Source: Deltaproteobacteria bacterium
GTDB taxonomy: Bacteria > Myxococcota_A > UBA9160 > SMWR01
Reading direction: 5' to 3'
NCBI GenBank assembly: GCA_019313245.1
Contig: JAFDBP010000018.1
Location: 1 to 42,721, forward strand
DNA: 42,721 nt
The notes below the pieces were generated by a model that did no database searches, had not been told where the DNA came from, and saw nothing but the letters and a program-made list of their open reading frames with translations. How positions within the stretch are numbered: the stretch's first letter is position 1; each line of letters starts with the position of its first letter. Of this stretch, positions 1-42,721 are shown one piece after another. The position numbers and the translations under genes were made by a program.

Positions 1-51
1 GCGGGAGCGGGCAACCCCCGCGCCGCGGGCGAGACCTCGGCCGCCGATTAA
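1..51 (+). CDS. Possible C-terminal tail of an upstream gene (partial)
   Basis: An open frame enters from the left edge and ends at the TAA at 49-51, giving 16 residues rich in Ala and Gly. It would overlap the stop codon of the minus-strand PilZ gene by a few bases, a common tail-to-tail arrangement. Nothing in so short a stretch identifies a family, and it may be chance; the sequence left of the window would decide. Confidence 0.3.
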   Translation, partial: AGAGNPRAAGETSAAD

Positions 52-653
52 TCCGCGGCGACGCGCTCCGCGCCGAGCACGATCCAGCCCGCGCCCGCAG
101 CGTGGAGCGCCTGCGCCCGGGCGTCTTCTTCGGAATCGGCCTCGACGCTGACCGTGCGGGAGCGCGGACCCTGGGACTGCTTGATGCGAACCCGAAATTG
201 CGCTCGCGGGGCGGGCGGTTTTGTTTCGACCTCCGGTTCGGGGTCGCCGAGCTCCGAGACCTGGGACTCGGCCGCAGGCCTGGCGCGCCGGCTCTCCAAT
301 TGCTCGATCTTCGACGTGCCGGCGTCGGCTGTGACGCCGAGCTCGTCCATGAATTGGTAATAGGCCTCCGGCGCGTTGATGATCCGCACGCCGACTCCGC
401 CGCGGGCGACCTTGATCAAATGCGAGGGGACGACGACCTTGCGCACGACCTCGACCTGGATGCGAAGCCGCCCCTCCACGCCCGGAAGGGTTGTTTGAAC
501 CTCGAGCTGGTCGCCGGGCTTGATCTTGGCGCTGCTCTGTATGAATAGTCCCCCGGGGGACACGTCGAGAATGAGACCCCCGTGGTTCCGGCCATCCAGC
601 GTTAGCGTGCACGGCATCTGGCGCCGTTTGCGCTCGAAGATTCGTCCGCCCAT
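48..653 (-). CDS. PilZ-domain protein (putative c-di-GMP receptor)
   Basis: About 200 residues. The N-terminal ~100 residues look like a PilZ domain: an arginine-rich ERKRRQ start corresponding to the RxxxR c-di-GMP-binding loop, followed by a DVSPGGLFI segment matching the D/NxSxxG motif and a beta-barrel pattern. PilZ domains bind cyclic di-GMP and switch partner proteins. The C-terminal half has an acidic/proline-rich linker and a short beta-alpha-beta-like tail that I do not recognise. An ATG at 653 lies 11 nt after AGGAG; a GTG at 665 is also in frame but directly abuts that Shine-Dalgarno. The gene is divergent from an exopolysaccharide synthase/exporter pair, suggesting it controls that pair, which is inference. 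The PilZ assignment is firm; the partner is not. Confidence 0.85.
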   Translation of the reverse strand: MGGRIFERKRRQMPCTLTLDGRNHGGLILDVSPGGLFIQSSAKIKPGDQLEVQTTLPGVEGRLRIQVEVVRKVVVPSHLIKVARGGVGVRIINAPEAYYQFMDELGVTADAGTSKIEQLESRRARPAAESQVSELGDPEPEVETKPPAPRAQFRVRIKQSQGPRSRTVSVEADSEEDARAQALHAAGAGWIVLGAERVAAD

Positions 654-758
654 GCCGCCACGCACTCCTCTGGGCCGCCTGCCCCAATTCCCTTGTCGGA
701 AACCCCGACACAGCCTTGAGATTCGCCCCCTGGGAGGTGGATCGAAGAATGGGTCTGA

Positions 759-944
759 TCTGGGCGAGGACCCGAGAGCTACGGGCTCATCCGCGCAATT
801 GAACTCGAGGAGAAAGGCACCGGGCTGGACCGAGCGAGGGATCGGATCAACTCACTGTCGCGCGGGAGGTTTCGGCTCGACCGGACCCAATATTCGATCC
901 ACCTCGAAGACGACAAGATCATTGATGTGAAAAACCCGCAGTAG
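759..944 (+). other. Protein-like open stretch without a start codon (possible gene remnant)
   Basis: Between the divergent PilZ and GT2 genes, the frame from 759 to the TAG at 942-944 reads as about 61 codons with a very protein-like composition: an acidic amphipathic stretch, then alternating residues ending DDKIIDVKNPQ. A stop (TGA 756-758) precedes it and no ATG, GTG or TTG starts it. A nearby ATG at 749 after GGGAGG is in another frame. It could be the tail of a frameshifted small gene. A short direct repeat, GTGAAAAACCC, occurs at its end (926-936) and again at 993-1003. Otherwise the 654-1109 interval shows nothing I can name. Confidence 0.3.
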
Positions 945-1109
945 CGAGATACCCGGCGTCCGGGGTGGCTCGAAACGCCGCTGGCGCGTCAAGTGAAAAA
1001 CCCAAACAACCGATTCGAGTTGAGCCTCCAGCCGCGAATGGCTGAGGCGCGAACTCGGTCGGACTCGCACCCGCTGGGCCGACCATCGAGGCTGAACGGT
1101 AGGGATCCG

Positions 1110-2543
1110 GTGAAACGTCGAATCGGCTGGGACAAGATCATCTTCACGCACGTCGTGGTCATCGGCGTGCCCGCAATTCTCTACTACTACCTCAGGGTGG
1201 GCGGAGCGTCCCTCTTCTGGCTGCACGCCACGGTCGCGACCGCCTACCTGATCACCGCAGTGATGATCATCTACGAAGCGACCGCGGCGCTCTTCCGGCG
1301 CTACGCGGGATCCGCTGGGGAACCGATCGGCTCGTCCGAGCGCTGGAAGCGAAAGTTCAAGGACGCGTTCGGCGTGAGCGGCGCAACGGCCCAGGAGCCG
1401 ACCCGCCCGCTGCCGAGCTGTTCGTTCATCGTCGCCGCCTACCTGCCCAACGAGCAGGACATCATCATCGAGACGCTCACCGAAATCATCGACAACGTGC
1501 GCCGACCGGACGCGGGCTTCGAGCTGATCCTCGCCTACAACCGCCCGGTGCGACTGCCCATCGAAGACGAACTCGAACAGCTCGCCGCGCAACACGATTG
1601 CCTGCGACTGCTTCACGTCGAGACCAGCGAGTCGAAGGCCGAGAACATCAATGCGGCGCTTCCCCTGCTGACCAGCGAGATCGTCGGCATTCTCGACGCC
1701 GACCACCACCCGCAGCCGGATTGCTTCCAGCGCGCGTGGCGCTGGTTCGAGCGCGGCTACGACGTCGTCCAGGGGCGCAACGTGGTCCGCAACAGCGAAA
1801 CGAATTTCATGACGAAGATGATCGCGGTCGAGTTCGAGTGCACGTACGGCGTCTGCCACGCGGCGCGCTCGCTCTTCGTCGACACGGGCATCTTCGGCGG
1901 CTCCAACGGCTATTGGCGCACCGAAGTGCTGCGCGAGATCCGCTTCGATTCGACGATGCTGACCGAGGACATCGACGCGACGTCTCGCGCGCTGCTCGCG
2001 GGCTACCGCATCCTCAACGACCGGAGCATCATCTCGACCGAACTCGCCCCGACGGACCTGCCGGCCTTCTGGTACCAGCGCCAACGCTGGGCGCAGGGCT
2101 GGCTCGAGGTGAGCATCCGATTCCAGCTGGCGTTCTGGAAGTCGCGACACCTGAGTTTCCCGCAGAAGATCTACTGGACCTATCTGCTGCTCTACCGCGA
2201 GATGTACCCGCTGCTCGCACTGCAGATCTACCCGATCCTGCTGAGCCTGCTGCTGCTTCAGGGCTACATCGAACTCACCTCGCACTGGTATCTCTGGCTC
2301 ACGGCGATCGTCACGTTCGTGAGCGGGCCCTACCAGACCGGGGTTGCGGCCAAGATCGCTTTCGCGCGCCACCACTATTTGCGCTGGGTCGCCTACGGGT
2401 TCTTCGTCTTCTTCTTCACGCTCTTCAAGGCGATGATCTCGCTCGTCGCGATGTACGACCACCTGCTCGGCCGCGCAGACTGGGTGGTGACGCGGCGCTC
2501 GATGACCGAGCAGAGTCGAGAGGTCGAGGCGCGAACGCGATGA
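1110..2543 (+). CDS. Family 2 glycosyltransferase, membrane polysaccharide synthase
   Basis: A processive-type inner-membrane glycosyltransferase that would polymerise a sugar nucleotide into an extracellular polysaccharide. Two N-terminal membrane segments are followed by the GT-A catalytic region with the cellulose/hyaluronan/PNAG-synthase signature: FIVAAYLPN near residue 105, DAD at 196-198, TED at 285-287 and QRQRW at 323-327. Three or so membrane segments end the protein. There is no PilZ domain of its own. I prefer the GTG at 1110 because AGGGA lies 6-7 nt upstream; in-frame GTG 993 and ATG 1038 lack a clear Shine-Dalgarno and would add 39 or 24 residues. The stop overlaps the next start as ATGA, so the two are translationally coupled. 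The polymer cannot be predicted. Confidence 0.9.
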   Translation: MKRRIGWDKIIFTHVVVIGVPAILYYYLRVGGASLFWLHATVATAYLITAVMIIYEATAALFRRYAGSAGEPIGSSERWKRKFKDAFGVSGATAQEPTRPLPSCSFIVAAYLPNEQDIIIETLTEIIDNVRRPDAGFELILAYNRPVRLPIEDELEQLAAQHDCLRLLHVETSESKAENINAALPLLTSEIVGILDADHHPQPDCFQRAWRWFERGYDVVQGRNVVRNSETNFMTKMIAVEFECTYGVCHAARSLFVDTGIFGGSNGYWRTEVLREIRFDSTMLTEDIDATSRALLAGYRILNDRSIISTELAPTDLPAFWYQRQRWAQGWLEVSIRFQLAFWKSRHLSFPQKIYWTYLLLYREMYPLLALQIYPILLSLLLLQGYIELTSHWYLWLTAIVTFVSGPYQTGVAAKIAFARHHYLRWVAYGFFVFFFTLFKAMISLVAMYDHLLGRADWVVTRRSMTEQSREVEARTR

Positions 2544-4126
2544 GAGACTGGCGCGCGCTCCTTCTTGCAGCACTCGGTCTGTGCCTGATCTCCCTCGGCG
2601 CGGCATCCCCAACACTGGCCGGAGAGGCCGCTGCCAACGCGTGGATCGCGACGGCTCGAGAAGCCGCACAGGCGAACGAGCACACCAAATCCATCCGGGC
2701 GTTCGAGAACGCGATGAGCGAAGAACCCGCGAAGCGAGCGGAGGTCCTCCGCGAGTACGCCGACCAACTCACCTACGGCGGTCGCGGAAGCGAGGCCGTC
2801 GCGCTCTACCGCGAGGTACTCGATACACCGGGGATCTCCGCAGATGAGCGGGAACGCGCACGGCGTGGGCTCGCGCTCGCGCTGTCCTGGAGTGACCAAC
2901 AACTGCCCGCGCTTCGCGAGTACCAGGCACTCGTCGCTTCAAACCCGGCCGACCTCGACGCGCTGCGCAGCGTCGGGCGGGTGCAGAGCTGGCGCGGCCA
3001 ACACCGAAGGGCGGTCGAGCAGCTCGAGGGTTTTCTCGTCAAGTATCCGAACGACCCGGAGGGTGTCGCGCTGCTCGCGCAGGCACTCGATTGGATGGGG
3101 CGTCCCGACCGCTCGGAGAAGGTGCTGCGCGACCACCTCGCGGCCGTTCCGGGCGACGCGAACGCGCAGCGCCTGCTCGATGACCTCGAGCGCAGCCAAC
3201 GCCCCGAGACGATCTTCAACTACCGAGAATCCCACCAGAGCGACGACCTGCGCATCACGGGTTGGGAACTCGGCCAGAATTTCCGCTTCAACGACGGACT
3301 CACGACCGTCGGGATGCGCTTTCACACCTACATGTACGACCCAGAAGACAAGAACCAAACCAAGCCGGGCGGTATCGGCGCAGCAGTCGATTCGAGCAAC
3401 ATCTACGTATATCGCCCGGGACTGCACGTCCGCCATCGCTTCAACGACGCGATCGAATGGAACGGAACAGGCTGGGTAGACGTCATCGACGAAAAGAACC
3501 AGGACGACAGCGCACCGTTCACCTACGACACCTGGTTGACGATCTGGCCCAACGACTTCTTCCGCATCGACATCGGTTCCAATCGAACCACATTCGACAA
3601 CGTCGAATCGCTGCGTCAGAACATCAAGGGCACCTACGCGAATGGCTCAGTCGACATCACGCCGGACGAGAAAACGCGAATCACGGGGCGCTTCAAGTGG
3701 GGCGACTACACGGACGGCAACGAACACACCTGGTGGCAGGCTGAAATCGAGCGGCGCATCTGGAACGAGCCGCGCGTGCACTTCGCGGTGCGCTACACGG
3801 GAATGGACTTCACGGAGTTGTTCAACAACGGCTACTTCAACCCGAAAGACTATCACTCGGGAGAGGGTCGACTCCGCGCCTACGACGAATTGCTCCCGAA
3901 GCTCTGGTATCACCTCGAAGTTAGCGCGGGCTACGAGGACTCGAGGTTCAGGGGAAATGGTCAGGCCATCTGGAGCGCCGCGGGCGGCTTCAGCTACTGG
4001 ATCAATGACTGGCTGGAGGTCGCACTGCGCTACGGCTACTTCAGTTCGAAGACCGGATCGGGCGGGGGTTCGAGCGGCGGCTTCGACCGCGGCACCGGAA
4101 GCCTCACGCTGCGCACGCGCTGGTAG
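2540..4126 (+). CDS. TPR protein with C-terminal outer-membrane beta-barrel (polysaccharide export)
   Basis: 528 residues. A signal peptide (hydrophobic residues 7-27, cleavage near LAG) leads into TPR-like helical repeats over about residues 35-220, and the remainder alternates polar and aromatic residues as in an outer-membrane beta-barrel ending in RTRW. This TPR-plus-barrel plan is that of PgaA/HmsH, BcsC and YaiO-type proteins, which carry an exopolysaccharide across the periplasm and outer membrane. The ATG at 2540 overlaps the synthase stop, so the pair acts as synthase and exporter. The frame stays open far upstream into the synthase gene, but the signal peptide and overlap fix this start. 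Function by architecture; the polymer is unknown. Confidence 0.85.
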   Translation: MRDWRALLLAALGLCLISLGAASPTLAGEAAANAWIATAREAAQANEHTKSIRAFENAMSEEPAKRAEVLREYADQLTYGGRGSEAVALYREVLDTPGISADERERARRGLALALSWSDQQLPALREYQALVASNPADLDALRSVGRVQSWRGQHRRAVEQLEGFLVKYPNDPEGVALLAQALDWMGRPDRSEKVLRDHLAAVPGDANAQRLLDDLERSQRPETIFNYRESHQSDDLRITGWELGQNFRFNDGLTTVGMRFHTYMYDPEDKNQTKPGGIGAAVDSSNIYVYRPGLHVRHRFNDAIEWNGTGWVDVIDEKNQDDSAPFTYDTWLTIWPNDFFRIDIGSNRTTFDNVESLRQNIKGTYANGSVDITPDEKTRITGRFKWGDYTDGNEHTWWQAEIERRIWNEPRVHFAVRYTGMDFTELFNNGYFNPKDYHSGEGRLRAYDELLPKLWYHLEVSAGYEDSRFRGNGQAIWSAAGGFSYWINDWLEVALRYGYFSSKTGSGGGSSGGFDRGTGSLTLRTRW

Positions 4127-4209
4127 CCGCTCGACTCACCACCGAAGATCGAGTTCTACGCGATCGGGCGCTTGCAGCTCGACGCGGCTCGCTGTGATGT
4201 GAGACCGAC

Positions 4210-5304
4210 TCAGCGCCGATTCAGTGCGCGCTGAACGATCTCGGGCCTGCTCTTCAGCGCCTCGACGACCCCCTCTGCGAACTTCGCCTGGCCCAGATCC
4301 GTCCAGTGGCAGATGTCGATGAAGTGCTTGCCGTCCTTGGGCATGAAGCGCTCCATGTCGAAGAAGAGCAGCTCGGGGCGCTCGGCCGCGATCTCGCGGA
4401 TGACTTCGTCGTGGGCCTCGATCGCCGCCTGGACGTGATGCGACCAGCCCCAGACCTCCGTCGCGACACTCTCCTCCGCAAACGAATAATCGAGCTCTCC
4501 CGCGAGGAAGCGCTCGTTCGAATAGCCTTCGGGAACGTAAAAGGTGTAGGTGAGCAGCAAGAGCGGATCGTCGCGCTCCTCGGCCAACTCGATCACCGCT
4601 TCGACGTTGCGCGCGAATACGGGCGGCGTCTTCAAATCGCCGGCTTCGGCGCGCCAAGGGTCGTTGAGCGGATTGTTGTACGGGGCCTCTCGCTCGAATT
4701 CGGCTGCAAACATCGTCTTGGCACCCAGCGAGAGCTTCATCACCCAGCTGACGAGAAACGAGCGCGACAACCGGGGGTGCCGCTCGATCCAATCGAAGGC
4801 CGGCGCAAAGCGGTGGTAGTAGCTGAATTGCGAGTAGTCGTCCCGGAAGACGTCCCGCGGATAGTTGTTGGCCCGCGCGTCGTTGATCCCGTGGTAGAAC
4901 ATCACCAGGTCGAAGTCGTAGCCGTCATACCAGTAGCGGTACTTCCAGAGCGAGTCGTAGGTCATGTGGGCGGGGATGCCCGTGGAGACCAGACGAACCT
5001 TCAGGCCCGGCTCGGCGAACAGCGGATTCTCGTTCAGCAGCGCCTGCATCTGTGGCTGGAAGTTCCGCGTGATGAACGCCGATGCGCCCAGCGCGAGGAT
5101 GCGAAATTCGCCGGGCGGTATTTCCGCATCGAAATCGGAATCTTGCAATCCGTTGATCCCGTTCGCGACGGGCGGATACACGAGCACGCGCGGATCCGAC
5201 GAAAAATACACCGCCCGCAGACCCAACTCGAGCAGGATCGCAAGCACCAGCAGGCTGATCAGCATCGAAATCAGATTGCTGACAATGGCTCGAATGCTCG
5301 ACAC
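4210..5304 (-). CDS. Membrane-anchored SGNH/GDSL-like hydrolase
   Basis: 364 residues. One membrane segment (about 9-32) anchors a periplasmic domain with SGNH-hydrolase blocks: GAS at 73-75 (block I, nucleophile Ser75), GIND at 139-142 (block III) and DICH at 330-333 (block V Asp and His). Such proteins are esterases, often acting on O-acetyl groups of polysaccharides. It converges on the exopolysaccharide unit, so sugar deacetylation is conceivable but not shown. The start is GTG, with GGGGG four bases upstream. Block I is a loose match to the usual GDS, so the substrate is open and activity should not be assumed. Confidence 0.75.
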   Translation of the reverse strand: MSSIRAIVSNLISMLISLLVLAILLELGLRAVYFSSDPRVLVYPPVANGINGLQDSDFDAEIPPGEFRILALGASAFITRNFQPQMQALLNENPLFAEPGLKVRLVSTGIPAHMTYDSLWKYRYWYDGYDFDLVMFYHGINDARANNYPRDVFRDDYSQFSYYHRFAPAFDWIERHPRLSRSFLVSWVMKLSLGAKTMFAAEFEREAPYNNPLNDPWRAEAGDLKTPPVFARNVEAVIELAEERDDPLLLLTYTFYVPEGYSNERFLAGELDYSFAEESVATEVWGWSHHVQAAIEAHDEVIREIAAERPELLFFDMERFMPKDGKHFIDICHWTDLGQAKFAEGVVEALKSRPEIVQRALNRR

Positions 5305-5393
5305 CTCACCCCCTACCCTTTCGTCTCCGCCGGCCCGATCCTTCTTTCCCGAACCGTTGCATCTCTTTCAGGTCCGCCGCGTTCCGCTCCGAC

Positions 5394-7730
5394 TCACTGC
5401 TCTCCAGCCTGAAGCGAACGGATCTCGGCGAGCAGTTGGCGCGCGCCGGGATCTTCAGGCAGCAATTCGACCAAATCCAGCGCATACCTGAGGGCCGCTT
5501 GCCAATCTCCGGCGTCGCGACTCATGGTGACCAGCGCAGTCAGCAGCGCCTGGTCGCCCGGGTGCTGCCGATGCGCCGCGTTCAGCACCCTCAACGCGCG
5601 ATCGGCCTCCCCCGTCGAGTTCAGCGCGATCCCATAGACATAGGCGTAGCGCGGTGTTTCGGGCGCCAACTCCGCGGCGCGGGAGAGTTCCGCCATCGCG
5701 GTGGCGATCTCGCCCTGGCGAACCAGCGACAGCCCCAGCGCGTGGGAGAGTTCCGCGCTGTCCGCCACCTGCGCGAGGCCGGCGCGCAGGACGCGCTCGG
5801 CCTCGTCCTCGCGTTGGGTCTGGCGATACAGATCCGCGAGATTCACGTAGGCGGGCACGAACCACGGCCCGAGCCGCAGTGCGGTTTCCAACTCATTGCG
5901 GGCCCGTTCCAGTTGACCCTCCGCGACCGCGAGGGCGGCGAGATTCAGGCGGGCCTCGGGTCGGTCGGCATTTTCCATCTGCGCGGCGCGGTATTCGGCG
6001 AGGGGGCGTGCGAGCCTCGCCCGATCGCCCGGCTCCCAGAGTTCTTGGGGAATTGCGACCAGCGCGCGCGCGGCCTGAATCCGGACGCCCAACACCGGAT
6101 CGCGCAGCAATTGCCGAACGAGTTTCAATCTCGAGCGCGGCTCGAGGCTCTCCGCGGCTTCCAGCGCTGCAACCCGGATCAGCGGATCCGGGTCTCCGAG
6201 ACCGCGCCGCACCGCGTCCGCGGTCTGCGGAGCCGGAGGCAGCATGTGCAGGGCCGTTGCGCGAACGATCGCCGGCACGCTGGGCTCGTTCGCCAGTTCG
6301 GCGAGTGCGCGCGCGGCCCCGGGTGCGCGCTGCCGGCCCGCTCGCAGAATCTGTCCGTAGTGGGTTTTTTCGGCAAGCTCGGTGCCCCACCAACGCTCGG
6401 CGGCTTCGGCCGACCACTCCACCGACTGGTCGGCGTGGCAGTCCGTGCAGGTGTTGGGGCTACCGATCGCGAGCGTGAGGTCCGGACGCGGGATGCGGAA
6501 GCTGTGGTCGTGCCGCAAGTCCACGCCCATGTAATGGCGCGCGAGCATGTGACACGCGACGCAACTCGAGCCCGTCGATTTCCATTTGTGGTGGTGGTGT
6601 TCGGGCACCGCATACACATCCGCGCGGTGGCAGCCGAGGCAACTCAGATCGGGGTTCTCGGGCAGCTGCAACGCGTGGCCGTCGTGGCAATCGGTGCAGA
6701 CGACTCCCGACGCGTGCATGCGGCTTTGGAGAAAGGAACCCCAGACGTAGACCTCGTCGAAAATCTGGCCGTCCGCGTAATAGAGCGGAGCGTCGACAAG
6801 CGCCGGGCGGTGGGTGTCGAGAAGCGACTGACCGCGGACCGGCTCCGGGTGCAGCACGCCGCGGCGCGAATGACAGCGCCCGCAGGTATCGAGCTGTGCG
6901 TCCGCCCCTTTTTCCGGCGAGCGGTGTGCGAATTTCTCGTCGCTGTCAAAGCGCCAGACGCCGTCGTTCCGGAGATCGACCGTCAGACCGTCGTCGGGAT
7001 TGTCCCGATCGAACGCGAGTTGTTGATCGGCGCCCGCTTCCGCGCGAGCGTTTGCCCACGCCACGTGGGCCGACCCGGGGCCGTGGCACTCCTCGCAGGA
7101 GACGTCGATCTCCTCCCAACGGGTCTCGTAGCGGTCTTCATCGGCGAGGTAGTTCTTGCGGAGATTCGTCGAGTGACAATCGGCGCACATGTAATTCCAG
7201 TTCTGGTTCGGCCCGGTCCAGTGGAGCACGTCGCCGGCGGGGACCGGGTCGTCGGGGTGGAGGTGGAACCAGCGCTGACCGCCCTCGCTCTCGGGCCGAT
7301 TGTCCCAGCACACGCTCAGGGCCTGAAGGCGCCCGCCCGGAAATTCGATCAGATATTGCTGGAGCGGATCGAAGCCAAACACATACGCGATCTGGTAATC
7401 GCGGAGTTCCCCATCGGGGCCGTCCGTGCGCACGAAGAACTTTTCGTCGCGCCGGTAGAAAGTGGTAGTGACGCCGAAGTGCACAAATTGCGCGTCATTG
7501 AAATCGCCGAGCACGCTGGTCTCATCGACAACCTGCATCGCGAGGTCGTGATGCGACCCCTTCCAGAGCTCGTACTCGGCGACGTGACAGGGCTCGCAGA
7601 CCTCGCCCCCCACGAAATAAAGCCGAGGAATCGGAGACTCCGTCGCGCGCTCGCCTGGCTCGACTCGATCACCGCACGCGGTCAGTGCGGCGATTGCGGC
7701 GATCGCGCAAAGCCGGGTAGATCGATCCAA
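5394..7730 (-). CDS. Octahaem c-type cytochrome lipoprotein with HEAT- and TPR-like repeats
   Basis: 778 residues. A type II signal ends in the lipobox LTAC (Cys19). Eight CXXCH haem sites follow: CEPCH (45), CADCH (~180), CEECH (~211), CGRCH (~282), CTDCH (~344), CLGCH (~361), CVACH (~390) and CTDCH (~427), with several spare His as possible distal ligands. This matches the cytochrome c554-like multihaem family. Residues about 440-545 resemble HEAT repeats, and about 550-770 are TPR-like helices, so an electron-transfer module is joined to a protein-binding scaffold at a membrane surface. I chose the TTG at 7730 because GGGGAGG sits just upstream and the signal peptide becomes a normal length; an in-frame GTG at 7772 adds 14 residues. 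The redox partner is unknown. Confidence 0.9.
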   Translation of the reverse strand: MDRSTRLCAIAAIAALTACGDRVEPGERATESPIPRLYFVGGEVCEPCHVAEYELWKGSHHDLAMQVVDETSVLGDFNDAQFVHFGVTTTFYRRDEKFFVRTDGPDGELRDYQIAYVFGFDPLQQYLIEFPGGRLQALSVCWDNRPESEGGQRWFHLHPDDPVPAGDVLHWTGPNQNWNYMCADCHSTNLRKNYLADEDRYETRWEEIDVSCEECHGPGSAHVAWANARAEAGADQQLAFDRDNPDDGLTVDLRNDGVWRFDSDEKFAHRSPEKGADAQLDTCGRCHSRRGVLHPEPVRGQSLLDTHRPALVDAPLYYADGQIFDEVYVWGSFLQSRMHASGVVCTDCHDGHALQLPENPDLSCLGCHRADVYAVPEHHHHKWKSTGSSCVACHMLARHYMGVDLRHDHSFRIPRPDLTLAIGSPNTCTDCHADQSVEWSAEAAERWWGTELAEKTHYGQILRAGRQRAPGAARALAELANEPSVPAIVRATALHMLPPAPQTADAVRRGLGDPDPLIRVAALEAAESLEPRSRLKLVRQLLRDPVLGVRIQAARALVAIPQELWEPGDRARLARPLAEYRAAQMENADRPEARLNLAALAVAEGQLERARNELETALRLGPWFVPAYVNLADLYRQTQREDEAERVLRAGLAQVADSAELSHALGLSLVRQGEIATAMAELSRAAELAPETPRYAYVYGIALNSTGEADRALRVLNAAHRQHPGDQALLTALVTMSRDAGDWQAALRYALDLVELLPEDPGARQLLAEIRSLQAGEQ

Positions 7731-7899
7731 TGGGCCTCCCCTGCCGGTCCTCGGGGCGGGGGTCCCCAACACGGCAGTGCCATTGAGCTATTTACTTTGG
7801 TTAGTTAGCCAGATGTATTGCACAATGCACGCATCTGCCGAAGCGACTCGGCAGCGTGAGCCCCCGCAACCGCGGATTGAGCCAGGAGGAGGTCCCAAA

Positions 7900-8304
7900 G
7901 TGACCGCTCGACAATCGGCGACACGCAAGAAGACGACTGCAAAGAAGACGACCCGAAAGGTGGCGACCAAGAAGAAGGCCACCAAGAAGAAGACCGCGAA
8001 GAAGACCGCCAAGAAGAAGGCGCGGCGCATTTCCGCCTCCGACCTGCTGGGCGAAGACCTCCCGAAATCCCTGAAGGCCCTCTCGAGTCAAATTCGCCGC
8101 GACCTCAACGCGATCGAGAAGCAGATCGAGAACGCGGGCAAGGATGCGCGCCGAAGCCTGATGCGCGTGGTTCGGGATGCGAGCCACCACCTCGGAGCCC
8201 TCGAAGCGCGCGGCCAACGCGAGTGGCGCAAGATGTCCTCGCGAGCGCGCAGCGAGGTCGAGCGAACCGTCAAGCGGGTCAGGCGAGCCGCGCAGAGGAA
8301 ATAG
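7900..8304 (+). CDS. Lysine-rich histone H1-like DNA-binding protein
   Basis: 134 residues. The first ~45 are a low-complexity tail of repeated KK/TA units (TAKKT, KKKATKKK and similar), like bacterial H1-type proteins (Hc1/AlgP/HctB-like tails) that bind DNA by charge. A following domain of about 85 residues is helical and charged, with a DLLGEDLPKSLKAL segment and heptad-like spacing, ending in a basic RRAAQRK. The GTG at 7900 has a strong AGGAGGAGG eight bases upstream; the frame is open further upstream but without such a site. It is divergent from the cytochrome gene. The role in nucleoid compaction or regulation is inferred from composition only. Confidence 0.75.
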   Translation: MTARQSATRKKTTAKKTTRKVATKKKATKKKTAKKTAKKKARRISASDLLGEDLPKSLKALSSQIRRDLNAIEKQIENAGKDARRSLMRVVRDASHHLGALEARGQREWRKMSSRARSEVERTVKRVRRAAQRK

Positions 8305-8420
8305 ACGGGCCCGCGCGTCGGCCGCTCGGAGTCGCCTCGACACACCCGCCTCGGCGGGAGGTGCTCCTCTGGCCATTTCGGGGCCGGACAAGAGGCTTCC
8401 CCGCAGATCGCGCAGCGGTC

Positions 8421-8426
8421 TATAAT
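8421..8426 (+). promoter_or_regulatory. Perfect -10 box (TATAAT) abutting the VWA gene start
   Basis: A perfect TATAAT lies 8 nt before the ATG at 8435. With a usual 6-8 nt spacing the transcript would begin at or next to the start codon, implying a leaderless mRNA. The -35 region at about 8397-8403 (TTCCCC) is a poor match. Alternatively the box is chance and transcription starts further upstream. Confidence 0.4.
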
Positions 8427-8434
8427 CGAGGGCC

Positions 8435-9901
8435 ATGCCCCCCGCCTACCCGCATCCGCAGCCGCGGCGCATCGCGGCCGCGCACCCCAGCCCGGCCCTG
8501 CTCGCGCTGTTTGCGCTGCTCGCGCTCCCGAGGCTCGCGACGGCCTGGGGAAATACGATGGATCCCGTATTCGTCTTCTACCCGCGCAACTTCTGCCGCG
8601 GCGATCAGATTGCGCTCGAAGTCTGGGATCGCGACGAGCAACGCTGGGCGAAGCACCCGCGCCACCCCGTGATCCCCGTGGACAGCTGCCAGCTCGAAGA
8701 CGCCGGCGTGCTCTTGAACGAAATCCGTTGGCGCTGCCTCGAACGCGGCCAATCCGATTGGGACGAGGGCTGGAGCGTCGGCGTGCGCGTCTTCGAGAGC
8801 TCCGTGATGCAGCGCTGCGACGTCGCCCGCACCGGCAGCGGGTTCGGCGAAACCGAGATCCACGTCTCCACCCCCAAGCCCGGCGAGACCATCGCAGACG
8901 CGGACGGGAAGGTGGAGATCGAGGGCAGCGTCTGGATCGGCGGCCTCGCGGGCGCCGAGTACGACGTCGTGATCGCGATCGACACTTCGAACGCACAAAC
9001 CGACGGCGACGCCGCGGCCGCGGATTCGGCGCCCGGCGATCCGCTCTCCGCACAGGTGCGCGCCGCGCGCAGATTCGTCGATTCGATTCGAGACCGCCTC
9101 GGCGAGGTCCGCATCGGGATCGTCAGCTTCCCGGGCCCCGACGTGAGCCGCTCGGCGTCGACGGGCAAACCGGAAGAACTCTCCGCGAAGCGCGAGCTTC
9201 CGCTCACGGGCGATGCGGCTGCGATCGAGAGAGCGCTGAAGCGGGTGGCCGACCGAGGTCGCGCCGGCCCGATGAGCTTCAGCGACGGATTCGCGCTCGC
9301 CGTCGACGAACTCTACCGCCCGCCCAGTTGGCCCGGCGCCGCGCGCCCCGGAGCGCGACGTATCGTGATGCTTTCGGCCGATGGCCGCGGTGGATACCCG
9401 TTCGGGCAAGGCGCGCAAGCCGACCGCGATTTTCGCGAGCGCAACGTCGATCGCGCGCGAAGTGCCGCACTGCGCGGAGTCGCTCTGCACCTGTTCGCCC
9501 TGGGCGGCATCTCCGAACAGCCGCCGGCCTTCATCGACGAGATGCTCGCCAACACTGCGAGCAGCTTCACGCGGGTGCCGTCGCCCGATCTCGAGACCTT
9601 CTTCGCGGAACGGGTATCGATGCCCTATCTCGAGAAGATCTCGATCCACAATGCGGGAGTCGATCGGGAAATCGGCCGCTTGTCGTTTACGCCCGACGGT
9701 CGCTTCGCCGCCTCGGTGCCGCTCGCGCCGGGCGAGAATCACCTGACGGTCAGGGCGCGAATCAGCGACGGAGACGAGCGCGAGAGCCTACTCGTGGTCG
9801 AATTCGACGCGAGTGCCTACCAGGATCACCTGCTGGCCCTGGAAGCCGCTCGAATCCGCCGCGCGCGCAGCAAACACCTCGTACTCGAGGTGGAGGAGTG
9901 A
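8435..9901 (+). CDS. Secreted von Willebrand factor A-domain protein
   Basis: 488 residues. A signal peptide (hydrophobic LLALFALLALPRLATA, about 22-37) is followed by about 100 residues with several Cys (CRGD, SCQLED, RWRCLE, QRCD) that may form disulfides. A VWA domain runs from about residue 180 to 390: VVIAIDTSN carries a partial metal-site DxSxS (Asp, Ser then Asn), with the later strands VRIGIVSF and RIVMLSADG. A final ~80 residues resemble a bacterial Ig-like fold (FTPDGRF, PLAPGENHLTV). VWA proteins usually bind other proteins through a metal ion. The degenerate metal-site motif weakens a metal-dependent claim. It stands alone, with a -10 box directly before the start. Confidence 0.8.
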   Translation: MPPAYPHPQPRRIAAAHPSPALLALFALLALPRLATAWGNTMDPVFVFYPRNFCRGDQIALEVWDRDEQRWAKHPRHPVIPVDSCQLEDAGVLLNEIRWRCLERGQSDWDEGWSVGVRVFESSVMQRCDVARTGSGFGETEIHVSTPKPGETIADADGKVEIEGSVWIGGLAGAEYDVVIAIDTSNAQTDGDAAAADSAPGDPLSAQVRAARRFVDSIRDRLGEVRIGIVSFPGPDVSRSASTGKPEELSAKRELPLTGDAAAIERALKRVADRGRAGPMSFSDGFALAVDELYRPPSWPGAARPGARRIVMLSADGRGGYPFGQGAQADRDFRERNVDRARSAALRGVALHLFALGGISEQPPAFIDEMLANTASSFTRVPSPDLETFFAERVSMPYLEKISIHNAGVDREIGRLSFTPDGRFAASVPLAPGENHLTVRARISDGDERESLLVVEFDASAYQDHLLALEAARIRRARSKHLVLEVEE

Positions 9902-10195
9902 GGCCAAAAGTCCCTTACGCGCAGCCAGCACCGAGGCAGATTTCCATCCGAAATGCGAAGTCGAGTTCCCGAGCGGGCGCCGGCAGTCCGCATCCCAGCG
10001 CGATCGTTTGGCGCGGCAATCGAACTGCGTCAGCGCGCAGGTGCCTAATGTCAGCTGCATGCGATTCGGAGCGAAAGCCGCGCATTTGGACCCAATCTCT
10101 TGGCGCCGTTTTTGTCTCAGCTTGCTAGGCTCTGCTCCCAAAAGGAATCACCGTTCATTCATCACACCCTTGGAATTTTCCACAGAGAAGCGGTC
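9902..10195. other. Intergenic region before the fusion gene
   Basis: 294 bases with no convincing gene. A possible sigma70-type promoter is noted separately at 10100-10128. The stretch just before the start is more A/T-rich than its surroundings, consistent with a promoter and leader. No hairpin or known riboswitch motif was recognised. Confidence 0.5.
10100..10128 (+). promoter_or_regulatory. Candidate sigma70-like promoter of the fusion gene
   Basis: TTGGCG at 10100-10105, a 17-bp spacer, then TGCTAG at 10123-10128, about 67 bases before the ATG at 10196. The -35 matches consensus at four of six positions; the -10 is weak. No other gene lies between. Treat as a candidate only. Confidence 0.3.
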
Positions 10196-13100
10196 ATGAT
10201 TGGCGCCGATTATTTCACCCGCATTGCGCGAAACCCCACCCGAACCAGACGAACTGCGACAACCGAAGAACGCGCCTACCTGCAGGATGGCTGGGTGCTG
10301 GCGAATCACATCCTGGTTTCGTTTCACGCGGCATTCATTTCATCGGTTCTCGTGCTGCCGTCACTGGATGTTTCAAAGGGCGAGGTGTTGCAGTTCATCT
10401 TCGTCAGCCCGGAGACCGTGCTATCCGCGATCTTCGTCTACATCACGTTTCATGTCGGCGTCGCAATCCACGAAATCGGACACTTCCTGACCGCGGCACG
10501 ACTCAACGCATTGAATGACTCGATCGCCGAGGAAGTCAAGGTTAACTTGCAACTCCGAGGAGTGTCACGCTGGCTCTATTTCGCAAAGTTGTTTGCGCTG
10601 GCGCCGTGGGGGCGTGCAACGGGAATCAAGCGACAGGGACTGAACTACTACCCCGACGCGCCGTTCAATCTGGCGGTCGCCGCCGCCGGGCCCCGGGCCA
10701 GCCGCAACCTCGCGCTCATCATGCTGCCCCCGTCCGCCCTGTTGCTCGGCCTCGGCCTGTGGCTGTCCGCGATTCCCGCCATCTACGTCGGCCGGCTCCT
10801 GCTGGGGATCGGCATCGTCGCGGCGCTCGACTTCCGGATCGCAGATCGCGGCAAATACCGCGAGTTCCAACAACGCGAACGCAAGGCGCGCGAAACGGCC
10901 GAAGCGCTGCCGCCGGTCACGGGCTGGTTCGCACAGGCCGCGAAGGCCAAGCAGCAGCTCGTCGATTCGCACATGCAGGAAGTACTGCACCCCAACCTCG
11001 GTCCGGTCACGGCACCCTGGCAGTTCCGCAACTGCGGGATGGGCGGGCGCCATACCATCAAGGAGTACCCCGAATCGAATATCAGCATGCAGGAAGCGAT
11101 GTTCATGATCCGGGGCGCGCAGAACTATCTCGACGCCCAGGAGATGACGGTCGCGCTGCAGTCCCGCCTCAAGGAGATCATCGAAAACGCGGAGGGGTGC
11201 CGCGTGATGGGAATCGGGCTCGAAGGCGGCCTCGCACCCTACATCGACCGCGGCGAATATCGGCTGCCCGAAGTCCGGCTCTGGGCGATGATGAAGCAGG
11301 CGATCGAAGAGTGCGGCTATCGGCCCGGCGAAGACGTGGCGATCGCTCTCGACCCCGCGATGAGTGAACTCGAAATCGCCTACCGAGAGGAATTTGGCGT
11401 ACCCGACAGCGTCGGCACGTATCTGTTCTGGCGCGACGAAAGCAAGACGGTGCTCGATCGCGATGGCGTGCTCGAACTCTACGACCACGCTCTGCGCGAA
11501 CTCGACATCCCGCTGCTCTCGATCGAGGACGGCTTCTCGGAAGACGATCACGAGGGCTGGAAGCTGCTCCACGCAGCCCAGGGCGAGCGGCTGCTGATCA
11601 TCGGCGACGACCTCATCACCACCAACGACGCCACGATCGAAGACGCCGCCGACCGCGGCCTGGTCAATTCGGCGCTGATCAAGGCCAACCAGATCGGCAC
11701 GCTGCACGAGACGGTACTGGCGATGCTGGTCGCACTCAGCAAGGGACTGTCGCTGGTGATCTCGCACCGCTCGAAGAGTCCCAACGACGACATGGAGGCA
11801 CATATCGCGCTGTCGACGAACGCGCTCGGCCTCAAGGCGGGCGGCGGTGCGAATACCGAGCGACTGGTGAAGTACCACTCCGTCGCAACCCAGATGGCGA
11901 TGATCGACCGCGGGATGGCCGCCACCGGGGCCGTCGACGGCAGCGCACTGGTCGTCGATCTCTCCGCCAACGAGGAACCGACCAATGCCGGCATTCCGAC
12001 GGTGGGCGTCGAGGCAGATATCAGCGTGCCGATGGGATCCGTTCGGCTGAGTTTCCGCGGCGCCACTCCGCTGGGAACGTCTGCCGGAACTGGCGAAGCC
12101 GTCCACCTGATCGACGGCGTGTTCGAAGGTGCCGAACACGCGGAAACCGTCGCTGCGCACGGCGCAATTCTCGACGAAACCGAGCCCGGTGTGTACGCGT
12201 TTCGCAAGGGCGTGACGTTTGCGCAGGTAGAAAAGCTCGGTGACGACGATCTCTCCGCTCTGTTCCTGCGGTCGCGGCGCTACCAGGGCAAGGGTTGCAT
12301 GAACGCGGTCGACAACGTGCGCGAGGTCATCGCGCCCTACTTCCGCGGCCGCGACCTCGCGAGTTCTTCGTTTCTCGACATCGACCGCGCTCTGCTGCAG
12401 CTCGAACGGCGGACTGCGGAACGCCGCGGCAAACTCGCACCGGACGCTTCGGCCGAAGAAGCCGTCAAGGTGATGCAGCGCAAACAGAACCTCGGCATGA
12501 ATGCCGTGCTGTCGGCTTCGCTCGCAATGGCCCGCGCCATCGCGAACGTACGCGGCAAGCAGTTCTGGGAACTGATGCGCGAAGAGATGCTCGTCATCAT
12601 CGAGCGGCTCGCGAACGAGCACGGCATTTCGGTCGACGGTATCCGCTGGGAAGATTACGTAGCGGCCCTGCGCGAGGTCGCCGGGATCCTGGAGGGTGAG
12701 GGCACCCCGATCCACGCCGAGCTTCGGCGACTCACGGGTGTCTACGACGATCCGCAGCTCGCCGCTCCGTCCTCGCTGCCGTTGCGGCGGCCTCCCCGCT
12801 CCGGAGAGGTCGCGATCTCCGCCGCCGCGGAGCGCGTACAGCCGACCGGCGCGTCCGGAATCGCCGCCGCAGACACTGCAGGGCTCTCGCCCTCGCCGAG
12901 CGCGGGAACGGTGCTCAGCGAAGCGCAACACAAGGCAATCCTCGAGGTGAGCGCGGCGTTCTACAAGAACTACGCGACGGATGCAGACCCCGACCAGCGC
13001 CGCATCGCCTTGCGCCAGTATCTGCGGGTGCGAACCGAGACGATGAAAACGGTGCGGCCGTTCGAAATCGTCAACGACAAGATCATCCGCACCGAGGACC

Positions 13101-16100
13101 GGGTGCTGGTCCCGTACCTGGCCGGAGACGACTTCCTGGTGCACGACGTGCGCGGGGGCGAAGTCACCGCGAACTCCAGACGGCTGCAGCCCGGGACGAT
13201 CGTCACCGACGAGCTCCTGGCAGAGATGACCGGCGTGCGCGGCGACGTGATCGACCTCGACGGTGAAATCTACGGCTACGCGCCGGACGAGATGCCCGAG
13301 ATTCGGATCTCGCGGGTCCGCGACATGACGGCACTGCTCAAGAAGCTCGGAGCGTCCGCCAACTACTACGGCGCGGCCATCTATCTCCGCGGTATCGTGA
13401 TGCGACTGTGCGAACACTCCTTCCGCGGTTTTCTCGATGCCAAGAATCTGCGCTCAGAGGTGCACCAGCTGAATCAGGAAATCGTCGAAGTGCTGAAGTG
13501 CCCGTTCGCGGATCGCCTCCGCCTGGGGATGCGCGTACTCGTGCGCAAGGCCTCCGGCTTGTTGCTGCGACCGAGTCTGATCGATCAGGTCTGGGTCGAT
13601 TCGATCGACCTATCGGAGGTTCACATCCGGGGCAGCCGGATCGCCAACGAACTGCGCCGAAGCAGCCATCACGCACTCGGCAAATCGACGCTCGAACTCG
13701 CAACCGCCTATCACGAGTATTTCGAAAACGGCAACGCCGAAGGCCTGGCGGCTCTCGGCTTCGGTGAATTGTCCGACACCGACGAGGCAGCGCGGCAGGA
13801 AACCGAGCCGCGCGCGCTGCTCGAGCGGATCGTGCACAACCTCGAAAAACTCCTCGGCAGCGCGCAGATTGCGACTCGCATCCGCGAATGGCAGGACGTC
13901 TACGCCGAGGCCCTGCTCCGCTGCGATTTTGGCGAGAGCCTCGAAGGGGAGTTGGGAACCACCGTCGAAGGCGGCATTCGAGCGCGCAACCGCTGGGTCT
14001 TCGGCCATCACCTCCGCATCCTCGGCAAGAAGGTCGAAGAAGTGTCCGCGCTGCTGGATGGCGCGGACTACGGATCGGAGCTGAGCGCGCTCGAGCAACT
14101 CGATCCCGCGGATCCCGATTTCGATGCTCCGGGCGTCGAAGCATCGGTGCGGGACATCGTGGCGCGACTCACGGGCACTCTGCGCGAACGCTGCCAGACT
14201 GCGCTCTTTTCGTCGCTCTACGAAGCGCTCGCGGCATTCGAGAGCGATGACTTCCTCTCGACCGTGCGCCTGCTGGCGCGAGTGCGCGACGATATCGAGT
14301 TACTGGCGGATTCCGGCGGTTTTCCCGAACAGCGCTATCTGCTGATTCAACTCGACTGCTTGCTCGAAGAGATGGGCTATCTCGCGACTCGCCACATTGC
14401 GAGCAGTTACCAGAAAGACGGCGTACGGCTCGACGAATGTTTCGAGATCATCTCCATATCGGCGCGAAATCTCGCTCACGGCGGATTGTACTCGGAAGAG
14501 CTCTGCGAACTGGCGAAGATGCTCGCTCCCCCCGGCCGTAACGATGTCGAACTTCTGAACGTCATCGAAGCATTGCAAGATTGCTACCACCGCGTGTTGC
14601 AGCGTACCTCCCTGTCGTACGAAGCCCTCGATGAGCTGCTGGGGCTCTCCAAAGACGAGCTGCGGAGTGTGATCGCCAACCTGCAGCGCTACATGCACGA
14701 TCTGCACAGCATCGCAAATCTCACCGACCTGGCGAAGACAAACCTGCGCGCTCGCACCCAGGATGCACCGCAGATCGCAGACGAAGTGATCGAACTGCCG
14801 GAGTCGTTCGACGTTCTCCACCTCGCACATCTCGACGAAATCGCAGCGCGCCTCGCGAATCCGAACGTTTCCCTGCGCGAAACCTTCGGAAACAAGGGCG
14901 GCAGCCTGATCCGCATCAGCCACGCCGGGATACCGACCCGTCAGGGCTTCGTCCTGCCGACGGATCTCGCCCGTTCGCGGGTCCACGAGCGCGACCCGGA
15001 GCGTTTTGCAAACGAAATCGCCACACACCTCGCGGTTCTCGAACAGGACATCGCCCGGCGCGACGGACAAAGGGTGCAATTCGGCAATCCGCAGCATCCG
15101 CTGCTGCTCGCGGTGCGCGGGGGCTCGGTGTTTTCGATGCCCGGAATCCTATCGACGATTGTGTTCGTCGGGATCAACGACGAGATCGCCGCGGCGCTGG
15201 CAGCCGAAGACCCGTGGTACGCCTACGACACCTACCGCCGCTTCCTGACTTCGTGGGGGGCCTCGGTGATGGGTGTGGATCTCGAGCGCTTCCACCTCGT
15301 CGAAGAGGCGAAGGAAACCCACGGGATCCGCTACAAGAACGATCTGCCCTGGGAGGCGATGCGAGACATCGCACATAACTGCAAGAAGATCCTGCGCGAG
15401 CACGGCGACTCCGACCTGCTGGATGCGTCACTCGAGAACCCCGAGCGCCAGCTCACCGCAGCGGTAACTGCCGTCATCGAATCCTGGAACACCAAACGAG
15501 CCGAGCGCTACCGCGAAATCAAGGGCATTTCAGACACCTGGAACACGGCAGTGGTCATCCAGCAGATGTCGTCCGGCAATCGGCGCAGCGCCGAAGTGCA
15601 CGAGGGTATGGACGAGACACGTTGCTCACTCACCGGCGTGATTCCGAAGACGATGGTGACGCGACTCGGCTTGCGGCGGTTGACCGGGGACATCAAATTC
15701 TCGGCCGCGGGAGACGATCTCGTAGGCGGCTTGACCGCGGCGGACTCATTCGAGCCGATTGCCAGACTGCGCAGCCTGATGCCGATGCTCGAGCGCCGCA
15801 TCGATCACGCGGGAACGCGAATCCGGATGGCGAGGGGCACCGACGTCGAGATCGAATTTACCGTCGAGCGCGGTGTCCTCAGCATCTTGCAGGCGCGAAC
15901 AGCGGTAACCACGCTGAAGGAAGAGGTGCGATCGTTCGACCAGCCGGGAGAAGCGACCGCCACGGGAATTGGCATCCGCGGAGGCGCGTTCCGCGGCCGA
16001 GTCGCGTTCAACGATGCAGATCTCGCCCAGCTCGCGACCCTGGAGGATTCCGACTCCGACGGTGTACTCCTGCTGCTCGAGAACCCGACTCCGAATGAAA

Positions 16101-16366
16101 TCCCGTTGATCCTGTCTGCAGGTGGCTTGCTGGCCGCGCGCGGCGGCTCGACTTCACACGCCGCGGTGGCCGTGCACGGGATCGAAGATCGACCGTTCAG
16201 CGCGGTGCTTGGCGCAACTGCGCTGCGTGTCGACACCGAGAACCAGCATGCGACATTCGTCGACTCCGATGGTCGCGAGGCGGCGCGGGTCACGAGCGGC
16301 GACGTGGTGTCGATCGACGGCCACACCGGCGAGATCTGGATCGGGACGCGGGCGATTCAGGTTTAG
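10196..16366 (+). CDS. Giant fusion: M50-like membrane domain, domain-swapped enolase, PPDK ATP-binding and phosphohistidine domains
   Basis: 2056 residues. Residues 1-225: membrane region with HEIGH at 92-96, an AAGP motif near 165 and LD at 211-212, as in site-2 (M50) metalloproteases. Residues ~266-575: enolase catalytic barrel with His286, Glu290, Glu343, metal ligands Asp386, Glu444 and Asp471, Lys496, HRS 524-526 and Lys547. Residues ~590-800: enolase N-terminal domain, placed after the barrel, with the loop Ser (PLGTSAGTGEA, Ser629). A Pro/Ala linker (~858-905) precedes a beta-rich part (~950-1040) and a helical part to ~1550, both unassigned. Residues ~1555-1910: pyruvate phosphate dikinase nucleotide domain with Lys1567, Arg1641, Glu1887 and Gln1899. 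Residues ~1920-2056: phosphohistidine domain, GGSTSHAA with His1988; the PEP/pyruvate barrel is absent. The ATG at 10196 follows GAGAAG. Likely reactions: 2-phosphoglycerate to PEP, and ATP-dependent histidine phosphorylation. The combined role is unknown. Confidence 0.9.
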   Translation: MIGADYFTRIARNPTRTRRTATTEERAYLQDGWVLANHILVSFHAAFISSVLVLPSLDVSKGEVLQFIFVSPETVLSAIFVYITFHVGVAIHEIGHFLTAARLNALNDSIAEEVKVNLQLRGVSRWLYFAKLFALAPWGRATGIKRQGLNYYPDAPFNLAVAAAGPRASRNLALIMLPPSALLLGLGLWLSAIPAIYVGRLLLGIGIVAALDFRIADRGKYREFQQRERKARETAEALPPVTGWFAQAAKAKQQLVDSHMQEVLHPNLGPVTAPWQFRNCGMGGRHTIKEYPESNISMQEAMFMIRGAQNYLDAQEMTVALQSRLKEIIENAEGCRVMGIGLEGGLAPYIDRGEYRLPEVRLWAMMKQAIEECGYRPGEDVAIALDPAMSELEIAYREEFGVPDSVGTYLFWRDESKTVLDRDGVLELYDHALRELDIPLLSIEDGFSEDDHEGWKLLHAAQGERLLIIGDDLITTNDATIEDAADRGLVNSALIKANQIGTLHETVLAMLVALSKGLSLVISHRSKSPNDDMEAHIALSTNALGLKAGGGANTERLVKYHSVATQMAMIDRGMAATGAVDGSALVVDLSANEEPTNAGIPTVGVEADISVPMGSVRLSFRGATPLGTSAGTGEAVHLIDGVFEGAEHAETVAAHGAILDETEPGVYAFRKGVTFAQVEKLGDDDLSALFLRSRRYQGKGCMNAVDNVREVIAPYFRGRDLASSSFLDIDRALLQLERRTAERRGKLAPDASAEEAVKVMQRKQNLGMNAVLSASLAMARAIANVRGKQFWELMREEMLVIIERLANEHGISVDGIRWEDYVAALREVAGILEGEGTPIHAELRRLTGVYDDPQLAAPSSLPLRRPPRSGEVAISAAAERVQPTGASGIAAADTAGLSPSPSAGTVLSEAQHKAILEVSAAFYKNYATDADPDQRRIALRQYLRVRTETMKTVRPFEIVNDKIIRTEDRVLVPYLAGDDFLVHDVRGGEVTANSRRLQPGTIVTDELLAEMTGVRGDVIDLDGEIYGYAPDEMPEIRISRVRDMTALLKKLGASANYYGAAIYLRGIVMRLCEHSFRGFLDAKNLRSEVHQLNQEIVEVLKCPFADRLRLGMRVLVRKASGLLLRPSLIDQVWVDSIDLSEVHIRGSRIANELRRSSHHALGKSTLELATAYHEYFENGNAEGLAALGFGELSDTDEAARQETEPRALLERIVHNLEKLLGSAQIATRIREWQDVYAEALLRCDFGESLEGELGTTVEGGIRARNRWVFGHHLRILGKKVEEVSALLDGADYGSELSALEQLDPADPDFDAPGVEASVRDIVARLTGTLRERCQTALFSSLYEALAAFESDDFLSTVRLLARVRDDIELLADSGGFPEQRYLLIQLDCLLEEMGYLATRHIASSYQKDGVRLDECFEIISISARNLAHGGLYSEELCELAKMLAPPGRNDVELLNVIEALQDCYHRVLQRTSLSYEALDELLGLSKDELRSVIANLQRYMHDLHSIANLTDLAKTNLRARTQDAPQIADEVIELPESFDVLHLAHLDEIAARLANPNVSLRETFGNKGGSLIRISHAGIPTRQGFVLPTDLARSRVHERDPERFANEIATHLAVLEQDIARRDGQRVQFGNPQHPLLLAVRGGSVFSMPGILSTIVFVGINDEIAAALAAEDPWYAYDTYRRFLTSWGASVMGVDLERFHLVEEAKETHGIRYKNDLPWEAMRDIAHNCKKILREHGDSDLLDASLENPERQLTAAVTAVIESWNTKRAERYREIKGISDTWNTAVVIQQMSSGNRRSAEVHEGMDETRCSLTGVIPKTMVTRLGLRRLTGDIKFSAAGDDLVGGLTAADSFEPIARLRSLMPMLERRIDHAGTRIRMARGTDVEIEFTVERGVLSILQARTAVTTLKEEVRSFDQPGEATATGIGIRGGAFRGRVAFNDADLAQLATLEDSDSDGVLLLLENPTPNEIPLILSAGGLLAARGGSTSHAAVAVHGIEDRPFSAVLGATALRVDTENQHATFVDSDGREAARVTSGDVVSIDGHTGEIWIGTRAIQV

Positions 16367-16428
16367 CGATGAGCCAGCTGGCGCTTCAGTGAGAAGCGAC
16401 CCTGCCCTTCTCTACCGAACCGGACACC

Positions 16429-17289
16429 TCATTGGGTCTGGAGGTGCTTGAACTTCCGCTCCAGCGGCGATACGTGCTCCGCGTACTCGCCTTTCATCAA
16501 CGCCTCTTCCCATCCGCCATAAATCGGATTGGGCAACATGTACCAGCCCTCGCCCCACCGACGGTGATGAGAAAGCGCGATCTCGACTCGAGCTCCCTCG
16601 TCGCTGTCCTCCGGCACGTGCACAAAATCGCGCAGGTCGTCCCCGATGATCTGCAGCACGCGGAAGCGCTCTGCAACCCAGGCCCGGCGCGCTGACTTGT
16701 CGACTCCCCAACCGGGCTTCTCCTCTCGCAGCAGCACCACGTCGATGTCCGTCCGGAGCGGGCAGCCGACTGCTTCGAGGTTTTCGCGGGTCGGCTCCTC
16801 CAGGTCGGCCAGCCGGTTGGAGATGAAGAAGACCGTGATTCCCATGGCCTGGGCGTAACGCAGGTAGTCGACGGCACCCGGTACCGCTGGAGCCGCCACT
16901 TCGCGGACCCACGCGCGCCAGAACTCCGCCACGAAGCCCTTTCGCGCAATGATCGAACGCGCGGCGTGACCGGCGTTGTTGAGTATCGTCTCGTCGATAT
17001 CGACGATGATCGCGGGCGGCAGTTCGCGGTCTTGATCGTTCCGTTCGAGGACCACATTCCAATCGGGATCTTCCAGTGCCGCCGCGAGGCCCTGGATGGC
17101 CATCGAATAGACCTGCTCGGTCGAGATCGCATACTCGGCACTCGTCTGTACCCAGAGCGTGCTGTGCAGACGCTCGTCGTGATGGAGAGCCGCGCACCCC
17201 CCCGCGACCCACAACATCGCCAACGCCATCACGGCGCCCGCAGAGCGGCAAGTTCTCGAATTCGAATCAAACTCGATCGGATTTCGCAC
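16429..17289 (-). CDS. HAD-superfamily acid phosphatase lipoprotein (class B/e(P4)-like)
   Basis: 286 residues. A lipoprotein signal ends VAGGC (Cys32). The HAD core is clear: DIDET (motif I, both catalytic Asp) near residue 97, FFISNR (motif II) near 154, a Lys-bearing segment and GDDLRDF (motif IV). This is the plan of the outer-membrane e(P4) and class B acid phosphatases that remove phosphate from nucleotides such as NMN or 5'-nucleotides so the nucleoside can be taken up. The GTG start is supported by GGGAGGT about nine bases upstream. It converges on the fusion gene and is divergent from the permease gene. Substrate not determinable from sequence. Confidence 0.88.
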   Translation of the reverse strand: MRNPIEFDSNSRTCRSAGAVMALAMLWVAGGCAALHHDERLHSTLWVQTSAEYAISTEQVYSMAIQGLAAALEDPDWNVVLERNDQDRELPPAIIVDIDETILNNAGHAARSIIARKGFVAEFWRAWVREVAAPAVPGAVDYLRYAQAMGITVFFISNRLADLEEPTRENLEAVGCPLRTDIDVVLLREEKPGWGVDKSARRAWVAERFRVLQIIGDDLRDFVHVPEDSDEGARVEIALSHHRRWGEGWYMLPNPIYGGWEEALMKGEYAEHVSPLERKFKHLQTQ

Positions 17290-17459
17290 GGACGCCCACC
17301 TCCCCCGGCCCGGTTTCCGAGCGATAGGCTAGCGACAGAAGCCGCTTTCGCATCGGCCAGATCCCCCGCTTCAGGTGAGAATATCCCCGCCAGTCCTGGA
17401 TCCAGGCTCGGATTTCGGTGCACCCGGGTAGCTTCCCGCCCCGTGATAGGATTGGGGCC

Positions 17460-19283
17460 GTGAGTTCGGAAGCGGCGATCGTCTTCGCAATACTCGGAGT
17501 GGCGGGGGCCTGCTTCGCATCGGGGCGCGTACGCCTGGACGTCACGGCGCTGCTCGTCGTATTGGCGCTGATGCTGAGCGGCGTGCTGACGCCACGCGAG
17601 GCAGTCTCCGGCTTCGGCGACCCTGTGGTGCTTCTCGTCGCCGGACTCCTCGTCGTCGGCGAGATGCTGAACCGAACGGGTGTCGCGTACGAATTGGGCA
17701 ACTGGATCGCGCGCGTCGGCGGTGCGAGCGAGACGCGCCTGCTGATTCTGCTGATGGTGTCGGCGGCCGTTCTCAGCAGCGTGATGAGTTCGACTGCCGT
17801 CGTGGCGGTCTTCATTCCCGTAGTACTCACGATCTCCGCCAAGACCGATCTCAACGCCAGCCACCTCCTGATGCCGCTATCGTTCGCAGCACTCGTGGGC
17901 GGAATGCTGACACTGATCGCCACCACCCCGAACCTCGTCGTCAACGCCGAACTGGACGAAAAGGGATTGGAGGTTTTCGGGTTCTTTGCCTTCACCCCGA
18001 TCGGTCTGGCAGTACTGGCAGTGGCGGTGCTCTACATGTGGCTCGTGGGCCGCCACATGCTGCCCGGGGGCGCCGCGCCGCCAAAGAGCGATGAGCGAAC
18101 GCTCGACGACCTTCGGACGGGCTTTGGGATCGACGAAACGTACCACCGATTGCGCGTTCTCAGCGGCTCACCGCTGATCGGTCGGAGTCTGGCCGAGGCC
18201 GAAATCAGCACGCGCTTTCACGCGCGGGTGATCGCGATCGAGCGGTCGGGCCGGCGCGGGAGCCGGGAACTGCTCGGGTCCCCGAGCCCGGACGCAGAGA
18301 TTCACGCTGGCGACGCCTTGTATGTCGTCGGTGAAATCGACGAAGTCGAAGCCCTGATCGGCGCAGAGAATCTCGAATTGCTCGAGATCGGAGACGAAGA
18401 TCATGCGCTCTTGAAGCTGGAACTCGGGCTCGCTGTCGTGCTCCTGCATCCCGAATCGCAACTCGCCGGGATTACGCTCAGAGAGGCTGGTTTCCGCTCG
18501 ACACACGCGCTGCACGTGCTCGGCGTGCGTCGACGGGGCAACATCATCACCCCGTTCGTCGACGAACCGCTCGAATCCGGTGACTCGCTGCTGGTTCTCG
18601 GCCGCTGGGACGCAGTTTCGCGGCTACAGGGTGACACGCACGACTTCGTGGTCCTGGCACTGCCGCGGGAACTCGAAGATGTGGCACCTGCCCGCGAGCG
18701 CGCTCCGGCCGCGCTCGCGATCGTGGCTGGCATGGTCATCCTCGCCGCCTTCAACATCGTGCCGGTCGTCGCAGCCATCCTGCTGGCTGCGCTCGCGGCG
18801 GTCTTCACGCGCTGTCTCAGTATGGAGGAGGCCTATCGCTCCATCCACTGGAGCAGCCTCGTGCTCATTGCGGGCATGCTTCCCGTCGCAAATGCACTCG
18901 AAAACACGGGAGGGGTGGATCTCGTCGTCGAGGCGCTGATCCAGGGCGTGGGCGACGCGAGCCCGTACTTCGCCATGACGCTGATTTTCGCGCTCACAGC
19001 GGGGCTCGGGTTGGTCCTCTCGAACACGGCGACGGCGGTGCTCGTCATACCCGTCGCGTTGCGCGCCGCCGCCGTGCTCGGCGTATCTCCCTATCCATTC
19101 GCGATGACCGTGGCGATCGCGGCTTCGGCCGCGTTCGTGACGCCATTTTCGACACCGGTAGTGACCCTGGTGATCGCACCGGGAAGCTATCGCTTCGTCG
19201 ATTTCGCGAGGGCGGGCATTCCGCTCCTCATCCTCACCTGGGCGACGACGATGTTCGTGACGCCGCTCATCTTTCCGTTTTGA
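17460..19283 (+). CDS. SLC13/DASS-type anion permease with two TrkA-C domains
   Basis: About 607 residues. Two blocks of hydrophobic helices (about 1-190 and 415-605) flank two cytosolic TrkA-C/RCK-C modules (about 210-305 and 320-400, the first containing LIGRSLAEAE and ALYVVGE). This is the SLC13-like (sulfate, dicarboxylate, possibly arsenite) family with regulatory RCK-C inserts. Conserved transporter loops are visible, for example SSVMSSTAVVAVFIP and VLSNTATAVLVIPVAL, the (S/T)xxT(A/S) motifs of the family. The GTG at 17460 is preferred; an in-frame GTG at 17418 would add 14 polar residues. The downstream remnant starts within its stop codon. Ion specificity is not visible. Confidence 0.88.
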   Translation: MSSEAAIVFAILGVAGACFASGRVRLDVTALLVVLALMLSGVLTPREAVSGFGDPVVLLVAGLLVVGEMLNRTGVAYELGNWIARVGGASETRLLILLMVSAAVLSSVMSSTAVVAVFIPVVLTISAKTDLNASHLLMPLSFAALVGGMLTLIATTPNLVVNAELDEKGLEVFGFFAFTPIGLAVLAVAVLYMWLVGRHMLPGGAAPPKSDERTLDDLRTGFGIDETYHRLRVLSGSPLIGRSLAEAEISTRFHARVIAIERSGRRGSRELLGSPSPDAEIHAGDALYVVGEIDEVEALIGAENLELLEIGDEDHALLKLELGLAVVLLHPESQLAGITLREAGFRSTHALHVLGVRRRGNIITPFVDEPLESGDSLLVLGRWDAVSRLQGDTHDFVVLALPRELEDVAPARERAPAALAIVAGMVILAAFNIVPVVAAILLAALAAVFTRCLSMEEAYRSIHWSSLVLIAGMLPVANALENTGGVDLVVEALIQGVGDASPYFAMTLIFALTAGLGLVLSNTATAVLVIPVALRAAAVLGVSPYPFAMTVAIAASAAFVTPFSTPVVTLVIAPGSYRFVDFARAGIPLLILTWATTMFVTPLIFPF

Positions 19284-19640
19284 AGCGGCGACCCGAACGT
19301 GCGCGGATGAGCCCGCTGCGGGTGCTCGCGATCGCCAGCGCCGTCGCAGTCGCGTTCGGAGCGACCGCCCTCGCCGGTTTGCGATTCGCAGGTGGTGCCC
19401 TCGACAGCGAGCCTTCCGAGATGGACGATGGGCCGAGTTCGAACGCGAAGCGCCTGCTGGCTTCTGCGTTCGAGGAAGTCTCGCCCCACGCCCTGGCCGA
19501 TCACCACGTACACGTCATTGGCCCGGGCACGAACGGGATCGGCACATGGGCGAATCCGAAGATGCCGAACGGGTCGGACCCCGTAGCGCGCATCAAGGTA
19601 CTCACCTACATGGACAGCTCCGACGTGACCGACCCCGCGC
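19280..19640 (+). pseudogene. Truncated amidohydrolase remnant
   Basis: The frame starts at a TTG overlapping the permease stop (or an ATG at 19307), gives a hydrophobic signal or anchor and then about 70 residues matching the start of a metal-dependent amidohydrolase: DHHVHVIG carries the metal-binding HxH, followed by GIGTWANPKM and a VLTYMDSSDV segment. Around 19635-19650 the sequence turns into composition typical of non-coding DNA, and the frame then only shadows the convergent gene. A complete amidohydrolase needs about 300 more residues with further His and Asp ligands; none is found in any frame downstream. I read this as the 5' end of a gene lost by deletion. Confidence 0.6.
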
Positions 19641-19701
19641 GCGCGAGAAGCAAGAAGCGGAGCGCCGCTGCAAGCAGAATCCAGCCGAGTGCCCAAACGC
19701 A

Positions 19702-19733
19702 GATCGCCGGAGCGGCGTTCCGCCCCGGCGATC
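19702..19733 (-). terminator. Strong hairpin downstream of the small envelope-protein pair
   Basis: Arms GATCGCCGG (19702-19710) and CCGGCGATC (19725-19733) pair perfectly, with an inner GCGG/CCGC stem, one A.C mismatch and a CGTT loop. It lies 23 bases past the stop of the minus-strand gene ending at 19756. On that strand only a short TTT follows, so intrinsic termination is plausible but the U-tract is weak; it may instead stabilise the transcript. Confidence 0.5.
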
Positions 19734-19755
19734 GATGGATCCGTGAAGCTGGGCG

Positions 19756-20181
19756 TCAGTGCTTCTGGCAAACACCGAACAGCACGAAGGCCGTTCCGTC
19801 ACCGGCAATGGCGGCCGTCATGTCGCCGGTCATCTGGTCGATCGCCAGACTCCAAGCCCTAGCACCTTCGGCACCCTGCAAGATGGTCTGACCTTCATTC
19901 ACCTTGACGCTCTCGATGGCGGTAGATTCCTCCTCGCCATCGCTGTCCGTCCCGCTGAGCTTCTTCTTCTTGACGTCGACGGTGATCCACTTGGGAATGT
20001 TGATCTCCTCGACCGTCACGCGACCGCACTCGCCCGCGCCCGAGCACTCGGTCGCATCGGTCGGGACGCAGCGAAGCTTCTTCGAACCGTCGAAGTCGGC
20101 CGCGAGCGAAATGCCCAGGGGCGCGACGAGCAGCACGACCACCAGTGCCGTGTATTTGCCTACCGATCGTATATTCTTCAT
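19756..20181 (-). CDS. Small secreted protein of unknown function
   Basis: 141 residues. A signal peptide (LVVVLLVAPLGISLA, cleavage before ADFDG) precedes a mature domain with four Cys (LRC, TEC, GEC and the final GVC), suggesting two disulfides, and C-terminal strands WSLAIDQMTGDMTAAIAG and AFVLFGVC. I recognise the general form of small conserved periplasmic proteins with a Cys near the end but cannot name the family. The ATG at 20181 overlaps the stop of the upstream gene (TGATG), so the two are co-translated; a GTG one codon earlier is possible. A terminator-like hairpin follows. Confidence 0.8.
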   Translation of the reverse strand: MKNIRSVGKYTALVVVLLVAPLGISLAADFDGSKKLRCVPTDATECSGAGECGRVTVEEINIPKWITVDVKKKKLSGTDSDGEEESTAIESVKVNEGQTILQGAEGARAWSLAIDQMTGDMTAAIAGDGTAFVLFGVCQKH

Positions 20182-20651
20182 CACCTTACCGTGTACCCCT
20201 TGCCTTCGAGGCAGGCGCTCAGGGCGCGGTTGTACGCATCACGTCCCGCGCGCTGCTGGTTCGCCCACTGTTGATCGGCCGCCTCCTGTTGGCGGCGCTG
20301 GTCGTTTCGGCGCATTCCGCCCATCATTCCGCCTCCGGCTGCGCCTATTGCGGCGCCCTTGCCGGCGTCCCCGGCAATGGCACCGATGACAGCGCCCGTG
20401 GCCGCACCTCGCGCGGCACCGCGCACGGCGCCACCCTGCGCAGCTTGACCCGAAGACGGCGGAGCACCAGGTGAAGCGGCGGGGTCGAAGCCGGTCTGGT
20501 TGATCGCCCAGCGGTTGCATTCGCCGCGATCCTGGTCCTGCTGCGCCTGGCTCTGGTTGTTGTTCGGAAAGATCATCAGGTCCTGAGCCATCGCAGGCGC
20601 CGCCGTCGCCGTTACGAGTAGGACCAGAACCGATAGGCCCTTGATATTCAT
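20181..20651 (-). CDS. Glycine-zipper envelope protein
   Basis: 156 residues. A signal peptide (LVLLVTATAAPAMA) is followed by a Gln/Asn-rich segment, a Cys-containing helix (RGECNRWAINQTGF) and a glycine-zipper block of small residues (GAARGAATGAVIGAIAGDAG, then GAAGGG) that can insert into or span a membrane, then an RQQ-rich helix with a conserved-looking ALSACLEGKGYTV end. This form is common for small outer-membrane or periplasmic proteins of unknown role. The ATG at 20651 has AGGGAG about eight bases upstream; the frame is open 23 codons further without a site. It is the first gene of a two-gene unit. Confidence 0.85.
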   Translation of the reverse strand: MNIKGLSVLVLLVTATAAPAMAQDLMIFPNNNQSQAQQDQDRGECNRWAINQTGFDPAASPGAPPSSGQAAQGGAVRGAARGAATGAVIGAIAGDAGKGAAIGAAGGGMMGGMRRNDQRRQQEAADQQWANQQRAGRDAYNRALSACLEGKGYTVR

Positions 20652-20981
20652 CGCTTGACTCCCTTGCTTGGTCGCGCCAGACGGCGCGTCGTGACCCGTC
20701 TCAGCCGGCGAAGCTAACACTCGCCCAAGTGGCGATCAACCGACATCACCAATTGGGGGCACACCGCAATTCCAGCGGGGGGTTCACCACTCAGCGGAAA
20801 GCCATGGAGGCATATGCGGGTACGCAAGCGTTTCCGCCCAGTCGGCCCGAAGATCAGCCCGAATTCGCCGGAGCGCTCGATCGAAGAGATCTCGCGCGAC
20901 AGCGTATTCGAGCGCAGCGGTGGAATGAGCGCAAGCGCGGGAGAGTCGGCGAAGATTTACCTACGTCTCCCCCCCCAATTG
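20652..20981. other. Intergenic region, no firm gene
   Basis: 330 bases between two minus-strand genes. It must hold the promoter of the glycine-zipper gene. A plus-strand frame begins at ATG 20814 three bases after GGAGG and reads plausibly for about 55 codons, but continues into the antisense of the hydrolase gene, so I do not call it. No hairpin followed by a T-run was seen. Confidence 0.4.
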
Positions 20982-22178
20982 CTAGCGACCCCGGGTCAGA
21001 ACCCAGTAATGGGTACCGTCCGGCGTCTTGATCCGATAGAGCAGCCGACTCCGAGGCGGAGTCTCGTTGGTAAGCCTCAGGTAGAGGTCGTCGAAGAATT
21101 CGGGCGTCTCGAGACTGAAGTTGTGGAAATTGCGCGTTCGATTGACGGGCGTTACATCCACCAAAGTCACGAGGTCGCTATCCGGATCGATCAATTCCGC
21201 CACCCTGACGGCTTCCTCGAGCTGGTCGGGAGTCAGCGTGCTCTCGCCGCGCCGCCTCGCTCGATTGACCAGGCGGCTCAGCACCAGGGCCCGATCGTTG
21301 GACGAGACATAGACCGTCAGGTTGTTCGACAGCGCCTTGATTTCTTGTTTGAACTGCTCGTCGAACTCCTCGTGATCCACGTCCGGCGCCGTCAACACTA
21401 CCTCGTCGATCTCGGTTTCCGAGTCCGCAAATTCCGCCTTCTGATGGAGGACACTGAAGGCATCGGCCACCACCTGGCCGCCCATGCTGTTCGCCACGAG
21501 CCACAGCCGATCGGGGCGGACCTTTCGAACGATCAACTCCACGGTTCGGGCCAGATCCGCGCCCGACGCTTCGGCCACCTCGCGCGCGCGCCGGTAACCG
21601 CTGAGCGATCCGCCCTGGTTTCCGGGCCAGTCGAACAGCAACACCGGCGAATTCACGTCGAGCACGTGGCCGAAGAATGCGGTCTTGCGCAGCGCGGATG
21701 GAAACGCCTCTCGGAATCCGTGCACGACGATCAATAGTGACCGATACGGAGAATCAGCTACCAGGCCGGCAAGTCGCTCGACGAAATCGCCCTCGTCGAG
21801 CATCCGGATCTCGTGGAGGTTGATCTCTTCGTTCTGGAACCACTCCGTTGGGTTGATGAGCATGCCGAGACCCAGGGTGGGTCGAATCTTCGCGTCGAAA
21901 GAGCCGAACGTCAGCGACTCTTCCCGGCCGGTTCCGAAGCGCTCCTCGACAGGGCCACCCTCGCGCTCCCGTTCGCGATTGGTGACGAAGAAGTACCGAT
22001 AGGTTCCCTGCTCGGCGAGTTGGGCGACCGTCATGCGACGGAACAGAAACGCCTCGGCATGGCGCAGCGAGAAGTCCGAGGTTCGATAGATCGTGTGGTA
22101 GACCCACCCGCCAGCTCCGAGCAGAGCCAGAGCGATGAGAGCCGCACCGACCCAGAGTTTCCGCTTGAGGCTCGCCAT
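20982..22178 (-). CDS. Membrane-anchored alpha/beta hydrolase (DUF900-like)
   Basis: 398 residues. A single N-terminal membrane helix (about 8-28) anchors an alpha/beta-hydrolase domain: LLIVVHGF near residue 150 is the oxyanion strand, VLLFDWPG near 180 the next strand, and LVANSMGGQVV near 228 the nucleophile elbow (NSMGG in place of the canonical GxSxG). VVLTAPDVDHEEF and NFHNFS supply candidate Asp and His. This matches the DUF900 group, esterase/lipase-like proteins often membrane-bound. The start is followed closely by the anchor, and GGAGAGGAGG lies directly upstream. It has no operon partner. Substrate unknown. Confidence 0.82.
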   Translation of the reverse strand: MASLKRKLWVGAALIALALLGAGGWVYHTIYRTSDFSLRHAEAFLFRRMTVAQLAEQGTYRYFFVTNREREREGGPVEERFGTGREESLTFGSFDAKIRPTLGLGMLINPTEWFQNEEINLHEIRMLDEGDFVERLAGLVADSPYRSLLIVVHGFREAFPSALRKTAFFGHVLDVNSPVLLFDWPGNQGGSLSGYRRAREVAEASGADLARTVELIVRKVRPDRLWLVANSMGGQVVADAFSVLHQKAEFADSETEIDEVVLTAPDVDHEEFDEQFKQEIKALSNNLTVYVSSNDRALVLSRLVNRARRRGESTLTPDQLEEAVRVAELIDPDSDLVTLVDVTPVNRTRNFHNFSLETPEFFDDLYLRLTNETPPRSRLLYRIKTPDGTHYWVLTRGR

Positions 22179-22554
22179 CCTCCTCTCCGTGAAGGTCCTG
22201 CAGCGAGGCTCCCTTCTCGCAACCCACAGCGTGTGTTAGCGCTCGATGTTGCCAAATTCCATCGCCTGCGCCATCGGGAGCTCTCCTGTTCGACTGCGCA
22301 ATTTCAGCGAGAATCGCGCAGAGAAACCCTAGAGACCATCCTCACCGAGCGACCCCGAATCCGACATCCCCGCATTTGGCGCTTCGCCGCTTTACCTGTA
22401 TAAGATCGACCACGACCGGGGCACACGAGGATGGAGGGAGCCGAATCTCAGATCGGATCTTCGAAACCACTCTGACGAGTCGCAATGCTTTTAGATCAAT
22501 CTCGAGATCTGGCCTCCATTTGCCCAATTGAAGAAAACCACTGGGAATCCCGAG
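22179..22554. other. Divergent intergenic region
   Basis: 376 bases between the hydrolase and amidase genes. The only signal I can support is the promoter-like pair at 22376-22404 on the plus strand. The remainder shows no coding frame with a start and ribosome site. Confidence 0.5.
22376..22404 (+). promoter_or_regulatory. Sigma70-like promoter upstream of the amidase gene
   Basis: TTGGCG at 22376-22381 and TATAAG at 22399-22404, separated by exactly 17 bases, about 150 bases before the amidase start. Four of six and five of six consensus matches in a GC-rich region make this one of the better promoter candidates in the window. Confidence 0.5.
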
Positions 22555-24099
22555 ATGACACTTTTTCGCCCGCTCGCTTTGATCGCCCTCTTTGTATTTG
22601 CCTGCTCGCAAGAACCATCGATTGATCTGCGCGAATACGACGTCGCCGCGTTACAGGCCGCGATGGAAAGCGGCGAACTCCTGTCCCAGGACATCGTCGG
22701 CTACTACCTCGCAGAGATCGCTCGAATCGATCACGCGGGACCAGAACTGCGATCGATCATCGAAATCAATCCGGATGCACTCGAGATTGCGGCCAAGCTC
22801 GATGAGGAACGCATCGCGTCCGGACCGCGCGGACCGCTGCACGGAATTCCCATCGTGCTGAAAGCCAACATCGACACCGGCGACCAGATGCACACGACCG
22901 CCGGTTCGCTGGCCCTCGCCGACCACCGCGCACCCGACGACGCCTTCCTGGTTTCGCGATTGCGCGACGCGGGCGCGGTCATCCTCGGAAAGGCCAATCT
23001 GAGTGAATGGGCCAACTTTCGCTCGGCCCGATCTTCGAGCGGCTGGAGCAGCATCGGTGGACAGACCCGGAATCCCTACGATCCGCGCCGCAACCCATGC
23101 GGATCTTCGAGCGGTTCCGCGGCCTCCGTCGCGGCAAACCTGACCGCGCTCTCCATCGGCACGGAAACCGATGGCTCCATCGTCTGCCCGGCCGGCATCA
23201 ACGGCATCGTGGGAATCAAGCCGAGCCTCGGCCTGGTCAGCCGCGACGGCATCATTCCGATCGCGCACAGCCAGGATACGGCGGGCCCGCTGGCGCGCAG
23301 CGTCACCGATGCCGCAATCCTCTTGACGGCCATTTCGGCCGCCGACCCGTCCGATCCAGCCACCGCGAGCAGACCCGACGGCGTCGTGGATTACGCTTCC
23401 GGGTTATCGGCGAGTGCACTCGAGGGCAAGCGGATCGGAGTGCTGCGCAGCTATTGGGGTGCGGGCGAGGATCCCAACGCCGAGGCCGTCTTCAATCAGT
23501 CGATCGAGGTGATCCGAGCAGCCGGCGCGGAAATCGTCGACCCGATCGAATTGGACGTCGCCGAAATGTGGGAAGCCGAGGACGAAGTGCTCTACTACGA
23601 GTTCAAGGCGGATCTCAACGCCTATCTACAGGAAAGCGGCGCAGCCCTGAAGACCCTCGAAGAGATCATCCGCTTCAACAGCGAAAACGCGGCTTCCGTC
23701 ATGCCGTTCTTCGGCCAGGAGATCATGGAGACCGCTCAGGAGAAGGGCCCCCTGTCGGAAGACGAGTATCGCTACGCGCTCGCGGAGAGCAAGCGGATCT
23801 CTCAGACGGTGATCGACGACGCGCTGAACGAAAACTCCCTCGACGCAATCATCGCGCCCGCCAACAGCCCGGCCTGGCTGACGGACCACATCAACGGCGA
23901 CACGACGTTCGGCATCAGCAGCTCATCTTATGCGGCCGTGTCGGGCTATCCGAGCGTGACGGTACCGGCGGGTTTCGTTCACGGCCTTCCGGTTGGCCTG
24001 TCCTTCATATCCGGCGCCTTCAGCGAAAAGGCGTTGATCGACCTCGCGTACGCGTTCGAACGAGCGAGTCGAGCGAGGCGAGCGCCCGAAGGATTCTAG
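22555..24099 (+). CDS. Amidase-signature family lipoprotein
   Basis: 514 residues. A lipoprotein signal ends FVFAC (Cys16-17). The amidase-signature core is intact: catalytic Lys in GIPIVLKANI (~103), cis-Ser in CGSSSGSAAS and nucleophile Ser in GTETDGSIVCPAGINGIVG. These enzymes hydrolyse carboxamides by a Ser-cisSer-Lys triad; the GTETDGSI form is common in peptide-amidase relatives. The ATG at 22555 gives a normal signal; a TTG at 22528 would add nine residues. The next gene, a prolyl oligopeptidase lipoprotein, starts 41 bases later, so the pair probably degrades peptides or amides at the cell surface, which is inferred from context. Confidence 0.92.
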   Translation: MTLFRPLALIALFVFACSQEPSIDLREYDVAALQAAMESGELLSQDIVGYYLAEIARIDHAGPELRSIIEINPDALEIAAKLDEERIASGPRGPLHGIPIVLKANIDTGDQMHTTAGSLALADHRAPDDAFLVSRLRDAGAVILGKANLSEWANFRSARSSSGWSSIGGQTRNPYDPRRNPCGSSSGSAASVAANLTALSIGTETDGSIVCPAGINGIVGIKPSLGLVSRDGIIPIAHSQDTAGPLARSVTDAAILLTAISAADPSDPATASRPDGVVDYASGLSASALEGKRIGVLRSYWGAGEDPNAEAVFNQSIEVIRAAGAEIVDPIELDVAEMWEAEDEVLYYEFKADLNAYLQESGAALKTLEEIIRFNSENAASVMPFFGQEIMETAQEKGPLSEDEYRYALAESKRISQTVIDDALNENSLDAIIAPANSPAWLTDHINGDTTFGISSSSYAAVSGYPSVTVPAGFVHGLPVGLSFISGAFSEKALIDLAYAFERASRARRAPEGF

Positions 24100-24140
24100 A
24101 CGTTTCCCCAGCGGTTCGCCGAAATCAAAACGGGGTGATG

Positions 24141-26282
<2,142 letters not shown>

Positions 26283-26351
26283 CCAGCCCGAGCCAGCCGC
26301 TACGCACAACCAGCTCGTTACGGGGCACGCGAACAAAGCGAAGGCAGCGCC

Positions 26352-29162
26352 CTAGAACAAGAACCTCCAACCGCCCGTGAGGTTGAACTCCCAATCTTCT
26401 GTCACGGTCACGCCCAGGTTGTCGTAGGCACTATCGAGCTCGTTGACGGGGTAGTAGTCGACGTTGAGCGCGAGATAGAGTCTTTGCAAGATCACGAACG
26501 CCAGGTAAGAGCGCGGGCCGGTGCGGAACGCGACGTGCCCCGGGCTCGACGAGTTGTAGGCGATCTTCTCATTCAGTGCCCAGCCCGCGCCGATCTCGAC
26601 GTCCGCCCAGGTCAGCGGCGAAAGCGTTCGGGTGATCTGCGTGGAGAGGTAGAACTCACTCGTGAAGGGGTCGAGGTTCCGCGCGTAGCTCTTCTGCTCG
26701 AGGTTGAAGAAGCGAAACGTCGAGTCCCAACGCCAGGGACGGCTTCCGAGACGCCTGCCGTAGACGGCCTCGAAGCCGTTCTGGGCGACTCCCAGGCCGA
26801 TGATGTGCTTGGGATATTGCTTTCCGTACGCGCCGTCCGCCGCCGCGCGCCCGGCCAACTTGAGCGCGTACTCGTCGGTGCCCTCCTGCTCCTCTGCGAG
26901 CCGAATGATGCCCTCCTGCAGGAGTGAGCGGAACGCCTGCTTGACCTCCGTCGCATTCATGTAGCCGACGTTGCGCTTCAGGTGTGTGGGCAGGTCGACG
27001 TAGATGAATTGCTCGGCGCGCACACCTTCGCTCAGCTCGGCGAAGAATCGGTCGAGCCTTTCGCCTTCGGAAAACTGATCCGACTGCAGCCACACTTTGT
27101 AGTTGTGCATGCTGACCAACAGTGCGCGAAAGTTGTGATTCGCGATCGAGGGCTCGATGCAACGATCTCCCCCCGCCGCACTCGAGATGGCTCCGCTCGC
27201 CAGATAGGCAGCCACCGATTCGGCACTGTCCTGCTCGTGTGGGCCCGCGCACACCACCGGTTGCAGATCCTGGCATTGATCCGGAAGCTGATCCGCACCG
27301 ATGCGCTGCAGAACCTGCGACGCGTCGCTTTCGTAGTAGGCGCGAATGCAGCGGTAGTTGGGATTGCCTTCCTTCAACGCGGCATCCAACTGGCGCAGAT
27401 TGGCACCCGGCTGACAAGAAGCGCCTTCGGGAGCGTCGAAACACGCCTCTCGCTCGAGGTGCGCATACGCGTCGGCCATGCCTACGTAGAAGTCGAAGAT
27501 GCGGAAGTCCCGTTCGAGAAAAGCCATGAAGTGCTCGAACTGCTCGCCGGTGATCGGCATGTGGCGCTGCGGGACGGACAGGCGCGGCTCGCCCCAATTC
27601 GGTTTTTCGCGCCGCACGAATTCGAATTGCTCGGCCGTGTTCGTGAGCTGTGCGTCCGTGGTCGTCGCGAGCAGATCGCGCGTGAAGGTCAAATAGGTGC
27701 CGATCAGGCCATCTTCTGCCGATGCGCCCGATTCCTGCGAGCTCGCTCCACCCTGCACCCAGCTCTTGACGAGGGGTTCCAGGAACAGATAGGTCCGCGG
27801 CTGCACCGGAACCAGACCTTCGAGGTAGGGATCGGGAGGATCGAACGCACCGCGCCATTCATCGAGCGCCACGGCCAGACCCACCGGTGTGTTGTCGAGA
27901 ATTCCGCCGTCGATGAAGGTCGCCACCCTCTTCCGGGTGAGCAGCGTATTCCCCGGCCCGTGTACATATTGGGTGTAGGCCAGCGGAACGGGAGGGAATG
28001 CGGTCGGAAACGCACCCGAAGCGCGAACGCCTAGCATGAGCGACTGCAGGGGCACCTCTTTCGCGTGGCCGAGGCCCGCGTAGTAGATCTGGTCGTCCTT
28101 CCGGGCGCCCGTGGGGCCGATGTTGACGATGCGAAACCCGCCTGGTTCAGACGCCGACGCATCGGAAGAGGCTTCGGCAGAGGTCAAGCGGACCGAGAAT
28201 TTCTCCTTCAGCTTCTTGGTGGTGAGAATCGGTTCGCCGTCTTCGCGGACGTGAACCGGCGATTTCATCGGATCGATATGGGTGGCGACGAACCCGAAAT
28301 CGACACTGCAGGAGGGGAGCAACCGGCCCTGTTCGACGTAGTTCCTCGTCTTCTCCAGAGCGGCAGCAAGCGCTTCATCGGTGAACAGGCTGAGCGTGCT
28401 CGAGCCGCCTTCGGGTCCCGGAAACAGCCCGGGCTTGCCGTGCCGCCCAAAGAGGCCCAGGTTCATCCACACCTGGTAGTAGAGGCTCTCGCTCGCCGAG
28501 AGATTCGGCCCCTTGCAGCCCTCGATCGCAGCCGCGAGTCCGTTGACGGCTCCTGCCGACGCACCGGTCACCGTCGAGAAGGCCGGATCCGAAAGCGCCG
28601 GCCCCGCGCGCTGGCCGGGTCGGCCCTTCGCCCATTCGGTCACCGAGTAGAGAAACCCGGCCTGCCAGTTGCCGAGGCTGGCGCCGCCCCGCGAGACGAG
28701 GCTCAGCTGCATGCGGTCGGCTGCAGCGGCATACGAGAGTTCTGCGCGAAGCGATCGAATCACTTGATCGAGATCGCGAAGTTCTTGATCCAGTCGCACC
28801 TCGTTGCCGAGCGAAAGTGTCCCGAGACGCGCGGCGATGTCCTTGGCTCCCAATTCCAGGCGTTCCTCGAAAGCCGCGCTCCGCGCCGGGGTTTCACGCC
28901 GCTGCCGAACGCCCTCTTCGAGCAAGAAATCCGCGTAGCGAAAGCACTTTGCGAGCGTCGCCGACGTTTCCTCGCGCGCGACGAGTTCTCGACAATATGC
29001 GAGTTGCGCGGTTACGCTGATCGGACGCACATAGCGCTGTGCGCGATTCTCTCCGGCCGCCTGGGCGCTCGCCGGTGTCGAACAAAGAACGGTTGTCAAA
29101 AGAATCAAACCCGCCAGAGAAATAGCGGTGCACGTGCGACGAATGACGGCGATTTGCATCAT
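26352..29162 (-). CDS. Patatin-like phospholipase with C-terminal beta-barrel-like domain
   Basis: 936 residues. A signal peptide (cleavage near PASAQA) and a helical region (~35-145) precede the patatin domain: oxyanion segment SRGGASLGNWQAG (~157), nucleophile elbow VTGASAGAV (~202) and catalytic Asp in IDGGILDN (~414). The last ~190 residues alternate aromatic and polar residues and end in WRFLF, as outer-membrane barrels do. This recalls the type Vd patatin autotransporters, though I see no clear POTRA domain and the helical insert (~480-740) is unassigned. The ATG at 29162 follows GGGGTGA; a longer in-frame extension lacks a signal peptide and is not real. It probably acts on lipids at or beyond the outer membrane. 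Confidence 0.85.
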   Translation of the reverse strand: MMQIAVIRRTCTAISLAGLILLTTVLCSTPASAQAAGENRAQRYVRPISVTAQLAYCRELVAREETSATLAKCFRYADFLLEEGVRQRRETPARSAAFEERLELGAKDIAARLGTLSLGNEVRLDQELRDLDQVIRSLRAELSYAAAADRMQLSLVSRGGASLGNWQAGFLYSVTEWAKGRPGQRAGPALSDPAFSTVTGASAGAVNGLAAAIEGCKGPNLSASESLYYQVWMNLGLFGRHGKPGLFPGPEGGSSTLSLFTDEALAAALEKTRNYVEQGRLLPSCSVDFGFVATHIDPMKSPVHVREDGEPILTTKKLKEKFSVRLTSAEASSDASASEPGGFRIVNIGPTGARKDDQIYYAGLGHAKEVPLQSLMLGVRASGAFPTAFPPVPLAYTQYVHGPGNTLLTRKRVATFIDGGILDNTPVGLAVALDEWRGAFDPPDPYLEGLVPVQPRTYLFLEPLVKSWVQGGASSQESGASAEDGLIGTYLTFTRDLLATTTDAQLTNTAEQFEFVRREKPNWGEPRLSVPQRHMPITGEQFEHFMAFLERDFRIFDFYVGMADAYAHLEREACFDAPEGASCQPGANLRQLDAALKEGNPNYRCIRAYYESDASQVLQRIGADQLPDQCQDLQPVVCAGPHEQDSAESVAAYLASGAISSAAGGDRCIEPSIANHNFRALLVSMHNYKVWLQSDQFSEGERLDRFFAELSEGVRAEQFIYVDLPTHLKRNVGYMNATEVKQAFRSLLQEGIIRLAEEQEGTDEYALKLAGRAAADGAYGKQYPKHIIGLGVAQNGFEAVYGRRLGSRPWRWDSTFRFFNLEQKSYARNLDPFTSEFYLSTQITRTLSPLTWADVEIGAGWALNEKIAYNSSSPGHVAFRTGPRSYLAFVILQRLYLALNVDYYPVNELDSAYDNLGVTVTEDWEFNLTGGWRFLF

Positions 29163-29658
29163 TTGGTCACCCCTCGATTGGGTTGGCCCGAGATTGTGGT
29201 CATACGCGGGGTCCTGGGTCGCCGTCCGGATCGACGACTGCCATCTGGAGTGCGGGTTTTCTGCAAGCGAAGTGCCAGCTCTGCCAGCGCTGGCCTTCCC
29301 GCCGCAGGCGATGAGGGACCCGACGCGAGTACAAATGCCGCACCCCGCGACAGCGGACGCGGGCAGATCGCCCCATGCGGGCACACAGCGTGCGCTGGCC
29401 CAAGAGGCAACCCGCGCTCGACTCGTCGCGCCTGCGACCCGGGACAAGAGCAACCGGAAGCGCTCGGCGGGTCGGTCGCAGCGTGGCAACGCTACGCGAT
29501 AGGGGGGGCGTCTCGACGACCGGATTGCACACATTGCGATCCGTTGGTACCGGGAAAATCGGCCGGCAGCCGAAGCGAAGGGTCATATTTGGCATTCGAA
29601 TTCTGTACTAGACTCTGGCCGGTCGAAATTGACGGAACGAATGATCGGAGATGCAGAA
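29163..29658. other. Divergent intergenic region between patatin and porin genes
   Basis: 496 bases. Frames on both strands are open but lack a ribosome site with a protein-like sequence. The half near the porin gene turns A/T-rich at 29580-29625, where its promoter probably lies, yet no pair of boxes with 16-18 base spacing stands out. Confidence 0.4.
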
Positions 29659-30993
29659 GTGCGCTTGCGAATGATTGATCGATGGACTTCGGTACTGCTC
29701 GTCGCTGGATGCGTTTCATTTACAGGCGCCCTCGATGCTTCCGTCGTATTGGCAGAAGAGTCGTCCGCCGAGTCTGTGTCGGCCGAACCGAAGGCGGCGG
29801 CCAACCCCGACCGGATGACGCTCGCCAACCCCGGGTCCATCTACGAACAATTCGAGCGAGACCGCGAGAGGAAGGATCACATCTTCCAGGTTCCGGGAGT
29901 CGACCTGGTGACCGAACCCTGGTCCGACTTCCGAACCGAGCTCGACGAGAAATTCGGCTTCAGGCCCGCCTTCTCGTTCACGCACATCTACCAATGGGCG
30001 AGCGACACCGTGGGCCTCAAAGAACAGGGCTCGGCCTACGAATTGAATCTCAACGCAACCTGGACCGTTTTCGGCCGCAAAACCGAATCGCCGACCATGG
30101 TCGGCTTCGAATTCCTCTACAACCAGAAGATCGGAACGGATATTCCGCCCACCGCCTTGTACACGCAGATTGGATCGGTCTATCCGACCACGATCGCCTT
30201 CGACGATATCGACCCGTCCGTCGGGCAGCTCTGGCTGCAGCAGATCATTGCCGACCGCTTCGGATTGCGCATCGGCAAGTACTACCCCCTCGACGCCTAC
30301 GACTTCTTTCCGCTGAAGAACTTCCGGATGGACTTCGTCGACGGCGTGCAATCCGCAAACCTGGTCATCCCGCTGCCCGACCGCGGGCTGGGCGGATTCG
30401 CCGAGTACCGACCCGAGCCCAACATCTACGTTCGCGCCGGCCTCCACGACGCAAATGCCGACACGGAAAAGACCGGCTTCAGCAGCCTGTTCAACAACGG
30501 AGATCTGTTCAAGATCCTCGAGGTCGGCATCGATCCGGGATTCGTGGAGCGGATACCGGGGCGAGCGCCTTCCGGTGACATCCACGCGACCTTCTGGCAG
30601 CAGGACAAACGCAACGACGACAACATCGACAAAGCCTGGGGATTTGCGTTTTCCGCCTCGCAACGCATCGGGCGCTTGATGCCGTTCATCCGCTACGGAT
30701 ATTCGGACGGCGGCAGGTTCGGGCCGACTCCCATGAGCCACGTGGTGAACCTGGGCGTGGCGATCGACGGCATCTTCGACCAGAGCAACGACCGAATCGG
30801 CATCGGGCTGAGCTGGTCCCATCCGGCCAATGGCGATCTGGATGATCAGGGTGCGGTCGACACCTTCTATCACATCCAGGTGACGCCGCAGATCGCGGTG
30901 ACTCCGTCGGTTCAGGTGATCCTCAACCCCGCACTCTATCCGAACAAAGACGCGGTCTGGGTGCTGGGAATCCGGTCGCGCTTCAACTTCTAG
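29659..30993 (+). CDS. OprB-like carbohydrate-selective porin
   Basis: 444 residues. A signal peptide (VLLVAGCVSFTGALDASVVLA) is followed by alternating beta-strands ending RSRFNF. The C-terminal part with QVILNPALYP and DAVWVLGIRSRFNF is characteristic of OprB-type sugar porins, as is the central LRIGKYYPLDAYD segment. Such porins admit sugars through the outer membrane. The start could be TTG 29629, ATG 29641, GTG 29659 or ATG 29671; GGAG eight bases before 29659 decides for that GTG. It is divergent from the patatin gene and converges closely with the methyltransferase gene (16-bp gap). Substrate unknown. Confidence 0.88.
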   Translation: MRLRMIDRWTSVLLVAGCVSFTGALDASVVLAEESSAESVSAEPKAAANPDRMTLANPGSIYEQFERDRERKDHIFQVPGVDLVTEPWSDFRTELDEKFGFRPAFSFTHIYQWASDTVGLKEQGSAYELNLNATWTVFGRKTESPTMVGFEFLYNQKIGTDIPPTALYTQIGSVYPTTIAFDDIDPSVGQLWLQQIIADRFGLRIGKYYPLDAYDFFPLKNFRMDFVDGVQSANLVIPLPDRGLGGFAEYRPEPNIYVRAGLHDANADTEKTGFSSLFNNGDLFKILEVGIDPGFVERIPGRAPSGDIHATFWQQDKRNDDNIDKAWGFAFSASQRIGRLMPFIRYGYSDGGRFGPTPMSHVVNLGVAIDGIFDQSNDRIGIGLSWSHPANGDLDDQGAVDTFYHIQVTPQIAVTPSVQVILNPALYPNKDAVWVLGIRSRFNF

Positions 30994-31009
30994 AGCGGCG
31001 AGCGCGCGG

Positions 31010-32374
31010 TCAGGCGACCGCCGCCTGCGGTTCGCTTTCGGCGATCTTCAGCAGAGCCGCTTCCAGTTCTTCGGGGAGCGGCTCCACGCGATGGGTTTCG
31101 AGGATGCGCCGAACCTCGCCGCTCGCGCGCCGGCGAGGAGACCCCTCGTCGTTGCCGGCTTTCTCGTCGACCGCGTCGGAGGATCCGGCGTACCGGGTAA
31201 TTGGAAAGTCCTTCATCTGGGCGACGGTGTGTCGCTGGGAGAGGAAGTGACCACCCGGGCCGACGTCTCGCACCACGTCCACGGCGAGCGCCTCGGGGCT
31301 CGTGTCTTGCGGGGCAAGACTGATTCTCAGGTCGCGCACGCGCTCGGCGTCGATGACCATTCGTTCGAAGCAGAGCACCGTGGAGACCTCCAGCATGCCG
31401 CCCCCGGTGCACAGGTCGGGTACGGAGGCCAGCGTCAGCAGGTATTCGGTGCCAAAGCAGGGCAAGCCCGTGCTGCGTCCCAACTGGAGCGACGCGCAAG
31501 CCATCCACTCACCCCTCGGATCCCAGTAGTTCGTGATACCCGTGTGGGGATCTGCGAAGACGGGGAAGGGACAGTGGATGAGTGGACAGCCCGGATAGAA
31601 GCTCTGCAGCAGGGTCAAGAACGCCAACACCTCCGCGTGCGCGAGCATGACCGTGCCCGCCGCTGTCGCCGGCGACGTCACTCCGCCAATCGGCATGCTG
31701 CAGCAGACCACGGGTAGGCCCTCGCGTGCGAAGACCATCGAGGCCTCGGTGCCATCCGGGTCGAACCTCAACGGTGTAACGACCGAGTTCAGCATCGAGA
31801 CCGCTGGGCCGTGCACCGCACCCGCAGACTCGAGCTGCCGCGCCATCAGCGCGAGCGTCTCCGCTTCCTCGCCCCTGCACGCGTCGATCACCTGGATCGG
31901 CTTCAAGGTGTTCTGCAGCGCCGCGAGAAAACCGCGCGCCACGCGCGTCGTGGGCGACACGTCCTGGGCGCTGGTCATCGTCCAGTAGACGTCGTACTCC
32001 TCGATGGCGTCGGCCAGGCGGGCACTCGCGGCGACGTCGGCCAACGACGAGGGCCGCACCTCGCCCGTGTCGAGATCCAGCGTCTTCGAACCGCAGCCGC
32101 CCGTGGCCGTGAAGCAGCGCGTGCCATCCAGCACGACCTGCTTGTCCTCGTCGCGCGCGCCCAGCCGCACACTGCGCGGCGCACTCTGCAGCGCCTCTTC
32201 GACTCGCGCGCGCGGGATCAACACCCGGTCATCCGCGAGCGTCGGGAAGCCGTGCTCTCTCATCTTGGCGATCAGGGAAGGCCGCGCGACAGCCAGGCCG
32301 ACCTCTTCCAGGACGCACAGCGCGGCCTCGTGGATCCTCTGCTCTTCCTCGCCCGACAACACTGAATAACGCAT
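31010..32374 (-). CDS. MttB-family corrinoid methyltransferase (non-pyrrolysine)
   Basis: 454 residues, close to the 460-500 usual for the family. The N-terminal HEAALCVLEEVGLAV, the ATGGCGSKTLDLDTGEVR block and the SMLNSVVTPLRFD, PLIHCPFP, GGGMLEVST segments match MttB superfamily trimethylamine/glycine-betaine methyltransferases. No in-frame TAG lies in the coding sequence, so it is not a pyrrolysine enzyme and belongs with the quaternary-amine (betaine-type) branch. Such enzymes pass a methyl group to a corrinoid protein; none is encoded nearby. The ATG has GGAGG six or seven bases upstream. A URO-D-family gene nearby may be a functional partner. Confidence 0.88.
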   Translation of the reverse strand: MRYSVLSGEEEQRIHEAALCVLEEVGLAVARPSLIAKMREHGFPTLADDRVLIPRARVEEALQSAPRSVRLGARDEDKQVVLDGTRCFTATGGCGSKTLDLDTGEVRPSSLADVAASARLADAIEEYDVYWTMTSAQDVSPTTRVARGFLAALQNTLKPIQVIDACRGEEAETLALMARQLESAGAVHGPAVSMLNSVVTPLRFDPDGTEASMVFAREGLPVVCCSMPIGGVTSPATAAGTVMLAHAEVLAFLTLLQSFYPGCPLIHCPFPVFADPHTGITNYWDPRGEWMACASLQLGRSTGLPCFGTEYLLTLASVPDLCTGGGMLEVSTVLCFERMVIDAERVRDLRISLAPQDTSPEALAVDVVRDVGPGGHFLSQRHTVAQMKDFPITRYAGSSDAVDEKAGNDEGSPRRRASGEVRRILETHRVEPLPEELEAALLKIAESEPQAAVA

Positions 32375-32512
32375 TTCGCGCCTCCGGATGCGCTGGCCCC
32401 CGACCAGATACTAACAGGCGAGCGCAAACGCGAGGAATCGCCGCAAGCGGCGAGAATGGGGCCACTCCAGGCGGGCCTCAAGGCGCGAGCGCCACGCTCC
32501 GATCCATTCGAG

Positions 32513-32860
32513 ATGACGCCCGCTCGATCGCCGCGACGCCTCTTGGCCGCCCTGGTTCTCGCCCTGTCGCTGGGCTCGTTCGCGCCCGCCGAGGCGGGCC
32601 GGGTCTGCGAGGTTTCAACCGGTCCCGTGTCGCTGATCGTTCTGGCGTCGGGACCCAAGGTGCACGCCTACGCGCGGACCCTGGAGGGGACGGTGGCTCG
32701 ACGCGACGCGGAGACCGTGATCTTCCACGACGGTCGGGTCGTCACCGCCGACATCGGGGCCGCCGCGCGCCACCTGGACGCGCTGGGCTGGGGCTCGCGC
32801 GACGTCAGGGTGGTGGCTTCATTTCCGCCCGCGAAGGCGCGCCCCCGCAGGCGCGGCTGA
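32513..32860 (+). CDS. Small secreted protein
   Basis: 115 residues. The ATG at 32513 gives a textbook signal peptide (RRLLAALVLALSLGSFAPAEA, cleaved before GRVCEV). The mature part has one Cys and a pattern of short strands (SLIVLASG, ETVIFHDGRVVTAD), ending in a basic tail. An in-frame upstream ATG at 32456 lacks a ribosome site and spoils the signal. It is divergent from the methyltransferase gene. No family is recognised; the coding call rests on the signal peptide and composition. Confidence 0.55.
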   Translation: MTPARSPRRLLAALVLALSLGSFAPAEAGRVCEVSTGPVSLIVLASGPKVHAYARTLEGTVARRDAETVIFHDGRVVTADIGAAARHLDALGWGSRDVRVVASFPPAKARPRRRG

Positions 32861-32918
32861 GGCTAGGCGGCGCGCCCGTGTGGCGCGCAAGCTTGGCCGC
32901 GGCGCTGTGCGTCCGGCG

Positions 32919-34073
32919 CTAGGAGGCCGAGGCCAACAGTCGATCCAGGCCCTCCGGGTCGTAGCCGATCAGGATCTTGCCACCGACGTCGAGCACGGGG
33001 ATCCCCCGCTGCCCGGTCTTCTCGACCAGCTCTTCGAGCGTGGCGGGGTTCTCGATGTCGAGCAGCTGGTAGGCGACGCCGCGGCGATCGAGTTCGGCGC
33101 GGGTCTTGCGACAGTATCCGCACCACTCCGCGTAGTAGAGCAACGTCGCGGATGAGCGCGATCCAGCAGAAGCCAGGGCGACGCCGGCTGCGCCCGCGCC
33201 GCCGAGCCTGCGCATGCGCTGGGCATCGCCCGGCGAAAGGGGCGGCGGCGCGTCCATCTCGACGTAGCCGACGCGATCGCGCCAGGCGGGCGGCACCTGA
33301 TCGAGTTGCTCCACGAAGTGCACCGAGCCGCGCTCGTCGGTGAACTGATAGTAGACGCGCTTGGCGGCATCCGGCCCGAGCGACGCGATTCCGGCGAGCG
33401 CGGCGTCCTGCGCCGGAAGCGGTCCGGAGTCCGGCGCGGCCTGCATCGCTTCGAAGAGCAGCTGGGCCTCTTCCGGCGTTTCCGGGCCGCGAGATTGGAA
33501 CAGCGCGGAGTTGGCATCGAGCATCGCGCGGGCTTCCGAAAGATCGCCACGCAGGCTCATCGCGGCGCCGATCGCGAGCACGAAAACGACCCCGAGCCCC
33601 ACCGGGTTCGGGCGCACCAGGCCGTCGTGGAATGCGATGTAGAAGTAGAAGGGCAAGCCGAAGAGCGGAATCAGACACGCCAGACCCACGTAGCCCGAGA
33701 GCTCTCGCTTCTCGGCGAGCCGCCACATCATGCGACCGAAATACACGAGGGACCCCAGAACCAGCAGCGCGGCGACGAATTGCGCCCCTCCACCGGAGCC
33801 GTTCGACGAGACCACCGCAGCGAATACGGTGACTCCGATCATCAGGACGACCCAGGTCAACAGTGCCGTCCAGCTGCTTCCAGCGGCGCGAAGGAACGGG
33901 TGCATCTGCACGAAGGGCACCCACGACATCCAGGCGGGGGCGGCCTCGGTCTTGTCGGAGATCGCCTGCAGCGTGTAGGCGAAGAGTGCGGTCAGCGCGA
34001 AGTAGATCGCGCCCCACCCAATCACCAGCGCCAGCTCGAATCGATCGAGAAAGCCGCTCACCTGCTCCAGCAT
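32919..34073 (-). CDS. Membrane protein with C-terminal glutaredoxin domain
   Basis: 384 residues. Four or five membrane helices (about 15-180) are followed by a linker of about 60 residues, a short DUF4124-like strand region (VYYQFTDERGSVHFVEQL, ~240) and a glutaredoxin domain at about 305-384: YYAEWCGYC with redox CxxC, and the glutathione-binding GIPVLDVGGKILIGYD containing the cis-Pro. The fold would work next to the inner membrane, possibly reducing disulfides or mixed glutathione disulfides of membrane or periplasmic partners. The topology, and hence the side of the redox domain, is not certain. The start follows GGGGGGTG. Such a three-part fusion is unusual to me. Confidence 0.88.
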   Translation of the reverse strand: MLEQVSGFLDRFELALVIGWGAIYFALTALFAYTLQAISDKTEAAPAWMSWVPFVQMHPFLRAAGSSWTALLTWVVLMIGVTVFAAVVSSNGSGGGAQFVAALLVLGSLVYFGRMMWRLAEKRELSGYVGLACLIPLFGLPFYFYIAFHDGLVRPNPVGLGVVFVLAIGAAMSLRGDLSEARAMLDANSALFQSRGPETPEEAQLLFEAMQAAPDSGPLPAQDAALAGIASLGPDAAKRVYYQFTDERGSVHFVEQLDQVPPAWRDRVGYVEMDAPPPLSPGDAQRMRRLGGAGAAGVALASAGSRSSATLLYYAEWCGYCRKTRAELDRRGVAYQLLDIENPATLEELVEKTGQRGIPVLDVGGKILIGYDPEGLDRLLASAS

Positions 34074-34206
34074 CGCGCACCCCCCAGCCCCCTATCGGAA
34101 GCGCAGCGGATGAGCCTTGAGGCGGTGGCGGTGAAGTGTGCGAGACGCCGGAAACATCGAGCCGGTCTTCGACAAGCGCCGGCGACACGCGTTCGCTGCC
34201 GAAAAC

Positions 34207-34812
34207 TCAGCGCATGATCAACGCGCTCATCATACACATCGCCCAGACGATGTCCGTCGGAAATTGAAATTTACAATTCGAATCGATCAAGAGATTGACC
34301 AGTGACGGGAACTCCTCGTCCGCGGTGCGCAGGATGAGTGTGGTGGGGACTTGCGGGAGTGGAAACAGCTGAACGGACGCATCGCCATAATCGAGAACGT
34401 CCCCGCCCCAGATTCGACCGGTTTCGATGAACGCTTCGGGCGCGTCGGCGTACTTTTCGGCGAGCGGTTCGAGTGGGAGCACGTGGGTTCCCTTCTCGAA
34501 GATCTGCCCTCCGGGCAGGCTGCCCGGCGCGATCAGGTTTCCCGAAGGTGGAAACGAATGTGACGAGGTCAGGTACCAGAGAATCGCAAGTGACGCGTCG
34601 ACTCGATCGAGCAGGTCTGCGCCCCTCGGCGAATCGCTGAATATCTTCTTTTCTCTCGGAGAAACGGAAATCTCGCAGCCGTAGGATTCGAGCGCATAGG
34701 TCTCCGCTTGTTCATCGAAACGCACCTCTGCTCGGCAACACACCCTGACCGGGTCCAGTGTGGCGAGCTTGGCCCACGCTTCGTCTTCGCCGGGTATCTT
34801 CTCTAACTTCAT
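34207..34812 (-). CDS. DUF3786 family protein
   Basis: 201 residues. Matches the DUF3786 pattern: an N-terminal VRVCCRAEVRFDEQ, a LDRVDASLAILWYLTSS helix, PPSGNLIAPGSLPGG, a GDASVQLFPLPQVPTTLIL core with D-x-S and a final EEFPSLVNLLIDSNCKFQFPTD. The family is widespread in anaerobes and C1-metabolising prokaryotes and often sits near corrinoid or C1 genes, but its biochemical role is not established in what I know. Here it neighbours YjbQ and a URO-D-family gene. Cys residues occur but no obvious metal motif. Confidence 0.85.
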   Translation of the reverse strand: MKLEKIPGEDEAWAKLATLDPVRVCCRAEVRFDEQAETYALESYGCEISVSPREKKIFSDSPRGADLLDRVDASLAILWYLTSSHSFPPSGNLIAPGSLPGGQIFEKGTHVLPLEPLAEKYADAPEAFIETGRIWGGDVLDYGDASVQLFPLPQVPTTLILRTADEEFPSLVNLLIDSNCKFQFPTDIVWAMCMMSALIMR

Positions 34813-34962
34813 GATGCGCAGTTCATTCCACCGTGTCGACGACGTCGATCGCGATGATATCGCCGTGCCGCTCGATCATCGAGTGGCATTCCGACCCGCT
34901 CGGGTTCTTGACACGAACCGCCGGATGCAGAACATACACAGTCAGGCCAGAGGGGTTGACGA

Positions 34963-35367
34963 ATGACGAGACGCATCGGCATACGAACTCGGGGCCAGGG
35001 CCTTTACGAAATCACCAGACAGGTTCAGGACGCGGTGACAGAAGCCGGGGTCGACACGGGACTCTGCACGCTCCTCGTGCAGCACACGTCGGCGAGCCTG
35101 ACGATTCAGGAGAATGCCGACCCTTCCGCGCAACGCGATCTCGAGGCCTGGCTGGATCGGCTCGTCCCCGAGAACGATCCGCTATTCACCCACACCGCCG
35201 AGGGAGCCGACGACATGCCGTCGCACATCAAGGCGGCCCTGACGGCGACCACGCTCTCGATTCCGATCGTCGGGGGGCGGCTCGGCCTCGGCACCTGGCA
35301 GGGCATCTACCTGTGGGAGCATCGCCACCGCGGATCGAACCGGAATTGCCTGGTGCACGTGAGCTGA
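34963..35367 (+). CDS. yjbQ: YjbQ family (UPF0047) protein
   Basis: 134 residues, the usual length for YjbQ/UPF0047. It shows the conserved HTSASLTIQENADPS segment, TAEGADDMPSHIKAAL and GRLGLGTWQGIYLWEHR, including the conserved His and Asp of the trimeric active site. A secondary thiamine-phosphate-synthase activity was reported for E. coli YjbQ, and the physiological role is not settled. The ATG at 34963 follows AGAGGGG. It is divergent from DUF3786. Confidence 0.95.
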   Translation: MTRRIGIRTRGQGLYEITRQVQDAVTEAGVDTGLCTLLVQHTSASLTIQENADPSAQRDLEAWLDRLVPENDPLFTHTAEGADDMPSHIKAALTATTLSIPIVGGRLGLGTWQGIYLWEHRHRGSNRNCLVHVS

Positions 35368-35376
35368 TCTCGCGTG

Positions 35377-36351
35377 TCAACCTTCGAGCACCCGGCGCAG
35401 GGTTTCCCGGTAGTAGGCGTAATCTTCGAAGGCCACATCTTCGCGAACGCGGCCGTCGGCGAGCGGCACGTAACCGCCACTGGCCAGCAGCGGCGGCACC
35501 TTGGTCTCGATCTCCTCTCGAATCGCATCCCTGCCCTGCCTGAGCGCGTCGAGATCGATCCCGCCGATCAACCTCAGATCGCGGCCGTACTCGCGGCGGA
35601 TATCGCGGTAGTCCATCGCTTCGCCATACACCTCGCAGGCCCACAGACAGTTGAAGCCCCGCTCGAGGATGCTCGGAATCAGGATTCGGGCGTTGGCGTA
35701 GGTGATGAAGACGATGGTCTCGACGCCGTGTCGCCTGAGCACCTGCAACACGGGCTCGTAGCTCGACAGCGCGAATTCCTCGTACATGCGGGGCGAGATC
35801 AGCGGGCCGCCGTTGTCGCCGATCGGTTCGCTGAAGACCGCTGCGTCGATGCTCACCTCCGAGAGCATGCGCTCTGCCAGCGCGGCGCAGAACTCGCCAC
35901 AGATCTCCATCAGCCGGTGCACGTAGCCGGGATCGGCGATCAGCGCGCGCATCACATCGGCGAAGCGGCTCCAACCCATGACACCCGCAGACAGGAAGAA
36001 GCCCTGGTGCACTTGAAGCATGCGAACCGTGTCGCGATCTCGTAACGACTGCACCTGCTCGGCCCAGTTCTCGGGCAGGCGCGCAGCGTCGGCGGGGTCG
36101 AGGCGCTTCTCGAGCTCGACGAGTTCGGCCCGGTTGCTCGGCCAGCGTTCGAACTCGGGCAGCGGGTCGAATTCCGGTTCGATGTACTCGGTCGGGTCGG
36201 ACGGGAACAAGCTGGCCAGGTCCGCATCCGCCGCCAGCCCCTGCTGGCGCCAGGCCGCGACCAACTCTTCTCGGATGCCCTCTTCGAAATAGGGCGGCCG
36301 GTCGGGACGGCCGTAGTGCATGGTCTCGTGGAATCTCTGTCGACTGCTCAT
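35377..36351 (-). CDS. Uroporphyrinogen decarboxylase (URO-D) superfamily protein
   Basis: 324 residues with the TIM-barrel pattern of the URO-D superfamily. It has PYFEEGIREELVAAW near the N-terminus, ISPRMYEEFALSSYEPVLQVLRRHG in the middle and RLIGGIDLDALRQGRD with the later GGYVPLADGRVREDV. The superfamily contains true decarboxylases of haem synthesis and methylcobalamin:CoM methyltransferases (MtaA/MtbA). The sequence lacks the N-terminal signature of HemE, so a methyltransferase-type role is more likely, in line with the MttB-family gene 3 kb away. The start is taken at ATG 36351; a GTG at 36366 or 36357 is possible. Confidence 0.88.
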   Translation of the reverse strand: MSSRQRFHETMHYGRPDRPPYFEEGIREELVAAWRQQGLAADADLASLFPSDPTEYIEPEFDPLPEFERWPSNRAELVELEKRLDPADAARLPENWAEQVQSLRDRDTVRMLQVHQGFFLSAGVMGWSRFADVMRALIADPGYVHRLMEICGEFCAALAERMLSEVSIDAAVFSEPIGDNGGPLISPRMYEEFALSSYEPVLQVLRRHGVETIVFITYANARILIPSILERGFNCLWACEVYGEAMDYRDIRREYGRDLRLIGGIDLDALRQGRDAIREEIETKVPPLLASGGYVPLADGRVREDVAFEDYAYYRETLRRVLEG

Positions 36352-36402
36352 CGCCACGGCAAACACGCTCCGATCGCTGCGTTGCGCGGCGCGCCTCCGG
36401 AC

Positions 36403-36768
36403 TCAGCCGTCGAAGACCAGTTCCGCGCGCTCATTCCAGATCAGCTCCGCAACACCGCGAAATTGCCCTTCGACCACCAACGGAATGTGAACGATGCTCT
36501 CCGGAGCAGCGTCCTCCTTGCGGGCGTAGTAGCGGGTCGGGGTCAGGTCACCGGCGCGATAGCGGTCGTACGCCGCGCGGATCACCGCCTTGTGCTCGTC
36601 GCGGTGGCAATCGAGCAGGTTCCGGCCGATCAACTCCGCACCCCCGCCCTCGGCGTAGAACGCGACGGCCCGATCGTTCATGAAGCTGATCTGAAGATCC
36701 TGATCGGCGATCGTGACGGCTGCGCGCAGCCCTTCGAACAAGGTCCCCAGTGCCGCTTTGTCGATCAC
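36403..36768 (-). CDS. Stand-alone PAS-domain protein
   Basis: 121 residues forming one PAS fold: AVTIADQDLQISFMNDRAVAFY, then GGAELIGRNLLDCHRDEH (the typical ELIGRNL loop), ending in the strands VHIPLVVEGQFRGVAELI. PAS domains sense small ligands or redox state and pass the signal to attached domains; here there is no output domain, so it must act through another protein or bind a ligand alone. The GTG at 36768 has GGAG eight bases upstream. A short upstream leader contains a T-run on this strand. The gene precedes the URO-D gene with a 51-base gap and may share its transcript. Confidence 0.8.
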   Translation of the reverse strand: MIDKAALGTLFEGLRAAVTIADQDLQISFMNDRAVAFYAEGGGAELIGRNLLDCHRDEHKAVIRAAYDRYRAGDLTPTRYYARKEDAAPESIVHIPLVVEGQFRGVAELIWNERAELVFDG

Positions 36769-36981
36769 TGCACTTTCTCCCCACGCGATCTCGACTCGCC
36801 CTCGGATCATAGGAAAAAAAACCGCGCTTTCGGCAATACCCGGCAAATGGGGTAGGTTCGACCGGTCGATCCAATGTCTTCTGTTTCAGGCCGTCGACCG
36901 AGAGAGGTCTGCGATGACGCGATTGGCCCAATCCGCCCCATCGAGCGAAACTGGAGCGAGCCCGAAAACCGGGTGGCGCGC

Positions 36982-38508
36982 ATGATCGACAGGCTCACAT
37001 CCAGGCGGGAATTCCTCGCCTGGAGCATTGCGCTCGCCTCGGGCGTGACCGCGTGCGGCAAACGGGATGAACGAGCGGGGATCGCGATGACCACATCTCT
37101 AGCAGACCTGAGTGCAACGGAAGCAGTCGCCGCAATGCGCCGAGGCGATCTGGCCGCCGAGGACTATGCGGCCGCCCTGCTCGAGCGGTGCGAACGAGGC
37201 GAGAGCCTGAACGCCTTCATCAGCTTGCAACCCGAGCGGGTGCTCGAGGCGGCCCGAGCTTCGGATCGCTTGCGCGCGTCCGGTGCCGAACTCGGGCCGC
37301 TGCACGGTCTCCCCATCCCGATCAAGGACAGCGTCAACACCAAGGACTATCCGACCACGGGCGGCACCCGCGCGCTGCAGGAGTTCTATCCAGCACGCGA
37401 TGCCGAGTTGGTCGATCGCCTCGTCCGAGCGGGCGCAATCGTGATGGGCAAGACGAACATCCACGAACTTTCGTTCGGCTGGACGAGCAACAACCGGACG
37501 TTCGGAGCCGTGCGTAACCCCTACGACCCGAGCCGCATCCCCGGCGGCAGCAGTGGCGGCTCGGCGGCTGCGGTCGCCGCGCGCATGGCGCCGATCGCCA
37601 TCGCCGAAGACACGCAGGGGTCGATCCGGGTTCCCGCGGCGATGTGCGGCATCTGCGGATTCCGCCCGACGCTCGGCCGCTATCCGAATCGGGGCGTCTT
37701 ACCGATCACGCCCCTCTTCGATCAGGTCGGGCCGCTCGCGCGGAATGTCGGAGATCTCGCGCTCTTCGATCGCGTGATCACCGGAGAAGCCGGGCTCGCC
37801 GTACCCGCGAATCTCAGCGGCGTTCGGCTCGGCGTCGCGCGCGAATATTTCTTCGATCGATTGGATGCCGAAGTCGCACGCATCACAGAACGCGCACTCG
37901 GCGAGCTGACGGCGGCCGGCGCCGAACTCGTCGAAGCCGACGTGCCCGAACTCGCCCGTCTGATCGAACTGACGACCACACCGATCGAGCTCTACCACGT
38001 CATGCCGATGCTGACCGCGTATCTCGCCGAATTCGATGCGGGTGTGACATTCGACGAAGTCATCGCAAGAGCGGGTGACGACATCCGGGAGGCTTTCGCC
38101 GAATTCGTCTTGCCCGGCGGTAAGCATGTGATCGCCGAGGAGGACTTCATCGCCGCGCGCGACGTGCACCTGCCCGCACTGCGCAAGACGCTCGAAGACT
38201 ACTTCGCAGCGAACCAACTCGACGCGATGGTCTTCCCGACGGCGCAAATCGCAGCACCGCCGATCGGACACGATACCGAGACCGAACTGAACGGCAGAAG
38301 TGTGTCACTCGAGGACGTCATCGGCCGAAACATCTCACCTGGAAGCACGGGCGGTTTGCCGGGCCTGGTCATTCCGGCAGACCTGAACAGCGAAGGCCTG
38401 CCGGTCTGCCTCGAATTCGACGGCCCGAAGGGAAGCGATCTCGAGCTTCTGGCGCTCGGCTGCGCGGTCGAAAGCGTGCTCGGCCAGCTCCCGCCGCCAA
38501 TGATCTAA
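36982..38508 (+). CDS. Amidase-signature lipoprotein with Tat signal
   Basis: 508 residues. The signal contains the twin-arginine motif SRREFL followed by a lipobox VTAC, so folded enzyme is exported by Tat and lipidated. The amidase core shows Lys in GLPIPIKDSVN, cis-Ser in GGSSGGSAAAV and nucleophile Ser in EDTQGSIRVPAAMCGICG, where Gln replaces a usually small residue before the Gly-Ser. A second amidase lies at 22555, but this one differs in the signal type and in that motif, so they are not simple duplicates. ATG 36982 is chosen because it directly precedes the Tat motif; 36 further upstream codons would not fit. Substrate unknown. Confidence 0.92.
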   Translation: MIDRLTSRREFLAWSIALASGVTACGKRDERAGIAMTTSLADLSATEAVAAMRRGDLAAEDYAAALLERCERGESLNAFISLQPERVLEAARASDRLRASGAELGPLHGLPIPIKDSVNTKDYPTTGGTRALQEFYPARDAELVDRLVRAGAIVMGKTNIHELSFGWTSNNRTFGAVRNPYDPSRIPGGSSGGSAAAVAARMAPIAIAEDTQGSIRVPAAMCGICGFRPTLGRYPNRGVLPITPLFDQVGPLARNVGDLALFDRVITGEAGLAVPANLSGVRLGVAREYFFDRLDAEVARITERALGELTAAGAELVEADVPELARLIELTTTPIELYHVMPMLTAYLAEFDAGVTFDEVIARAGDDIREAFAEFVLPGGKHVIAEEDFIAARDVHLPALRKTLEDYFAANQLDAMVFPTAQIAAPPIGHDTETELNGRSVSLEDVIGRNISPGSTGGLPGLVIPADLNSEGLPVCLEFDGPKGSDLELLALGCAVESVLGQLPPPMI

Positions 38509-38609
38509 ATCCCATCGCGCGATCTGCGCACCAATTACATCCAGGTTGCCGTGCCGCGCGTCACAATGCGCGACCCGCAGCGGCCGTTAAGGAAGTTGGC
38601 GAGGCGCGT

Positions 38610-38634
38610 GGAGGGCGCCCTCCGCCGGAGGCGG
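38610..38634. other. Paired inverted repeats before the FHA/kinase genes
   Basis: A perfect 14-base palindrome GGAGGGCGCCCTCC (38610-38623) is followed by CCGCCGGAGGCGG (38622-38634). They lie 19-43 bases before the FHA gene start. They could be an operator or a leader hairpin. GC-rich DNA yields such repeats by chance, so this is tentative. Confidence 0.3.
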
Positions 38635-38652
38635 CCGGCAGAGGAGAAATAC

Positions 38653-39060
38653 ATGCGCGATGGCTACACGCGAGAAAGCCCGAAGAGTTTCTCGGGCGAA
38701 ATTTCGTTCGCAGATTTCATCGAGGCCTGGGTCCCGTCTCTGGTCATCCTGAGCGGCAAACTCCAGGGCACAGATTTTTCGATCGAGCGCGCCAGCACGG
38801 TCATCGGCCGCGGGCCCGGCGTCGATCTCGCGCTCGACGACGAGACGCTGTCGCGGCAGCACGCGAGTATCGAGTTCTCCGACGGCGGACTGCAACTCCG
38901 CGACCTCGGCAGCCTCAACGGCATTTCCATCAACGGCGGCGCGGTGAAGTCGGGCGAGTTGAAGCACGGCGACCGCTTCCAACTCGGCGATCTCACCTTT
39001 CAGTTGATCCTCGAGGAGCGCCCGCACACGCCCAAGACCTTCTACATCGAAGACGTCTGA
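38653..39060 (+). CDS. FHA-domain protein
   Basis: 135 residues, essentially one forkhead-associated domain from about residue 28 to 120. The motifs STVIGRGPGVDL (Gly-Arg), LSRQHASIEF (Ser and His of the phosphothreonine-binding loop) and LRDLGSLNGISING (Asn) are all present. FHA domains bind phosphothreonine peptides. The ATG at 38653 has AGAGGAG about six bases upstream. The kinase gene starts seven bases after its stop, so this protein is a probable phosphorylation partner or substrate of that kinase. Confidence 0.92.
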   Translation: MRDGYTRESPKSFSGEISFADFIEAWVPSLVILSGKLQGTDFSIERASTVIGRGPGVDLALDDETLSRQHASIEFSDGGLQLRDLGSLNGISINGGAVKSGELKHGDRFQLGDLTFQLILEERPHTPKTFYIEDV

Positions 39061-39067
39061 TCCAGGC

Positions 39068-40261
39068 ATGTCCGGGCCTGCCCCCAAGACGATCGGCGGC
39101 TACGAGGTCGAGCGCGAAATCGGGCGCGGCGGCATGGGGGTCGTCCTGCTCGCACGCCAGCCCGCGCTCGATCGCGCCGTCGTGCTCAAATCGCTGCGGC
39201 GCGAGTGCGCCGACGACCCCCGGCTCGTCGCGCGATTCGAACGCGAGGCGCAGGCGGCCGGCAGCGTCCGGCACCAGAACGTGGTGGCCGTGCACGACTG
39301 CTTCGGATGGCGCGGGTGCAGCTACATCTGCCAGGAGTACGTCGACGGAACCGACCTCGCCGCAGCGCTGGGCCGGACTCGGATCGAAGCGCGCATCGCG
39401 GGGCTCATCGCACTCGAACTCACCCGGGGGCTCGAGGCCATCCACGCGGCCGGGATCGTGCACCGCGATCTCAAGCCCGCAAACGTGCTGCTCGGCCGCG
39501 ACGGCGCGGTCAAGATCGCGGATTTCGGCATCGCTCTCGACGACAGCGCGCGCGCACTCACGCAGACGGGCCATTCGATCGGGACGCCGCACTACATGTC
39601 ACCCGAGCAGCTCTATGGCGAGCGCGTCGACGCGCGCAGCGACCTGTTCGCGCTCGGCGTCGTGCTGTATGAAATGTGCACCGGAATGCCCCCCTTCGAG
39701 GAGGACGACGAAGCGGAAGACGGCCTGATTCGGCGCATCGAAGCCCAGCGGTTCCCGGCGCCGCGGGCGCTCGAGCCGCGCGTCCCGCGCGCGCTGTCGC
39801 GAATCGCGACCCGCTGCTTGCGCGCGAAGGCCAGACAGCGCTGGGAATCGGCGGCAGCGCTCAGAGCGGCGCTCGAACGGCACCTCGGCTCACCCACGTC
39901 GCTGGAGATACGAGGTGAAGTCGCCAGATGGCTGCGCGAGCGCGAGCTCGTCGAAGTGCGCGACCGGGAGACGGTCGCCGCGAAGCCAGCCGTGCCGGTC
40001 GCGCGGCGTCGCTACGCGGCCAGATTAGGCTGGGCGGCGGCCGCGTTTCTCACTCTCGCAATTGCAGCCCTGGGATGGCTCTTCGCCACGGATACGCTCG
40101 ATCGCGCACTCGAGCAGATACCCGATGCGGCGGCTCGGACAGCTGCCATCCAAGCGTCGTCCACCCGGTTGACGCGCGCATTCAGCGAGGAGGCGGCGGC
40201 CGTTTCGAGCGTCGATCCGAACGTCGAAAGCGCGCTCTCCCCTCTTCCCACGCAACCCTGA
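39068..40261 (+). CDS. Transmembrane Ser/Thr protein kinase (PknB-like)
   Basis: 397 residues. A full Hanks-type kinase domain covers about residues 11-275: GRGGMGVV glycine loop, the ATP-site Lys in VVLKSLRRE, HRDLKPANVLL catalytic loop, ADFGIAL (DFG) and GTPHYMSPEQ activation end. A membrane helix lies at about 320-342 (GWAAAAFLTLAIAALGWLF), leaving a short C-terminal tail of about 55 residues outside the cytoplasm with no recognisable sensor domain. Its translation is probably coupled to the FHA gene. The pair is typical of myxobacterial and related signalling. Substrates are not visible. Confidence 0.94.
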   Translation: MSGPAPKTIGGYEVEREIGRGGMGVVLLARQPALDRAVVLKSLRRECADDPRLVARFEREAQAAGSVRHQNVVAVHDCFGWRGCSYICQEYVDGTDLAAALGRTRIEARIAGLIALELTRGLEAIHAAGIVHRDLKPANVLLGRDGAVKIADFGIALDDSARALTQTGHSIGTPHYMSPEQLYGERVDARSDLFALGVVLYEMCTGMPPFEEDDEAEDGLIRRIEAQRFPAPRALEPRVPRALSRIATRCLRAKARQRWESAAALRAALERHLGSPTSLEIRGEVARWLRERELVEVRDRETVAAKPAVPVARRRYAARLGWAAAAFLTLAIAALGWLFATDTLDRALEQIPDAAARTAAIQASSTRLTRAFSEEAAAVSSVDPNVESALSPLPTQP

Positions 40262-40305
40262 GCCGCCGCCGCTGTCCTCGGCCGAAACCGATCGAGCCTC
40301 CCCGC

Positions 40306-41067
40306 TCAGAACCCGACGGCCAGACGGAGGCCCCAGAGGAACTGGTCGTCCTCGCCCGCGTCTTCCAGGCCCTCGAGAGCCAACGTGCCACCGACGTAGG
40401 GTTTCAGGGTGATGGTTTCCGAGATGGCAACGGGAAAATCCACCGTTGCGAATGCGTGATTCCAACCGTCGGATCCATAGTAGTCGATGCCGTAACTGAC
40501 ACCCGTCGCCAGATCGACACTCAGCCAATTCGTCAATTCGATGCTCTTTTCCGCGCTGAATTCGGCGTAATGCCCGAACCGCAGTTCGTCTTCCCAGAAG
40601 CCGTCGCCTTTGACGTCACTCCACCAGGACAGTTTCAAATCGACGAAATCCAACAACGAGTAGGAGACGGCGGCGCCGAATTCGCCCGTGACCAAATCAT
40701 CGCTGGGGAAGACGAAGAAGATCCCGCCGACCCGAAACTGGAAGTCGGCCACCGAGGCGATCGAGTAGGCGTAGATTCCGACTTCATTGTAGGAATCGTC
40801 GATGGGATCGACGTACCAAGCGCCCAGATTGAAGGCCAGACCGCTCTGCGCTCTGACCGGAATGACGAGATCGAAGGCGGCCGAGGGAGCCCAGTCCCCG
40901 GCTTTGAAACCGCGAAAATTGTACTGGTTGTGAAATCCGACTTCGGCTCTTCCGTAGAAAGCCGCTTCCTCCTCGGCTCCCGCCATGGGCGCAATGGCGC
41001 CGCCTACGACCAGACAACCGAGAAGCAACCCCAACTTCTCGAATGATCGGGGCAGCGGCACGCTCAT
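40306..41067 (-). CDS. Small outer-membrane beta-barrel protein
   Basis: 253 residues. A signal peptide (LGLLLGCLVVGGAIAPMAGA) precedes strands rich in Tyr, Phe and Trp (GRAEVGFHNQYNFRGF, GLAFNLGAWYVDP, VYAYSI-like spacing) and a final GLRLAVGF, the aromatic end read by the BAM complex. The length suggests an 8-12 strand barrel. I do not recognise the family with certainty; the NQYNFRGF start occurs in the unclassified TorF/TP_0733-like barrels. The ATG at 41067 has GGAAGAGG close upstream; longer frames start in polar sequence. It converges on the kinase gene. Confidence 0.8.
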   Translation of the reverse strand: MSVPLPRSFEKLGLLLGCLVVGGAIAPMAGAEEEAAFYGRAEVGFHNQYNFRGFKAGDWAPSAAFDLVIPVRAQSGLAFNLGAWYVDPIDDSYNEVGIYAYSIASVADFQFRVGGIFFVFPSDDLVTGEFGAAVSYSLLDFVDLKLSWWSDVKGDGFWEDELRFGHYAEFSAEKSIELTNWLSVDLATGVSYGIDYYGSDGWNHAFATVDFPVAISETITLKPYVGGTLALEGLEDAGEDDQFLWGLRLAVGF

Positions 41068-41262
41068 CTCGTCCTCTTCCGATTCTTTCAAGATCGCGTG
41101 CGTACCCACGATGCCCGAGAACTGGCCAAGCGATGAACTCAGCGTACTTCGTTTTGCGAATCGGCGCCGCGAATCTTCTAATCACTTTTCGCTTTCACGA
41201 GCTGCGCCATTCGTGCATGATGGTCCGGCCGAGCGCGATCATATTCCTCGCCGAGGCGGAAC

Positions 41263-42576
41263 ATGCCGTTTTCGATTCATTCCTCGCGGCGACCGAAGCT
41301 GTGCGGACGCCCGCGCGGCGACTGGCTGGCCGTCTGGCTGACCGCATGCGGCCTGTTTGCGGCGGCGACGCCCGCGGGCGCCGAGCGATTCGTCGCAGTT
41401 GCGTGGAACGACTCCTCGCAGGGGCGCGGCGCCGTTCAGCGCCTGGGGACCGAGCCCCCTTGGACGTTCGAGGGTGCGGCGCTCGCCGTCGGTGCGAATT
41501 CGAGCTTGAGGTTTGCGGGCGCTCGGCTCTACGCGCTGAGCCCCGTGGACGCGACCGTCACCGCGATCGATCTCACGACCTGGAGCGTCGACGAAATCTA
41601 CGCGTTGGGTGCACCGAACCCACCGCTGGATATCGCGGTGGTGGATTCCAGCCTCGCCTACCTGACGATCCGCGACTCCACGCAGCTGCTGCGCCTCGAT
41701 CTCGAAACGGGCGCCACCCAGCTGGTTCTCGACCTTGCGGGGTTCGAGCATCCCGCCGGCCTGCTGACCGCGGGCATGATGGAGATCGACGCGGGCCGGC
41801 TGCTGATTCAGGTCGCGCGCCTGGATCTCGGGACTGCTGGATCGGCCGCGGCGAGCGACCCGACCGGCTACCTCGCGGTCGTCGACATCGCGAGCGAACA
41901 GCTCGTGGATGTGGATCCGGTGCAAAGTGGGATCCAGGCCATCGCGCTACAGGGCACGTTTCCCAAATACAAGATGAATCTGTTGCGCGATGAGCGCCGG
42001 CTCTACCTCAGCGCGTCGGGCGCGTTCTTCGACCAGGGCGGGCTCGAGGAGGTCGACGTCGACGCACTCGCTTCGCTCGGGCTGGCAATCGCCGAAGCCG
42101 ACGGCCAGACCGCCGCCGATCTGGGCTCCTTCGCGATGGTCGGCTCCGATCGCGGCTTGCTCGTCTCGAGCACCGATCTCGCGCCGTCCTCCCACCTCGC
42201 GCGTTTTTCGCTCGCGGGCGGCGTACAACCCGAAGAACTCTGGGTGACGGTCGACTATCGCGCCCCCACGATGGTCCACGATCCGCAAACCCACACGGTC
42301 TTCGTCCCGGATGGCGGATCGACGAATGCGGTCTGGGTCTTCGACGCAGACTCGGGCGAACAACTCAACCGCGAACCGCTCGCGCTCGCAGGTCCCGCCA
42401 GCGACATCGAGTTGCTCTGCGATCCGGAGATCGAGTGCGATTGCGCGGTCGGTTACAGCTGTGCGGCAGTGCCCACTTCGTCCGTGCTCGGAATCACACT
42501 GCTTTCACTCGCGTTGTGCACCGCGGGCATCTTTGGGACGCTGTACTTGGTAGCGGCTCGGCGACCCGCCGATTAA
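41263..42576 (+). CDS. Secreted beta-propeller protein with C-terminal sorting-like segment
   Basis: 437 residues. A signal peptide (LAVWLTACGLFAAATPAGA) is followed by repeated strands of the kind found in beta-propellers (LYALSPVDATVTAIDL, YLTIRDSTQLLRLDLETG, TVFVPDGG), then a CDPEIECDCAVGYSC cluster with several Cys and a final VPTSSVLGI, a hydrophobic helix and ARR. That C-terminus looks like a PEP-CTERM/IPTL-CTERM exosortase signal: a short motif, a membrane helix and basic residues. If so the protein is cut and attached to the surface. The motif is not a perfect match, so an ordinary C-terminal anchor is possible. No exosortase gene is in view. Confidence 0.75.
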   Translation: MPFSIHSSRRPKLCGRPRGDWLAVWLTACGLFAAATPAGAERFVAVAWNDSSQGRGAVQRLGTEPPWTFEGAALAVGANSSLRFAGARLYALSPVDATVTAIDLTTWSVDEIYALGAPNPPLDIAVVDSSLAYLTIRDSTQLLRLDLETGATQLVLDLAGFEHPAGLLTAGMMEIDAGRLLIQVARLDLGTAGSAAASDPTGYLAVVDIASEQLVDVDPVQSGIQAIALQGTFPKYKMNLLRDERRLYLSASGAFFDQGGLEEVDVDALASLGLAIAEADGQTAADLGSFAMVGSDRGLLVSSTDLAPSSHLARFSLAGGVQPEELWVTVDYRAPTMVHDPQTHTVFVPDGGSTNAVWVFDADSGEQLNREPLALAGPASDIELLCDPEIECDCAVGYSCAAVPTSSVLGITLLSLALCTAGIFGTLYLVAARRPAD

Positions 42577-42686
42577 GCGAAAGATCTCCCACACGCCCAA
42601 CGAAACCGGTGGGTTCATCGGCGGTAGCGGGCCCACTACGACACGGGATGACGAGTTCGATCGGCCGGTGAATCGATCATCGCGGC

Positions 42687-42708
42687 GGGCGTTCGCTCAG
42701 CGAACCCC
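42687..42708. other. Inverted repeat at the right edge
   Basis: GTTCGCT (42691-42697) and AGCGAAC (42699-42705) form a perfect dyad about one base, extended by GGG and CCC with one bulged C. As RNA it gives a stem with a TCA loop; as DNA an operator-like site. No gene is complete beyond 42576 in this window, and the flanking 42577-42721 shows no coding frame I can support. Confidence 0.3.
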
Positions 42709-42721
42709 AGGAGCGCGAAGA

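Follow-up and report, generated by a model that had tools for sequence, protein, structure and literature searches.

A conserved bacterial fusion protein with an M50-like membrane domain, a circularly permuted enolase and a dikinase half

Can a protease-like membrane domain, an enolase and a dikinase be parts of one real protein and, if so, what might such a protein do? This question is raised by a gene in the window analyzed here, a stretch of 42,721 nucleotides from a Deltaproteobacteria bacterium (contig JAFDBP010000018.1). A preliminary description, made from the letters alone, had reported a single uninterrupted frame of 2056 residues that joins a HEIGH-bearing, M50-like membrane domain to an enolase with all mapped catalytic residues and to parts of pyruvate phosphate dikinase (PPDK), and had called this architecture unfamiliar.

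A single gene conserved in uncultured bacteria

The frame proved to be as described: it starts with the ATG at 10196, ends with the stop codon at 16366 and contains no internal stops, and the GC content of its codon positions (0.67/0.44/0.79) is typical of coding DNA (Table 1). Between the window and copies from the same genus, dN/dS is 0.07-0.14 in the M50-like domain, 0.10-0.12 in the enolase N-domain, 0.13 in the helical part and 0.38-0.48 in the linker; purifying selection is strongest in the enolase barrel, with values of 0.035-0.041 against the same-genus copies and 0.10 against a relative with 67% identity. A chance ORF is ruled out by dN/dS and codon GC.

Genomes of the same genus (MAGs) are 91-92% identical to the window through the M50/enolase and enolase/helical joints, and a Myxococcota MAG from another family (67%) crosses all of the joints and then loses the frame within a segment that is duplicated locally. 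Two Myxococcota genomes that are more distant contain all six modules in a single frame each (G172, 2331 aa; G349, 2145 aa), and fused copies are present also on a 4.35-Mb chromosome (CP070750; L045) and in a Myxococcota genome of only 5 contigs (G172). Identical joints in independent genomes rule out an assembly chimera. The search of related genomes for the same domain order, which the preliminary description had proposed as a means of refutation, turned out in favor of the fusion: homologs share the order, and both the M50/enolase and the enolase/dikinase joints are spanned in independent genomes. The 2056-aa fusion is a real, conserved protein of uncultured bacteria.

A scan of named genomes, one per species, yielded 57 loci, all from MAGs, in about 15 phyla as counted from the titles of the genome records. 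The labels include Deltaproteobacteria/Myxococcota, Acidobacteria, Aminicenantes, Gammaproteobacteria (Lysobacterales, Chromatiales), Planctomycetota, Krumholzibacteriia, Gemmatimonadales, Desulfonatronum, Dehalococcoidia, WOR-3/Stahlbacteria, WOR-1, Omnitrophica, Elusimicrobia, Spirochaetes and others. With custom domain profiles, 24 frames, including that of the window, contain all six modules; the remaining loci are cut by contig ends or are variants, and the order M50 - barrel - N-domain holds in every locus where it is visible. The distribution is patchy, with strong matches to the family's M50 profile in 8/379 sampled Myxococcota genomes and matches in 19 of the 147 genomes of the WOR-3 phylum and in about 4 of the 193 sampled Omnitrophota.

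Searches of the open-access literature (most subscription journals and preprints lie outside it) turned up neither this fusion nor any natural circular permutant of enolase, and the impression of an unfamiliar architecture held up. The modules are known folds; the architecture as a whole departs from each parent family in a defining property.

Table 1. Features of the fusion gene in the window
Feature	Residues (aa)	Coordinates	Strand	Remarks
Fusion gene, 2056 aa		10196..16366	+	M50-like / circularly permuted enolase / helical region / ATP-grasp / phosphohistidine
M50-like (site-2 protease-like) membrane domain	25-225	10268..10870	+	Hydropathy, homologs, AF2
HEIGH zinc-binding motif	92-96	10469..10483	+	H92, E93, H96 invariant in 36/36 rows
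LDFRIAD, candidate third metal ligand	211-217	10826..10846	+	D212 in 35/36 rows, D217 in 36/36
Enolase C-terminal TIM barrel	255-575	10958..11920	+	Ahead of N-domain; Pfam, alignment, AF2
Barrel catalytic residues	H286, E300, E343, D386, E444, D471, K496, H524, R525, S526, K547		+	Alignment
Enolase N-terminal domain	595-845	11978..12730	+	Behind barrel; loop serine S629 (yeast S39)
Poorly conserved linker	851-905	12746..12910	+	dN/dS 0.38-1.0
Mostly helical region (about 640 residues)	906-1550	12911..14845	+	No family or fold match
PPDK-type ATP-grasp domain	1555-1912	14858..15931	+	K1567, R1641, E1887, Q1899 invariant in 27/27
Phosphohistidine (swivelling) domain	1915-2054	15938..16357	+	GGSTSHAAV
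Predicted phosphoryl-carrier histidine (PPDK His455 equivalent)	H1988	16157..16159	+	Invariant in 27/27

A permuted enolase behind an M50-like domain

Ordinary enolases begin with the N-terminal domain, and the barrel follows. Here, Pfam finds the barrel (Enolase_C, 283-563, E = 1.9e-46) ahead of the N-domain (Enolase_N, 599-738, E = 2.3e-11), and relatives have the same order. The full-length eno model (TIGR01060) matches in two stretches in the natural order and in one stretch, covering profile positions 53-403, after the N-domain is moved ahead; the score is 204.2 bits as is and 211.6 bits after rotation, under the 300-bit equivalog cut-off. The enolase of the fusion protein is circularly permuted, with the C-terminal barrel first. 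The preliminary description had named the parts of the protein correctly but missed this permutation, the family-less stretch of about 640 residues behind the enolase (906-1550) and the lack of a PEP/pyruvate-binding barrel in the PPDK part.

The catalytic and Mg-binding residues, which we take to be, in numbering and roles, S39, H159, E168, E211, D246, E295, D320, K345, H373, R374, S375 and K396 of the yeast enzyme, are all present in the window (12/12), as had been claimed, and each is invariant in 36/36 diverse rows of the alignment; eleven of them (D246 left out) are invariant also in 51/51 rows. All of the residues that bind the phosphate and carboxylate of 2-phosphoglycerate (2-PG) are kept, namely, R374, S375, K396, H159, E168, E211 and K345. 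The motifs flanking the active site are altered throughout the family (SGAST to LGTSA, DEGG to LEGG, SGETED to SKSPND), and the loop behind the GGRH histidine is longer. The AF2 model of residues 1-850, built from 36 aligned sequences (mean pLDDT 84.4, pTM 0.83), shows a membrane helical bundle followed by the barrel and the N-domain. When this model was compared with the PDB using Foldseek, the 50 matches listed were all enolases (best E = 7e-15); these collinear alignments cover the barrel, at best with 3.0 A over 311 columns, and do not align both halves together.

A separate canonical enolase is nearly always present in the host genomes. In the enolase tree, which gives neither a date for the permutation nor a root within the enolases, one long, fully supported branch splits the permuted (n = 41) from the canonical (n = 24) sequences, and the permuted enolases are one old lineage rather than the product of repeated rearrangements. 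This domain resembles the known enolases (PF00113/PF03952, TIGR01060) in having the barrel, the N-domain, the 12 catalytic residues and, once the halves are rotated, a continuous TIGR01060 match, but differs from them in its permutation, its score under the cut-off, its changed flanking motifs, its fusion to a membrane domain and its position in a clade apart from the canonical enolases of the hosts.

The M50-like domain has hydropathy peaks at about 39-57, 67-85, 172-190 and 193-211 and AF2 helices at 31-52, 72-102, 159-190 and 193-216, and HEIGH falls inside the predicted helix 72-102; the HExxH in a membrane helix that marks site-2 proteases is present, along with a candidate for their Asp ligand. 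The M50-like identity claimed in the preliminary description holds for the family, although the match of the window protein itself (Peptidase_M50, residues 83-213, E = 0.047) reaches only 13.5 bits compared with the Pfam gathering score of 27.2 bits. The assignment is supported because 19 of the 25 homologs match PF02163, if weakly (best E = 4.6e-5), and because the family's own M50 profile picks up RseP-type site-2 proteases elsewhere, also weakly (E about 1e-5 to 6e-4). A profile search with the domain found no M50 protein among solved structures. A basic stretch follows the last membrane helix, which is consistent with a cytosolic location of the enzyme domains. The protein resembles the site-2 proteases SpoIVFB and RseP in its HExxH in a membrane helix, its candidate Asp ligand and its predicted cytosolic C-terminal ligand-binding domain. 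It differs from them in that the sequence match is weak and the cytosolic part consists of enolase and dikinase rather than CBS or PDZ domains.

An optional dikinase half

In the C-terminal half, Pfam recognizes PPDK_N (1614-1798, E = 2e-13) and PEP-utilizers (1955-2045, E = 2.5e-6); the NCBIfam models for PPDK (E = 1.3e-71) and eno (E = 2.8e-60) both match the 2056-aa protein under their equivalog cut-offs. The PPDK parts that had been described are borne out for the ATP-grasp and phosphohistidine domains, which carry the equivalents of the catalytic residues K22, R92, E323, Q335 and H455. The PEP/pyruvate TIM barrel of PPDK is absent, given that the chain ends after the phosphohistidine domain and no PEP-utilizers_C match is found. 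In the first half-reaction of PPDK, ATP and Pi are converted to AMP and PPi, and the phosphoryl is transferred onto histidine; by analogy, the dikinase half should perform this half-reaction, with the phosphoryl placed on the predicted carrier H1988. Compared to PPDK (TIGR01828), the fusion has the same ATP-grasp domain and the GGxTSHAAV phosphohistidine domain but lacks the C-terminal barrel and contains about 640 residues of unknown family ahead of the ATP-grasp. Other dikinases (RPH, HpeHI, PpsAB; PMC12167813) likewise couple the ATP-grasp and the swivelling His domain to unrelated, non-pyruvate acceptor domains or split them between two proteins; the fusion differs from these in its domain order, in lacking a Pfam-recognizable rifampin-type acceptor domain and in being joined to an enolase and a membrane domain.

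The region ahead of the ATP-grasp has no Pfam match above the cut-off. An AF2 model that includes it (mean pLDDT 77) consists largely of helices, apart from a short beta-rich segment close to the start; Foldseek matches of this model are significant for PPDK only, in the C-terminal part, with HpeI (ATP-grasp part) at E = 0.19, and homology to the corresponding region of the GAPDH-linked dikinase family is not significant.

The dikinase half is not always joined to the rest. In an acidobacterial locus (L040), the protein is divided between two adjacent genes, for M50-enolase (957 aa) and for helical-ATP-grasp-His (1184 aa), and WOR-3/Stahlbacteria have a stand-alone M50-enolase of about 850-890 aa, next to which, within about 100 bases, lies the canonical enolase gene in four loci. 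The genomes tested from WOR-3, WOR-1, Spirochaetes and Omnitrophota, among them two single chromosomes, showed no copy of helical-ATP-grasp-His, and the PPDK-like matches there are of the canonical type only. Among the Myxococcota, G349 has an additional dikinase half beside the full fusion, and some have the dikinase half alone; in G233, the dikinase half is present and the M50 match is absent. Very long frames enclose the M50-enolase unit in Omnitrophota and Elusimicrobia. Because the dikinase half is optional, being split off or absent, whereas M50-barrel-N-domain is constant, the M50-permuted-enolase unit is the core of the family and the dikinase half is its frequent partner.

Possible functions

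The reading that we prefer, tentatively and at somewhat less than even chance, is that of an intramembrane-protease-like effector gated by 2-PG/PEP through the enolase and by ATP/Pi through the dikinase; among the three guesses of the preliminary description, we would likewise place the regulated protease sensing 2-PG/PEP first. The M50-like domain would be embedded in the membrane and retain the metal site of its HExxH motif, and the cytosolic permuted enolase would bind 2-PG and PEP and probably still interconvert both. In most lineages, the dikinase module would supply the energy input, with ATP (and Pi, as in PPDK) phosphorylating H1988. Occupancy of the enolase site together with phosphorylation of the swivelling domain would cause a conformational change that is relayed to the M50-like domain and switches its cleavage of some membrane substrate. 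The permutation would place the start of the barrel right behind the last membrane helix and free the end of the N-domain for the dikinase module. The dispensability of the dikinase half next to the constant M50-enolase core implies that what is conserved is the link between membrane and enolase, and the near-full invariance of HExxH, D212 and D217 exceeds what a plain anchor would need. Also counted in favor of the gated protease were the invariant first-shell residues of the enolase, with barrel dN/dS of 0.035-0.10, the invariant nucleotide and His sites of a dikinase that lacks the PEP-binding barrel, the canonical enolase of nearly all hosts, which makes a further bulk supply of the enzyme unnecessary, and the HD domains inserted in two lineages. 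Counted against it were the sub-cut-off M50 match, the lack of M50 proteins among the matching solved structures, and the lack of a conserved substrate-like neighbor. In SpoIVFB and other group 3 site-2 proteases, the cytoplasmic C-terminal part carries an ATP-binding CBS domain, and cleavage in a reconstituted system was reported to depend on ATP; however, the CBS domain was found not to be critical in vivo, which counts against this precedent for gating (PMC6242693).

Sensing of a ligand would not require every catalytic residue to be invariant; their full invariance speaks for turnover, against pure gating. This invariance and the strongest purifying selection, on the barrel, would fit a working permuted enolase for which the M50-like domain is merely an anchor or scaffold, supplying PEP locally or forming a metabolon, while the dikinase phosphorylates a small molecule or protein bound to the helical region; the adjacency to canonical enolase in WOR-3 and the pairing of ATP-grasp and swivelling domains with unrelated acceptors in RPH and HpeHI (PMC12167813) are compatible with such a role. 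We nevertheless consider it unlikely, given that the invariant HExxH and Asp are superfluous in an anchor, that WOR-3 and Omnitrophota do without the dikinase half, and that nearly all hosts already have a canonical enolase. For the metabolon of consecutive glycolytic steps envisaged in the preliminary description, the case is weakened by the missing PEP/pyruvate domain and by the canonical-type PPDK-like genes common in the hosts, and further by the lineages that keep M50-enolase alone. Less likely still is a changed reaction, that is, enolase-type chemistry with a related phosphorylated hydroxy-acid as the substrate, which the dikinase might produce, in an unknown pathway involving the membrane domain: the altered flanking motifs, the longer loop, the score of 204 bits against the 300-bit cut-off and the long branch in the tree all point this way, but every residue that binds the phosphate and carboxylate of 2-PG is kept.

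A catalytically dead regulatory scaffold, in which pseudo-enzyme domains would serve folding or assembly (for instance, with the canonical enolase), might be suggested by the gene adjacency in WOR-3 and by the canonical enzymes in the same genomes; invariant catalytic residues in three modules over about 15 phyla would be unexpected for pseudo-enzymes, making this reading improbable. The least probable possibility that we considered is that the permuted barrel takes the place of the PEP/pyruvate barrel that the dikinase lacks, such that H1988 would directly dephosphorylate the enolase-made PEP and the protein would catalyze 2-PG + AMP + PPi <-> pyruvate + ATP + Pi as a membrane-bound reaction that the M50-like domain controls or exploits. 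The PEP-dependent phosphoryl device, another of the earlier guesses, may still apply, although no PEP phosphotransfer site was identified in the fusion protein.

Enolase is one of the most conserved enzymes; here, a permutant with an intact active site has persisted across about 15 bacterial phyla, where it invariably follows a protease-like membrane domain and is frequently linked to a dikinase of the phosphohistidine type. Gating of the membrane domain by the enolase would directly connect metabolites of lower glycolysis with proteolysis at the membrane, whereas a catalytic enolase would provide a second, membrane-bound enzyme to lineages that own one already. The neighbors in the window (VWA-like, acid phosphatase and CitMHS transporter genes) give no functional clue, and no neighbor conserved across phyla, including any candidate substrate gene, was found around the fusion loci. 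In two lineages, represented by L080 and G172, an HD domain is inserted between the enolase and the helical region, near the linker, which suggests regulation.

Composite frames carrying the M50-permuted-enolase unit

In Omnitrophota, the M50-permuted-enolase unit occurs together with a glutamate-dehydrogenase-like domain in long frames of 3214 and 10304 aa, which also contain UDPGP, GlcN6P-isomerase and PIG-L domains. In the L078 frame, the Pfam parts of the glutamate-dehydrogenase-like domain are likewise reversed, the C-terminal part (618-774) preceding the N-terminal part (909-1008). The open-ended frame on an Omnitrophica contig (G419:C98) additionally includes, as judged by eye, histidine-kinase-like and ACT-like segments. 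Two frames adjoin the Omnitrophica 3214-aa frame (L096:10370-18044), both with apparent signal peptides, one containing phosphoglucomutase/phosphomannomutase domains, and the other phosphofructokinase and GlcN6P-isomerase domains.

Features at loci of relatives (L numbers; coordinates within each locus)
Locus	Coordinates	Lineage	Feature
L078 (L096), L143, L147-L149	751-10392 (L078)	Omnitrophota	Long frames with glutamate-dehydrogenase-like domain
L082/L094-L095 (G419:C98)		Omnitrophica	10113-codon frame, both ends open at contig ends; includes M50-permuted-enolase
L089	3-6860	Omnitrophota	Frame with two permuted enolases flanking the M50 domain, one per side
L091	5041-14409	Elusimicrobia	3123-aa frame: triosephosphate isomerase domain and M50-permuted-enolase
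L102	5390-10057	Spirochaetes	Neighbour gene; weak, partial PPDK_N match (E 5.5e-9)
L101	4513-7080	WOR-1	Neighbour gene; weak, partial PPDK_N match (E 2.7e-6)
L071, L074, L075, L079		WOR-3/Stahlbacteria	M50-permuted-enolase, then canonical enolase directly downstream
L015	5530-11754		Dikinase-like relative carrying a hemerythrin-like domain

Neighbouring genes and a GAPDH-linked relative

The genes with PPDK_N matches next to the M50-permuted-enolase in Spirochaetes and WOR-1 possibly represent a diverged dikinase half. The other conserved genes around the four WOR-3 loci encode a redoxin-like protein (assigned by eye), a DUF6029 protein and a 4Fe-4S membrane protein.

A dikinase-like family related to the window protein was also observed (L015 and L016-L021). 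Its members combine a helical region with ATP-grasp and phosphohistidine domains and lack a PEP barrel; the hemerythrin-like domain was noted for L015. Over the ATP-grasp/His part, identity to the window protein is about 34-38%. In seven genomes from the same taxonomic order, a divergent gene of the GAPDH family adjoins the dikinase-like gene.

Copy number and apparent sequence faults

The orthologue with 67% identity to the window protein (L006/L039) contains a short duplicated stretch and a frameshift in the ATP-grasp region, around 5450-5470, and another frameshift near the start, which look like an assembly fault. In the Chromatiales MAG Ww343, the fusion occurs twice (L058 and L068), each copy on its own contig.
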